44,472 nt of DNA, taken from Planctomycetaceae bacterium. Lineage in GTDB: Bacteria; Planctomycetota; Planctomycetia; Planctomycetales; Planctomycetaceae. Below, one piece after another: positions 1 through 44,472 of this stretch (positions are counted from its first letter, which is position 1; every line of letters begins with the position of its first letter). The stretch covers positions 1 to 44,472 of the forward strand of contig JABURQ010000110.1 of the NCBI GenBank assembly GCA_014762625.1. The letters run 5' to 3'. The notes beneath the pieces were generated by a model that was not told the DNA's origin, made no database searches, and saw nothing but the letters and a program-made list of their open reading frames with translations. The position numbers and the translations under genes are program-made.

Positions 1-24
1 ATGTGGTCTCACAATTGACTGTAA
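1..24. repeat. Terminal direct repeat, left copy
   Basis: These 24 bases (beginning ATGTGGTCTCAC) are identical, in the same orientation, to the last 24 bases of the window. Housekeeping genes across the window argue for a chromosome fragment rather than a small circle, so a dispersed repeat or an assembly-graph overlap is the simplest reading. Confidence 0.9.
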
Positions 25-601
25 ACGCAGCACAACGGGCCATTCCCAGACAGACGCGATTTCAGATTTCGCGGCGGACGGTCCCAAAAGTGGCCAAAAC
101 CATCGGGTTTCGTTCAAAGATCTCAATGATTCAAAGATGGGGTCTTTCAAAAAGCCCATCTTTGAAAACCTCGGGGTTCAGCCATGAAACAATCAAATTT
201 CTTTCAAACGCAACAAGGAGGTGACATCACAAATTTCTGTTTCCTGACTCCTCACGTCGCCAGCAGAGTGAGAATTCGACCTTTGTCAATTTGGATTTTG
301 TTTTTCGTCAGTGGTTCGTGGTCAGTTGCCGAGAAGAAACTAGAAACTGGCAATTAGAAACTAGAGAAAGACAAGGAGGTTTCATCACTGATATCTGTCT
401 CCTGATTCCTAACTCCTAACTCCTAACCGCCAAACAGTACACAAAAACAAATCCTGCGCAAGATGTGAAAAATCGGGTCAAAAACGATCGTTTTCCACTC
501 GCGTTTTGAACTTTGCAACTTGAGGTCTTGCAAAAAGCCAAAGTTCCAAATCCTCGGGAGTTTTCAACAAAACAGCAAAATCGTTTCCGAACAGCGACAA
601 C
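25..601. other. Non-coding region with inverted and diverged direct repeats
   Basis: No convincing gene is seen. A perfect 12-bp inverted repeat (TTCAAAGATGGG at 130-141 with its complement at 155-166) flanks a 13-nt spacer. A diverged direct repeat of about 45 bp, starting with CAAGGAGGT, lies at about 213-255 and 372-418; its end carries the CTCCTGACTCCTAA-type words that also bound the four-helix cassette near 2270-2709. AAAACGATCGTTTT at 481-494 is a perfect palindrome, and GAACTTTG (508-515) pairs with CAAAGTTC (539-546). The region is probably the decayed remains of small repeat elements plus the 3' untranslated part of the leftward operon that ends at 803. Confidence 0.6.
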
Positions 602-635
602 AAAAAAAGCACGAGAAAGAAGATCTCTCTCGTGC
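602..635 (-). terminator. Rho-independent terminator for the leftward ALDH unit
   Basis: On the minus strand GCACGAGA (complement of 628-635) pairs with TCTCGTGC (complement of 609-616) around an 11-nt loop and is followed by seven T (602-608 are A on the plus strand). It lies about 170 nt after the stop of the aldehyde dehydrogenase gene, with nothing coding in between, so it probably ends that transcript. Two further perfect 8-bp inverted repeats (692-699/715-722 and 778-785/816-823) lie between stop and terminator; the second overlaps the end of the coding sequence. Confidence 0.7.
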
Positions 636-802
636 CTGAAGCTTGAGTTGTCGGGACTGCTGTTCGTTGGCATGTCCACGCGTTTGTGTGGCGGGTGCTC
701 ATTGCGAAAGCAGAAGCACCCGAGAGGTGAATCCAAGAGAGGATTGTTTCAAACGGGGTCTTTTGTTTCACAAAGCACCCCCGCCACCCATTCTCTCTGC
801 CG

Positions 803-2245
803 TCACACTTCAGTCGGCGGGGGCGGTTCAGTCTGGAAGGCCCGGTTACGGAACAGGAAGTCGATGATGTTTCCTTCGTGCGGCTGCATCCAGTGAATCT
901 GATACGTCCGCACTTCGCCGAGGTTGAGTCGGTCGATGTTGGTCGCGTCGATCAGGTCGCGTTGGAAATCTTCGTCGTCGGTGATCGCCGTGCAGACGAG
1001 TGTGTAACCGCACTTTTTCAGAAACTTGTCCTGCGGACATTCGACGACTGAGCCGAACGGGAACATGAATTCGGTGTTCGCCATCTCGTCGTCGGGATCG
1101 GTGACGTGCAACACGGTCGGGCGGAGAAAGTCGCAACGTTCTTCTTCGATCAGACGTTCGCCGTCGCGATACTTGGCCGTCACATCAGTGACCGCCGACG
1201 ACTTGCAGCCTTCCTCGATCATATTGTTCATCGCCTCGGCGACACCTTTGGTGGTGAAGGCGGCGAGTCCCGATTCGGGATCGGTCATCGGTTTGGGGCC
1301 GATCGGTCCGAGTTTCTGAGCGATGGCGTCGGCGATCTCGGCTCCATACTTGGGAACCCAGATACCGGACGCGGAGATACAACTGCGACCGCTGTTGACG
1401 TACAGGCTATCGACCATCAGATCGATGTACTGTTCCCAGTCTTCGATTTTGTCTTCGCCGATGACGATTTTACTGTAACCGGGTCCGTGAGCGGCGACTT
1501 TCGGATTGCCGGCGTGTTGATCGACGGTCGCCTGACCGCCGAAGATGGTCGAGCGTTCGCAGGTTTCCATGATCGCCGATCCGCATTCGTGCGGTCCGGG
1601 GTAGAGGCAGAACGCTTCCCGCGGGATGCCGGCTTTCACCATCGCCTCGAACATGCGGTACGGAGTCCACGGTTCGGAAGAACCCGGTTTGAGGACCAGT
1701 CCGATTTGCAACGGAATCACCGGCAGCCACAACGTGTGGACGCCGGGAGAGTTGGACGGCAGCACCCAGCCGCAGGCGTTGGTCGTCGCCTGATAACTGA
1801 TTTTGATGCCGCGACCTTCCTCGCCGTAACCTTTGGAGAAGACATCGAGGGGCAAACCGCGCGTGAGGGCGTCGAGGACGGCTCCCATGTTTTTCATCAC
1901 ATAGGCACTTTTGCCCATGTTAAATTTGCACATATGCTCGGGGAGACCGGTGGAAGCCGACTGAATGCGGCAGAACTCTTCGGGCGTCTGCGTGCCGTTG
2001 CCCATGGGAAGTTCATCGTTGACGTAGTAAGCGGCGGCTTTTTCGCACATGCCGATCAGGTCTTCGATGGAGTGTTGGCGGAGGATGTCGCGGGCTTTCT
2101 TGGCTTTGCGCATATCCATTTTGATGATGCCGCCGTTCGCCTGGTGCACCTTGGCGAGTTCCTCGCCGGTTTCGAAATGGACGACGGGTGATTGCTCCAT
2201 CGATTCGTAGGGTTGCCCCCAGCGGATGACGGGTATTTCGAGCAT
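803..2245 (-). CDS. Aldehyde dehydrogenase family protein, EhpG/LuxC-like acyl reductase
   Basis: The 480-residue protein has the aldehyde dehydrogenase fold signature: LPSNSPGV at about 162-169, KPGSSEPW at 186-193 for the nucleotide site, and NSGRSC at 284-289, where Cys289 is the expected catalytic nucleophile. The wording around LPSNSPGV is closer to acyl-reductases of the LuxC type than to oxidising dehydrogenases. The gene shares strand and, apart from an inserted four-helix gene, a transcript with an adenylate-forming enzyme that resembles EhpF of phenazine biosynthesis; EhpG is the aldehyde dehydrogenase partner there. Inference: the pair activates a carboxylic acid as acyl-AMP or thioester and reduces it to an aldehyde with NAD(P)H. 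The natural substrate is unknown. The ATG start has GAAGGA about 9-10 nt upstream. A simple oxidising aldehyde dehydrogenase cannot be excluded. Confidence 0.8.
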   Translation of the reverse strand: MLEIPVIRWGQPYESMEQSPVVHFETGEELAKVHQANGGIIKMDMRKAKKARDILRQHSIEDLIGMCEKAAAYYVNDELPMGNGTQTPEEFCRIQSASTGLPEHMCKFNMGKSAYVMKNMGAVLDALTRGLPLDVFSKGYGEEGRGIKISYQATTNACGWVLPSNSPGVHTLWLPVIPLQIGLVLKPGSSEPWTPYRMFEAMVKAGIPREAFCLYPGPHECGSAIMETCERSTIFGGQATVDQHAGNPKVAAHGPGYSKIVIGEDKIEDWEQYIDLMVDSLYVNSGRSCISASGIWVPKYGAEIADAIAQKLGPIGPKPMTDPESGLAAFTTKGVAEAMNNMIEEGCKSSAVTDVTAKYRDGERLIEEERCDFLRPTVLHVTDPDDEMANTEFMFPFGSVVECPQDKFLKKCGYTLVCTAITDDEDFQRDLIDATNIDRLNLGEVRTYQIHWMQPHEGNIIDFLFRNRAFQTEPPPPTEV

Positions 2246-2269
2246 TGTTTGAATTCCTTCGGAATTGAA

Positions 2270-2709
2270 GGAGTTAGGGATTAGGAGTCAGGAGTTAGAG
2301 ATTGTCGCAAGCCGTTGAGCATCTTGCCTATCTCACCACAATCGTCAATCAACTTTGAGATTTGTGTTTCTGAAACGTAACCCAGTTCCTTCGCAATTAA
2401 TATGTGAGTTTCCAATTCTTTCAACGACCCCATCGAGATCGATAGGTGATTCATATATGGTTTTGTCTGGCTGCGGCCGTGTCCTTCTGCAATGTTGGCA
2501 GGAACCGAGACCGCAGCACGACGAAGTTGAGAGGAAAGTCCAAATTTTTCATCGCTCGGAAAAGTTTCCGTTAGTTTGTAGCACCGGACGACGACATCCA
2601 TACTCTTCTGCCAAACCAGCAAGTCACGGTAGTGATTCACACTCATGAAATTGGTTCTCGGATTGTATGAAAGTCGTCTAAATCCTAACTCCTACCAACT
2701 AATTCCTAA
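2270..2709 (-). mobile_element. Four-helix-protein cassette with imperfect terminal inverted repeats
   Basis: The small gene at 2281-2646 is bounded by imperfect inverted repeats built of GGAGTTAG-type words: left arm about 2270-2299, right arm about 2678-2709. It sits exactly between two genes that look like one operon. The right arm begins at the TAG stop of the upstream gene, and the left arm supplies the last codons and the stop of the small gene itself. Similar words occur at 240-253 and 397-427. Such genes are known as insertions in 23S rRNA and elsewhere; that this is a transposable unit is inference, since no transposase or target duplication is seen. Confidence 0.55.
2281..2646 (-). 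CDS. Four-helix bundle protein (23S rRNA intervening-sequence family)
   Basis: The 121-residue protein matches the family once called S23 ribosomal or 23S rRNA intervening-sequence protein. Recognisable parts are LLVWQKSMDVV near the start, the FPSDEKFGLSSQLRRAA segment at about 49-65, and VPANIAEGHGRS at 68-79, followed by a helical C-terminal half with KELETHI. The family forms a compact four-helix bundle that assembles as a pentamer; its role is unknown. It is commonly found as a stand-alone cassette in intergenic positions of planctomycetes and Bacteroidetes. Here the final residues SLTPDS and the stop codon are encoded by the flanking repeat arm, so the tail was probably fixed by the repeat and not by selection on the protein. 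Confidence 0.85.
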   Translation of the reverse strand: MSVNHYRDLLVWQKSMDVVVRCYKLTETFPSDEKFGLSSQLRRAAVSVPANIAEGHGRSQTKPYMNHLSISMGSLKELETHILIAKELGYVSETQISKLIDDCGEIGKMLNGLRQSLTPDS

Positions 2710-3809
2710 TACACTCCAACGGTGGTCGACTTCGCGATTTCGTGGAAGGGGCGAGTTCCCGAGACGCCGTCCCAGGGGTATTTCTCGTGCGGCTTTTCGC
2801 GTTCTCCTTCATCCCGTTCCATGAAGCCGGGAATGAAGAGTTCGTGCGTCAGGGTGTACAGCTTCACGCGTCCGGTTTCATCGTAATCGACCACTTCGTC
2901 GTAGTTGTCGAAGTTGACCACTTCCACGACTGCACGAGGCTGGGGTGCGTAGTAAGTGATTTTGAAGTTGTCCGCGGGATCGAACGGTTTGCCGCAGGCG
3001 AGTCCCATCAACGTGTTGCCGTAGGTCGGCGTGATGTAGACGTTGGGACCGAGGAGCTCTTCCTTACAGAAGCGATACCACTGCGGCGTGAACTCGGTTC
3101 CACCGGCAAAGATACCCGTGATGCCGATTTCTTCGATGCTGCTCTCTTCGTCGATGAGACGGAGTGCCAACGCTTCGAGAAGCTTCGGTGTGGCGAACAT
3201 TCCTTTGATGTTGTGGTTCGAGGTCAGAATGGTCATTGCCTGATCGATGACGTGCGCCGAGTATTCCTTGGCTTCGTCGATCTTGCCTTTTTTGAGCAAC
3301 TTCACGACCCAGCGGGGATCGAGATCGACGCAGAAGCAAATACCGCCGCGATGCTGACACAAATGTTCGACAGCCAGACGCAAACGACGCGGACCGGACG
3401 GGCCGAGCATCAACCAGTTCGAGCCGGGCGGAAAGTATTCATCCGGCAAGGTTTTGGAAAACTCTTCGTAATCGATCCAGTGGTCGCGGACGACGCAGCG
3501 GCTCTTAGGAGTTCCCGTCGTGCCGCCTGTTTCGAAGACATAGCGAGGTTCGTTATGCCACTTTTTGGGAAGAAACCGATCGACGGGACCGCCGCGGAGG
3601 TCATCGTCCTCGAAGAGCGGAAACTTTTTGAGATCGTCGAAGCAGTTGACGTCGGTGAGCGGATCGAAGTCGTAACCCTTGGCTTTTTCGAGCCAGTAGG
3701 GGGCTCCGTCTTCCGGATGAAAGTGCAGTTGCACGATTTCGACGGTCTGTTTGTCGACCGCTTCCCGAGCGGCTTTGACTTTGTCGTCCAGGGTCATGGT
3801 GTCACTCAC
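2706..3809 (-). CDS. ANL-superfamily adenylate-forming enzyme, EhpF-like
   Basis: The 367-residue protein has the AMP-binding P-loop TGGTTGTPK at 94-102 and the PaaK/LuxE-like segment GPSGPRR further on. It ends about where the large N-terminal domain of ANL enzymes ends, so the mobile C-terminal domain is missing. That size and shape match EhpF of the phenazine (griseoluteic acid) pathway of Pantoea, which also lacks the C-terminal domain and works beside the aldehyde dehydrogenase EhpG. Here too an aldehyde dehydrogenase gene follows downstream, after an inserted cassette. Inference: it adenylates a carboxylate that the partner then reduces. The start is GTG at 3809 with AGGA upstream; the next ATG, four codons in, has a poorer site. 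No phenazine core genes are present, so the substrate is probably something else. Confidence 0.78.
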   Translation of the reverse strand: MSDTMTLDDKVKAAREAVDKQTVEIVQLHFHPEDGAPYWLEKAKGYDFDPLTDVNCFDDLKKFPLFEDDDLRGGPVDRFLPKKWHNEPRYVFETGGTTGTPKSRCVVRDHWIDYEEFSKTLPDEYFPPGSNWLMLGPSGPRRLRLAVEHLCQHRGGICFCVDLDPRWVVKLLKKGKIDEAKEYSAHVIDQAMTILTSNHNIKGMFATPKLLEALALRLIDEESSIEEIGITGIFAGGTEFTPQWYRFCKEELLGPNVYITPTYGNTLMGLACGKPFDPADNFKITYYAPQPRAVVEVVNFDNYDEVVDYDETGRVKLYTLTHELFIPGFMERDEGEREKPHEKYPWDGVSGTRPFHEIAKSTTVGVY

Positions 3810-4233
3810 GGCGAGGTCCTGTCATTAAAGGAGCTTATGGTGTGATTGGTCGGGAAATCCTTCCTGAAATTCCCGGGAAAGTCTGTTTTCAGGGTGATCT
3901 TGGAGATCGGCTTACGAGACCGCCCGAATCCGTGGAGGTTCGTCAGGTGGGAACAGTTCGCTTGGAACTGTCGAATTCTTATTGTGTCTGAACAGAAACC
4001 GGTTTGCAATCATCGCTTGGGGACTGCTGAGGACTGAAATCGTAGACATATTAGTCTTTTCGTCCACCAAACCGGAATCGATCGTCATCCTTCACAGCCT
4101 GACTCGCATTGGTAATCCCGAAGAAATGATGACAAACATTTGAAATGCAAATGGTTTTTCGAGATCCCCTCCGCAGTTGTTATCGTAGAATGAGTGGAAC
4201 AATGATTGATCATTTTTTACGACAGGAGCTACC
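3810..4233. other. Divergent intergenic region without a gene
   Basis: This stretch separates the leftward EhpF-like gene from the rightward hibernation factor and should hold both promoters. I could not pick out a convincing -35/-10 pair. ACAGTTC (3953-3959) and GAACTGT (3965-3971) form a perfect 7-bp hairpin with a 5-nt loop and no T-run. TAGAAT at 4186-4191 is a possible -10 for the downstream gene but has no good -35 partner. Confidence 0.4.
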
Positions 4234-4554
4234 ATGCGCGTCGAATGCCATATCGAAAAATCGTTTCCCAGTCAGGTGCGTGAAACCACTTTGGAACGAG
4301 TGACCGAGAAACTGGAACGCTTCGCTGACCAGATTCAGGAGGTTTCGGTTGCAATCCGCGACCTGAACGGCCCCAAAGGAGGCGTCGATATTCAATGTCG
4401 TATTTTGGTGACTTGCGAAATGACTGGCGAAACCATCATCGAGGAGACGGCGGAAAATGTGGGAGGAGCCCTGAACGGTGCACTCGACCGAACGGTGAGA
4501 ACTCTGGCCAAAAAACGAGATCAGGTGATCAAGAAGCATCAAAACGCTATCTGA
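4234..4554 (+). CDS. Short HPF/RaiA-type ribosome hibernation factor
   Basis: The 106-residue protein has the layout of short hibernation-promoting factors: an N-terminal strand (MRVECHIE), a first helix with ERVTEKLERFADQI, central strands with VSVAIRDLNGPKGG, and a second long helix ending in a basic tail with AKKRDQVIKKHQ. Members bind the 30S decoding centre and hold ribosomes inactive in stationary phase or stress. It lacks the C-terminal dimerisation domain of long HPF, so by family rules it would act like YfiA or short HPF. AGGAG lies 6 nt before the ATG. The gene stands alone and converges with miaA, 29 nt away. Sequence identity to characterised members is low, so the binding role is inferred. 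Confidence 0.75.
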   Translation: MRVECHIEKSFPSQVRETTLERVTEKLERFADQIQEVSVAIRDLNGPKGGVDIQCRILVTCEMTGETIIEETAENVGGALNGALDRTVRTLAKKRDQVIKKHQNAI

Positions 4555-4583
4555 AATCTTTGGAACTGTTTTCGTGGCGGTGA

Positions 4584-5522
4584 TCAAGGTGACTTGAGAA
4601 TTCGAGAGGCGAGCCCTTCCGGAGATTCTTCGGGAAGCCGTTCGACCGCTCGACATTCTTCGAGGTTACGGAACCAGGTTTCCTGACGACGAGCGAACTG
4701 TCGACTTCGAGCTTTGATCAGTTCGATCGCGTCTTCGACTCCGGTGTTTGATTCGAGAGCATCGAATAGCTCTTTGTAGCCGATGGCTTGTCGTGCGGTT
4801 TTCGAAAGGCAGCGCGGCAATTCCATCAATCGACGAACCTCCGCCGGCAACCCTCGTTCGATCATGAGATCGACACGCTTGTTAATGCGTTCGTGTAACC
4901 AGTCGCGAGGTGGTGAGAGCCAGTAGACGTGCTGAGGGCGTACTTCTTCTGGCAGAGGTTCTTCGTCATGAAACGATGAGAACGGTCGCCCCGTGAGCTG
5001 ATAAACCTCCAGAGCCCGCACTAGACGCCGTTTGTCGTTGGGATGTATTTTTTCACTGGCGATCGAGTCCACAGTCTGTAATTCCTGATACAACACCTCA
5101 GCCCCCTCCCGATCGTAGCGTTGTTCCAGTTGCTTGCGGATAGCAGGATCGGCGGGCGGGCCAGGGAAAATCCCCCGCAACAGACTTCGCAGATAAAAAC
5201 CCGTCCCACCGACGAAAAGAGGAGTGCGACCGCGGTCGACGATCTCCAGGCAGCACTTATGAGCCGAGGTGAGGTAATCGGCGACGGTAAATTCCTCCCA
5301 CGGGTCGATAAGATCGATCAGATGATGGGGAACCCGCGTTTGGTCTTCCTGGGAAGGTTTGGCCGTGCCGATATCCATTCCTCGATAGATGGCCATCGAG
5401 TCGAGGGAGAGGATTTCGGCATGCAATTGTTCCGCGAGATTCAGTGAAAGCTCCGACTTCCCGACAGCGGTGGGGCCCGTCAAAAACCAGCATTTCTGGA
5501 GCAGATCGATCGGGAGTTTCAT
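4584..5522 (-). CDS. miaA: tRNA dimethylallyltransferase
   Basis: MiaA transfers a dimethylallyl group to N6 of A37 in tRNAs that read codons beginning with U. With the ATG at 5522 the protein has 312 residues, the usual length. The P-loop GPTAVGKS is at 16-23, followed by SLDSMAIYRGMDIGTAKP, then VPHHLID and VGGTGFYLRSLLRG, all classic MiaA motifs, and a C-terminal part with ARRQETWFRN that contacts the tRNA. An in-frame GTG at 5606 would add 28 residues unlike the family and would sit three bases from the divergent SRPBCC start, so I prefer 5522. Unlike in enterobacteria, mutL and hfq are not neighbours. Confidence 0.95.
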   Translation of the reverse strand: MKLPIDLLQKCWFLTGPTAVGKSELSLNLAEQLHAEILSLDSMAIYRGMDIGTAKPSQEDQTRVPHHLIDLIDPWEEFTVADYLTSAHKCCLEIVDRGRTPLFVGGTGFYLRSLLRGIFPGPPADPAIRKQLEQRYDREGAEVLYQELQTVDSIASEKIHPNDKRRLVRALEVYQLTGRPFSSFHDEEPLPEEVRPQHVYWLSPPRDWLHERINKRVDLMIERGLPAEVRRLMELPRCLSKTARQAIGYKELFDALESNTGVEDAIELIKARSRQFARRQETWFRNLEECRAVERLPEESPEGLASRILKSP

Positions 5523-5608
5523 GAGATCAGGTTTCGTCTGGAGGGCGAGATCGTTAGTATGACGAACAGAATGCTTGACGCAAAGTTCGCCGATGGAGAG
5601 TTTCACGG

Positions 5609-6067
5609 ATGCCCAGTTATCAAACGGAAATGGTTTTGCAGACCACCTGCGAAAAGGCCTTTGTCCATCTTTCCACGCCGGGAAATCTCACCGACCTGAC
5701 TCAGCCCGAGTTGCAACTGACGGTCGACGAGGCTCCCGACCAGTTTTCATTGGGAAGTCGCATCGCTTTTTCTATCTACGTGATGGGAGCCCGGATTAAG
5801 TCGGTCCACGAAATTACCCGGTTTGAAGCTCCCGGTTGCTTTGTCGAAGAGCAGGTGGAAGGTCCCTTTTCGGTCTGGAGGCACGAACATCTCTTCAAAC
5901 CATTGGGAGAAGGTGAAGTGGCCATCTATGATGTCATTGAGTACGAGCCGCCGGGTGGCCTGGTGGGTATGATTTTGACCGAGGATCGAATCCACAGCCA
6001 ACTCGATGAAGGATTCGCACACCGGCAGGATGAACTGAAATATCTACTTCGGAACGATCAATTATGA
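5609..6067 (+). CDS. SRPBCC-fold protein (START/cyclase-like)
   Basis: The 152-residue protein has the helix-grip layout of SRPBCC proteins: an opening strand TEMVLQTTCEKAFVHLSTP, a middle part with IKSVHEITRFEAPGCFVEEQ, then FSVWRHEHLFKPLGEGEVAIYDVIEYEPPGG and a long final helix. This fold binds hydrophobic ligands and occurs in polyketide cyclases, CoQ-binding proteins and lipid-transfer domains; the ligand here is unknown. There is no signal peptide, so it is cytoplasmic. GGAG lies about 9 nt before the ATG. The stop overlaps the start of hisE in the ATGA arrangement, so the two are translationally coupled. Confidence 0.7.
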   Translation: MPSYQTEMVLQTTCEKAFVHLSTPGNLTDLTQPELQLTVDEAPDQFSLGSRIAFSIYVMGARIKSVHEITRFEAPGCFVEEQVEGPFSVWRHEHLFKPLGEGEVAIYDVIEYEPPGGLVGMILTEDRIHSQLDEGFAHRQDELKYLLRNDQL

Positions 6068-6402
6068 ACCCACCGAATTCCGACATCCTGCGACGGTTGG
6101 AAGAGGTCATCCAAGACCGTCGAAACAATCCTTCTGAACAGTCTTACGTGACGGAATTATTGCGCGACGCGCCGATGTCGCTCAGTTCAAAGCTGATCGA
6201 GGAAGCCTACGAAGTCGTTCATGCGTTGGGAGACGAAGAAGCCGCCGATCCCGAGGCGCTCCCTCACGAAGCGGCCGATCTGATGTTCCACCTGCTGGTG
6301 CTTTTGGGCTGGTCCGATGTGGCGTGGGAGGATGTGGAACGGAAGCTCGAAGAACGGTTCGGAACCAGCGGACTGGAAGAAAAAGCGAAACGTCACGTCT
6401 GA
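6064..6402 (+). CDS. hisE: Phosphoribosyl-ATP pyrophosphohydrolase (HisE-type)
   Basis: HisE removes pyrophosphate from phosphoribosyl-ATP, the second step of histidine synthesis. The 112-residue protein shows the all-alpha NTP pyrophosphohydrolase pattern: DRRNNPSEQSYVTELL at 18-32, KLIEEAYEVVHAL at 43-55 with the EExxE metal motif, and HEAADLMFHLLVLL at 68-81. A stand-alone HisE, not fused to HisI, is common outside enterobacteria. It overlaps the SRPBCC gene by 4 nt and is followed with no gap by a small membrane-protein gene, so the three form one unit. A MazG-like house-cleaning nucleotide pyrophosphatase is the main alternative, but length and motif spacing favour HisE. Confidence 0.85.
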   Translation: MNPPNSDILRRLEEVIQDRRNNPSEQSYVTELLRDAPMSLSSKLIEEAYEVVHALGDEEAADPEALPHEAADLMFHLLVLLGWSDVAWEDVERKLEERFGTSGLEEKAKRHV

Positions 6403-6684
6403 ATGATGGGAAAGACCATGCCGAAACAGGATTCCTCCAAAAGTGATCACGCCACAGTAATAGCGTTGTTGGTACTGCTGGCGGTATTTGCCGGTCTGTT
6501 GTTTGTGATTGCCCTGGTCTTCCCGAATATGTTGGCAATTCTCGCGATCATCTTCGGGGGCGGAATTCTGATCGGGCTTCAATACCTGATTTGGGGACGT
6601 TGGTTGATGGCTTATTTGGAAAAAAGAGTTCCCGATGACTCCGAAGAGGAAGAAGAGTTTCTCCGCAAGTACGGACCGCAATAA
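6403..6684 (+). CDS. Small two-helix membrane protein, unknown function
   Basis: The 93-residue protein has two hydrophobic segments, about 17-37 (VIALLVLLAVFAGLLFVIAL) and 40-63, and an acidic C-terminal tail with DDSEEEEEFLRKYGPQ. I do not recognise a named family. The ATG follows the hisE stop directly, which implies translational coupling. A second in-frame ATG at 6418, in ACCATGCCGAAA, would give an 88-residue protein and is an equally plausible start because GGAAAG lies just before it. The context with hisE and an SRPBCC protein does not reveal a role. Confidence 0.65.
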   Translation: MMGKTMPKQDSSKSDHATVIALLVLLAVFAGLLFVIALVFPNMLAILAIIFGGGILIGLQYLIWGRWLMAYLEKRVPDDSEEEEEFLRKYGPQ

Positions 6685-6714
6685 CTTCATCCTCGAACGC
6701 TAGCTGAATGTGCT

Positions 6715-7323
6715 CTAAGTGGTCGCGTTGCGACGCGGTGGCGCATCGCCGGGGTGATTTTTACCAGGCTCCCAGAGGATGTCGGCCTTCCCGTCTTCGT
6801 TGAAGTGGCGTCCCAGAACAAATAATAAATCGGACAACCGATTCAGATACGCGGGGACGCAGCGGTTCACCGGTTCCTGTTCGGAGAGTTTCAGGATATC
6901 AATCTCCACACGTCGGCAAACCGTTCGTGCAAGGTGCATCCAGGCCGACATGGGCGAGCCTCCTGGCAGGATGAAACTAGTGAGCGGTTCCAGAGATTCA
7001 TTACATTCATCAATCCATTCTTCGATTTTATGAACCTGGGACTCCGAGACCCGTAAAGGAGGATGCTCGCCCGGCTCCTCATCGGACTCCGGGATGCAGA
7101 GGTCGGCGGAGAGATCGAACAGATCGTTTTGTATGTGCTTGATCCGCTCCATCCAGACACCGGGCAAACCGCTGCTGATCAATAAGCCCAGGACGGCGTT
7201 CAATTCATCAGTTCCGCCGTAGGCAATAATCCGCGGGTGCGTCTTCGGAACGCGTTCTCCGTTACCGAGGGAAGTGTGACCGGCATCCCCTTCGCGCGTG
7301 TAAATTTTATTGAGATAAACCAT
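6715..7323 (-). CDS. Cob(I)alamin adenosyltransferase, PduO/MMAB type
   Basis: The enzyme transfers the adenosyl group of ATP to cob(I)alamin to make coenzyme B12. The 202-residue protein has the family's ATP loop near the N-terminus, YTREGDAGHTSLGNGERV at 8-25, then YGGTDELNAVLGL, the helical core with FILPGGSPMSAWMHLARTVCRRVE, and NRLSDLLFVLGRHFN near the end. These are standard PduO motifs, including the Arg-rich RTVCRRVE segment. No cobalamin biosynthesis or B12-dependent mutase gene is nearby; the neighbours on the same strand are a HEAT/TPR protein 79 nt upstream and aldose epimerase. A B12-domain regulator at 33154 exists in the window but has lost key B12 residues. Confidence 0.92.
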   Translation of the reverse strand: MVYLNKIYTREGDAGHTSLGNGERVPKTHPRIIAYGGTDELNAVLGLLISSGLPGVWMERIKHIQNDLFDLSADLCIPESDEEPGEHPPLRVSESQVHKIEEWIDECNESLEPLTSFILPGGSPMSAWMHLARTVCRRVEIDILKLSEQEPVNRCVPAYLNRLSDLLFVLGRHFNEDGKADILWEPGKNHPGDAPPRRNATT

Positions 7324-7402
7324 AGTATTTTAAAGTGAGTTGGGAATCGTAAACACAGGCTGCATGACCAGCATCATAGGGAAGCGGTTCAAAAAACCAA
7401 GT

Positions 7403-10400
7403 TCAGCGAGCGGGAGGAGGGGGAAGATCGATGACCACGTCGTCACCGTCTCCGACTTCCGCACCAACCTGCAGAATGACGAAATCGCCTTCCTCGGTGG
7501 TATCAGAAAGCCCGGTCTGTTTGACTCCCTTTTCGTCCGTCTCGATCTTGCGAATGGGGAGTTGACCGTTCACGGCTTTCTGGTAATCGAGATGCTTCGA
7601 GAACGGCTGAATTTCCGGAAGCGAGCGTATGAGATTTCGATCGCTGTAGCCATGTGCAATACCATTGGAGATCCAACTCAGACATTCCTTGGTCCAGAAC
7701 TCGACCTGTTGTTCCTGTTCGGCGGAAAGTGTTGTCTCTTTCTGCTCGTTATCTGGATCTGGTTGATCCTCTTCCGTGGCGTCTTTTTCTGTCGGATCCT
7801 TCTCGGGCGCATCCGGATCTCGATTCAGCGTCAGGTTGACCGCATCCGCATAGAGCAATCCGGTTTGAACTTCGAAATCAGGGTCCTGGTGAAACCGCGG
7901 GACCAGTTTCTCCACCGTGTCGAGAGTTGCCTGAAACTGCCCACGACGTGCCTGAACCCGTAACAATCCCACGATCGCTTCTCCGCAATCGGGATCCACT
8001 GCGACCGCTTTTTGATAGGAGCGTTCGGCGTCGGCGACCTTTTTCAGTTTGAGCAGGATGTCCCCTTTCTGGGAATGTGCGGTGGCGAGCTGAGCATCGA
8101 TTTCCAGGGCGATCTTAATATAGTCCAGCGCTTCGCTCCACTTTTGCTGTCGCATTCGATATCGAGATTGAGACAGATAATTGTAACTCGGCTTGCGGCG
8201 TTCCATATAACGCAGACCGTTAATGGCCGCTTGTCGCATCTTGGGATCTTCTGAATGACGCTTCTTTCGCAGTGCCTCTTCGGCTTCCTCGGTTCCGATT
8301 TGGGCGATGGCGTTGGCAAGATTATCGTAGTAAGACTCTGATTTTACGAGATCGAGACCGTCGATCAGAATCTGCTCCGCTTCGCGACTATCGAATTTGG
8401 AGAGTGTGTTGATCGCAGTATAGATCAGCGAGTTGTCCTCTTGGGACAGCGCCTCGCGCGCATACTTTAAAAACCTGGGGGATTGAATATGTCCCAAAGC
8501 TTCGAGGATTTGTCGTTTCTGGTAACCGGTCGCCTGAGGATAGATCTTGGCAAACAGAGGTTCGATTCGATCGTCCCCCAGATCCGACAATATCGGGACC
8601 AGCATTTGGATCTCTTTCGAGTCCTCGGAATTTTTCGCCAGCCTTTGAATCAAATATGGAATGGCTCGGGGGAGTTTCGTCGAGCGCAGATAGGACTGAA
8701 TGCTGGAGTCGAGATTTCCCTTCGCCAACTGTTCCAGAACACGATCCGCCAACAGCGGCTCCAACTCCGGTATCTTTCGATCCAGAGCAATGTTGAACGC
8801 CGCCTCTCTCAACGCATCATCGGAATCATCCAAACAACGACGCAATAATTCGGAAAAGTTATCGTGTCCCACTGCATCGAGCGCCTGTAACGCCTCCACC
8901 CGAATCTCGGATTCCGTATTCAAAACGTTCTCGAAATAAAGTTCGGCGAACGCGGGAGAGGGATATTCTGCGATGACTTTCAGTAACTGTTGGCGTTTGG
9001 GGCCTTCCGCTGTTTTAACGAGTTGATTGAGAGCGGTGTGCCCGGTTTCAAATCGCGATTGAGTCAAGCCGGCAATTGCCAGAGGCGTCAGCGTTTCGTG
9101 AGAACTTTCCGCCAGTTCCAACAGTCGCTCCACAGCAGCGGGATGACCAAATTCGGAGAGTGCATCGACAGCCGCTTTTTGCAAAGCCTCATCAGCAGTT
9201 TGCCGTGACAACTCCAACACCATTCCCAATTGGTCGGGCGAGAGAGTAGCCGCCCCCGCCGAGAGAGCGACGGGACGAACCCACGGGTGTCCTGATTGAA
9301 TCTGTTGCAGGAGAACCGTTTCGGGAATTAAAGAGAGCAGGGAAGAGAGCGAAGCGGCCACCGCCGTGATCGGTTCATCGTGCGTGACGCGAGGTTGCGA
9401 GGACGAGTAATTGTGCCCCGGCGTATGAACGAGGTGCAGCTCTTGAATTCGTCCGGAGATCTCGGGTAGTTCGGTTTGACGCCGTCGATTTTGGTCTTGT
9501 TGACCGATCTCACGGGCAGATTCATAAAGGAATCGCATGACTGTGGAATCGATCTCTTTGACTGACTCGTCCCAGATGATCACGTCACGATCCACTCCCT
9601 GCTCCAGGAGTTGATCCAGCTGATCGACCATGATGGAGAGTCCAATGATATTAACGCGGCTGCCGATTTTCAAAATTCCCAATGCCCCGTCCGGTCCGAT
9701 CCGTTCCCGTCGCAAACGAAGTTGCCCGCAAACCTCATCCTGTAGATTGAGGGAGAGCTTGGGCTGTCCGGTGGTGATCAGTCGCGAGTCTTTCGGCAAC
9801 ATCGCTCCCGCTTCGAAGTCCTGGAAGTAGAACCAGGTCGAACCGGTTTCTCCTGCCGGAACGATCAAACGGTCGGGACGTTCGAGCGACCCCAGACTCA
9901 TCGTTCGCGAATTTTCGATCTGAAAAGTTCGGCCGCGCAGTTTCTCCGAAATGGGAGATTGCGCGAGCGACTGTTGATTGTCCAGTTGTAGCTGCAGTTG
10001 TTCCCGGGAAATCGAAACCGGTTGGTCGGTATTATTGATGACATGCAGTTCGCCGACTAAAAACCGTTGCGTCTTTTCTCCACTCGACTGCGGATGGAGA
10101 ATGCCGTGTTCCAGATAAGTTGTGAGAAAGAGAACGCGGTCTTCGGTCTTGAGAGGTGGAACGGCTTGTTCCTTGAGTGTCGCCAGATTTTGTTGTCGCT
10201 CTTGAAGTTCTTGAATCAACCACTCTCGGCGTTGAACGGGATCCTCCGGCAATTTCGAGGAGTGGGAGTGAGAATGCTCCTCACCCGCGGAATCGACGGC
10301 CTCTGCAGAGTCAACCGTTGCCTCTGCTGTTTGTCCGCTCTCTTCGGAGGCTCTGAGCGCAGCGATCAGGAACAACAGGACGAGCCCGCCGGTTAGCAGA

Positions 10401-10435
10401 TGGGCGAACGGATGACGAACGACAGCGGATGACAC
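7403..10435 (-). CDS. Exported or anchored HEAT-repeat/TPR protein
   Basis: The 1010-residue protein has an N-terminal hydrophobic segment at about 13-28 (LLTGGLVLLFLIAALRAS), then a low-complexity acidic and His-rich stretch with EEHSHSHSS, a region of about 250 residues with beta-rich character that ends in VNIIGLSIMVDQLDQLLEQGVDRDVIIWDESV, a long series of HEAT-like repeats (about 370-730, for example ALQKAAVDALSEFGHPAAVE and IRVEALQALDAVGHDNF), and two TPR-like repeats (about 760-840, WSEALDYIKIALEID and ADAERSYQKAVAVDPD). The acidic tail contains PDAPEKDPTEKDATEEDQ. This is a scaffold built for protein contacts; no catalytic motif is visible. It lies between aldose epimerase and cobalamin adenosyltransferase on one strand. 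Function unknown; giant repeat proteins of this sort are frequent in planctomycetes. Confidence 0.75.
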   Translation of the reverse strand: MSSAVVRHPFAHLLTGGLVLLFLIAALRASEESGQTAEATVDSAEAVDSAGEEHSHSHSSKLPEDPVQRREWLIQELQERQQNLATLKEQAVPPLKTEDRVLFLTTYLEHGILHPQSSGEKTQRFLVGELHVINNTDQPVSISREQLQLQLDNQQSLAQSPISEKLRGRTFQIENSRTMSLGSLERPDRLIVPAGETGSTWFYFQDFEAGAMLPKDSRLITTGQPKLSLNLQDEVCGQLRLRRERIGPDGALGILKIGSRVNIIGLSIMVDQLDQLLEQGVDRDVIIWDESVKEIDSTVMRFLYESAREIGQQDQNRRRQTELPEISGRIQELHLVHTPGHNYSSSQPRVTHDEPITAVAASLSSLLSLIPETVLLQQIQSGHPWVRPVALSAGAATLSPDQLGMVLELSRQTADEALQKAAVDALSEFGHPAAVERLLELAESSHETLTPLAIAGLTQSRFETGHTALNQLVKTAEGPKRQQLLKVIAEYPSPAFAELYFENVLNTESEIRVEALQALDAVGHDNFSELLRRCLDDSDDALREAAFNIALDRKIPELEPLLADRVLEQLAKGNLDSSIQSYLRSTKLPRAIPYLIQRLAKNSEDSKEIQMLVPILSDLGDDRIEPLFAKIYPQATGYQKRQILEALGHIQSPRFLKYAREALSQEDNSLIYTAINTLSKFDSREAEQILIDGLDLVKSESYYDNLANAIAQIGTEEAEEALRKKRHSEDPKMRQAAINGLRYMERRKPSYNYLSQSRYRMRQQKWSEALDYIKIALEIDAQLATAHSQKGDILLKLKKVADAERSYQKAVAVDPDCGEAIVGLLRVQARRGQFQATLDTVEKLVPRFHQDPDFEVQTGLLYADAVNLTLNRDPDAPEKDPTEKDATEEDQPDPDNEQKETTLSAEQEQQVEFWTKECLSWISNGIAHGYSDRNLIRSLPEIQPFSKHLDYQKAVNGQLPIRKIETDEKGVKQTGLSDTTEEGDFVILQVGAEVGDGDDVVIDLPPPPAR

Positions 10436-10500
10436 GACGAATTCTCCCCAGAAATCGATGCCTCGGACAGTCCGGATTCAGTTCCGATCGTCACAGAGGC

Positions 10501-10526
10501 GCGTCTCTTCAGGATGCCAGAGACGC
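10501..10526. repeat. Perfect 8-bp inverted repeat in the galM to HEAT gap
   Basis: GCGTCTCT (10501-10508) pairs with AGAGACGC (10519-10526) around a 10-nt loop. No T-run follows on either strand, so it is not a standard terminator. It lies in the 138-nt spacer between two leftward genes and could stabilise or separate the two parts of the message. Confidence 0.5.
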
Positions 10527-10573
10527 CGCTGTTTTACCAGAGCAATCCGTACGAACCTCCTGATCCGCAGTCT

Positions 10574-11527
10574 TTACGCAACAATGGGCTGTAGAGAAAT
10601 CGTCACATTCAGACGCTTCGATTCGCCGGGAGGGAGGACCTGCCAGCCGGTCTCAACATCCGTCAAATTGACCGCATCGGTCAGGCAGGTATAAGGCTCC
10701 AGGCAAACCGCATCCCGTCCGGGAGGAGTGAAGATTACCATCTGCGTGAATTCCGGGCTGAATGATTGGACCACCTGATAGCCGGCGGCCTCATCCAGAA
10801 TCTCACATTGGGAGGCTCCCGGCGTCAGTCGAAAAGCGTCATCGAGCGACACCTCTCTCATGAGGAGTCCTTCCGGGAGTTCCGACAACGCCCCTTGTAG
10901 GGGCGTTGTTTGCCCAGTTGGCAACGAGTCGCTCAGTTCCCATTGAGCATCGACGGGCGCCTGGAACAGACAATGGCTCACCTGACTGGCAGCGCTGAGC
11001 GGGAGTCGAAAATAAGCATGCGTTCCGAACCCCCACGGCAACGGAACGGAGTCCGGATTTTCAATCTCGATGTCCAGCGAAAGTGCCGCGTCCTGCAATG
11101 TGTAAGAGGCGCGGATGATAAAATCCGCGGGCCAGAATTCCCGACGCTCGGGAGCGTCGACCGATAGTTGAAATTCGGCCGTCGCTCGATGTGCAGTCTG
11201 TCGGATTACTCGCCACGGACGGTCGAGACAGAATCCGTGGATGGCGTTTGTTTTGTTATGCGCCACCCGATCGTGAGGTAGGGGATAGACTTCTCCGTTC
11301 CAGGAAAACTGATCGCCGCGAATTCGATTCGGAAACGGAAACAGGAGCGGGATACCGTGTCCGCTGGGTCGCGAGTCGGCTTTCGGAAAGTCTTCTTCCG
11401 CATCGATCAGCGAGAAAAACTTACCGTCCTGATGGATGTTGAGCTCGAAGCAGTTGAAGCCCAATCCGGGAGCGATCCGCGCCGTCGATAATGAATCGGG
11501 AACGGAAAGTTCAATCACATCCTGCAT
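10574..11527 (-). CDS. Aldose 1-epimerase family protein
   Basis: The family interconverts alpha and beta anomers of aldoses such as galactose or glucose. The 317-residue protein carries the expected active-site landmarks: PFPNRIRG with Arg at 68-70, NAIHGF with His97, GTHAYFRLP with His170 as the likely acid, and VCLEPYTC with Glu277 as the likely base. There is no signal peptide, so it is cytoplasmic. On the same strand a small unknown gene lies 54 nt upstream and the HEAT/TPR gene 138 nt downstream. No galactose operon is present. Related sugar-binding epimerase-like proteins such as YeaD act on hexose 6-phosphates, so the exact sugar is open. Confidence 0.85.
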
Positions 11528-11581
11528 GACTCACCCGTTGGCAATGAAGCGGTTCCGAAGTATCCAGAAAATGACCGTCGC

Positions 11582-11830
11582 TCACTGAGCTTGCAGCTTT
11601 TCCTGATACAATTTCTGGATCGTCTCCGCGGTCACGGTCACTTCGCGCGTGAAACCGGTGTGGGCGCGTTCGTAGTTGATCTTGTCCGCCAGTTGCGGAG
11701 CCTTGTGGATTTCCCGGGCAACCGCTTCGCGGTCTTCTTCAGACAAATCAGAGACGCTGTCGTCCCAGAAAGTTTTCGTTTCCACGACAAGCGATTCCAG
11801 TCGAGGATCAAACTTGTTGTAGGCAGCCAT
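11582..11830 (-). CDS. Small conserved-looking protein, unknown function
   Basis: The 82-residue protein is soluble, acidic and predicted mostly helical, with FWDDSVSDLSEEDREAVAREIHKAP in the middle and TAETIQKLYQEKL near the end. No signal peptide, membrane segment or known motif is visible. GAGAGA lies about 6-11 nt before the ATG, which supports translation. It heads a leftward run that continues into aldose epimerase after 54 nt. I do not recognise a family and give no function. Confidence 0.55.
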   Translation of the reverse strand: MAAYNKFDPRLESLVVETKTFWDDSVSDLSEEDREAVAREIHKAPQLADKINYERAHTGFTREVTVTAETIQKLYQEKLQAQ

Positions 11831-12184
11831 GGTGGTCTCTCGTTCTGCGGAGGTATGAATTTCGGACGATCCGAACGAAGATCGTAACTCTCGTCAGTAT
11901 ATCGGTTGGTTGCCGAAAAGATAGTCAATCAACTGGGCATACGCCCTTGATCGGACCCGAAAAGAACGCTGTCGCTGAGCCGGAACACCATTTCAGGATC
12001 CAGCTTACAGCGAGTGTGAAGAGTCTGCTCAGAGCTGCGCGAAGATCTCGCACGCATATCGGGCAGACCGCGCGCAACGTAGGCATCACCACACGAAAAG
12101 AAGGAATCTCATGGTTTTTTTGATCGTCGAAATCACTGTCTTGTAAGGACTTTAGAGGTTTTCCCGACCTTGAGAGAACTCCTC
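11831..12184. other. Intergenic region upstream of the ammonium transporter
   Basis: No gene is seen. The region should hold the promoter of the leftward unit starting at 11830 and upstream activator sites for the sigma-54 promoter at 12185. I looked for an NtrC-like dyad (GCAC-N-GTGC type) and did not find a clear one. A run of seven T at about 12115-12121 is not preceded by a stem. Confidence 0.4.
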
Positions 12185-12200
12185 AGGCACGACAGTTGCT
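12185..12200 (+). promoter_or_regulatory. Sigma-54 (-24/-12) promoter of the ammonium transporter gene
   Basis: AGGCACGACAGTTGCT matches the sigma-54 consensus TGGCACG-N4-TTGCW at every defined position but the first, with GG and GC exactly 12 bp apart. The start of transcription should fall near 12211, giving a leader of about 195 nt. Sigma-54 control by an NtrC-type activator is the textbook arrangement for ammonium transporters, so site and gene support each other. Confidence 0.8.
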
Positions 12201-12210
12201 TCTGTGACAT

Positions 12211-12405
12211 GTGTGCCATACCCAAGGAGGTATAAGGCAAGACCGACAATTCAGTCATCGACTGCCCGGCGTCTTCCCGACGGAAGACAGGCGACGGATT
12301 CAGCAGACCGGGATTCAAAAACTCGTCCGAAGTTCTGCGCTGAGTGTACGCGCAGTCAACGAACTTGAAATTCGATTCACCGTGAGAAACAGAAAAGGGA
12401 CAAAC
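12211..12405 (+). other. Long structured 5' leader of the ammonium transporter mRNA
   Basis: If transcription starts near 12211 the leader is about 195 nt. It holds an AAGGAGG-type ribosome site at about 12223-12230 with no good start codon behind it, a perfect hairpin GTCTTCC-CGAC-GGAAGAC at 12271-12288, and a second stem, CTGCGC with GCGCAG, at about 12336-12356. The real ribosome site is AAAAGGGA just before the ATG at 12406. The hairpins suggest, but do not prove, post-transcriptional control. Confidence 0.45.
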
Positions 12406-13824
12406 ATGAATTTGCACAGAGTGCTCCTGGCATTCCTCGTCGGAGCGGTCCTCATCGGCGGACCAGCGACAAACAGTGTGATTTGGGCGCAAGAGGAAAC
12501 GCCCGAAGCCGCTGCGGAAGGAACACCGGCTGAAGAAGAAGTCGTTGAGGAAGTAGAAGAAGTTGAAGAAGAGGCAGCTGAAGAGGAGGCTCCGATGGAG
12601 TTCGCAGCGGATGTAAGCGTTAATGATGTTGCTTATGCGATAGACAATATCATGTTATTTCTCTGTGCTGTCTTGGTCTTGTTTATGCAAGCAGGTTTTT
12701 CGATGGTCGAAGCGGGATTTAATGCATCCAAGAATACCGTCAATATTCTATTTAAGAACGTCATGGATCTCTGTCTGGGGGCAATCCTATTTTGGGTCGT
12801 TGGTTATAACTTGATGTATCCGGGTTTTGGTGAAGGTGATCCAGGCTACTTCAAATTTGGAGGATTTGGAATCTCGTCTGAATACGCTTCAAATGCTCTC
12901 TTCCATCCTCAAGTAGACTGGCTCTTCCAAGTCGCCTTTGCTGCGACGGCCGCTACCATCGTTTCTGGTGCCGTTGCTGGAAGAATGAAGTTCCAAGCTT
13001 ATTTGATTTACAGCGTGGTCTTGACTGGGCTTATCTACCCGATTAGTGGAGCATGGCAATGGGGTAGTGGTTTTTTGAGTCAGGCTGGCTACCATGATTT
13101 TGCAGGCTCTCTTATTGTTCACGCGGTTGGAGGATTTGCGGGATTAGCAGGTGCAATAGTTCTAGGTCCTCGAATTGGTCGATATTCTGAAGATGGCAAA
13201 TCGCAGCCAATGCTCGGTCATAACATGCCAATTGCAGCGTTGGGCGTCTTCATTCTCCTGATTGGCTGGTTTGGATTTAATCCAGGAAGTGTTTTAGCAT
13301 TCAGTGACGCCGGAAGTGCAGGGACCACTATGATTGTGGCCGTGAATACTCTACTCGCTGCCGCTACTGGTGGGGTAATTGCGATGACTTTTTCATGGGT
13401 TATGTTCGGAAAACCAGACCTCTCTATGGCATTGAATGGAATTCTTGCTGGATTGGTGGGGATCACTGCAAATGCTGATGTTGTTACCAACGTCGAATCC
13501 TTCATTATTGGAGGTGTCGCTGGTGGATTGGTCGTTATCGGTATCGTTGCTTTGGATAAGCTAAAAATTGACGATCCTGTCGGCGCGTTTCCAGTGCACG
13601 GTTTATGTGGTTTCTGGGGAGGACTCGCCACCGGTATTTTCGGGGAAGGAAAAGATATCGTGGTTCAGACTTGGGGTAGTGCTGTCTACTGCATCTGGGC
13701 GTTCGTCACGATGTTCATCCTGTTCACAATTCTCAAAGCGGTCGGAATTCTTCGGGTTCCCGCTGAAGAAGAAATTGAAGGACTCGATATTGTCGAGCAC
13801 GGAATGCCGGCTTATAACAACTGA
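12406..13824 (+). CDS. amt: Ammonium transporter, Amt/MEP/Rh family
   Basis: Amt proteins form trimeric channels that move ammonium across the inner membrane. The 472-residue precursor has a signal peptide (about 1-28, cut near WAQ-EE), an unusual acidic linker of about 40 residues rich in Glu, and then the full core of eleven helices. Core landmarks are FMQAGFSMVEAGFNASKN, the GAWQWGSG segment, HAVGGFAGLAGAIVLGPRIGR with the first pore His, LGVFILLIGWFGFNPGS, and FPVHGLCGFWGGLATGIFG with the second pore His. AAAAGGGA lies 6 nt before the chosen ATG; upstream in-frame codons have no ribosome site and would precede the signal peptide. It is preceded by a sigma-54 promoter and followed by a strong terminator, so it is monocistronic; no glnK is adjacent. 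The core is much more AT-rich than its ends. Confidence 0.95.
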   Translation: MNLHRVLLAFLVGAVLIGGPATNSVIWAQEETPEAAAEGTPAEEEVVEEVEEVEEEAAEEEAPMEFAADVSVNDVAYAIDNIMLFLCAVLVLFMQAGFSMVEAGFNASKNTVNILFKNVMDLCLGAILFWVVGYNLMYPGFGEGDPGYFKFGGFGISSEYASNALFHPQVDWLFQVAFAATAATIVSGAVAGRMKFQAYLIYSVVLTGLIYPISGAWQWGSGFLSQAGYHDFAGSLIVHAVGGFAGLAGAIVLGPRIGRYSEDGKSQPMLGHNMPIAALGVFILLIGWFGFNPGSVLAFSDAGSAGTTMIVAVNTLLAAATGGVIAMTFSWVMFGKPDLSMALNGILAGLVGITANADVVTNVESFIIGGVAGGLVVIGIVALDKLKIDDPVGAFPVHGLCGFWGGLATGIFGEGKDIVVQTWGSAVYCIWAFVTMFILFTILKAVGILRVPAEEEIEGLDIVEHGMPAYNN

Positions 13825-13851
13825 TCTCGATCAGCTTGTTGGAAAATTCCA

Positions 13852-13882
13852 GGGAGTCGCCAGGTCGGCGACTCCCTTTTTT
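13852..13882 (+). terminator. Rho-independent terminator after the ammonium transporter gene
   Basis: GGGAGTCGCC (13852-13861) and GGCGACTCCC (13867-13876) form a perfect 10-bp stem with a 5-nt loop, followed by six T. It lies 28 nt after the stop codon. Confidence 0.95.
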
Positions 13883-14043
13883 ATTGCGCATTGCAGTGGT
13901 AGCAGCCGACCGATTGGTTGATAAGTGGCTTTCCGATGCCAGGGTTAAGAGGAAAGATGACCTGCGAAAAGGATTCTGCCAATGCGCCGGGCAAATGGTG
14001 ATGGAGTTCCCCATCAGGGCGCTCGTCCCAATTGGAATCCGTA

Positions 14044-16197
14044 TCAATGCACTGAATTCAAATCGCACGAAGTCCCCCCCGCGGCCGGGATATAGGTGGA
14101 TTGAACGTAATCCATCACCATCCGATCGGCGTTAAACCGCCAACCCAAAGTCCTCACAGCGCGTTTCATGCGACCGATCCACGCTTGAGGAAGGTCGTCG
14201 TCATCACGATCGTAATAGAGCGGGATAATTTCATTCACCAGCACATCGTGTAAAGCGATGGCATCGCGATCATCCTGAATATCGTGATTCGCGTGCGAAC
14301 GCCCTTCGCCGATCGCAAAACCGTTTTCGCCGTCGAACGCTTCCGCCCACCATCCATCGAGAATTGAGCAGTTCAGCCCGCCGTTGAGAACGACTTTCTG
14401 GCCGCTGGTTCCCGAGGCTTCGAGAGGACGACGCGGATTATTGAGCCACACATCGACTCCCTGGACGAGATGACGGGCGAGATTAATGTCATAATCCTCC
14501 AGGAAAATGACGCGTCCGTTGAATTCGGGGGTCTGCATCAATTTGAAAATTCGTTGCAGAATCGCCTTGCCGTTTTCATCGGCGGGATGCGACTTACCGG
14601 CAAAGATAAACTGCACCGGTCGTTCGGCGTCGAGAATGATACGACGGAATTCGGACAGGTCTCGAAGGATCAAATCCGCGCGTTTGTAAGGAGCGAAACG
14701 TCTGGCGAAACCGATCGTCAGAACTCGCGCATCGAGAGCCGATTGCAGACGTTCAATCTGGTCCGGTTTTTCACCGCGACGTTTGGCTTGCGCCGAGGCG
14801 TTCACGCGCGCGTACTGGATCAATCGATTTTTCAGTGACTGGTGGGTTTCCCACAATTCGCCCGGCAAAACCTTCTCAAATCCGGACCACACTTCCGGTT
14901 CTCCGGTACGAGTCGACCACCCTTCCGGTAATACGCGGTCGTAAAGCATTCGCATCTGCGCCGACAGCCAGGTCGGCACATGCACGCCGTTCGTGATATG
15001 TCCGACTGGAATCTCTTTTTCGTTTTTCCAGGGCCACAAATGCGACCACATACGCCGACTGACCACGCCGTGCAGATTGGAAACCGCGTTCGCACATTGA
15101 CTCAACTTGAACGCCAAGACCGTCATGCAAAACGGTTCTTCCGGATTCTGAGGATCGACACGTCCCAACCCCATCAGCCCGTTGTGGTCGAGACCGATCA
15201 TATCTCCTAGGGGGCCGAGATGTTCTTCAATCAACGAAGCGTCGAAACGATCGTGTCCCGCGGGGACCGGCGTATGCGTCGTAAAGACGGACATCGCCGA
15301 CACATCTCGGATCGCGTCGTCGTAGGTGCGTCCATCTTCATGCATGAGCTGCCGGATGTACTCCAGAGGCGCGAACGCGGAGTGTCCCTCATTCATATGC
15401 ACGACACTCGGGCGAATCTCCATTGCCTGGAGAGCGCGCGCCCCACCCACACCGAGCAACAACTCCTGTCGGATCCGTTTCAATTGGTCGCCGCCGTATA
15501 AACGGTCCGTCAGTCGCTGATTTTCGTCAGTATTCTGGGGAAGATGCGTGTCGAGCAATAACAACAAAACACGTCCCACCTTCACCTTCCAGATCCGGGC
15601 AAAGATATCACCGCCGCGTGTCTGAACGGCGATGATCTTCTCATCCCCTTCGGCGGTTCGAACCAGTTCGACCGGCAGGTGATCGGTATCGATGCGCTGA
15701 TACGATTCCTGTTGTCGTCCCTGCGCATCGACCGTCTGATGAAAATATCCTTCCTGATACAACAATCCCACAGCCACCAAGGGTACACCGAGATCGGACG
15801 CGGATTTCAAATGGTCGCCGGACAAAACACCCAAACCGCCCGAATAATTCGGCAACGATTCGTGAATTCCGAATTCCGCGGAGAAGTAAGCGACCGGTTG
15901 ATTTCCGAGAAGCCCGGTATGGGTCGCTCCCCAGGTTTCATCGGATTTGAGATACTCCTGCCAGCGGCGATAGGCCCAGTTGACGCGCGAATGCAGCATC
16001 AGTTCCGTGGCCCGATTTTCCAGTTCCTGTCGCGTGAATTCTTTCAACAGCATCACAGGATTATGACCCAACTGCTGGAACTTGATCGGGTTGAGATCGC
16101 GAAAGATACTGACGACCTCGGGTTGCCAGGCCCACCACAAATCGCGCGCGAGCGCGTGAAGTTTTTCGTAAATGTCAGTATTCGTTTTGACGTCCAT
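14044..16197 (-). CDS. glgP: Alpha-glucan phosphorylase (GT35, short bacterial type)
   Basis: The enzyme releases glucose 1-phosphate from glycogen or maltodextrin with inorganic phosphate and pyridoxal phosphate. The 717-residue protein belongs to the shorter Thermotoga-type branch rather than the 800-plus-residue E. coli type. It opens with the usual [16 protein letters not shown] and has [20 protein letters not shown] (substrate side), [27 protein letters not shown] and [31 protein letters not shown] holds the cofactor Lys at about residue 601, followed by [18 protein letters not shown]. It is cytoplasmic. The gene converges with the ammonium transporter, and a terminator for the upstream leftward gene separates it from its neighbour, so it is probably transcribed alone. 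Confidence 0.93.
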
Positions 16198-16238
16198 ACC
16201 TGGAATCCATTTTCGTAATACAAGAAACAGGTCGTCAT

Positions 16239-16268
16239 AAAAAAACTCGGAGGCTCAAAGCCCCCGAG
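16239..16268 (-). terminator. Rho-independent terminator of the isomerase/GH10-like unit
   Basis: On the minus strand CTCGGGGGCT and AGCCTCCGAG form a 10-bp stem (one G-U) with a 3-nt loop, followed by seven T. It lies 42 nt after the stop of the TIM-barrel isomerase gene and just before the glucan phosphorylase start. Confidence 0.92.
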
Positions 16269-16309
16269 TTCGCATTGAAGATCACTCAGGCTGTGAGCCT
16301 ATCAGAGTC

Positions 16310-17308
16310 TCAATCGTCACCGAAGGCGGCATCGAAATCGACATCCGACGGTGCGAAATCCACATTCTTACAGAATTGACAAGCTTCTTTCGCGCCTTGA
16401 TCCCGTTCCATTCCGCTGTCTTCCCATTCGACGGAGAGCGGACCGTTATACTGAATCGCATTGAGCGCTCGGATAATTTCCTCAAAGCGGACACCCCCGC
16501 GTCCCACGCTACGGAAATCCCAACCGCGACGAGGATCGCCGAAGCGAATATGACTGGCGAGAATTCCCGTCCGTCCATTTAGAGTCACCGAAGCATCCTT
16601 CATATGAACGTGATAGATACGGTCCGGGAAGTAGCGAATGAATTCCACCGGATCGACACCCTGCCAGATTAAGTGGCTCGGATCGAAGTTGAACCCGAAT
16701 TCTTCACGATGATCGAGCGCCTGTAACGCTTTCTCCGCCGAATACAAATCGAAGGCAATCTCTCCCGGATGGACTTCCAGGCCGAACTTGATACCGCATT
16801 CCTGGAACACATCCAGAATCGGATTCCAGCGGTCCGCCAGCAACTGAAAGCCGGCATCGAGTTTGCCCGCGGGAATCGGCGGGAAGTCGTAAATCAGATG
16901 CCAGATGCTGCTTCCGGTGAATCCGTTAACCACGCTGACGCCGAGCTTCTGAGCGGCGCGAGCCGTATTCTTCATTTCCTCAGCCGCACGTTCATTCACA
17001 CCGGCGGGATCGCCGTCTCCCCAGACGTAGTCCGGGAGGATCGCTTTGTGTCGTTCATCGACAAGATCGAGGACGGCCTGGCCGACGAGATGATTGGAGA
17101 TCGAGAAGAGTTTCAGGTCGTGCTTTTCGAGGAGTTCCCGTTTCCGGGCACAGTAGGTATCGTCGGAGAGAGCCTGATCGACTTCGAAGTGATCGCCCCA
17201 ACACGCCAGTTCCAACCCGTCGTATCCGAACTCATTCGCTTTTTTGCAGAGTTCTTCCAGAGGCAGGTCGGCCCATTGACCCGTAAAAAGTGTGACTGGT
17301 CTCCCCAT
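16310..17308 (-). CDS. Sugar phosphate isomerase/epimerase-like TIM barrel protein
   Basis: The 332-residue protein belongs to the xylose-isomerase-like TIM barrel (AP endonuclease 2) family. Visible pieces are [16 protein letters not shown] at about 28-43, [10 protein letters not shown], the metal-site strands [12 protein letters not shown] and [24 protein letters not shown], and the last metal ligand in [13 protein letters not shown]. Members isomerise or epimerise sugars and inositols or act as ketohydrolases; the substrate cannot be read from sequence. No signal peptide. AAGGGA lies 5-6 nt before the ATG. It follows the GH10-like gene on the same strand after 132 nt and is closed by a clear terminator, so sugar catabolism is a sensible guess. 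Confidence 0.85.
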
Positions 17309-17440
17309 GTCGTCCCTTTCAGTATATCAATTGGTGTGGATACAAGATGTGAAAGATGCGGCGAACGCCGCTGAATTACGTCGTCTCTGCTGCTGATTTG
17401 ACACGCTCGAAAGGTCAATGTCAACGACCCAAGATCGCGA

Positions 17441-18943
17441 TTAACTGTTTGATTTCGACCAGAATTCGTTCAAATAATGATCGAAAACCCCCAATGCCGG
17501 TTTCTGTTTTCCGTCGGCGTCAATCATTCCCGCAAACGGATAACGATGCTGCTTGCGGTCGTCGTAGTTCGTCCAATAGATGCCGACCACCGATTGTTTC
17601 GCCATCAACAGCGGCACCACTTTCCGCGTCCATTCGGCCTGTTTCTCGGGTGTGGGAGGATCGTCTGAATCGGTTTCCGCCGCATGCATGCCTCCGTAAG
17701 AGTCGGGATCGTCCCCGGTCCCGGAGGGATACGCCAACGTCACCTGCAACGGAATCCCCAGGCTTCCCCACAAGTCGAACAGTTCCGAGATTTCCAGAAG
17801 ATCTCGATACCCGGTTTTCCGCGGAGCAAACCCGACTCCCAATTCCACATTCACCGTCGACAGCCCGACTCCCGACCGGATGATGGCATCGATGAACTGC
17901 AAAGGAGACAGACGATGTTCCCCGTTGGAAAGATATCCGCCCCACGGTTGTTCGATCCGGATGGAAAGTTGAATTTCGTCGTCAACCTGTCGGGCGATTT
18001 CGAGCGTTCGCGCGGTGAGCGTCAAACGCTGCTCTTCCGTCAAATCGAGCGCGCCGCCGGTATTGCCGTACGCGCTCACTTCCCAATACCGAATCTTTCC
18101 GAAGTATCTCGTGATGGCGGTTTCGACGAAGTCGCTGACGAAACTTTGCATATTCAGAAAGTCGTCTTTCCACTTCGACAACCAGTTCGGCATCCCCTGG
18201 TCAGTTAAATCGAGCAACGGCCCCGCATGCATGAATAACTTCTGAGCCTGGCACCACTCGACCTGTTGGTCGAGACGATCCCAGTCGTAGGCGCCTTCTT
18301 CCGGCTCGATGTTTCGCCACTCCACGGAAACGAAGGCCGCGTTGAAGGACGAAACAAACGCCTCCTCGTCTTTCTTTTGCGGGAGTGAATCCCCCAGATC
18401 ACAGCCGAGCAAAGAAGGGAGTTGCGTCGATCGGCGGCGATAGATTTCGAGACGCTGTTGGGTATAGGCTGCTGAGAGTAACTCCGCCGCCTGATAAGCC
18501 AGCGTCAACGCTTTCTGGGAAAGCTTGCCACACTCCTCCAGATCATCCTGCTGTTGGACGGCTTTCGCCAGCAGGTGTTGTGCATCTTTCCGCAGCGCGT
18601 GAAAGTTCCTGGGGATCACCATCCCGGCAACCTGCCACGCGCCAAGCTGATCCCTCAGGCGAGCGATTTTTCCGCGAGCCAGTTCCATCGGTAGAATGTA
18701 CGGCTCCTCCCGTTCGGGGAGAGAACAGGTATGGGCGACGGGGCAACCGTAACCCTCAACGGGCCAGCAAATATGAAGCTTGCCGCTCTCCTGCTTTTGA
18801 CGTCGGAGTGTGAGGACATCCCCCTCAGACTCCACGCGGCACGCGAAGACCCGTTTATCGATACCGGTGATGTAAGCTTGATCCCATTCGGGAAGCCGGG
18901 CGAGGAGACCGGGTGGCGAAACCTTGAACCGCATGACACCCAT
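17441..18943 (-). CDS. GH10-like TIM barrel protein with altered active site
   Basis: The 500-residue protein has an N-terminal part of about 170 residues of unknown type and a C-terminal barrel that resembles family 10 xylanases: AAFVSVEWRNIEPEEGAYDW, MHAGPLLDLTD, RYWEVSAYGN, VELGVGFAP and VVGIYWTNYDDR follow the order of the GH10 strands. In true GH10 enzymes the acid/base sits in W-D-V-V-N-E; here the matching segment WEVSAY (287-292) has Ala-Tyr in place of Asn-Glu. The nucleophile strand VNVELGV keeps Glu367. No signal peptide is visible, unusual for a xylanase. The ATG at 18943 has GGAG upstream; a codon at 19009 would add 22 unsupported residues. Hydrolysis of xylan is therefore doubtful; a related glycoside-processing or binding role is possible. 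Confidence 0.7.
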   Translation of the reverse strand: MGVMRFKVSPPGLLARLPEWDQAYITGIDKRVFACRVESEGDVLTLRRQKQESGKLHICWPVEGYGCPVAHTCSLPEREEPYILPMELARGKIARLRDQLGAWQVAGMVIPRNFHALRKDAQHLLAKAVQQQDDLEECGKLSQKALTLAYQAAELLSAAYTQQRLEIYRRRSTQLPSLLGCDLGDSLPQKKDEEAFVSSFNAAFVSVEWRNIEPEEGAYDWDRLDQQVEWCQAQKLFMHAGPLLDLTDQGMPNWLSKWKDDFLNMQSFVSDFVETAITRYFGKIRYWEVSAYGNTGGALDLTEEQRLTLTARTLEIARQVDDEIQLSIRIEQPWGGYLSNGEHRLSPLQFIDAIIRSGVGLSTVNVELGVGFAPRKTGYRDLLEISELFDLWGSLGIPLQVTLAYPSGTGDDPDSYGGMHAAETDSDDPPTPEKQAEWTRKVVPLLMAKQSVVGIYWTNYDDRKQHRYPFAGMIDADGKQKPALGVFDHYLNEFWSKSNS

Positions 18944-19158
18944 TCGATTACTGTCTCCGTGCAGCTTCGATTCTACTGCAATATTCGCTCGTATTAATGA
19001 CCACCGCACCAGCGGTCAAAAGTCTGCGGATCGCTGTTAAGGGCATCTAGTGTAGTCTTGAGTCCGTGCTTGTTCAAGAAGTCGAACAGGGGTAGAGTGC
19101 CGATTAGTTCGCGCAGATTATCGCTTTCTCAATCTCACTCAATGCGTCAAATCATCCC

Positions 19159-20049
19159 ATGGCATCCATTTCGTATTTGAACAGTGACATCCCCGGCCTG
19201 CCGAAAAAGCAGGGAAAAGTCCGGGATCTCTACGATTTCGGCGATCGACTGCTCATGATCGCCTCCGATCGCATCAGCGCGTTCGATTGGGTGATGCCCA
19301 ACGGCATTCCCGACAAAGGACGGGTTTTGACCGGTGTGAGCCTGATGTGGTTTGATGAATTATCGGTCAAAAATCATCTTCTGGGGACGGATCCTGCCGT
19401 CCTCGACCTTCCCGACGGGACCGACCTCGAAAGTCTTCGAGGACGTTCGATGGTCGTCCGCAAAACCGAAGTTGTTCCGATCGAATGTGTCGTGCGCGGT
19501 TATCTCGCCGGCTCCGGCTGGAAAGAATACCAGAAGTCCCAAACCGTTTGCGGCCTTTCGCTTCCCGACGGACTGCAACAAAGTTCCCGACTTCCCGAAC
19601 CGATCTTCACTCCTGCGACGAAAGCCGAAGAGGGACACGACGAAAACATCTCCTTCGAACGGATGGTAGACGAGGTCGGCGCGGAAACCGCCGAACAACT
19701 TCGCGAGATGTCCATCGCCATTTACACACAAGCCTCTCAATACGCGGCGGAACGAGGCGTGATTCTCGCCGATACAAAATTCGAGTTCGGTCGCGTGGAT
19801 GGCGAACTGATTTTGATTGATGAAGTGTTGACTCCCGATAGCTCTCGTTATTGGCCCGCCGATCAGTACGCTCCCGGAGGATCGCAACCTTCCTTCGACA
19901 AACAGTTTGTCCGTGACTGGCTGGAAACCACAGGGTGGGATAAAAACAGCCCCCCGCCCACGCTTCCCGACGAGATCGTCATGAAAACGCGCGATAAGTA
20001 TATCGAAGCCTATCGCCTGCTCGTCGGGCGTGAATTTCCCTGGGCTTGA
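19159..20049 (+). CDS. purC: SAICAR synthase
   Basis: PurC joins CAIR and aspartate with ATP to give SAICAR in purine synthesis. The 296-residue protein has the expected opening [29 protein letters not shown], then [32 protein letters not shown], the flexible middle with [16 protein letters not shown] and the closing [31 protein letters not shown] and [13 protein letters not shown]. The length fits the stand-alone eukaryote-like/long bacterial type. It stands alone, divergent from the GH10-like gene with a 215-nt spacer, and its stop lies 8 nt from the stop of a convergent PfkB kinase. No purine riboswitch structure was recognised upstream. Confidence 0.96.
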
Positions 20050-20057
20050 GAATCTGA

Positions 20058-21011
20058 TCACGCGAGAGTGCGAAATTCGTGTGTGGCGAGAAATTGTTCC
20101 AGTTCCTCGCGATTGAACACACCGGTTGTCGCTCCCAGCGCCTGTACGCAACTCGCGCCGAGAGCACTCCCCATCGCCAGTCGTTCCGAGAAGGACTTGT
20201 CTTCGAGGAGACCGAGAATAAATCCGGCGGAAAAAGCATCGCCGCTTCCGGTTCCATCAAAGAATTCCACGTCGTAGCGATCCGCGCGGAGCGTTTCATC
20301 GCCGAGTGCCACAAGCCCCTCATCCCCGCAAGTAATCACCACCTCTTTCGCCCCCGCTGATCGGAAGCGTTTCGCCTGTTCGAGAGGATTGGACAGACCG
20401 GTAATCGCTTTCCCTTCATCGTTATTGGGGAGAAAGGCATCCGTAAAACGGAGGACCGGAGCAATCCGTTTCCAGAACTCCGCTGCCTTGGGAATGACCA
20501 CATCGAGAACGGTGGTGACTCCCGCAGCTTGCGCGTCCTTGAAAAGTTGGACGACCTCCTCCACGGACCAGATGTCAGAAATGCAGTACCCTCCCAGATA
20601 GAGTACCCGCAGATCCTGAAACAGCCCGCGATCGATGCTGGAGGGGGAGAACAGATCGTTGGCGCCCGTCGAATGGATGAAACGACGATCGTCGCCGCGT
20701 ACCGGAATGATTAACGATGCCGAGGTGGGATGCGTTTCGGAGACAGTCAGCCAATCGATGCCGACTCCCGCTTCCCGAAGAAATTTGAGGGAGAAATCGC
20801 CGAGGGCGTCAGCCCCCACCGCACCGCAGAATTGAACCTTTCGCCCCAACTTCGTGAGATCGACGGAGACGTTCGCGGCACAACCGCCGATGGTGATCGT
20901 GGTCCCTTCCGTCAACACCAGTTCGCCCGAATTAGGGAGACGTTCGATCGGTTCGCACACATGATCGGCGACCACAATCCCGGCACAAAGACAATCAATG
21001 GACGCGTTCAT
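20058..21011 (-). CDS. PfkB-family carbohydrate kinase
   Basis: The family phosphorylates sugars or nucleosides with ATP. With the ATG at 21011 the protein has 317 residues. It shows the N-terminal glycine motif TIGGCAANVSVDLTKLG, the sugar-site strand LIIPVRGDDRRFIHSTGAND, and the ATP/anion-hole motif DGTGSGDAFSAGFILGLL near 252-269 with the catalytic Asp258. Ribokinase, fructokinase and adenosine kinase share these features, so the substrate is open. A TTG at 21056 would add 15 residues that do not fit the family start. It is preceded on the same strand by a DUF2062 gene and may belong to that leftward run. Confidence 0.88.
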   Translation of the reverse strand: MNASIDCLCAGIVVADHVCEPIERLPNSGELVLTEGTTITIGGCAANVSVDLTKLGRKVQFCGAVGADALGDFSLKFLREAGVGIDWLTVSETHPTSASLIIPVRGDDRRFIHSTGANDLFSPSSIDRGLFQDLRVLYLGGYCISDIWSVEEVVQLFKDAQAAGVTTVLDVVIPKAAEFWKRIAPVLRFTDAFLPNNDEGKAITGLSNPLEQAKRFRSAGAKEVVITCGDEGLVALGDETLRADRYDVEFFDGTGSGDAFSAGFILGLLEDKSFSERLAMGSALGASCVQALGATTGVFNREELEQFLATHEFRTLA

Positions 21012-21092
21012 CACAGGGGCTTTCTCGAAAGACAATTTTGTCTCAGTATCTTTCAAGAGACATCGACGATCAAGCGTTGTATGGCGACGAGA

Positions 21093-21647
21093 TCAAGCGA
21101 CCATCGATTCCGTTTGTTCGGTCCTGGTGGAATCCTCGACAACCTGCGGTTCAGCCTCGCTACGAAACCATTGCAGCAACCAACGCATCAACGGATAAGT
21201 GAGAATACCGCCCGGAATCGCGATGATCGCTGTTCCAATCAACAGTGGTTGTCCCAACCCGATTACCAGTTCGACAATCGTGTTCCACCATTCCGCGAAG
21301 TTGTTGTATTCAAGGATGGCGGCGAATTGGGCGCGACTCACTTCTCCCCCCACAAAGAAAGAGCCCGTTTTGTAGAGCGCCCAGTAAATGGGGACAATCG
21401 TAATCGGATTGGAAATGTAAACCGCCATCAGAGCGGCCATGACGTTAAACCGGAAAAATCGGCGCGTCAGAGCAGAGAGAATCATGACCGTGAGCATCTG
21501 AGCTCCGACCGTCGGCGTAAGCCCCAGGAAGACTCCGATCGACGTTCCCAACGCAATCGCGTGCTCGGTATCATCGAGCATCAGCAGCGAACGCAGAAGA
21601 TGCCGCGGTCGAGGCGAAATTGTAATTTTGGGAGACTTGCCATTCAT
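21093..21647 (-). CDS. DUF2062 membrane protein
   Basis: The 184-residue protein matches the DUF2062 pattern: a basic start, HAIALGTSIGVFLGLTPTVGAQML in the first hydrophobic region, then MAVYISNPITIVPIYWALYKTG, and a final hydrophobic pair with LLIGTAIIAIPGGILTYPLMRWL. About four membrane segments are visible. The domain is widespread and its biochemical role is not settled. It lies 68 nt downstream of the TlpA-like lipoprotein and about 80 nt upstream of the PfkB kinase, all on the minus strand. Confidence 0.85.
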   Translation of the reverse strand: MNGKSPKITISPRPRHLLRSLLMLDDTEHAIALGTSIGVFLGLTPTVGAQMLTVMILSALTRRFFRFNVMAALMAVYISNPITIVPIYWALYKTGSFFVGGEVSRAQFAAILEYNNFAEWWNTIVELVIGLGQPLLIGTAIIAIPGGILTYPLMRWLLQWFRSEAEPQVVEDSTRTEQTESMVA

Positions 21648-21715
21648 GAACGGTCTTCGGCGATCGACTGGGGAGATCCGTCTATGCTCGGAACGAGTCT
21701 TCGCCCCCGGACGGA

Positions 21716-22345
21716 TTATTCGGTCGTTTCCAACAGTGACTTCACCTTCGGAAGGATATGCTCCTCATACGTGAACTCGTCACCGTATTTTTGTTCGTCG
21801 TTATCAAACCGTTCGACAAGTTCTCCCTCCGGTCCAAAAACATAGACCGCAGGAATCGAAGCGAGGTCGATTTTCAGGAAAATTTCATCGGCGGCTTCCG
21901 TGCATAGGTAATTATCGAACTTTGCGTTCTGCGCGCTGAGGAATTTCCGGACTTGTTCTTCGTAATATTTCGGAGGTTTGGACGAAATACCGATGTAATC
22001 GGTACTGCATGAGAGACAAACGACCTGCTCGGGATATTTTTCACTCAATGCGACGAGATTCGGAAATTCCCGCAGACACGGCTGACACGACGTGGACCAC
22101 ACATCCAGAACCACCACTTTACCTGGGTGAGACTTGGTAGCTTCCATCACTTCCTCCCAGGTCGCCTTGGTCAACTTGACCTCCTCGGGAGCCGGAGCTG
22201 GCTCTTGTTGCTCGGCGGATTCTTCCACTTCAGCAGAGCCTTCGGCGGCAGACTGATTCGATTCGACTTGCGCTTCGCCGTCACAACCCGCCAGCAGAAT
22301 CATCAACGGAATCAGGAGCACACATTTCCAGAACAGATTCAACAT
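21716..22345 (-). CDS. TlpA-like thioredoxin-fold lipoprotein
   Basis: The 209-residue precursor begins with a lipoprotein signal (LLAGC, lipid Cys21), then an acidic linker of about 35 residues, then a TlpA/ResA-type thioredoxin domain. The redox motif CQPC is at 87-90 within VVVLDVWSTSCQPCLREFP, and the cis-Pro loop is in LASIPAVYVFGPEG. ResA/TlpA proteins keep cysteines reduced, often those of c-type cytochromes during heme attachment. That fits the context: a two-heme c-type cytochrome gene ends 9 nt upstream on the same strand. The extra Cys pairs in the domain (VVCLSC and LCTEAA) are unusual. A role in maturation of that cytochrome is inference from neighbourhood. Confidence 0.85.
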   Translation of the reverse strand: MLNLFWKCVLLIPLMILLAGCDGEAQVESNQSAAEGSAEVEESAEQQEPAPAPEEVKLTKATWEEVMEATKSHPGKVVVLDVWSTSCQPCLREFPNLVALSEKYPEQVVCLSCSTDYIGISSKPPKYYEEQVRKFLSAQNAKFDNYLCTEAADEIFLKIDLASIPAVYVFGPEGELVERFDNDEQKYGDEFTYEEHILPKVKSLLETTE

Positions 22346-22354
22346 AGATCACCT

Positions 22355-24208
22355 TTATCGTTCAACTTTTTTGAGTCCAGCCGCTTTCGCCGCGGGGACC
22401 GGGTCTTCGTAAGGCAACGCTTTCAGAAACTCCACCAGATCGTCTATCTCGGCGTCGGACAAATGGCTGGTGGTGCCGTGTTTGTCGTCGGAATTATAGG
22501 TGGTCAGTACCTCATTCAACGTTTCCGCTTTTCCGTGATGCAGATACGGAGCCGTGCGATAGACGCCGAGAAGCGTGGGAGTATCGTATTTCGGCCCCAT
22601 CAATTCAGACGGATCGTCCTCGCCGGTTCCCACGTTGTGGACTTTCCCGGGCCACACGGGATTGGAATCCGCGAAGAAGGGAGCCTTGTGACATTCCGCG
22701 CATTGAGTTTTGCTGGAGAAAAAGAGTTCCCGCCCTCGCTGGGCCGCCGCGGATAATCCGTTTTTGGAATACGGGCTGAGTGGAATTTTGTGTGAGTTAT
22801 TGTAAACCGTCAGAGCATCGAGCAGCGGTGATTTCCCCGCCAGAGGTTCACCCAACGCTTCAGCGATGCGTCCGAGAACCAATCCTCGCCCCTGCATCAA
22901 CGGTCCCCGAATCGTGTGCTCGAAGTCCTGAGTCTCATCCCGATCGGCCGACCAGTGCAACGGATGAGTCCAGGCGACCGCCGCCAGCGAAGGTGTGTTC
23001 CGCAAACCTTCCGGGTTTTGCCAGGTCCGTCCGTCCGGATCGCCGTCCGGGTGACAACTGGAACACGAAATCCAACGTCGTCCCGTCATCGGTTGCAAAG
23101 CCGTGTAAAATAGGATTTTTCCCGTCCGATGTTCTTCGCTGTAGGGAACTTTGCAGACTTCGATGGCGCGAGTCTGTTGATTAGTCTGGGTGTCGTATTC
23201 CACCACCTGGAAATCGAGTGCGTTATAGACATAGAAGTGCTCTCCATCCGGCGCCACTTTGACGGCTCGCGGGTTATGACCGGTCCGCAGGTAGGAGTCG
23301 TAAACCAGCTCCCGATAGTTATCGTCGAGCACATCGCAGACGAATATGTCGTCGGTCCCGCCGAAGACCACATACAGTTTCTGTCCGTCCGGCGAGAGAT
23401 CGCATTCCCACGGATTCGCCGTCACGAGAGTCCCCCGGAACGAATCCATCGGAATCCGTTTGCGGGGTTTATCGTCCGGTTTCGGCTGGGTGTTGATGAT
23501 GGCGACGTAAGGGAAAATCGAGCCTTCCCCGTGCGCCACGCTGACTTTCGACCTCAGATGCGGCATGTAGGCGCGATCGAGAATTGGGTGCAAAACGATT
23601 TGTCGGGCGAGATTATCGGTACTCAAGCCGGGCCAGTTATTAAGTTCCTCTCCGGTCGCCACATCGAACGAACGAACGGTTCCCGTCAGATATTCGGTGA
23701 CGTATAAGGTGCGATCGTCGGACGCGAGCGCCAATCCACGAGGAAACTTTCCGCCGTCAAATTTTCGCGTTACTTTACCCTGTTTCGCATCGATCTCCAG
23801 AATCTGACCCGGATACTCCAGACACGCATACAGCGTCGAACCGTCGTGATTACTGACAATGCCGTAAGGCTCATCGAACACATCAATCCGGTGCAGAATT
23901 TTTCCAGTGTCGGCGTCGAAGACGACGATTTGATCGTCCCCGTAAATGCAGGCCGCACAACGGTGCGACTGTCCCAGAAATGTCAGCCCCTCCGGTTTAT
24001 ATCCCAGTGGAACCTCACGCAACTTCTCATGCGTTTTCAGATCCACAACCGTCGCGGTCCCCGAATCCCGATTCGTGCAGACCAGTAGTTGACCGTCGGC
24101 GGAAATCTGCATCAACGAGCTCGACGAAGAGCTTTCCGCCGTCGAAACGATCATCCAGCCGCACATCCAGGCAACCACCATCCATGAGAGAGAATTTCGC
24201 ATGCGCAT
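22355..24208 (-). CDS. YVTN beta-propeller fused to di-heme c-type cytochrome domain
   Basis: The 617-residue precursor has a signal peptide (about 1-25), a seven-bladed YVTN-type propeller (about 30-350, with repeats such as LLVCTNRDSGTATVVDL and LYACLEYPGQILEID), and a C-terminal cytochrome region with two heme-attachment motifs, CSSCH at 382-386 and CAECH at 503-507. The second half resembles MauG/di-heme peroxidases (ALTVYNNSHKIPLSPYSKNG, PTLLGVYRTAPYLHHG, with a distal Met or His candidate). It should act in the periplasm, where planctomycetes carry many such fusions. Candidate roles are peroxide reduction or electron transfer to an oxidised cofactor made on the propeller. The TlpA-like gene follows at 9 nt, suggesting shared expression. 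Confidence 0.85.
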   Translation of the reverse strand: MRMRNSLSWMVVAWMCGWMIVSTAESSSSSSLMQISADGQLLVCTNRDSGTATVVDLKTHEKLREVPLGYKPEGLTFLGQSHRCAACIYGDDQIVVFDADTGKILHRIDVFDEPYGIVSNHDGSTLYACLEYPGQILEIDAKQGKVTRKFDGGKFPRGLALASDDRTLYVTEYLTGTVRSFDVATGEELNNWPGLSTDNLARQIVLHPILDRAYMPHLRSKVSVAHGEGSIFPYVAIINTQPKPDDKPRKRIPMDSFRGTLVTANPWECDLSPDGQKLYVVFGGTDDIFVCDVLDDNYRELVYDSYLRTGHNPRAVKVAPDGEHFYVYNALDFQVVEYDTQTNQQTRAIEVCKVPYSEEHRTGKILFYTALQPMTGRRWISCSSCHPDGDPDGRTWQNPEGLRNTPSLAAVAWTHPLHWSADRDETQDFEHTIRGPLMQGRGLVLGRIAEALGEPLAGKSPLLDALTVYNNSHKIPLSPYSKNGLSAAAQRGRELFFSSKTQCAECHKAPFFADSNPVWPGKVHNVGTGEDDPSELMGPKYDTPTLLGVYRTAPYLHHGKAETLNEVLTTYNSDDKHGTTSHLSDAEIDDLVEFLKALPYEDPVPAAKAAGLKKVER

Positions 24209-24449
24209 TTCGGTATCCTGTTGAAGTTCGAAAAAGCCGTCACTTTCATTTTTACCAGAAAACCGGACGTATCAACAGGATCCGATTCAGCGAAGTCGAT
24301 CCGGGTGAACGGGAACTTATCAGGAAAATCCTCATCAATTCTTCAAAAATGAGGAAAAGAGGTGTCCCGAAAAATGTTTCTCAGCCGATGTACTGGTGTG
24401 TTCAGAATGTGAAGAACGCTTCTCATTTCTCACACAACTGACCGAAGAG
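24209..24449. other. Upstream part of the 24.2-24.6 kb intergenic region
   Basis: This stretch lies upstream of the leftward cytochrome gene and should carry its promoter on the minus strand, and the promoter of the plus-strand RNA candidate. I could not identify either with confidence. No coding sequence is seen. Confidence 0.4.
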
Positions 24450-24600
24450 ACAAGAACTTCGCGGCGATCCGTCATCCCCCCCCCTTGCCATAGACAGGGA
24501 GAGACGATGAGGCATCGACCTTGTCCCCAATTCTTCGATCGCTGGTGAGAAGTGTTTTCAATATGCCCCGGGACTCGCTTTTGAGTCCGGGGCCTTTTTT
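24450..24600 (+). ncRNA. Candidate structured small RNA with intrinsic terminator
   Basis: The plus strand, between two leftward genes, folds into a nested set of stems: ACTTC (24456-24460) with GAAGT (24549-24553); CGGCGATC (24462-24469) with GATCGCTG (24537-24544); GACAGGG (24493-24499) with CCTTGTC (24519-24525); and CGATG (24505-24509) with CATCG (24513-24517). A nine-C run at 24476-24484 is unpaired in this model. A GC-rich hairpin at 24565-24593 plus six T (24595-24600) forms a plus-strand terminator that serves no known gene. The 5' end is unknown. It does not match the SRP RNA, tmRNA or RNase P signatures I know; 6S RNA was considered but not established. Confidence 0.5.
24565..24600 (+). 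terminator. Rho-independent terminator on the plus strand
   Basis: GCCCCGGGACTC (24565-24576) pairs with GAGTCCGGGGC (24583-24593), with one bulged G and a 6-nt loop, then C and six T. The T-run exists only on the plus strand, yet both flanking genes are on the minus strand, so it must end an unannotated plus-strand transcript. Confidence 0.85.
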
Positions 24601-24639
24601 CTGGATTCGACGGAAACAGCCCAGTCATCCCGGCTCTCT

Positions 24640-25272
24640 TCAATCGCGTATTTTTTCCCAGCGTCCGCGGTAGATCGTTTCCCCCGATTGTCGCTTCTTG
24701 CGCTCGAAACTGGTGCGATAATCGAGATCGTGTTCGGGAGACTTTTCTGCGGGAGGGGGGAGCGTTTCGAACTGCGGATGATGCTCCATCAATGACGAAA
24801 TCACTTCCCAGTAATCTTCTACATCGGTCCAGGAATGCAACAAGCCGCCGAGTTGAATCACCTCGGCCAACTGATCGGCGAAGTCGTCGGTAAAGAGCCG
24901 ACGGGATTTGTGTTTTTTCTTCCACCACGGATCGGGAAAATAGACATGGGCCGCCTGAACCGAACCGTTCACCACCAGTTTGTCGAGAATCTCGCGCGCG
25001 TCGCCCGAGATGATCCGGGCATTCGGGATCTTCCGTTTGTACAACTTCCCGGCGGCTCGACGAGCCGTTTTGTAATCGAGTTCGATACCGAGGTAATTGA
25101 TGTCGGGATTCGCTTCGCTGGCCTTCCACGTATACAGGCCGCGACCGCAGCCCACATCAAGTTCGACGGGGTTTTCGTTGCCGAAGAACTCGGCCCAGTC
25201 AATCGGTTTCGTTTCCATCTCGTAACTGCGCCGCAGCCACGGAAACATAATCTCACCAGGAGGCGCTCGCAT
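24640..25272 (-). CDS. trmB: tRNA (guanine-N7)-methyltransferase
   Basis: TrmB puts a methyl group on N7 of G46 in tRNA, using S-adenosylmethionine. The 210-residue protein has the SAM motif VELDVGCGRGLYTW at about 37-50, the YLGIELDYKTARRAAGKL strand, GDAREIL, and the family hallmark VYFPDPWWKKKHKSRRLF with the PDPWxKxxH core, then TDVEDYWEV and a C-terminal TSFERKKRQSGETIYRGRW. The ATG at 25272 is used here; an in-frame ATG at 25248 is possible and would lose eight residues. It is the last gene of a leftward run after the HAD hydrolase and FabZ-like genes (49-nt gap). Confidence 0.95.
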   Translation of the reverse strand: MRAPPGEIMFPWLRRSYEMETKPIDWAEFFGNENPVELDVGCGRGLYTWKASEANPDINYLGIELDYKTARRAAGKLYKRKIPNARIISGDAREILDKLVVNGSVQAAHVYFPDPWWKKKHKSRRLFTDDFADQLAEVIQLGGLLHSWTDVEDYWEVISSLMEHHPQFETLPPPAEKSPEHDLDYRTSFERKKRQSGETIYRGRWEKIRD

Positions 25273-25321
25273 CGTGATCTGAGAAGTCTAGAGGAGTCTC
25301 GTCAAAGAACTACAGAAACAA

Positions 25322-25834
25322 TCAGGATTCGCCACCCAGTCGAGAGTTTCGATTGATGGGCACCCCGATCATGTGACCGTTATAAACCATTTTGCCGTCG
25401 ACGAACCCTTGAAAGGCAAATTCCGCCCGACGTTTCGGTTTCACTTTCAGAACCTTGGCCATGATCAAGAGTCGGCTGCCGGGATAAACGGGAGCGCGGA
25501 AGCGAACATTCTCCATCCCCCCGAAGCCCAGAAAATCACCGCCGCCCAGAATATCGTACTTACGGGCGTAAAAGCCGGCCAGTTGAGCCGCGCATTCGCA
25601 GAGAATGACTCCCGGCATCAACGGAAACCCGGGCATATGGCCGGTACACCAGAATTCATCGTCCGTCACATCCTTGTAACCGACCAGGGAATCTGTCTCT
25701 CGATCCACCTTCAAAATTCCGGAGAGCTGCTCCATGGCGTGTCGCTGAGGATTGATTTTTCGGATCTCATCGAGATTAAAAATCGGTTCGGCGTCGCGGA
25801 ACTCTTCCGGATCGTAAAACGGTGCTTCTGGCAT
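25322..25834 (-). CDS. FabZ-like hotdog-fold dehydratase
   Basis: The 170-residue protein has the beta-hydroxyacyl-ACP dehydratase pattern: WCTGHMPGFPLMPGVILCECAAQLAGF at about 82-108, where His84 and Glu98 would be the catalytic pair, and ENVRFRAPVYPGSRLLI further on. It is longer at the N-terminus than FabZ, with an extension that includes INPQRHAMEQLSGILKVDRE. Such planctomycete proteins may be paralogs serving a special lipid or hydrocarbon pathway rather than the housekeeping FabZ; the sequence alone does not say. It lies 39 nt after a HAD hydrolase gene and 49 nt before trmB on the same strand. Confidence 0.82.
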   Translation of the reverse strand: MPEAPFYDPEEFRDAEPIFNLDEIRKINPQRHAMEQLSGILKVDRETDSLVGYKDVTDDEFWCTGHMPGFPLMPGVILCECAAQLAGFYARKYDILGGGDFLGFGGMENVRFRAPVYPGSRLLIMAKVLKVKPKRRAEFAFQGFVDGKMVYNGHMIGVPINRNSRLGGES

Positions 25835-25873
25835 CTTCTATCAACCTTTTGAGACTTGTCCGATCTCCTCCTA

Positions 25874-26836
25874 CTAGTGTGAGGGAGTGAGGAGTTCGAG
25901 GATTTGTGAGTGGGAGGTGACTAACCGGTCCGGTTTCAACCGTTCTCGTTTGAGGTCGGCCGAGGTGGCCCTGAGCGACAATCGGTCGAATGCCAGCAAA
26001 GCGGTCTTCCATCCGCGTTGTTTGGCAAATTCGAGATCCCCCTTCAGTCGCGTCGAAACAACAAACACCTGATCGGGTCGAATGCCTCGTTTCGAGAACT
26101 GTTTCTCTGCTGTTTTATAAAAAGTTTGAGACGATTTGCGAAGCCCGAGCGAGTGAGAGAGTACGCACAAGGAAGAATCCAGAACCTCAGGCGAAAACGG
26201 CTTTCCTGTTTGTCGTTGAGCCGTCCAGCAAAAATGTGGGATCGAGAACCGCTCGGTCTCACCGAAAATCGCTTGACGCACTCCCGTTCGGTGCAACGCA
26301 TCCAGGGTTTTCAGAACTTCTGGGATAATCTCAACCCCTTGAAGGGAAAGATGATAGAAAAAACCGATGTGCTGAGCCAGACGGTCCCGATCGCCGTGAA
26401 TCGAACGGTCCCAACCATAGTCTTTCTTCAACAGACGTTCGAGAATCTTGGACCAGATCTGATGCAGACCAATCTGTGGAAGATCTCCCTTGGCACAACT
26501 TTGAGTCATTTGCAGACGGTCCAGCAGCTCACGATACTGGCTCATCAAATATCGCCACGGTGCTCCCGGTTTGCGGGTCATGCTTTGCCACATCGCAAAC
26601 TCTTCCAGCGTCTTCTCCAGGGCAATCTGCATCCGTAAGTCGTCATCAACGAAGAGCTTCAGCTCACCATCGCTGATGCGTACCAGCGTCCCGTAAAAAT
26701 CCCACAACACGACTTCAATACCGGGGATCGGTTGCAGGCTGCTCTGAGCCGGGACGGATTCAAGAGGTGGCGGCTGCGGCCATTTGAGCGGTTTTTCGTG
26801 CAGCCAGTCAAAATATTCGGGCCAGGTCGATGACAT
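25874..26836 (-). CDS. HAD-superfamily hydrolase
   Basis: The 320-residue protein has HAD motif I as VVLWDFYGTLV (about 43-53), in which Asp47 is the nucleophile and the usual second Asp is Tyr, as in some HAD branches. Motif III/IV appear in DQVFVVSTRLKGDLEFAKQRGWKTALLAFDR near 263-293, where the usual acidic pair GDxxxND/DD is replaced by STRLKGDLE. A large helical cap (about 60-200) lies between. The enzyme is expected to be a cytoplasmic phosphatase of the dehalogenase-like branch; substrate unknown. It heads the leftward FabZ-like/trmB run and is divergent from the leuA leader. Confidence 0.75.
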   Translation of the reverse strand: MSSTWPEYFDWLHEKPLKWPQPPPLESVPAQSSLQPIPGIEVVLWDFYGTLVRISDGELKLFVDDDLRMQIALEKTLEEFAMWQSMTRKPGAPWRYLMSQYRELLDRLQMTQSCAKGDLPQIGLHQIWSKILERLLKKDYGWDRSIHGDRDRLAQHIGFFYHLSLQGVEIIPEVLKTLDALHRTGVRQAIFGETERFSIPHFCWTAQRQTGKPFSPEVLDSSLCVLSHSLGLRKSSQTFYKTAEKQFSKRGIRPDQVFVVSTRLKGDLEFAKQRGWKTALLAFDRLSLRATSADLKRERLKPDRLVTSHSQILELLTPSH

Positions 26837-26898
26837 AGGAATCGGACTTTTACCGGATCAGTTCGAGGCAGTGACGTGATGCGGAAGCAGGGGATGAC

Positions 26899-26927
26899 TT
26901 GACCCACACCGAACCCAGCGTTAAATT
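26899..26927 (+). promoter_or_regulatory. Predicted sigma-70 promoter of the leuA unit
   Basis: TTGACC (26899-26904) and TAAATT (26922-26927) are separated by exactly 17 nt. Transcription would start near 26934, about 21 nt before the leader peptide, which is the compact geometry expected of an attenuator. Confidence 0.65.
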
Positions 26928-26954
26928 TACTGTCTCAGCCCTTGAGTCTCAATT

Positions 26955-27017
26955 ATGCAATACCTCAATCTCCTTAGCCTCCTTCTACCGGGCCTGCTTC
27001 TTTGCGGGGGAGCTTAG
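26955..27017 (+). CDS. leuL: Leucine-rich leader peptide of the leuA attenuator
   Basis: A 20-codon open frame, ATG to TAG, encodes MQYLNLLSLLL followed by PGLLLCGGA. Nine of its 20 residues are leucine, in runs at positions 4, 6-7, 9-11 and 14-16, using CTC, CTT, CTA and CTG codons. It sits about 21 nt after a predicted promoter and 122 nt before leuA. Its stop codon lies inside the antiterminator arm CTTAGGGT (27013-27020). The ribosome site is weak (GAG about 8 nt upstream). By analogy with enterobacterial leuL it would sense charged tRNA-Leu: stalling at leucine codons would let the antiterminator form. The name is by function, not by sequence similarity. Confidence 0.8.
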   Translation: MQYLNLLSLLLPGLLLCGGA

Positions 27018-27089
27018 GGTTTGCACTGAGATCATTCATCACGAATCATCAGCACCCTGAGGTCTCTCATCAGACTTCAGGGTTTTTTT
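27013..27089 (+). promoter_or_regulatory. Attenuator: mutually exclusive antiterminator and terminator before leuA
   Basis: Terminator: CCCTGAGGTCT (27055-27065) pairs with AGACTTCAGGG (27072-27082), one G-U, 6-nt loop, followed by seven T (27083-27089). Antiterminator: CTTAGGGT (27013-27020) can pair with ACCCTGAG (27054-27061), 8 bp with one G-U, which removes the left half of the terminator stem. A ribosome at the leader stop codon (27015-27017) would cover the antiterminator arm; one stalled on earlier leucine codons would leave it free. The terminator lies 50 nt before the leuA ATG. Confidence 0.85.
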
Positions 27090-27138
27090 ATGAATTCACG
27101 TTTCAAACTTTATTCGCGTTAGAACTTAGGTCGCCACG

Positions 27139-28698
27139 ATGTCCACCAACAACGATACCTTGATCATTTTCGACACGACGCTTCGCGACGGGGAGCAATC
27201 TCCCGGTTGCAGCATGAATACCGACGAGAAGATTGAAGTCGCCAAAGCGCTCGTGGAACTCGGGGTCGATATCATCGAAGCGGGATTCCCGATCGCGTCC
27301 CCCGGCGATTTTGAAGCGGTGCAGCGAATCGCCCGCGAATGCGGCGCGCAATCCACGATTTGCGGTCTGGCTCGAAGTCGCAAAGACGACATCGATCGGG
27401 CTCGCGACGCGCTGGTCGATGCCGAGAAAAAACGGATCCACGTCTTCCTGGCCACCAGTTCGATTCACCGCGAACATAAGCTGGGGATGGATAAGGAACA
27501 GATCGTCAACACCGCCGTCGAAATGGTGTCACGGGCCAAAGAATACTGCGACGATATCGAATTCTCCCCGGAAGACGCCGCTCGGACCGAGTTGGATTTC
27601 CTGTGTGAAGTGGTTGAAAAGACGATTGCCGCCGGAGCAACCACCGTCAATATCCCCGACACTGTCGGCTATGCGACCCCGTCGCATTACTACCACGTCA
27701 TCTCCACACTCAAAAAAGAAGTTCCCAACATCGATCAGGCCATCATCAGCACGCACTGCCATAACGATCTGGGACTCGCCGTCGCCAATAGTCTCGCCGC
27801 CGTCGAAGCGGGAGCCCGCCAAGTCGAATGTACCATCAACGGCCTGGGAGAACGGGCCGGGAATGCGGCGTTGGAGGAAATCGTGATGGCGTTGCGGACG
27901 CGTCACGACTACTACGGCATCAATACCAACATCAACACCCAGCGTCTGTATCCGGTCAGCCATCTGGTTTCCCGCATCACGGGCATGAAAGTCCAACGGA
28001 ACAAGGCGATCGTCGGGCAAAACGCATTCGCTCACGAAGCTGGCATCCATCAGCACGGGATGCTCAAGGAACGGACCACTTACGAAATCATGCGTCCGCA
28101 GGACATCGGTCTCACCGGCACCAACCTCGTACTGGGAAAGCATAGCGGACGACACGCCTTCCGCGATCGCGTCGAACAGCTCGGATACAACATGGACGCA
28201 GATACGTTCCAGAAAGTGTTTGAAGCGTTCATCGTACTCGCCGACAAGAAAAAAGAGGTTTTCGACTCCGACATCACGGCCCTCATCGAATCCCAGAAAA
28301 TTGATTTCGAGGAGCATTGGAAACTCAACAATTTTCACACTTCCGCGGGAACCGGCATGATCCCGACCGCTACCGTGGAATTGCAACATGACAAAGACGA
28401 ACCGGTCTCCGACGCCGCCACGGGAGACGGTCCGGTCGATGCCGCCTTTAAGGCCATCGAGCGAATCGTGGGGATCGAAGCGCGTCTGGAAGATTACGAT
28501 GTGCGGAGCATCTCCAGCGGAAAAGACGCTCAGGGGGAAGTGCTGGTGCAGATCGATTATCTCGGTCGTAAATACCACGGCCGAGCCGTCAGTACCGACA
28601 TCATCGAAGCCTCAACCCGAGCCTATTTACACGCCATCAATCGCGCCTGGTCCGATCGCGGATCCCAAACTCCCGAGAAAGAGAAAGCCAACCTGTAG
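27139..28698 (+). CDS. leuA: 2-isopropylmalate synthase
   Basis: LeuA condenses acetyl-CoA with 2-oxoisovalerate, the first committed step to leucine. The 519-residue protein has the DRE-TIM barrel signature [13 protein letters not shown] at 11-23, then [34 protein letters not shown] with the metal-binding Hx[21 protein letters not shown], the linker with [15 protein letters not shown], and a C-terminal regulatory domain (about 390-519) that in the family binds leucine for feedback inhibition. So the enzyme is probably controlled by leucine twice: allosterically and through the upstream attenuator. TTAGG lies about 10 nt before the ATG. It is followed at 27 nt by a redoxin-like gene. Confidence 0.97.
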
Positions 28699-28725
28699 TG
28701 GGCAAGCTGTCTATAGTAGAGAGAC

Positions 28726-29328
28726 ATGGATAAACGTCTTTACGTCATTCTGTTCGCCGGCGTCCTGATCGCGGGAGTGTGTGTCTGGAAAGTCACCCGC
28801 ACCTATCCTCCGCAGCCGCGAGCCGAAGATTTAATTTTCAAACAGCCCGCGCCTCAAATTCCGCCTCTCTACAATCAGGAATCCAAAATGGTGCGGTTTG
28901 ATGCCTATCTTTCTAGGCACGACATTTTCGTGGTCTTTTACGACGGCACGGACGGCGTTCAGAATTCCGACATTATGCAGTTCCTCAAACAGCGGGAAGA
29001 ACAACTCGACCGCCAAGGAGCGAAAGTTTTCGGCATCAGCGGAGCCTTGCCGCAGCAAAACATCGGCACTACGGAAGTGATCGAACAGGATGGGAAACGC
29101 ATCAACAAAAGAAACACGTTCCCGTTTCCCCTGCTGACCGATCTCGGGTTCGCCGTCCACCAGAACTGGGGACGATACGACCCCGACAGCAACCAACCGC
29201 TGCCCGGTCTGTTCTTCGTCGATCGCGCCGGCAACGTCGATTTCAAAAACCGCAAACCGTTACCCATCGAACACCCGCGAGAATTTATCCGCGATTACCT
29301 GGGAGAAACTCGTGACAACCAGTCCTGA
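28726..29328 (+). CDS. Membrane-anchored redoxin-like protein lacking catalytic cysteines
   Basis: The 200-residue protein has one N-terminal membrane helix (about 5-21) and an extracytoplasmic domain resembling AhpC/TSA peroxiredoxins: RHDIFVVFYDGTDGVQNSD, then EQLDRQGAKVFGISGALPQQN, TFPFPLLTDLGFAVHQNWG and LPGLFFVDRAGNVDF. In active peroxiredoxins the segment after the first strand holds the peroxidatic Cys; here it reads DGTDGVQNSD, and the only Cys in the protein lies in the membrane helix (residue 19). Peroxidase activity by the usual chemistry is therefore excluded. It is the second gene behind the leuA attenuator and overlaps the next gene by 17 nt. A binding or structural role is possible; function unknown. 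Confidence 0.72.
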   Translation: MDKRLYVILFAGVLIAGVCVWKVTRTYPPQPRAEDLIFKQPAPQIPPLYNQESKMVRFDAYLSRHDIFVVFYDGTDGVQNSDIMQFLKQREEQLDRQGAKVFGISGALPQQNIGTTEVIEQDGKRINKRNTFPFPLLTDLGFAVHQNWGRYDPDSNQPLPGLFFVDRAGNVDFKNRKPLPIEHPREFIRDYLGETRDNQS

Positions 29329-29749
29329 TACCAAAACGCCGCGCCTGATTTCCGGAAAAGTTGTCATCCTCGGGATGTTTGCGTTTGCCGCCTGCATGAC
29401 GGCGTTCATGTGGTTCTACTGGAAATTGAATCTGGCACCGTTTCTGCCCCTGCAACAGGCGATCGTCGCCAACGAAGAACTTGAGGAAAGCCGCCCGGTC
29501 GTGGAAGGAGGACGACGCAAAGGGCAAGCCGACGCTCCCAATACCCTCCGCGTCACCATGAAAGTCGATTACGATCCGAACGAGAATCCGGCTCGCATCG
29601 ACGAGCTCGAACAAACGATCCTCGAACTCGCAAAAAAATCGCTTCCGCAATTTCAAGAATACGATCAACTGGAGTTAAACGTCTATTGGCCCAAGCAGGA
29701 GACGGAACTGGCTCCGATCTCCGTGCAACGCGTGATTCAATTAAAATGA
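29312..29749 (+). CDS. Single-pass membrane protein, unknown function
   Basis: The 145-residue protein starts with GTG, has one membrane helix (about 18-38, VVILGMFAFAACMTAFMWFYW), and an extracytoplasmic part with VEGGRRKGQADAPNTLRVTMKVDYDPNENPARIDELEQTILELAKKS and a short beta-rich end. The later segment, with one pair of strands around a helix, could be a small alpha/beta fold. The start lies inside the end of the redoxin-like gene (17-nt overlap), so the two are coupled. The aminotransferase gene follows after 28 nt. I do not recognise a family. Confidence 0.65.
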   Translation: MTTSPDTKTPRLISGKVVILGMFAFAACMTAFMWFYWKLNLAPFLPLQQAIVANEELEESRPVVEGGRRKGQADAPNTLRVTMKVDYDPNENPARIDELEQTILELAKKSLPQFQEYDQLELNVYWPKQETELAPISVQRVIQLK

Positions 29750-29777
29750 ACTTCCTTGCTGCCGACGGAATCCTCTC

Positions 29778-31061
29778 ATGAATAGTCCGACTCACATCCC
29801 CGGCGTTCAATTCAGTAATCGCACACGCTGGGCCTCGCGCGGAGCCATCAGTTTCCTCATGCAGCAGGGAGTCGAAAACCCGGGCGTTCTTTCGCTCGCC
29901 GCCGGGTTGGTCGATCCCGATACCCTGCCGGTCGAACTGGCTCAGGAACAGCTCTCCGAACTGCTCGCCGACGACGCGCGAGCCCGGCAATGCCTCCAGT
30001 ACGGCACGACTCCCGGTTCGGAACATTTGCGAGGAGCGTTGGTGCCGTTTTTCGCGGAACTGGAAAACTCGACTCCCGAAGAACTCGATCTCCAGGCAGA
30101 GGATCTGGTCCTGACGACAGGCTCTCAGCAGTTGCTCTCGCTCGTTTGCGATGCGTTGTTCGATCCGGGGGATATCTGTCTCGTCGCCGCTCCGACCTAC
30201 TTTGTCTTTCTCGGAGCATTGGAAGCGGTCGGAGCCCGCACCATTTCCGTCAACACCGACGAACAAGGGATGTGTCCCGACGCGCTGAATCAGACTCTGG
30301 CCGACCTCGAAGAAGAGGGCGAACTCGGGCGGGTCAAATTGATCTATCTGGTCAGCTACTACGAAAACCCGAGCGGCGTCAGTCTGGCGACAGAGCGACG
30401 AAAGCAGATCGTGGAACTCTCCAAAAAATGGTCCAAGTCGCAGCGATTGATGATTCTGGAAGACGCCGCCTATCGCGAACTGCAATACGACGGCGAAGTT
30501 TATCCCTCCCTCTGGAGCTTCGATACGGATCGTCAGAATGTGATCTATACGCAAACGTTTTCCAAAAGTTTCTCACCCGGCGTGCGCGTCGGTTTCGGGA
30601 TTCTTCCCGACGATCTGAAAAAACCGATTTCCGACCTGAAAGGGAATGATGACTTCGGCTCCGCTCACCTCAATCAGCGACTGATGGCACAGGTTCTCGG
30701 AACGGGACACTACCGCGACCATGTGGAACGGGTCAAAGCCTCCTACACCGCAAAACGAGATGCGATGCTCGCCGCCGCGGAAAACTATTTCTCGGATCTG
30801 GAGGGCGTTACCTGGCAACACCCGCACGGAGGACTCTACGTCTGGATGAGCCTGCCCGAGTCGATTCCAACCGGTTTCGATTCACCGTTGTTTGAAACCG
30901 CCGTCCAGAAACACAAAGTGATGTACGTGCCGGGCGAACTCTGTTTTGCCGGCGATGCCGTCGAACGAAACCACATGCGGCTCAGTTACGGCGTTCTGAC
31001 GCCGGAGCGAATCGGTGAAGGGATGAAAAGCTTGTCCCACGCCATCCGCGAATTTTTGTAA
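29778..31061 (+). CDS. Fold-type I PLP-dependent aminotransferase
   Basis: The 427-residue protein belongs to the class I/II aminotransferases of the MocR/LysN-like (2-aminoadipate transaminase) branch. Landmarks are ISFLMQQGVENPGVLSLAAGLVDPDTLP near the start, YGTTPGSEHLRGALVPFF, TTGSQQLLSLVCDALFDPGD for cofactor binding, YLVSYYENPSGVSL, EDAAYRELQYDG and the cofactor Lys263 in TFSKSFSPGVRVGF. LysN-type enzymes are broad and several accept leucine and 2-oxoisocaproate. The gene is the fourth behind the leucine attenuator, which makes a part in leucine or related keto-acid transamination a reasonable inference, not a demonstrated one. It converges with the photolyase gene (22 nt) and no terminator was seen between them. 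Confidence 0.88.
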   Translation: MNSPTHIPGVQFSNRTRWASRGAISFLMQQGVENPGVLSLAAGLVDPDTLPVELAQEQLSELLADDARARQCLQYGTTPGSEHLRGALVPFFAELENSTPEELDLQAEDLVLTTGSQQLLSLVCDALFDPGDICLVAAPTYFVFLGALEAVGARTISVNTDEQGMCPDALNQTLADLEEEGELGRVKLIYLVSYYENPSGVSLATERRKQIVELSKKWSKSQRLMILEDAAYRELQYDGEVYPSLWSFDTDRQNVIYTQTFSKSFSPGVRVGFGILPDDLKKPISDLKGNDDFGSAHLNQRLMAQVLGTGHYRDHVERVKASYTAKRDAMLAAAENYFSDLEGVTWQHPHGGLYVWMSLPESIPTGFDSPLFETAVQKHKVMYVPGELCFAGDAVERNHMRLSYGVLTPERIGEGMKSLSHAIREFL

Positions 31062-31083
31062 ATCCCGCGGACGTGACGCAACG

Positions 31084-32487
31084 CTACCCCTTGATGACTT
31101 CGTAAGCCGAGAGGGCAATTTCTCGCGCCTCGCCGTGATCGACGATCGGCTCGGGATACCCTTCCACTCCGTCAACTTTCCAAGGTTCGTACAAAGTCTT
31201 CCCGTCCAGTTCCGCCAGTTCCGGGCAGTAGTGGCGAATGTAGTCGCCGTTCGGATCGAACTTCGCCGCCTGTGTCGTTGGATTGAAGACCCGGAAATAG
31301 GGAGCTGCGTCCGCTCCACAACCCGCCGTCCATTGCCAGCCGAGCGTGTTGTTGGCGAGGTCGGCATCCACCAGCGTATCCCAGAACCAGGCCGCTCCTT
31401 CCTTCCAACTGATTCGCAAATCCTTACATAGGAACGACGCCACAATCATCCGCACCCGATTGTGCATCCAGCCGGTCTGCCACAACTCACGCATCCCGGC
31501 ATCCACCATCGGATACCCGGTTTGCCCCTGTTGCCATTTTTGGAGAGCCTGTTGATCCGATTCCCAGGGGAACTCCGAAAACCGTTCCCGCAGCGGTTCA
31601 TCAACGGTTCGCGGGAAATGGTAGAGCAGATGATGAGCGAACTCCCGCCAGCCGAGTTCGCTGAGATACACGTCGCCCGATTTCCGTAAGACGCCGTTCT
31701 CCCCCGCGCGTTCGTTTGCCTGGCGATACACTTCCCGAATACTGATCTCGCCGAAATGCAGATGAGGAGAAAGACGCGACGAACCTCGTAAGTCGGGACG
31801 ATTACGATCTTCTTTGTAGCCCGAGATGCGCGCATCGAGAAAATCCGCCAGTTCCTCCCAGGCTCCCGAGGTGCCGGGAGTCCACGCCTCTCGTAGTCCT
31901 TCATCCCAGGAAATGGTCGGCAGGAGGTCGAGTTCCCGCAGGTCGTCCGATGCGGGCCAGGTTTCCGGCGTTTTCAGATGCGACGGACACTCCCACTTCT
32001 CGCCGATCTCGATCAACGGTTGACTGGCTTTCCAGAATGGCGTGAAGACCTGATACGGCTTGTCCTGTTTGGTGCTGACCTCCCAGGGCTCGATCAATAA
32101 TGCGCCGTTGAACGATTCGGCGCGAACGCCGCGCTCTTTCAGCCGGGATTTCACCCGTTCGTCTCGCTGAATCACTGCGGGTTCGTAGCGCCGGTTCCAG
32201 AAGACCGCGGAAACATCGTGTTTCTCGATCAGTTCGTCGAGAATGTCGGACGTCGATCCCTGACGAAGAATCAGACGACTGCCGCGCGATTCGAGTTCCT
32301 GCCCCAGACTTTCCAGCGAATGATGCAACCACCACCGAGAAGCCGCGCCGGGTTGCCAGGGCGCTTCTTCGTCGGGAGCCCAAATAAAAAGAGGAATGAT
32401 GGGATTCCCCAACTCCACCGCCGCTTGTAAGGCAGGCTGTTCGTCGAGCCGCAGATCGCGACGTAGCCAGACAATCGTCTTCGACAT
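31084..32487 (-). CDS. phrB: Deoxyribodipyrimidine photolyase, class I
   Basis: The enzyme uses reduced FAD and blue light to split cyclobutane pyrimidine dimers. The 467-residue protein opens with IVWLRRDLRLDEQPAL, has the antenna domain (about 1-130), and the FAD domain with SRLSPHLHFGEISIREVYRQ, WREFAHHLLYHFP, TGYPMVDAGMRELWQTGWMHNRVRMIVASFLCKDL and the closing DADLANNTLGWQWTAGCGADAAPYFRVFNP, all class I hallmarks. It lies 59 nt downstream of a VOC gene on the same strand, and the pair is divergent from a CarH-like regulator. That arrangement is known from light-response loci where LitR/CarH controls photolyase. Confidence 0.95.
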   Translation of the reverse strand: MSKTIVWLRRDLRLDEQPALQAAVELGNPIIPLFIWAPDEEAPWQPGAASRWWLHHSLESLGQELESRGSRLILRQGSTSDILDELIEKHDVSAVFWNRRYEPAVIQRDERVKSRLKERGVRAESFNGALLIEPWEVSTKQDKPYQVFTPFWKASQPLIEIGEKWECPSHLKTPETWPASDDLRELDLLPTISWDEGLREAWTPGTSGAWEELADFLDARISGYKEDRNRPDLRGSSRLSPHLHFGEISIREVYRQANERAGENGVLRKSGDVYLSELGWREFAHHLLYHFPRTVDEPLRERFSEFPWESDQQALQKWQQGQTGYPMVDAGMRELWQTGWMHNRVRMIVASFLCKDLRISWKEGAAWFWDTLVDADLANNTLGWQWTAGCGADAAPYFRVFNPTTQAAKFDPNGDYIRHYCPELAELDGKTLYEPWKVDGVEGYPEPIVDHGEAREIALSAYEVIKG

Positions 32488-32546
32488 GAAATTCCCGTTT
32501 CGGTTGAGTTCTGGTTGTCTCGTACGGGAAATTTATAGAACCGCCT

Positions 32547-32876
32547 TCAAGCGGTTTGGATCGGCTCCATCATTTCCACAGGATTTTGAGCGGGATCGGA
32601 AACGTAGATGCTTCTCGTTCCGTCGCGGTGTGTTTTGAGTTCGCCGAACTCTTCCGCCCGCGGCGTCTCAAATCCGAGATGCGGCGGGTGCTGGCCGGGA
32701 GTCACCAGAGCCAGTTGGACGTTGGCAAATTGCAGCATCGCCCAGGTCTGATCCTGATAGACGACATCGCAGCGGAATTGCTCGCGATACCAGTTCACCA
32801 TCTCCTCGATGGAACTTTCGCCCACCGAGATCGCGATGTGATGCAGATTGTCAAATTCTTCGGGTGCTTCCGCCAT
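32547..32876 (-). CDS. VOC-fold (glyoxalase-like) protein
   Basis: The 109-residue protein has one vicinal-oxygen-chelate module: FDNLHHIAISVGESSIEEMVNWYREQF at the start, WAMLQFANVQLALVTPGQHPPHLGFE in the middle and SIYVSDPAQNPVEMMEP near the end, the usual beta-alpha-beta-beta-beta order. The first-strand His and the final Glu are the expected metal ligands. The substrate is unknown. The ATG at 32876 has GAGAA upstream; another ATG at 32891 has none. Just after the stop, AACCGC pairs with GCGGTT over a 6-nt loop. It is upstream of the photolyase gene on the same strand and may share its light-dependent control. Confidence 0.78.
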   Translation of the reverse strand: MAEAPEEFDNLHHIAISVGESSIEEMVNWYREQFRCDVVYQDQTWAMLQFANVQLALVTPGQHPPHLGFETPRAEEFGELKTHRDGTRSIYVSDPAQNPVEMMEPIQTA

Positions 32877-32952
32877 GGTTAGTTCTCGCATTCAAGCAGT
32901 TCGGTTTCTTATCTTAATTATTGACAACTACCGCCAGAAAAGAAAATGACCG

Positions 32953-32974
32953 GATAACCCCGTACGAGGTTATC
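32953..32974. promoter_or_regulatory. Near-perfect 22-bp palindrome between the CarH-like and VOC/photolyase genes
   Basis: Arms GATAACCCCGT and ACGAGGTTATC match at 10 of 11 positions. It lies in the divergent spacer between the regulator (start 33154) and the VOC/photolyase unit (start 32876). A further GATAAC half-site stands at 33001. It has no T-run, so an operator is more likely than a terminator. The protein that binds it is not known; the neighbouring MerR-like regulator is the first candidate. Confidence 0.6.
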
Positions 32975-33117
32975 TCGTTTGTTGAGAACACTTTACAAAA
33001 GATAACAAACTGAAGATTGTCGCTCAAAACGATGATTCGGGCGCGAGAGCACCGGATTTCGCGCGAAATCAATCGCTTGGCTTGGACAAAAAAAAGTGAA
33101 TGCCTACTATCTCTCAG

Positions 33118-33145
33118 ATGACATTACTCCAATCCTCACTATAAC
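33118..33145 (+). promoter_or_regulatory. Predicted promoter of the MerR/B12-like regulator, near-leaderless
   Basis: ATGACA (33118-33123) and TATAAC (33140-33145) are spaced by 16 nt, each 5/6 to consensus. The GTG start codon at 33154 is only 9 nt past the -10, so the transcript would be leaderless or nearly so. This fits the absence of a clear ribosome site. Confidence 0.5.
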
Positions 33146-33153
33146 TTAGACCA

Positions 33154-34062
33154 GTGAAAGAAACATTTTCCCCGAAACAGATTGCCCGAGCGATCGGCGT
33201 CAGCGAATCGTCCCTCAAACGATGGTGCGACCGGGGGATGATACATACCGTAAAAACTGCCGGTGGCCACCGACGCCTCTTACTCCCCGATGTCCTGGAG
33301 TTCGCCAAGTCCCAAGGCTACAAGCTGATCGAACCCGAAATCCTCGGGCTACCGAGTCTGAACCAGTCCACCGAACGCACGTTGGATGTCGCTCGCAAGG
33401 AACTAATCGAGGCCTTGGTCGCGGGCAATGAAACCGTCAGTCGACAAATTGTACTCGAACTGGTGATGGCCGATCACCGTCTCTGCGACATCTGCGACGA
33501 AGTGATCGCCGACGCCTTTCACGAAGTCGGCGATCTCTGGGATTGCGGTACCGTCGAAGTGTATCAGGAACGCCGGGCTTGCGAGATCATCGTCCGGATC
33601 ATGCACGAACTGCGTCACTTCTACGAAGCTCCTTCGCAACGAGCTCCCCTCGCCATCGGCGCGTCACCGTCCGGCGATCCTTATACGCTCCCGACCACGA
33701 TGTCCGAACTGATCCTGCGGGAAAACGGCTGGCGAGCGGTTTCTCTCGGAAATAATCTCCCCTTTAATTCCCTCTCCTCCGCGGTGCGGGATCAGCGGCC
33801 ACAACTGTTCTGGTTGTCGGTCTCCTCGATTGCTGACGAAGAATCCTTCGTCGAAGGATTCAATCAATTCGTCGATGAGGTTAAGCCGATCGGAACCGCC
33901 GTCATCGTCGGAGGCCGCGCACTCACCGACAACATACGTAAGCGGATGAATTTCACCAGTTTCTGCGACCGCATGCGAAATCTGGAAGAGTTTGCTCAGA
34001 CATTCAAACGGGGAGCGGCGCCGAGCCCCAGCGACCTCTCCACCACCGACACCGACAACTGA
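33154..34062 (+). CDS. MerR-family regulator with degenerate B12-binding domain (CarH/LitR-like)
   Basis: The 302-residue protein has an N-terminal MerR winged helix (1-55, FSPKQIARAIGVSESSLKRWCDRG and TAGGHRRLLL), a four-helix B12-cap-like domain (about 75-155) and a Rossmann-like B12-binding domain (about 165-285). CarH/LitR use cobalamin as a light sensor. In the cap, Trp129 and Glu139 are kept at the CarH spacing, but the next residue, His in CarH, is Arg140. In the Rossmann domain the GExH loop that gives the lower cobalt ligand reads SGDPYTLP, with Tyr177 for His. Classical base-off/His-on B12 binding is therefore unlikely. It starts with GTG, faces the VOC/photolyase unit, and is followed after 19 nt by a PQQ-like propeller gene on the same strand. 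Confidence 0.85.
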   Translation: MKETFSPKQIARAIGVSESSLKRWCDRGMIHTVKTAGGHRRLLLPDVLEFAKSQGYKLIEPEILGLPSLNQSTERTLDVARKELIEALVAGNETVSRQIVLELVMADHRLCDICDEVIADAFHEVGDLWDCGTVEVYQERRACEIIVRIMHELRHFYEAPSQRAPLAIGASPSGDPYTLPTTMSELILRENGWRAVSLGNNLPFNSLSSAVRDQRPQLFWLSVSSIADEESFVEGFNQFVDEVKPIGTAVIVGGRALTDNIRKRMNFTSFCDRMRNLEEFAQTFKRGAAPSPSDLSTTDTDN

Positions 34063-34081
34063 TACTCACGGGAGACTTCTG

Positions 34082-35302
34082 ATGCGTCTGCTCTCTCTCT
34101 GTCTGCTGCTTCTCTCTCTCTCATCATCCATTGCCTCAGGAGGAGAACTCTGGCCGCAGTGGAGGGGACCGCATCGCGACAGCCAGGTCCAAAACGAAAC
34201 CTGGCCCGATTCTCTCGACGACGAACATCTGAAACTTCAGTGGGAAGCCAAAGCCGGACTCAGCTACTCCGGCCCGATCGTCGATCGACAACACGTCTAC
34301 ATCACCGAAACCAGAAATCGGAAAACGGAAGTCGTCCGCGCCTACAATCGAAACACCGGCGAACAGGTCTGGGAAGCGGAGTGGGAAGGAGCGATGGAAG
34401 TCCCGTTCTTCGCCAAAGCCAACGGCGACTGGATCCGGGCCACTCCCGCCACCGATGGGCAGTTTCTCTATGTGGCCGGGATGAAGGATGTTCTCATCTG
34501 CCTCGACTGCAAAACCGGTAAACAGATCTGGCGTTACGATTTCCCTGCGAAAGACGGCACAAAAATTCCCGCCTTCGGGTTCGTCAGCTCCCCGCTAATC
34601 CACGGCGACTCAGTCTACGTCCAGGCGGGAGAAGGCTTCTGCCGACTCAACCGCAAAACGGGGGAATTGATCTGGAAAGCCCTTACCGATGGTGGCGGGA
34701 TGTTCGGGAGCGCCTTTTCCTCTCCGTTTCTTTACGAACAACAGGGACAGGCACAAATCCTCGTCCAGACCCGTAGCGATCTTGCCTCGGTCGATCCCGA
34801 TTCGGGGAAAGTCCTCTGGAAAATGCCGATCACCGCGTTTCGAGGCATGAACATTCTCACGCCGACCGTCTACCAGGATTCCATTTTCACCAGCAGTTAC
34901 GGCGGCGGCACCTGGCTCCTGAAACCAAAGAATGGCGAGTTAGAGGAGTTGTGGAAAAACAAAGTGGAAGGCTATATGTCGAGCCCCGTCGTGATTGGGG
35001 ATTATGTCTACCATCATTTGAAAAATCAGCGGTTCACCTGCCTCGATCTCGAATCCGGAGAATCGAAATGGACGACGAAGCCGTTCGGCAAATACTGGAG
35101 CATGATCGCCAACGGATCGATAATTCTGGCGCTCGACGAGGAGGGGACGTTATTCCTGATCGACGCCACTCCCGAGGAGTTCAAACTCCTCGACTCCCGT
35201 CGGGTGACCGATTCGCCCGCCTGGGCGCACGTTGCCAACTCGAACGGACAGGTATTTATCCGCGATCTGGAATCGCTTAAAGTCTATGAGCTTGTCTTCT
35301 AA
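34082..35302 (+). CDS. Secreted PQQ-like beta-propeller protein
   Basis: The 406-residue precursor has a clear signal peptide (about 1-20, LLSLCLLLLSLSSSIASGG) and then repeats of the PQQ/WD-like propeller type: LWPQWRGPHRDS at the start, VYITETRNRKTEVVRAYNRNTGEQVWEAEW, LICLDCKTGKQIWRYDF, CRLNRKTGELIWKAL, LASVDPDSGKVLWKMP and FTCLDLESGESKW, each with the DxxTGxxxW core. No PQQ-enzyme catalytic or Ca-binding site is visible, so it is more likely a binding or assembly protein. GGGAGA lies about 6-8 nt before the ATG. It follows the CarH-like regulator at 19 nt and may be co-transcribed. A related protein lies at 36212. Confidence 0.82.
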   Translation: MRLLSLCLLLLSLSSSIASGGELWPQWRGPHRDSQVQNETWPDSLDDEHLKLQWEAKAGLSYSGPIVDRQHVYITETRNRKTEVVRAYNRNTGEQVWEAEWEGAMEVPFFAKANGDWIRATPATDGQFLYVAGMKDVLICLDCKTGKQIWRYDFPAKDGTKIPAFGFVSSPLIHGDSVYVQAGEGFCRLNRKTGELIWKALTDGGGMFGSAFSSPFLYEQQGQAQILVQTRSDLASVDPDSGKVLWKMPITAFRGMNILTPTVYQDSIFTSSYGGGTWLLKPKNGELEELWKNKVEGYMSSPVVIGDYVYHHLKNQRFTCLDLESGESKWTTKPFGKYWSMIANGSIILALDEEGTLFLIDATPEEFKLLDSRRVTDSPAWAHVANSNGQVFIRDLESLKVYELVF

Positions 35303-35358
35303 TTCGCTTTTCGAGGCGAGAATGAGCGAACTGTTGCCCGATTGAGGCGGTCGAAGCA

Positions 35359-35379
35359 GTCGAATCCTCAAGATTCGAC
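35359..35379. repeat. Perfect 8-bp hairpin downstream of the propeller gene
   Basis: GTCGAATC (35359-35366) and GATTCGAC (35372-35379) form a perfect stem with a 5-nt loop. There is no T-run. It lies 57 nt after the stop of the propeller gene and may protect the message end or be a repeat unit. Confidence 0.5.
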
Positions 35380-35532
35380 GATGCAGACCAACAAAAAGCG
35401 GGTAACTGGCTCGCCATTCGTAGCCAAAATGGAATTTGAAGACAGGCTCTATACCTGGAAATAGGTCGTTCGCCTCTCACCGAAACGTTATCATGAAGTC
35501 AAAACGACTTCCGATCGATAGCAAGGTGAGTC

Positions 35533-36147
35533 ATGCATAACGTCCTTCTCTCTCCCGTTCTCGAAAGAGCCTTTCGCGTCGCGGCCCGCTACCATCAGTC
35601 CCAAACCCGCAAAGGCTCCGACCTCCCCTACATCGTGCATCCTTGTGCTGTGATGTCGATCCTCCAGTCCGCCGGCATTCAGGATGGCGAAATTCTCTCC
35701 GCCGCCTTGTTACACGATGTCGTCGAGGACACCGAATGCGAACTGAGCGACCTCCGGGACCAGTTCCCCGAAGCGGTAGTCCGCTGGGTCGATCAAACTT
35801 CCGAAGAGAAAGACGACGAACTCGGGGAACCCCGCAGTTGGATTGACCGCAAGCGGGAACATCTCGCCCACGCAGATCACGCCGACTGGCAGGCCCGCAC
35901 CATCATTCTCGCCGACAAACTCCACAACCTGACCTCCATGCTGTTCGATCTGGAGGAAGGGGAGAACATCTGGGAACGATTCAATGCGCCCCCTTCTGCG
36001 GTCCTGTGGTACAACTCCTCCATGATTCAGGCGGCGGGACACGGCGATCAACCCGCCTTGCAGATGTTGAAATCGTCCGGTGAGGAACTGATCGACCAGT
36101 TGATCGAACAATCGGGACAAAAGCCGATTGAGCCAGAAGAGTCTTGA
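35533..36147 (+). CDS. SpoT-like HD-domain hydrolase (small alarmone hydrolase type)
   Basis: The 204-residue protein is a free HD domain of the RelA/SpoT hydrolase type: SQTRKGSDLPYIVHPCAVMSIL at about 22-43, AALLHDVVEDTECELSDL with the metal His-Asp pair at 60-61 or so, and TIILADKLHNLTSM with the third ligand. The HDVVEDT and KLHNL words match SpoT and the Mesh1-like small alarmone hydrolases, which remove pyrophosphate from (p)ppGpp. There is no synthetase domain. No ribosome-binding site better than AAGGTGAG is seen before the ATG (about 7 nt). It sits between two secreted propeller genes on the plus strand. A role on other nucleotides cannot be excluded. Confidence 0.82.
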   Translation: MHNVLLSPVLERAFRVAARYHQSQTRKGSDLPYIVHPCAVMSILQSAGIQDGEILSAALLHDVVEDTECELSDLRDQFPEAVVRWVDQTSEEKDDELGEPRSWIDRKREHLAHADHADWQARTIILADKLHNLTSMLFDLEEGENIWERFNAPPSAVLWYNSSMIQAAGHGDQPALQMLKSSGEELIDQLIEQSGQKPIEPEES

Positions 36148-36211
36148 TTCGGCGGAGCGGTCCGGAAACACTGGAGGTCCCATTGACCGCCCTCCAGTCC
36201 AGGATGATTTG

Positions 36212-37486
36212 ATGTTTCGAAAGATCACGTTTCTCGCCGTTACCGCCTTCTCGCTGACATTCTTGACCGCTCTCTCGGCCCAGGATTACGTTTCCCACGG
36301 AGCCCTCGACTACGACGCCAACGATTGGCCCTGCTGGCGCGGAGCGAAGCAGGACGGCATCGCCGACCCGCATCAGAAACTTCCCGCCTCCTGGAGCGAG
36401 ACGGAAAACGTGGTCTGGAAAGTGGCCGTTCCCGGACGCGGTCACGGTTCGCCCTGCGTGGCGGGGAATCGCATTTATCTGGCGACCTGTAACGAAGATT
36501 CGAAAAGTCAGTGGGTGCTCTGTTACGAACGCTCGACCGGCAAGAATCTCTGGCAAACGCAGGTCCACGACTCCGGCGCAATGTGGAAAAGCAAGAAAGC
36601 GACCGGTGCGTCTTCGACACTCGCCTGTGACGGCAAACAGCTCTACATCAGTTTCCCCAACAACGGGGCGCTCATCGCCACCGCGCTGACTCTCGACGGT
36701 AAGATTGTCTGGCAGCAAAAGATCTCCGACTACGTCATCCATCAAGGGTACGGCTCCTCTCCCGCGATTTACAAATCGCTCGTCATCGTCACCGCCGACA
36801 ACAAAGGAGGCGGAGCCATCGCCGGCCTCGATCGCAAAACCGGCAAGATCGTCTGGACCCACGCGCGTCCCAAGCTTCCCAATTATCCGTCTCCCATCAT
36901 CTATCACCTCGACGGCAAAGACCAACTGATCCTCACCGGTTGCAAGCTGGTCACCTCGCTCGATCCGATGACCGGAAAGGTATTTTGGGAAACCGACGGA
37001 GCGACCGAAGAATGCGTCACCTCCACTGTCACCGATGGAAAGCACGTCTACTCCAGCGGCGGATACCCCAAAAATCATGTCGCCGCCTATACCACAGACG
37101 GCTCCGAGAAGATCGTCTGGGAAAACGGAGACCGGGTTTACGTCCCCTCAATGGTAATGCGAAACGGACACATCTACGCCGTCATGGATGCCGGTGTCGC
37201 CGTCTGCTGGAAAGCCGATACCGGGGAAGAACTCTGGAAAGCGCGTCTCGGCGGCAACTTCACCGCGTCCGCCGTCCTGGTGGGAGAAACCGTCTACGCT
37301 ACCGACGAAGCGGGAAAGACCACGCTCTTCCGGGCCGATCCCTCCGGTTTCAAAAAACTGGGGACCAATCAGCTCGGCGATGAAATGCTCGCCACGCCGA
37401 CCATCTGCGGCGGACAGCTTTTTATGCGAGTCGCCCACCGGGAAAACGATCTTCGCCAGGAAGTGCTCTACTGCATCGGTGAGTGA
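36212..37486 (+). CDS. Secreted PQQ-like beta-propeller protein
   Basis: The 424-residue precursor has a signal peptide (about 1-22, ITFLAVTAFSLTFLTALSAQ) and propeller repeats such as WPCWRGAKQDG, VLCYERSTGKNLWQTQ, TLDGKIVWQQKI, GLDRKTGKIVWTHARP, LDPMTGKVFWETDGA and WKADTGEELWKARL. The layout is the same as the protein at 34082, so the two are related, probably as old paralogs. AGGA lies about 7 nt before the chosen ATG; an in-frame ATG at 36128 would place 28 hydrophilic residues ahead of the signal peptide and would begin inside the HD gene. The methyltransferase gene follows directly. Confidence 0.82.
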   Translation: MFRKITFLAVTAFSLTFLTALSAQDYVSHGALDYDANDWPCWRGAKQDGIADPHQKLPASWSETENVVWKVAVPGRGHGSPCVAGNRIYLATCNEDSKSQWVLCYERSTGKNLWQTQVHDSGAMWKSKKATGASSTLACDGKQLYISFPNNGALIATALTLDGKIVWQQKISDYVIHQGYGSSPAIYKSLVIVTADNKGGGAIAGLDRKTGKIVWTHARPKLPNYPSPIIYHLDGKDQLILTGCKLVTSLDPMTGKVFWETDGATEECVTSTVTDGKHVYSSGGYPKNHVAAYTTDGSEKIVWENGDRVYVPSMVMRNGHIYAVMDAGVAVCWKADTGEELWKARLGGNFTASAVLVGETVYATDEAGKTTLFRADPSGFKKLGTNQLGDEMLATPTICGGQLFMRVAHRENDLRQEVLYCIGE

Positions 37487-37515
37487 ACCGGGTCGCGAGC
37501 GAGTTTCCAAACCTC

Positions 37516-38250
37516 ATGAACCCTCACCCCGATCGAACATCCCTCGATGACGACGTCCTCGCCGGGCAGGCGGTCTACACCGACTCTTCGTTGAAATACT
37601 ACGACTGGCTTGTACTCAAGATCAGCAATCGCTGTATCTGGAAATGCCCGACGCCGCGGTTGTTGAAGATGTACGACGACTGCGTCACGACTCGACATCT
37701 CGACGTCGGTGTCGGCACCGGCTACTTTCTCGACCGCTGTCGATTCCCGGAATCCGAGTCTCCCCCCACCATCACGTTACTGGACCTGAATCGTGCCTCT
37801 CTCGACGCAGCCGCCCGACGAATCGAACGCTACTCCCCTCAGACCGTCACCGCCAACATCCTCGAACCGCTCCCGCTCGGCGAGGCCCGCTTTGAGTCCA
37901 TCAGTCTGAATTACCTGCTGCACTGCATTCCCGGCGACCTGACCGAAAAAGCGGTCGCCTTCAACCATCTGATTCCCTTTCTCCAGCCGGGAGGAATCAT
38001 TTTTGGGAGCACCTTACTCTCCCAAGGCGTCGAGCGTTCGTTCGCCGCCCGAAAACTGATGCGCTTCTACAATCAGAAAGGAATTTTCCACAACGACCGG
38101 GACCGACTCAAAGACCTCGAACGCGCATTGACGACACGCTTCCAACAGGTGCAGATCGAGACCATCGGTTGCGCGGCGTTATTCCAAGCCCGCGACCCGA
38201 ACCCAATGAGCACTCGAGAGAAACTTCCGGTCGTGCCGGAAAGAGAGTGA
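37516..38250 (+). CDS. Class I SAM-dependent methyltransferase
   Basis: The 244-residue protein has the SAM-binding motif HLDVGVGTGYFLDRC near 60-75, motif II TITLLDLNRASLDAAARRI, then LPLGEARFESISLNYLLHCIPG, and LIPFLQPGGIIFGSTLL as the post-motif segment. It resembles small-molecule or quinone-type methyltransferases; the substrate is unknown. It lacks a signal peptide. Two starts are possible: GTG at 37483, which overlaps the previous stop as GTGA, and ATG at 37516. The family usually begins close to the AGQAVYTDSSLKYYDWLVL segment, so I use 37516; the GTG would suggest translational coupling to the propeller gene. Confidence 0.8.
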   Translation: MNPHPDRTSLDDDVLAGQAVYTDSSLKYYDWLVLKISNRCIWKCPTPRLLKMYDDCVTTRHLDVGVGTGYFLDRCRFPESESPPTITLLDLNRASLDAAARRIERYSPQTVTANILEPLPLGEARFESISLNYLLHCIPGDLTEKAVAFNHLIPFLQPGGIIFGSTLLSQGVERSFAARKLMRFYNQKGIFHNDRDRLKDLERALTTRFQQVQIETIGCAALFQARDPNPMSTREKLPVVPERE

Positions 38251-38397
38251 CAAACGAGCAACTGGAAGATACAATTGAACATGCAACAGATCACTCTCGG
38301 CACGTGAAGCAGAGAATGTCAGCGCCTTGAGGAAACGAGTAAGAACATTCCGTCAATAAATTACTGACACTCCGAATTCTAACTGAAGTATATATCA

Positions 38398-38709
38398 ATG
38401 GATGCTTTTGAACTATTGCCATTCGGCTTCATGGGAATCGGTTTATTTCTTCTCATCTTTTATGGTGTTTGGCTCTACCGAACACTCATAAGCACCGAAG
38501 AGCAAGTCGAGGAAAACCGTATAACATTGTTGGGTGGCTGGTCTGGTGGCATCGTATTTATTGCGTGTGGGATGTTGTTGGTTTTGCCACCAAATTTATT
38601 TTTCTTTGTAATCCCCGCAGCAGTGGTCTTGCTGCTTTCTTGGTACTTACTCTACTTCACTCTTCATACTTTCTTAGGTTCAACACAGCGTGACAAATCA
38701 AGCAACTAA
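38398..38709 (+). CDS. Small three-helix membrane protein, AT-rich
   Basis: The 103-residue protein has three hydrophobic segments: about 8-27 (PFGFMGIGLFLLIFYGVWLY), 45-62 and 64-90. No family is recognised. The gene is much richer in A+T than its neighbours: the first 60 bases after 38401 contain 23 G or C (38 percent), while flanking genes run well above half. No strong ribosome site precedes the ATG. It is isolated between a methyltransferase and a convergent esterase (34-nt gap). It may be an acquired gene or one under different codon pressure. Confidence 0.6.
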   Translation: MDAFELLPFGFMGIGLFLLIFYGVWLYRTLISTEEQVEENRITLLGGWSGGIVFIACGMLLVLPPNLFFFVIPAAVVLLLSWYLLYFTLHTFLGSTQRDKSSN

Positions 38710-38743
38710 CAATTCATCCAACCGGCGCGGCCGCTGAAACAAC

Positions 38744-39616
38744 TCACGGGATGAACTGTTTCTCTTTCAGAAATTCGGACACCTGCGACATCTCTCGCTC
38801 GTAGAGTTGCATGTCGAAAATGAAATAGCCGTGCCGGCCTCCCTCGTGTGAGATCAGTTTGCATTCGTTTCCGGCAGCCTGCATCTTTTTCTGAAACTCG
38901 ACCGCTCCCGCGTACGGCGTCACTTTGTCCCCCGTGCCGTGGAACACCAGCGTGGGTGGCAAGCCTTTCTGAACGTGATCGACGGGCGACAGCTCCTGCC
39001 AGCGGTCGCCGATTTTCTGTCGGCCGTAACCTTCCTCCGAGGTATCGATCACGGGATAGAAGAGTACCAGCAGATCGGGACGACACGAAATCGCCAGATC
39101 GTCGCTCTCGTCATTCACCGCGTCGAATAATGCCGTTCCCACCGCTACGTGACCGCCGGCGGAACCGCCCGCGGCGACAATCCGTTCCGGATCGATCCCC
39201 AATTCCTCCGCGTGAGCGCGTAGATACCGAACCGCCGACCGACCGTCCTTCACGCAATCGAAGACCGTATTCTCTTTCCCCTGCGACAACAAACGATACT
39301 CCAGACTGACCGCGTACATTCCCCGGTCGCGAAATTTGTCCGCGATCGGATAAAACCAGCGCGGCTCGCCGTTCACCCAACCGCCGCCGTGAATGACGAG
39401 AAAGACCGGACACTTGTCGGTTGGTTGATGTCCTTCCGGCTCAAAAACGTGCAGCTTCAGCTCCCGATCCCCGATCGTTTTGTAAGTGATAGTTCGATCG
39501 GGTTCGAGTTTCGCCGCGATGGGGTCGAGGACTCGTTTGAGCTGCGCGTGAGTCGTCGTGGAACCCAGCAGGATCAGAAACAGAGCCAGACTGACTTGTC
39601 GTAAGGTGGGAGACAT
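38744..39616 (-). CDS. Secreted alpha/beta hydrolase, BD-FAE/HSL-like esterase
   Basis: The 290-residue precursor has a signal peptide (about 1-24) and the alpha/beta hydrolase core: VFLVIHGGGWVNGEP with the oxyanion HGGG at 76-79, the nucleophile elbow AAGGSAGGHVAVG with Ser152, a late Asp in FHGTGDKVTPY and the His in GGRHGYF. This is the carboxylesterase/acetyl-xylan-esterase-like branch. It is divergent from a carbohydrate esterase gene (210-nt spacer), so both may act on acetylated or ester-bearing sugars outside the cytoplasm. Substrate unknown. Confidence 0.87.
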   Translation of the reverse strand: MSPTLRQVSLALFLILLGSTTTHAQLKRVLDPIAAKLEPDRTITYKTIGDRELKLHVFEPEGHQPTDKCPVFLVIHGGGWVNGEPRWFYPIADKFRDRGMYAVSLEYRLLSQGKENTVFDCVKDGRSAVRYLRAHAEELGIDPERIVAAGGSAGGHVAVGTALFDAVNDESDDLAISCRPDLLVLFYPVIDTSEEGYGRQKIGDRWQELSPVDHVQKGLPPTLVFHGTGDKVTPYAGAVEFQKKMQAAGNECKLISHEGGRHGYFIFDMQLYEREMSQVSEFLKEKQFIP

Positions 39617-39825
39617 ATTTTTCCTCGTCGTGATGTGGAGCGATCAACCATACCCCGAACTCGCCCGAATTTCCCGAGTCAGAGAGTCATTTTTCGTGTC
39701 GGCATGCCACACTGCGTATTGTATTCAAGATAAAATCTTCTGGTGTTACCGACTGACTGCTGGTAACGTGGAGAATCATAACCAACCATGCATGAGCTGA
39801 ATTTCCCTTTACCCAGGACTTTCGG
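39617..39825. other. Divergent spacer between two esterase genes
   Basis: The spacer should carry two promoters. GTTACC and GGTAAC at about 39745-39767 form a 6-bp inverted repeat with an 11-nt spacer, a weak operator candidate. No other element is clear. Confidence 0.3.
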
Positions 39826-40953
39826 ATGATCGAACATCGCGTTCAGAATCGACGACTCAGTTCTTCTTTGTGGAAGCTCTTCTCAAGCCTTGCCCTCCTG
39901 GTTTGGTTTCTCACCCCCGCAGCGGCCGAGGTCCCCGCTCAGCTTCCCGATCCCGATGACAAACCCGCCGATCAAACCAAACCGGTGCAGGTCTTTATCC
40001 TGCTCGGCCAGTCGAACATGCTCGGTTTCGGTCGGATCGATCCGGTCGATCAAAACGGCACGCTCTCTCATCTGGCGAAAAAGGAGGGCAAGTTCCCGCA
40101 TCTGATCGACGATGACGGCAACTGGACCGAGCGGCAGGACGTCCAGAACGTCCACGTGATGGACAAGCGTGGCGCGGGTTTGACCAACTTTACCCACTTC
40201 CGGGATATGAAGAACGAACGGCTCACCGTAAAGAAGGGGCATATCGGCCCCGAACTGCAATTCGGCCACATCATGGGACACATCCACGACGAACCGGTCC
40301 TGCTCCTGAAGGCCTGCATCGGCAACCGCAGCCTCGGTTGGGACCTGCTTCCGCCCGGCAGTGAACGGTTTGAGTTCGACGGGAAAGTCTACGCCGGCTA
40401 CAAAGACAAAGCTCCCTCCTGGGTCGAAGGGGGAGAGAAAAATGAAGTCAAATGGTACGCGGGCCGTCAATACGACGCCGACACGGCTCACGCCAAAGAG
40501 GTGTTGAAGAACCTGGAGAAATACTATCCCGGCTATCAGGGGCAGGGGTATGAAATCGCCGGTTTTGTCTTCTGGCAAGGACACAAGGATCAAAACCCGG
40601 CGCACGCCAGTCGCTACGAACAGAACCTGGTCCACTTCATTAAAAACTTACGAAAAGATTTTAACGCCCCCGACGCGAAGTTCGTCCTGGCGACGATCGC
40701 TTTCGGCGGAGACGAGTTAAGCGGTCCGGGGCTGACCATCGCCGAAGCGCAACTCGCCGTCGATGGCGAAACCGGCAAGTATCCCGAGTTCAAAGGGAAC
40801 GTCAAAGCGATCGACGCGCGTCCGTTCTGGCGCGACAAGGAGGTCTCTCCGACCGGTGCCGGCTATCACTACAACCACAACGCCGAAACGTACATGCTGG
40901 TCGGCGACGCTCTGGGACACGCGATGGCGGAACTGCTGGCTTCAGAGCGTTGA
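39826..40953 (+). CDS. Secreted SASA-type carbohydrate esterase
   Basis: The 375-residue precursor has an N-terminal signal (about 15-34, KLFSSLALLVWFLTPAAAE) and the sialate O-acetylesterase/CE6-like domain: VFILLGQSNMLGFGRIDP with the GQSN block, where Ser63 is the expected nucleophile, and YEIAGFVFWQGHKDQNPAHASRYEQNLVHFIKNLRKDF, a family-typical stretch. The catalytic Asp-His pair is expected near the end in GYHYNHNAETYMLVG. These enzymes remove acetyl groups from sugars; planctomycetes have many for algal polysaccharides. Substrate unknown. Divergent from another esterase and convergent with a beta-lactamase-fold hydrolase. Confidence 0.85.
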   Translation: MIEHRVQNRRLSSSLWKLFSSLALLVWFLTPAAAEVPAQLPDPDDKPADQTKPVQVFILLGQSNMLGFGRIDPVDQNGTLSHLAKKEGKFPHLIDDDGNWTERQDVQNVHVMDKRGAGLTNFTHFRDMKNERLTVKKGHIGPELQFGHIMGHIHDEPVLLLKACIGNRSLGWDLLPPGSERFEFDGKVYAGYKDKAPSWVEGGEKNEVKWYAGRQYDADTAHAKEVLKNLEKYYPGYQGQGYEIAGFVFWQGHKDQNPAHASRYEQNLVHFIKNLRKDFNAPDAKFVLATIAFGGDELSGPGLTIAEAQLAVDGETGKYPEFKGNVKAIDARPFWRDKEVSPTGAGYHYNHNAETYMLVGDALGHAMAELLASER

Positions 40954-40996
40954 GTTCTGAGAAGCAGACGGGGTCACTTCGGTGACAACACTCGAG

Positions 40997-42100
40997 TTAC
41001 TGCACCGCTTCGGCAGCCAGGGCGGCGATACGATCGCGCGGATGGGGAGTCACCGCGCGATAGGGAAGAGTGGTCAGGATCACCGTGATCGCTTTGGTAG
41101 CTGGATCAGCCCAGCAGATCGTTCCCGTCGAACCGGTATGTCCGAAGGTGTTTGGGCTGAGGCCCGGCGTGCCGCCGATCTGACCGAGATCGAATCCCAA
41201 TCCCCGCGGCCGCAGGTTTTCGGGATTCTGATTGGAGACGATCAGTCGTTCCGTCTCCGGCTTGAGAATTTTCCCCTGCGCGTCGAGAAACTCCGCCAGG
41301 AAGCGGGCTACGTTTTCGGCGGACCCGTGAGCCGCGCCCCACGGCGCGCCGAGCTTTCTCCAGTACTCGCTGTTCCAGTCCCACGATTTGGTCGACGGAT
41401 CGCCGGCCCCCGACTCGGGAGCCGCCCGTTCCACTTGATTCCGAATCACGTCGCCGAGTTTGAATTTCCCCAACCCCATCGCGGAGCGAGTGATCCCGAG
41501 CGGCTTGAAGATGCGATCCTGCGAGAGTTTGTGAATCGTTTCGCCGCTAAGGCGTCGGGCCACTTCCGTCGCCAGCAGGATCGCCATGCTGGAATAGCTG
41601 TAACGGGTTCCCGGCTCAAACAGCAGCGGCGTCTCGATCGCCGCTTTGACGAATTCCGACAGCGGAGCGTGCTGCGAACGGAGCTTGGCGTTCTCGGGAA
41701 GCTGATCGGGCAGACCGGAGACGTGCGTCATCAGTTGCCGCAGCGTGATTTTGTCCCGGCCCTCTCCCTGAAACTCCGGAATATATTTCCGGATCGGATC
41801 CTCCAGTCGAAAGAGTTCCTCATCGTACAGCGTCATCACGGCGGCGATGGAGATCGTCTTGGAGATCGACGCCAGCAGAAACATGTCGTCCAGATTTTTC
41901 GCCTTGCCGAACGTTCTGGCGAAGACGTCGGATCCTTGCTGAACGTAAACCGAACTCGACTCCACCTCGCCCATCTCGGCGGCGCGCGTGAGGAGTTTGG
42001 AGGCAGTTTCCAGTTTGTCGGTGTCGAGACCGGCCAGGCTCCGCCGTGGATCACACAGCATCAACGCGAGACCGGTTTGCAGGAATGTGCGTCGTTTCAT
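40997..42100 (-). CDS. Tat-exported beta-lactamase-fold serine hydrolase
   Basis: The 367-residue precursor begins with MKRRTFLQTGLALML, a twin-arginine signal. The fold is that of class C beta-lactamase-like esterases and peptidases: the nucleophile motif SISK at 78-81 (SxxK), a Tyr in GTRYSYSSMAILLA where class C has YxN, and FGHTGSTGTICW as the third motif (HTG for KTG). The Ser in place of Asn after the Tyr and the HTG motif point to an esterase or D-stereospecific peptidase rather than a penicillinase. A long open frame runs back to 42475 but the extra residues are not family-like, and the Tat signal fixes the start at 42100. It converges with the carbohydrate esterase gene. Confidence 0.87.
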   Translation of the reverse strand: MKRRTFLQTGLALMLCDPRRSLAGLDTDKLETASKLLTRAAEMGEVESSSVYVQQGSDVFARTFGKAKNLDDMFLLASISKTISIAAVMTLYDEELFRLEDPIRKYIPEFQGEGRDKITLRQLMTHVSGLPDQLPENAKLRSQHAPLSEFVKAAIETPLLFEPGTRYSYSSMAILLATEVARRLSGETIHKLSQDRIFKPLGITRSAMGLGKFKLGDVIRNQVERAAPESGAGDPSTKSWDWNSEYWRKLGAPWGAAHGSAENVARFLAEFLDAQGKILKPETERLIVSNQNPENLRPRGLGFDLGQIGGTPGLSPNTFGHTGSTGTICWADPATKAITVILTTLPYRAVTPHPRDRIAALAAEAVQ

Positions 42101-42516
42101 GCTGATACTATAACCGGGAGCGATACCAGAAATCACGAACTCTTTTTTTGGTAGAGTCGCGCGAACGGTGACGGTGCGGAACAGACCTAGGGGGTGATGT
42201 CGGCTATCCGGGAATCGGTGGTTTCTCAAACTGTTGCACTCTGCGATCGTCCCCAGCCACACGATGAGCGAGCGGAAGCCTGCGAGCCAAGTCCCCCCCC
42301 CAACATTGCAATCAGCGTGATGGCAGAACTCGGCAAGTTTCTCGGGTAGATCCTTTTCAGAACATCCTTGAGGACTGCTCGTTTTACGAATATGCCTCTG
42401 GACTGATGCGGTACCAACGGGCAATCGCAGGGAGAATCGATCCGTACACGTTTCTGCGGAGCTTTGTGTGCACAAGTGTTGCGTCTGTGGATATACTGGA
42501 GGGAAGGTAGATCAAC
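42101..42516. other. Divergent intergenic region
   Basis: No supported gene is seen in 416 nt between the beta-lactamase-fold hydrolase and the LRR protein. It holds a nine-C run at about 42293-42301. One frame on the plus strand near 42360-42500 reads with no early stop but has no start codon with a ribosome site and no recognisable motif, so it may be a gene remnant or chance. Confidence 0.4.
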
Positions 42517-43590
42517 ATGAGCGAATCAAAAACGAGAGAGCCAGAACTTCAGGCTTCGAGAAAGTCTCACCGACTGCAGCGTTTGTTACTTGCAACGCTG
42601 TCGATCCTTGTTGTCGGGGGGCTACTGTTATGCAGTTATCGCTATCAGAAGCAGATGGCGCTGATCGAACGGATCGAAGCGGCGGGAGGTGCCGTTGAAA
42701 CGAAACCTTGGGGGCCGGAGTGGATGCGGCAAACCGTAGGCGGAGAGCGAATGCGAGGACTGGAGCATATCGAACAGTTTCGCCTCGGTCCTGTGAATCG
42801 CAGCCTGATCTTGAGCGAATCGACACATCGAGGTATCTCACAATTGGTAATTCAGGGAGGCGACTTGAAGGCTGAGGATGTGGAATCGCTAATGCAAATG
42901 GGCTCACTCTTTCTATTGGGATTTGAGGACTTTACTAAGGTAGCAGAAGAAGATGTTAAGGCGATTTCAGGACATCAAACCCTCAGCTCTATATATTTTC
43001 GCAAGTGTTCCGTTCCCTATCGATCGATCGATCATTTAAAGTCAAAGCCGAATTTGTACAATCTGGCCTTGTACGATAGCACGCTGTCTGGAAATCCGGG
43101 AGAGACATTCCGTTCGTTTTCGAATCTCGAAGTATTGAATTGTCAGGGGAGTTCGCTCACTGATGACGACTTCGAAAGATTGGGGGACCTCAGCCATCAA
43201 TGTGTCGTATTGAATGTTGAAGGAACTCAGATTTCCGATGAAAGCTTGCAGTTCGTCGGAAACTATGAGCGGTTGCGACATCTCCAACTCTCCGGAACAA
43301 AAATCACCGATTCCGGTCTGCAGCATCTCCGAGATCTTCAGAGTCTCACACACCTTGAATTGGACTGCAAAAGTATCAGCGACACAGGTCTCGTAAACCT
43401 CGAAGGATTGAAAAATTTGAAGGTTCTCTACTTGCCGGAGTCTGCGATTACCGAGCAGGGACTCGATTCGCTTGCACGATTCAAAAACCTAGAGGAGTTA
43501 CATGTCACAGTGAAGGAAGTCACACACGAAATCATTGACAAGCTGCAAACGAAATTGCCGAAGTGTAAGATCATCTATCAGGAGAGATAG
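42517..43590 (+). CDS. Membrane-anchored leucine-rich repeat protein
   Basis: The 357-residue protein has a short cytoplasmic start, one membrane helix (about 24-42, LLLATLSILVVGGLLLCSY), the planctomycete-type RYQKQMALIERIEAAGGAV segment, and then about nine leucine-rich repeats (120-345). Repeats such as LQFVGNYERLRHLQLSGTKITDSGL and LVNLEGLKNLKVLYLPESAITEQGL are of the cysteine-containing/bacterial type with TDxGLxxL spacing. The repeat part would face outside the cytoplasm. Such proteins are thought to mediate protein contacts; the partner is unknown. GGAAGG lies about 10 nt before the ATG. A weak terminator follows at 43798. Confidence 0.82.
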   Translation: MSESKTREPELQASRKSHRLQRLLLATLSILVVGGLLLCSYRYQKQMALIERIEAAGGAVETKPWGPEWMRQTVGGERMRGLEHIEQFRLGPVNRSLILSESTHRGISQLVIQGGDLKAEDVESLMQMGSLFLLGFEDFTKVAEEDVKAISGHQTLSSIYFRKCSVPYRSIDHLKSKPNLYNLALYDSTLSGNPGETFRSFSNLEVLNCQGSSLTDDDFERLGDLSHQCVVLNVEGTQISDESLQFVGNYERLRHLQLSGTKITDSGLQHLRDLQSLTHLELDCKSISDTGLVNLEGLKNLKVLYLPESAITEQGLDSLARFKNLEELHVTVKEVTHEIIDKLQTKLPKCKIIYQER

Positions 43591-44175
43591 AAAACAGGAA
43601 AAGACTGACGACTTCTTCGGTTCCGTAGTTAGATCGCGACCAATGCTGCAAGCAGTAGAGTAGCCCAACCGATCCATCGATCGCCGGGGTGATGTTCGTC
43701 ACAAGTTGACTCATCATGATCATTCAACAAGTGAGGAACGTGCCTCACGGGATTCCGCCTGCATGATGTTGGACGATTACGACCGCCTTGGTCCTGTGTT
43801 GCACTTTGTGCAACCTTTTTGATTCCGCTCGCTCATCGCTCGGCGGACTCAGTTGCTCCCGTCCCCGATGACTCGCTGATACTCGTTTCCGGACCTCCCC
43901 AAGTTTTTGGGAGGGTGAAATCCTGACAACGCAATTCATTCGTGTCGATTCGAGCGATTCGTGGTCATACAGTTTTGATATTTCAGGAACACTGATTGGC
44001 GCTGATCTTCACTCATCCAGCACATGGATGATGATTAGCGTTGATTAGCGTAGATGAATGTTCTTTCTTTTTTTCGCTGCGCCGCCGCGCCGCTGCGCGA
44101 GCCTTCTTTTACTTCCGTAAGGCTCCGTTTTCTTCCAATTCATCCGTGTTCCAGTTCATTCCGGTTCTTTTCCAA
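43591..44175. other. Non-coding repeat-rich region, first part
   Basis: No gene is seen. Besides a terminator-like hairpin at 43798-43820, the stretch 43940-44170 consists of near-repetitive T-rich and GCGC-rich text (for example CGCTGCGCCGCCGCGCCGCT at about 44077-44096) of the kind found between genes in planctomycetes. Confidence 0.5.
43798..43820 (+). terminator. Terminator-like hairpin downstream of the LRR gene
   Basis: GTTGCAC (43798-43804) and GTGCAAC (43808-43814) form a perfect 7-bp stem with a 3-nt loop, followed by C and five T. It is about 210 nt after the LRR stop codon. Confidence 0.55.
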
Positions 44176-44198
44176 CACTGGCGAGCAAGTCGCCAGTG
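44176..44198. repeat. REP-like perfect hairpin
   Basis: CACTGGCG (44176-44183) pairs with CGCCAGTG (44191-44198) over a 7-nt loop. From memory, this kind of CTGGCG/CGCCAG hairpin recurs in planctomycete spacers; only one copy is present in the window, though the ammonium-transporter terminator loosely resembles it. Confidence 0.5.
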
Positions 44199-44248
44199 GC
44201 ACCCGAAATTGGTCTTGTTCTTGAACTCGTACCAGAGTTAGCGTTCGG

Positions 44249-44448
44249 GGTTACTCGATTTTGGATTTCGGATTCTCGATTTTGGAATCCGGCGATCCAA
44301 ACATCGCGATCTTTGGCAATTTGGTATTTTGTATTTCGTGCTTTGTTTTTTGTCCTTCGGTTTTGGAATCCAAACTGCCAAGAACCAAGTACAAAGAACC
44401 AAATACAAAATCCCCCATCTCCCGATCACCCCATCCCCCAATCTTCTG
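44249..44448. repeat. Low-complexity T-rich words with inverted copies
   Basis: Words such as GATTTTGGATTTCGGATTC (from about 44257) and TTTGGTATTTTGTATTTCG on the plus strand reappear inverted at about 44375-44411 as GAACCAAATACAAAATC-type words. TTTGGAATCCAAA at 44362-44374 is a perfect palindrome. This can fold as a long imperfect hairpin and may be a small non-autonomous repeat. Confidence 0.5.
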
Positions 44449-44472
44449 ATGTGGTCTCACAATTGACTGTAA
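44449..44472. repeat. Terminal direct repeat, right copy
   Basis: These 24 bases are identical to bases 1-24 in the same orientation. They lie immediately after the T-rich repeat block. Confidence 0.9.

Follow-up and report, generated by a model that had tools for sequence, protein, structure and literature searches.

The leuA locus and its leader region

The DNA analysed, referred to here as the window, is a stretch of 44,472 nucleotides from a Planctomycetaceae bacterium (GCA_014762625.1, contig JABURQ010000110.1). It carries leuA, the gene for 2-isopropylmalate synthase, which is recognised by several NCBIfam models above their cut-offs, including TIGR00973 (749 bits against a cut-off of 599) and NF002086. 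The neighbour on the 5' side is a divergent long frame on the minus strand (25874-26836), and the gap of 302 nt between it and leuA is occupied by a sigma70-like promoter, a short leucine-rich frame, a segment that overlaps the end of this frame, and an intrinsic terminator (Table 1).

Table 1. Parts of the predicted attenuator upstream of leuA, with positions in the window.
Feature	Positions	Strand	Description	Basis
Sigma70-like promoter	26899-26927	+	-35 TTGACC at 26899-26904, 17-nt spacer, -10 TAAATT at 26922-26927	Mechanical scan, comparison with relatives
Leader peptide frame, MQYLNLLSLLLPGLLLCGGA and stop	26955-27017	+	20 codons, nine Leu codons between 26964 and 27002	ATG start, TAG stop; Leu richness kept in relatives
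Possible leader hairpin	26994-27008	+	CCTGC 26994-26998 with GCGGG 27004-27008; piece of a larger ribosome-free leader fold	Relatives (weak)
Antiterminator arm	27008-27020	+	Core CTTAGGGT 27013-27020, extension 27008-27011	Constrained folds, swap tests
Strand common to antiterminator and terminator	27054-27066	+	27054-27061 and 27063-27066 in the antiterminator; 27054-27065 as terminator 5' arm	Scan, folds, alignment A1
Intrinsic terminator	27054-27089	+	12-pair stem 27054-27083, loop of 6, T-run of seven 27083-27089	Scan; covariation in 40 family sequences
leuA, 2-isopropylmalate synthase, presumed regulated gene	27139-28698	+	ATG at 27139	NCBIfam models

The leader stop codon (TAG, 27015-27017) lies inside the arm CTTAGGGT, which is complementary to ACCCTGAG (27054-27061) over eight pairs, one of them G-U. 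The T-run ends 49 nt before the ATG of leuA, and the leader stop lies 121 nt from the gene. These parts are those named in the original prediction: the promoter pair with 17-nt spacing and the terminator stem with seven T ahead of leuA were both recovered by a mechanical scan, the 20-codon frame with nine leucines ending at 27017 reads as described, and the arm at 27013-27020 overlaps the stop and is able to pair with 27054-27061, a pairing that also forms in folds with a stalled ribosome.

Scanned as a single sequence, the whole window holds two terminator-like sites where 2.4 are expected and two promoter-like sites where 1.0 is expected; neither scan is above chance, so conservation must decide, and the reality of both parts rests on comparison with relatives. 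In two congeners the -35 element is identical to that of the window and the -10 element differs by one base, and among 55 representative leaders of the family a promoter match of at least 9 of 12 positions, mostly with TTGAC and a 17-nt spacer, precedes the leader in 32, against 2.0 expected from base shuffles; transcription of the leader thus probably begins at a promoter of its own. The mechanical scan of the window found no second promoter-like site on the plus strand between the terminator and leuA. Shine-Dalgarno-like motifs precede only 11 of the 55 representative leaders.

Conservation of the leader in the family and beyond

A search for leuA succeeded in 55 of 59 relatives and, within the family, in 151 of 170 genomes. 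Of the 151 leuA-bearing family genomes, 34 were sampled first, 23 loci were added and 80 of the remaining 94 were fetched, the fourteen left out being seven that nearly duplicate genera already sampled, six whose leuA is incomplete and one without a listed place. This gave 137 family loci including that of the window; one of them (L153, with 65 nt upstream) was dropped from the test for leucine-rich frames, which needs at least 200 nt, leaving 136. A sample of the phylum held leuA in only 14 of 59 genomes, 11 of these outside the family.

A random frame lying between an unrelated terminator and leuA would be compatible with single-sequence scans that do not exceed expectation. Conservation of the frame in orthologues, which such an accident would not produce, was found: a frame with at least five leucines in nine codons is present on the sense strand in 123 of the 136 upstream regions from the family, counting that of the window, and on the antisense strand in one, whereas five sets of dinucleotide shuffles yielded 4-10 and no other amino acid exceeded 5. 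With six leucines in nine codons the counts are 95 sense, 0 antisense and 0-1 in shuffles. Together with the swap tests described below, these figures leave the chance explanation a practically negligible probability.

A leader (at least four leucines in nine codons) followed by a terminator with a T-rich tail occurs at 129 of the 137 family loci. Among the eight loci where the pair was not called, L153 is short, L115 is cut by a contig end and L194 lacks sequence (N), whilst L029 and L234 have frames that are, judged by eye, poorer in leucine. At two of the 137 loci (L206 and L227) no leader was found within about 650 nt of the gene. At L019 (G016:C27) the leader, at -573 to -510 from leuA, and its terminator are both intact, and a small gene, which may code for a four-helix bundle protein, is inserted between the attenuator and leuA. 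Named neighbours place the group: L035 and L036, at 92% identity in leuA, carry the labels Planctomycetota and Planctomycetaceae, and L038, labelled Pirellulaceae, also carries a leader.

The frame extends to other families of the class, where 16 of 21 loci passed the five-of-nine test on the sense strand and none on the antisense strand (five loci fail), and to the rest of the phylum, where the counts were 6 of 11 sense and 1 antisense (5 loci fail). Under a looser terminator rule, leader and terminator were found together at 16 of 21 loci in the other families, two of them doubtful, and at 4 of 11 elsewhere in the phylum. One leader outside the class (L249) has the same stop-in-arm design as that of the window. 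A covariance model of the first of the two layouts described below, run on 59 genomes, gave, for 29 of 37 family genomes, its best match directly 5' of leuA; many of these sequences, the window's included, had gone into building the model and match by construction.

A leader could also act at the level of translation, either by reinitiation or by masking the ribosome-binding site of leuA, with no termination of transcription involved. Short leader genes very near structural genes occur in excess in several groups, Planctomycetes among them, and reinitiation has been proposed for them (PMC4833913, in the portion available). The peaks reported there lie at 10-16 nt, far short of the 121 nt between leader stop and leuA in the window, where moreover a U run intervenes and ends 49 nt before the gene, and a hairpin with a T-rich tail accompanies the leader at 129 of the 137 family loci. 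The loci that best suit this explanation are four from one other family of the class (L127, L129, L132 and L136), at which the leader stop is only 75-113 nt before leuA and the last hairpin has no good U run. Control of this kind is very unlikely.

The leaders of these four loci are leucine-rich and the hairpin stands near leuA, and they are possibly a translational or Rho-dependent variant.

Leader composition and codon choice

The 55 representative leaders contain 367 leucine codons against 66 for isoleucine, valine, phenylalanine and methionine together, which argues that leucine itself is selected, rather than hydrophobicity. Compared with its two congeners, the window retains a frame that looks constrained at the coding level: of its nine leucine codons the first is lost, four show synonymous changes and the other four are the same. 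Such constraint, and the resemblance of short leucine-rich peptides to transmembrane segments, would also be expected of a functional small hydrophobic (membrane) peptide that precedes leuA by chance, the hairpin being its own terminator. The rarity with which other hydrophobic residues replace leucine speaks against a membrane peptide, as do the variable leader length (13 to 24 codons in the 55 representatives), the choice of leucine codons, and the terminator-complementary stretch that 125 of 129 loci have where the leader ends; we regard this explanation as highly improbable.

CTA makes up 73 of the 367 leucine codons (20%) in the 55 leaders and 6 of 1796 (0.3%) in 53 leuA genes, a difference of about 60 times. 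It accounts for 35 of 1112 leucine codons in a set of 27 long frames from the window, leuA among them, and for 0.8-1.6% in the leuC, ilvB, cimA and trpE genes of the family. CTT is raised 2.7-fold in the leaders. In the window, the leader uses CTT four times, CTC three times, and CTA and CTG once each, whilst the 33 leucine codons of leuA include one CTT and no CTA.

For E. coli, CUA has been predicted to serve best as a control codon for leucine, and the leu attenuator of S. typhimurium contains three CUA codons whose replacement by CUG lowers its sensitivity (both from the accessible part of PMC1183508). The heavy use of CTA in the planctomycete leaders matches what selective tRNA charging theory proposed for E. 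coli in that work, and the CTA and CTT codons are probably the most starvation-sensitive sensors of the leader.

In leaders with a TAG stop, leucine is common nine codons ahead of the stop (codon -9, 32 of 35) and rare over the final four codons (2-3 of 35). In those with a TGA stop it is common at codons -3 to -6 (10-12 of 15) and rare over the final two.

Alternative pairing of the antiterminator and terminator

Two layouts are found in the family. In the first, to which the window belongs, leaders are about 20 codons long and finish in residues such as GRS or GGA; their stop codon, in most cases TAG, falls within the arm, whose consensus is AGGTCTTAGG. In the second, leaders are about 15 codons long, the stop is mostly TGA, and the arm (CCTCAGG, for example) begins a few bases 3' of it. 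At 125 of 129 loci, the segment most complementary to the terminator 5' arm overlaps the interval from -12 to +16 around the leader stop, compared with 37% for base-shuffled segments.

Whether the two halves of the antiterminator belong together can be read from their exchange between loci. Each locus's own pair of arm and terminator is more stable than swapped pairs, with none of 2000 permutations as good across the 129 loci and none of 5000 across 74 representatives of 150 loci in the family, the class and the phylum (L122 and L133, with doubtful terminators, among them). The result recurs in each subset of these representatives, the permutations as good numbering, out of 5000, 3 for the first layout (33 loci), 1 for the second (22) and 2 for other families and groups (19). 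The permutations take partial account of relatedness between loci.

The original prediction had proposed looking for compensatory changes in both stems, and the outcome differs between them. In alignment A1, which comprises 40 family sequences of the first layout, the terminator shows two-sided changes in 8 of 12 pairs (a count as high in 2 of 500 shuffles), and its covariation score was reached by none of the 500. For the antiterminator, the match between the halves is borne out by the swaps and not by column covariation in A1, where it does not rise above the shuffles: the score was reached by 77 of 500 and five measures by 63 to 128 of 500. Its columns are 89% paired, and both sides are nearly fixed there.

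The arm had also been tied to the position of the stop codon. Its overlap with the stop region stands, with the refinement that the point where the leucine run ends predicts the arm's position no less well than the stop does. Across the 74 representatives, the start of the arm correlates with the last leucine codon (Spearman 0.71, partly built in because both are measured from the stop), at a median distance of 13 nt with quartiles of 9 and 17, and the distance from arm to last leucine codon varies less (SD 7.8) than that from arm to stop (10.9). The element offers over a hundred natural variants in which the gap from the last leucine codon to the arm is much alike.

A leader hairpin of the kind that would act as an anti-antiterminator (1:2), allowing termination when the leader is untranslated, was considered as a further conserved part. 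In relatives it was matched or bettered in 188 of 5000 permutations for 40 leaders with TAG or TAA stops and in 1748 of 5000 for 15 leaders with TGA stops, support too small for it to be counted as a firm component.

Between the arm and the terminator of the window, positions 27021-27053 can form a hairpin of their own in the folds; its inner ATTC/GAAT pairing is kept in the two congeners, and its outer CTGA/TCAG pairing is not fully kept.

Predicted mechanism of attenuation

The observed anatomy, conservation, alternative pairing, spacing and codon bias all point to control of leuA by ribosome-mediated transcription attenuation with leucyl-tRNA as the signal, the reading given in the original prediction and strengthened by the recurrence of leader, arm and terminator at 129 of the 137 family loci, with each locus's own antiterminator halves matching better than swapped ones. 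The outcome named there as refuting, orthologous leaders that lack a leucine-rich frame or whose stems do not co-vary, was looked for and the comparison did not refute the prediction. On this comparative sequence evidence, we consider the prediction very probably correct.

RNA polymerase would start a few bases past the -10 box, near 26934, and a ribosome would follow on the 20-codon leader. With ample leucyl-tRNA, the ribosome would reach the stop codon and cover the arm at 27013-27020, so that the terminator stem could form and transcription would end in the U run. With leucyl-tRNA scarce, the ribosome would wait on a leucine codon with its leading edge short of the arm, and the free arm would pair with 27054-27066, blocking the terminator and allowing leuA to be transcribed.

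The geometry of the window suits these steps. The reach of the ribosome downstream of a stop codon has been taken as 12 nt (PMC4833913, available part), and in our folds the ribosome was represented by a mask that starts from the first base of its A-site codon and reaches 12 nt further. Placed on the last leucine codon (27000), the mask ends at 27012, one base short of the arm core; placed at the stop, it covers the arm. With the ribosome stalled at 26985 or 27000 (leucine codons 11 and 16 of the leader) the masked nascent RNA folds into the antiterminator, and with the ribosome at the stop it forms none, whilst in the absence of a ribosome the leader pairs with itself and the arm is hidden. 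With the leader complete and the ribosome stalled, the minimum-energy fold is still the terminator, so the switch would need kinetic trapping; this preference at equilibrium is what a kinetic switch should show and is not proof of one.

Leaders at other biosynthetic genes

Attenuation of this kind may extend to cimA, the citramalate synthase gene. In the window's own genome, cimA (G000:C83, 41001-42545, minus strand; L335/L003) has an isoleucine-rich frame, MNRNNIVIIDILVGIIVPSETVRL, about 540-620 nt upstream, followed by a terminator. The covariance model finds the leuA element in this genome with an E-value of 4.7e-16, and its next match (E 0.003) lies upstream of cimA. Within the family, at least five isoleucines in nine codons occur upstream of cimA at 18 of 35 loci and never on the antisense strand, the next residue being arginine with 6 and 2; with four of nine the counts are 24 against 4 antisense. 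In other families of the class 4 of 35 loci carry such a frame against 1 antisense, which is no clear excess. From these sequences the cimA leader is likely an isoleucine attenuator.

Other genes of amino acid synthesis gave little sign of leaders. Upstream of leuC no leucine leader was found at any of 20 loci in relatives, on either strand. For ilvB, six isoleucine, leucine or valine codons in nine were found at 3 of 23 loci in relatives (0 antisense; one of the 23 without upstream sequence) and not in the window's own genome, and for trpE two tryptophans in nine were found at 7 of 23 loci in relatives, against 5 antisense, and again not in the own genome. We judge it moderately probable that Planctomycetia use attenuation by coupled translation to control branched-chain synthesis at its paralogous entry enzymes, with leucine codons before leuA throughout the class and isoleucine codons before cimA at least in the window's family, and no convincing leader at ilvB, leuC or trpE.

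Spatial separation of transcription and translation has been proposed for some planctomycetes. Attenuation needs a ribosome close behind the RNA polymerase, and the leaders would therefore imply transcription-translation coupling in planctomycetes. The element would offer a ready reporter both of leucine starvation and of such coupling in these bacteria.

Relation to known regulatory systems

A T-box (tRNA-binding) element or a metabolite riboswitch ending in the same terminator would occupy the same position and follow the same terminator and antiterminator logic. Rfam includes both Leu leader and T-box families. Neither the window nor any of 14 related loci matched an Rfam family at its gathering score, and the nine matches in the window at E of at most 10 are unrelated, none being a Leu leader or T-box; moreover, the leucine-rich frame fills much of the space from promoter to terminator. 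We give a tRNA-binding or metabolite-binding RNA an exceedingly small probability, and compare the element below with known attenuators.

Ribosome-mediated attenuation is established for the leu operons of enterobacteria, and in E. coli and Salmonella a leucine leader frame, an antiterminator and a terminator precede leuA. The planctomycete element has the same parts in the same place. It has more leucine codons than the E. coli leader, and the placement of its stop codon differs, lying inside or just before the antiterminator arm. It also differs in matching no Rfam model and in that leuC lies on another contig of the window's own genome and is without a leucine leader (0 of 20 upstream regions). 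The use of CUA as control codon is common to both (PMC1183508, accessible part).

Leucine-related leaders are also described in other phyla. The LEU element of Actinobacteria shares the short leader frame before leuA; it is a conserved pseudoknot in which the other attenuator elements are missing, whereas the planctomycete loci have a conserved terminator and an alternative antiterminator, and mutation tests in Streptomyces were inconsistent with classical attenuation (PMC1262725, as far as its available text goes). The ilv-leu attenuator of Staphylococcus aureus resembles the present element in its leucine-rich peptide and terminator, and its control by leucine is backed by mutants; it belongs to another phylum and stands before ilvD of an ilv-leu operon (PMC5794164, available sections). 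The uORF motifs ilvB-II and ilvB-OMG likewise contain frames rich in branched-chain codons, with a terminator and antiterminator proposed for ilvB-II (PMC10272879, in the part accessible). These motifs target ilvB, whereas the planctomycete ilvB upstream regions gave three weak matches at 23 loci, none in the own genome.

A 2010 account (PMC2965389, accessible text) stated that leader peptide systems other than the ermC leader had been demonstrated in Proteobacteria and Actinobacteria alone, and added Firmicutes. Branched-chain uORFs have been predicted ahead of ilvB in Leptospira and in a range of phyla (PMC10272879, same part), and the main text of PMC8632094 and PMC11109978, in the portions available, names no planctomycetes. 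The literature searched, which took in few subscription papers, contained no planctomycete leucine attenuator or citramalate synthase leader, and a mention may exist in the comparative survey of Lopatovskaya et al. (2010, Mol. Biol. 44:128; cited in PMC4833913). The mechanism is thus a known one and the group in which it is found is apparently new. A leucine attenuator across much of the planctomycete class would make the mechanism more widespread than reported.

Acquisition of the element together with leuA from its nearest homologues outside the phylum was also considered. Leucine-rich frames were found in 6 of 73 upstream regions of these homologues, against 5 on the antisense strand, and such a transfer is thus not supported.

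As a separate observation, three leuA loci of Sedimenticola (L097, L100 and L110) have leucine-rich frames of about 20 codons that end in PCGA and precede the gene, and these three leaders may be real.
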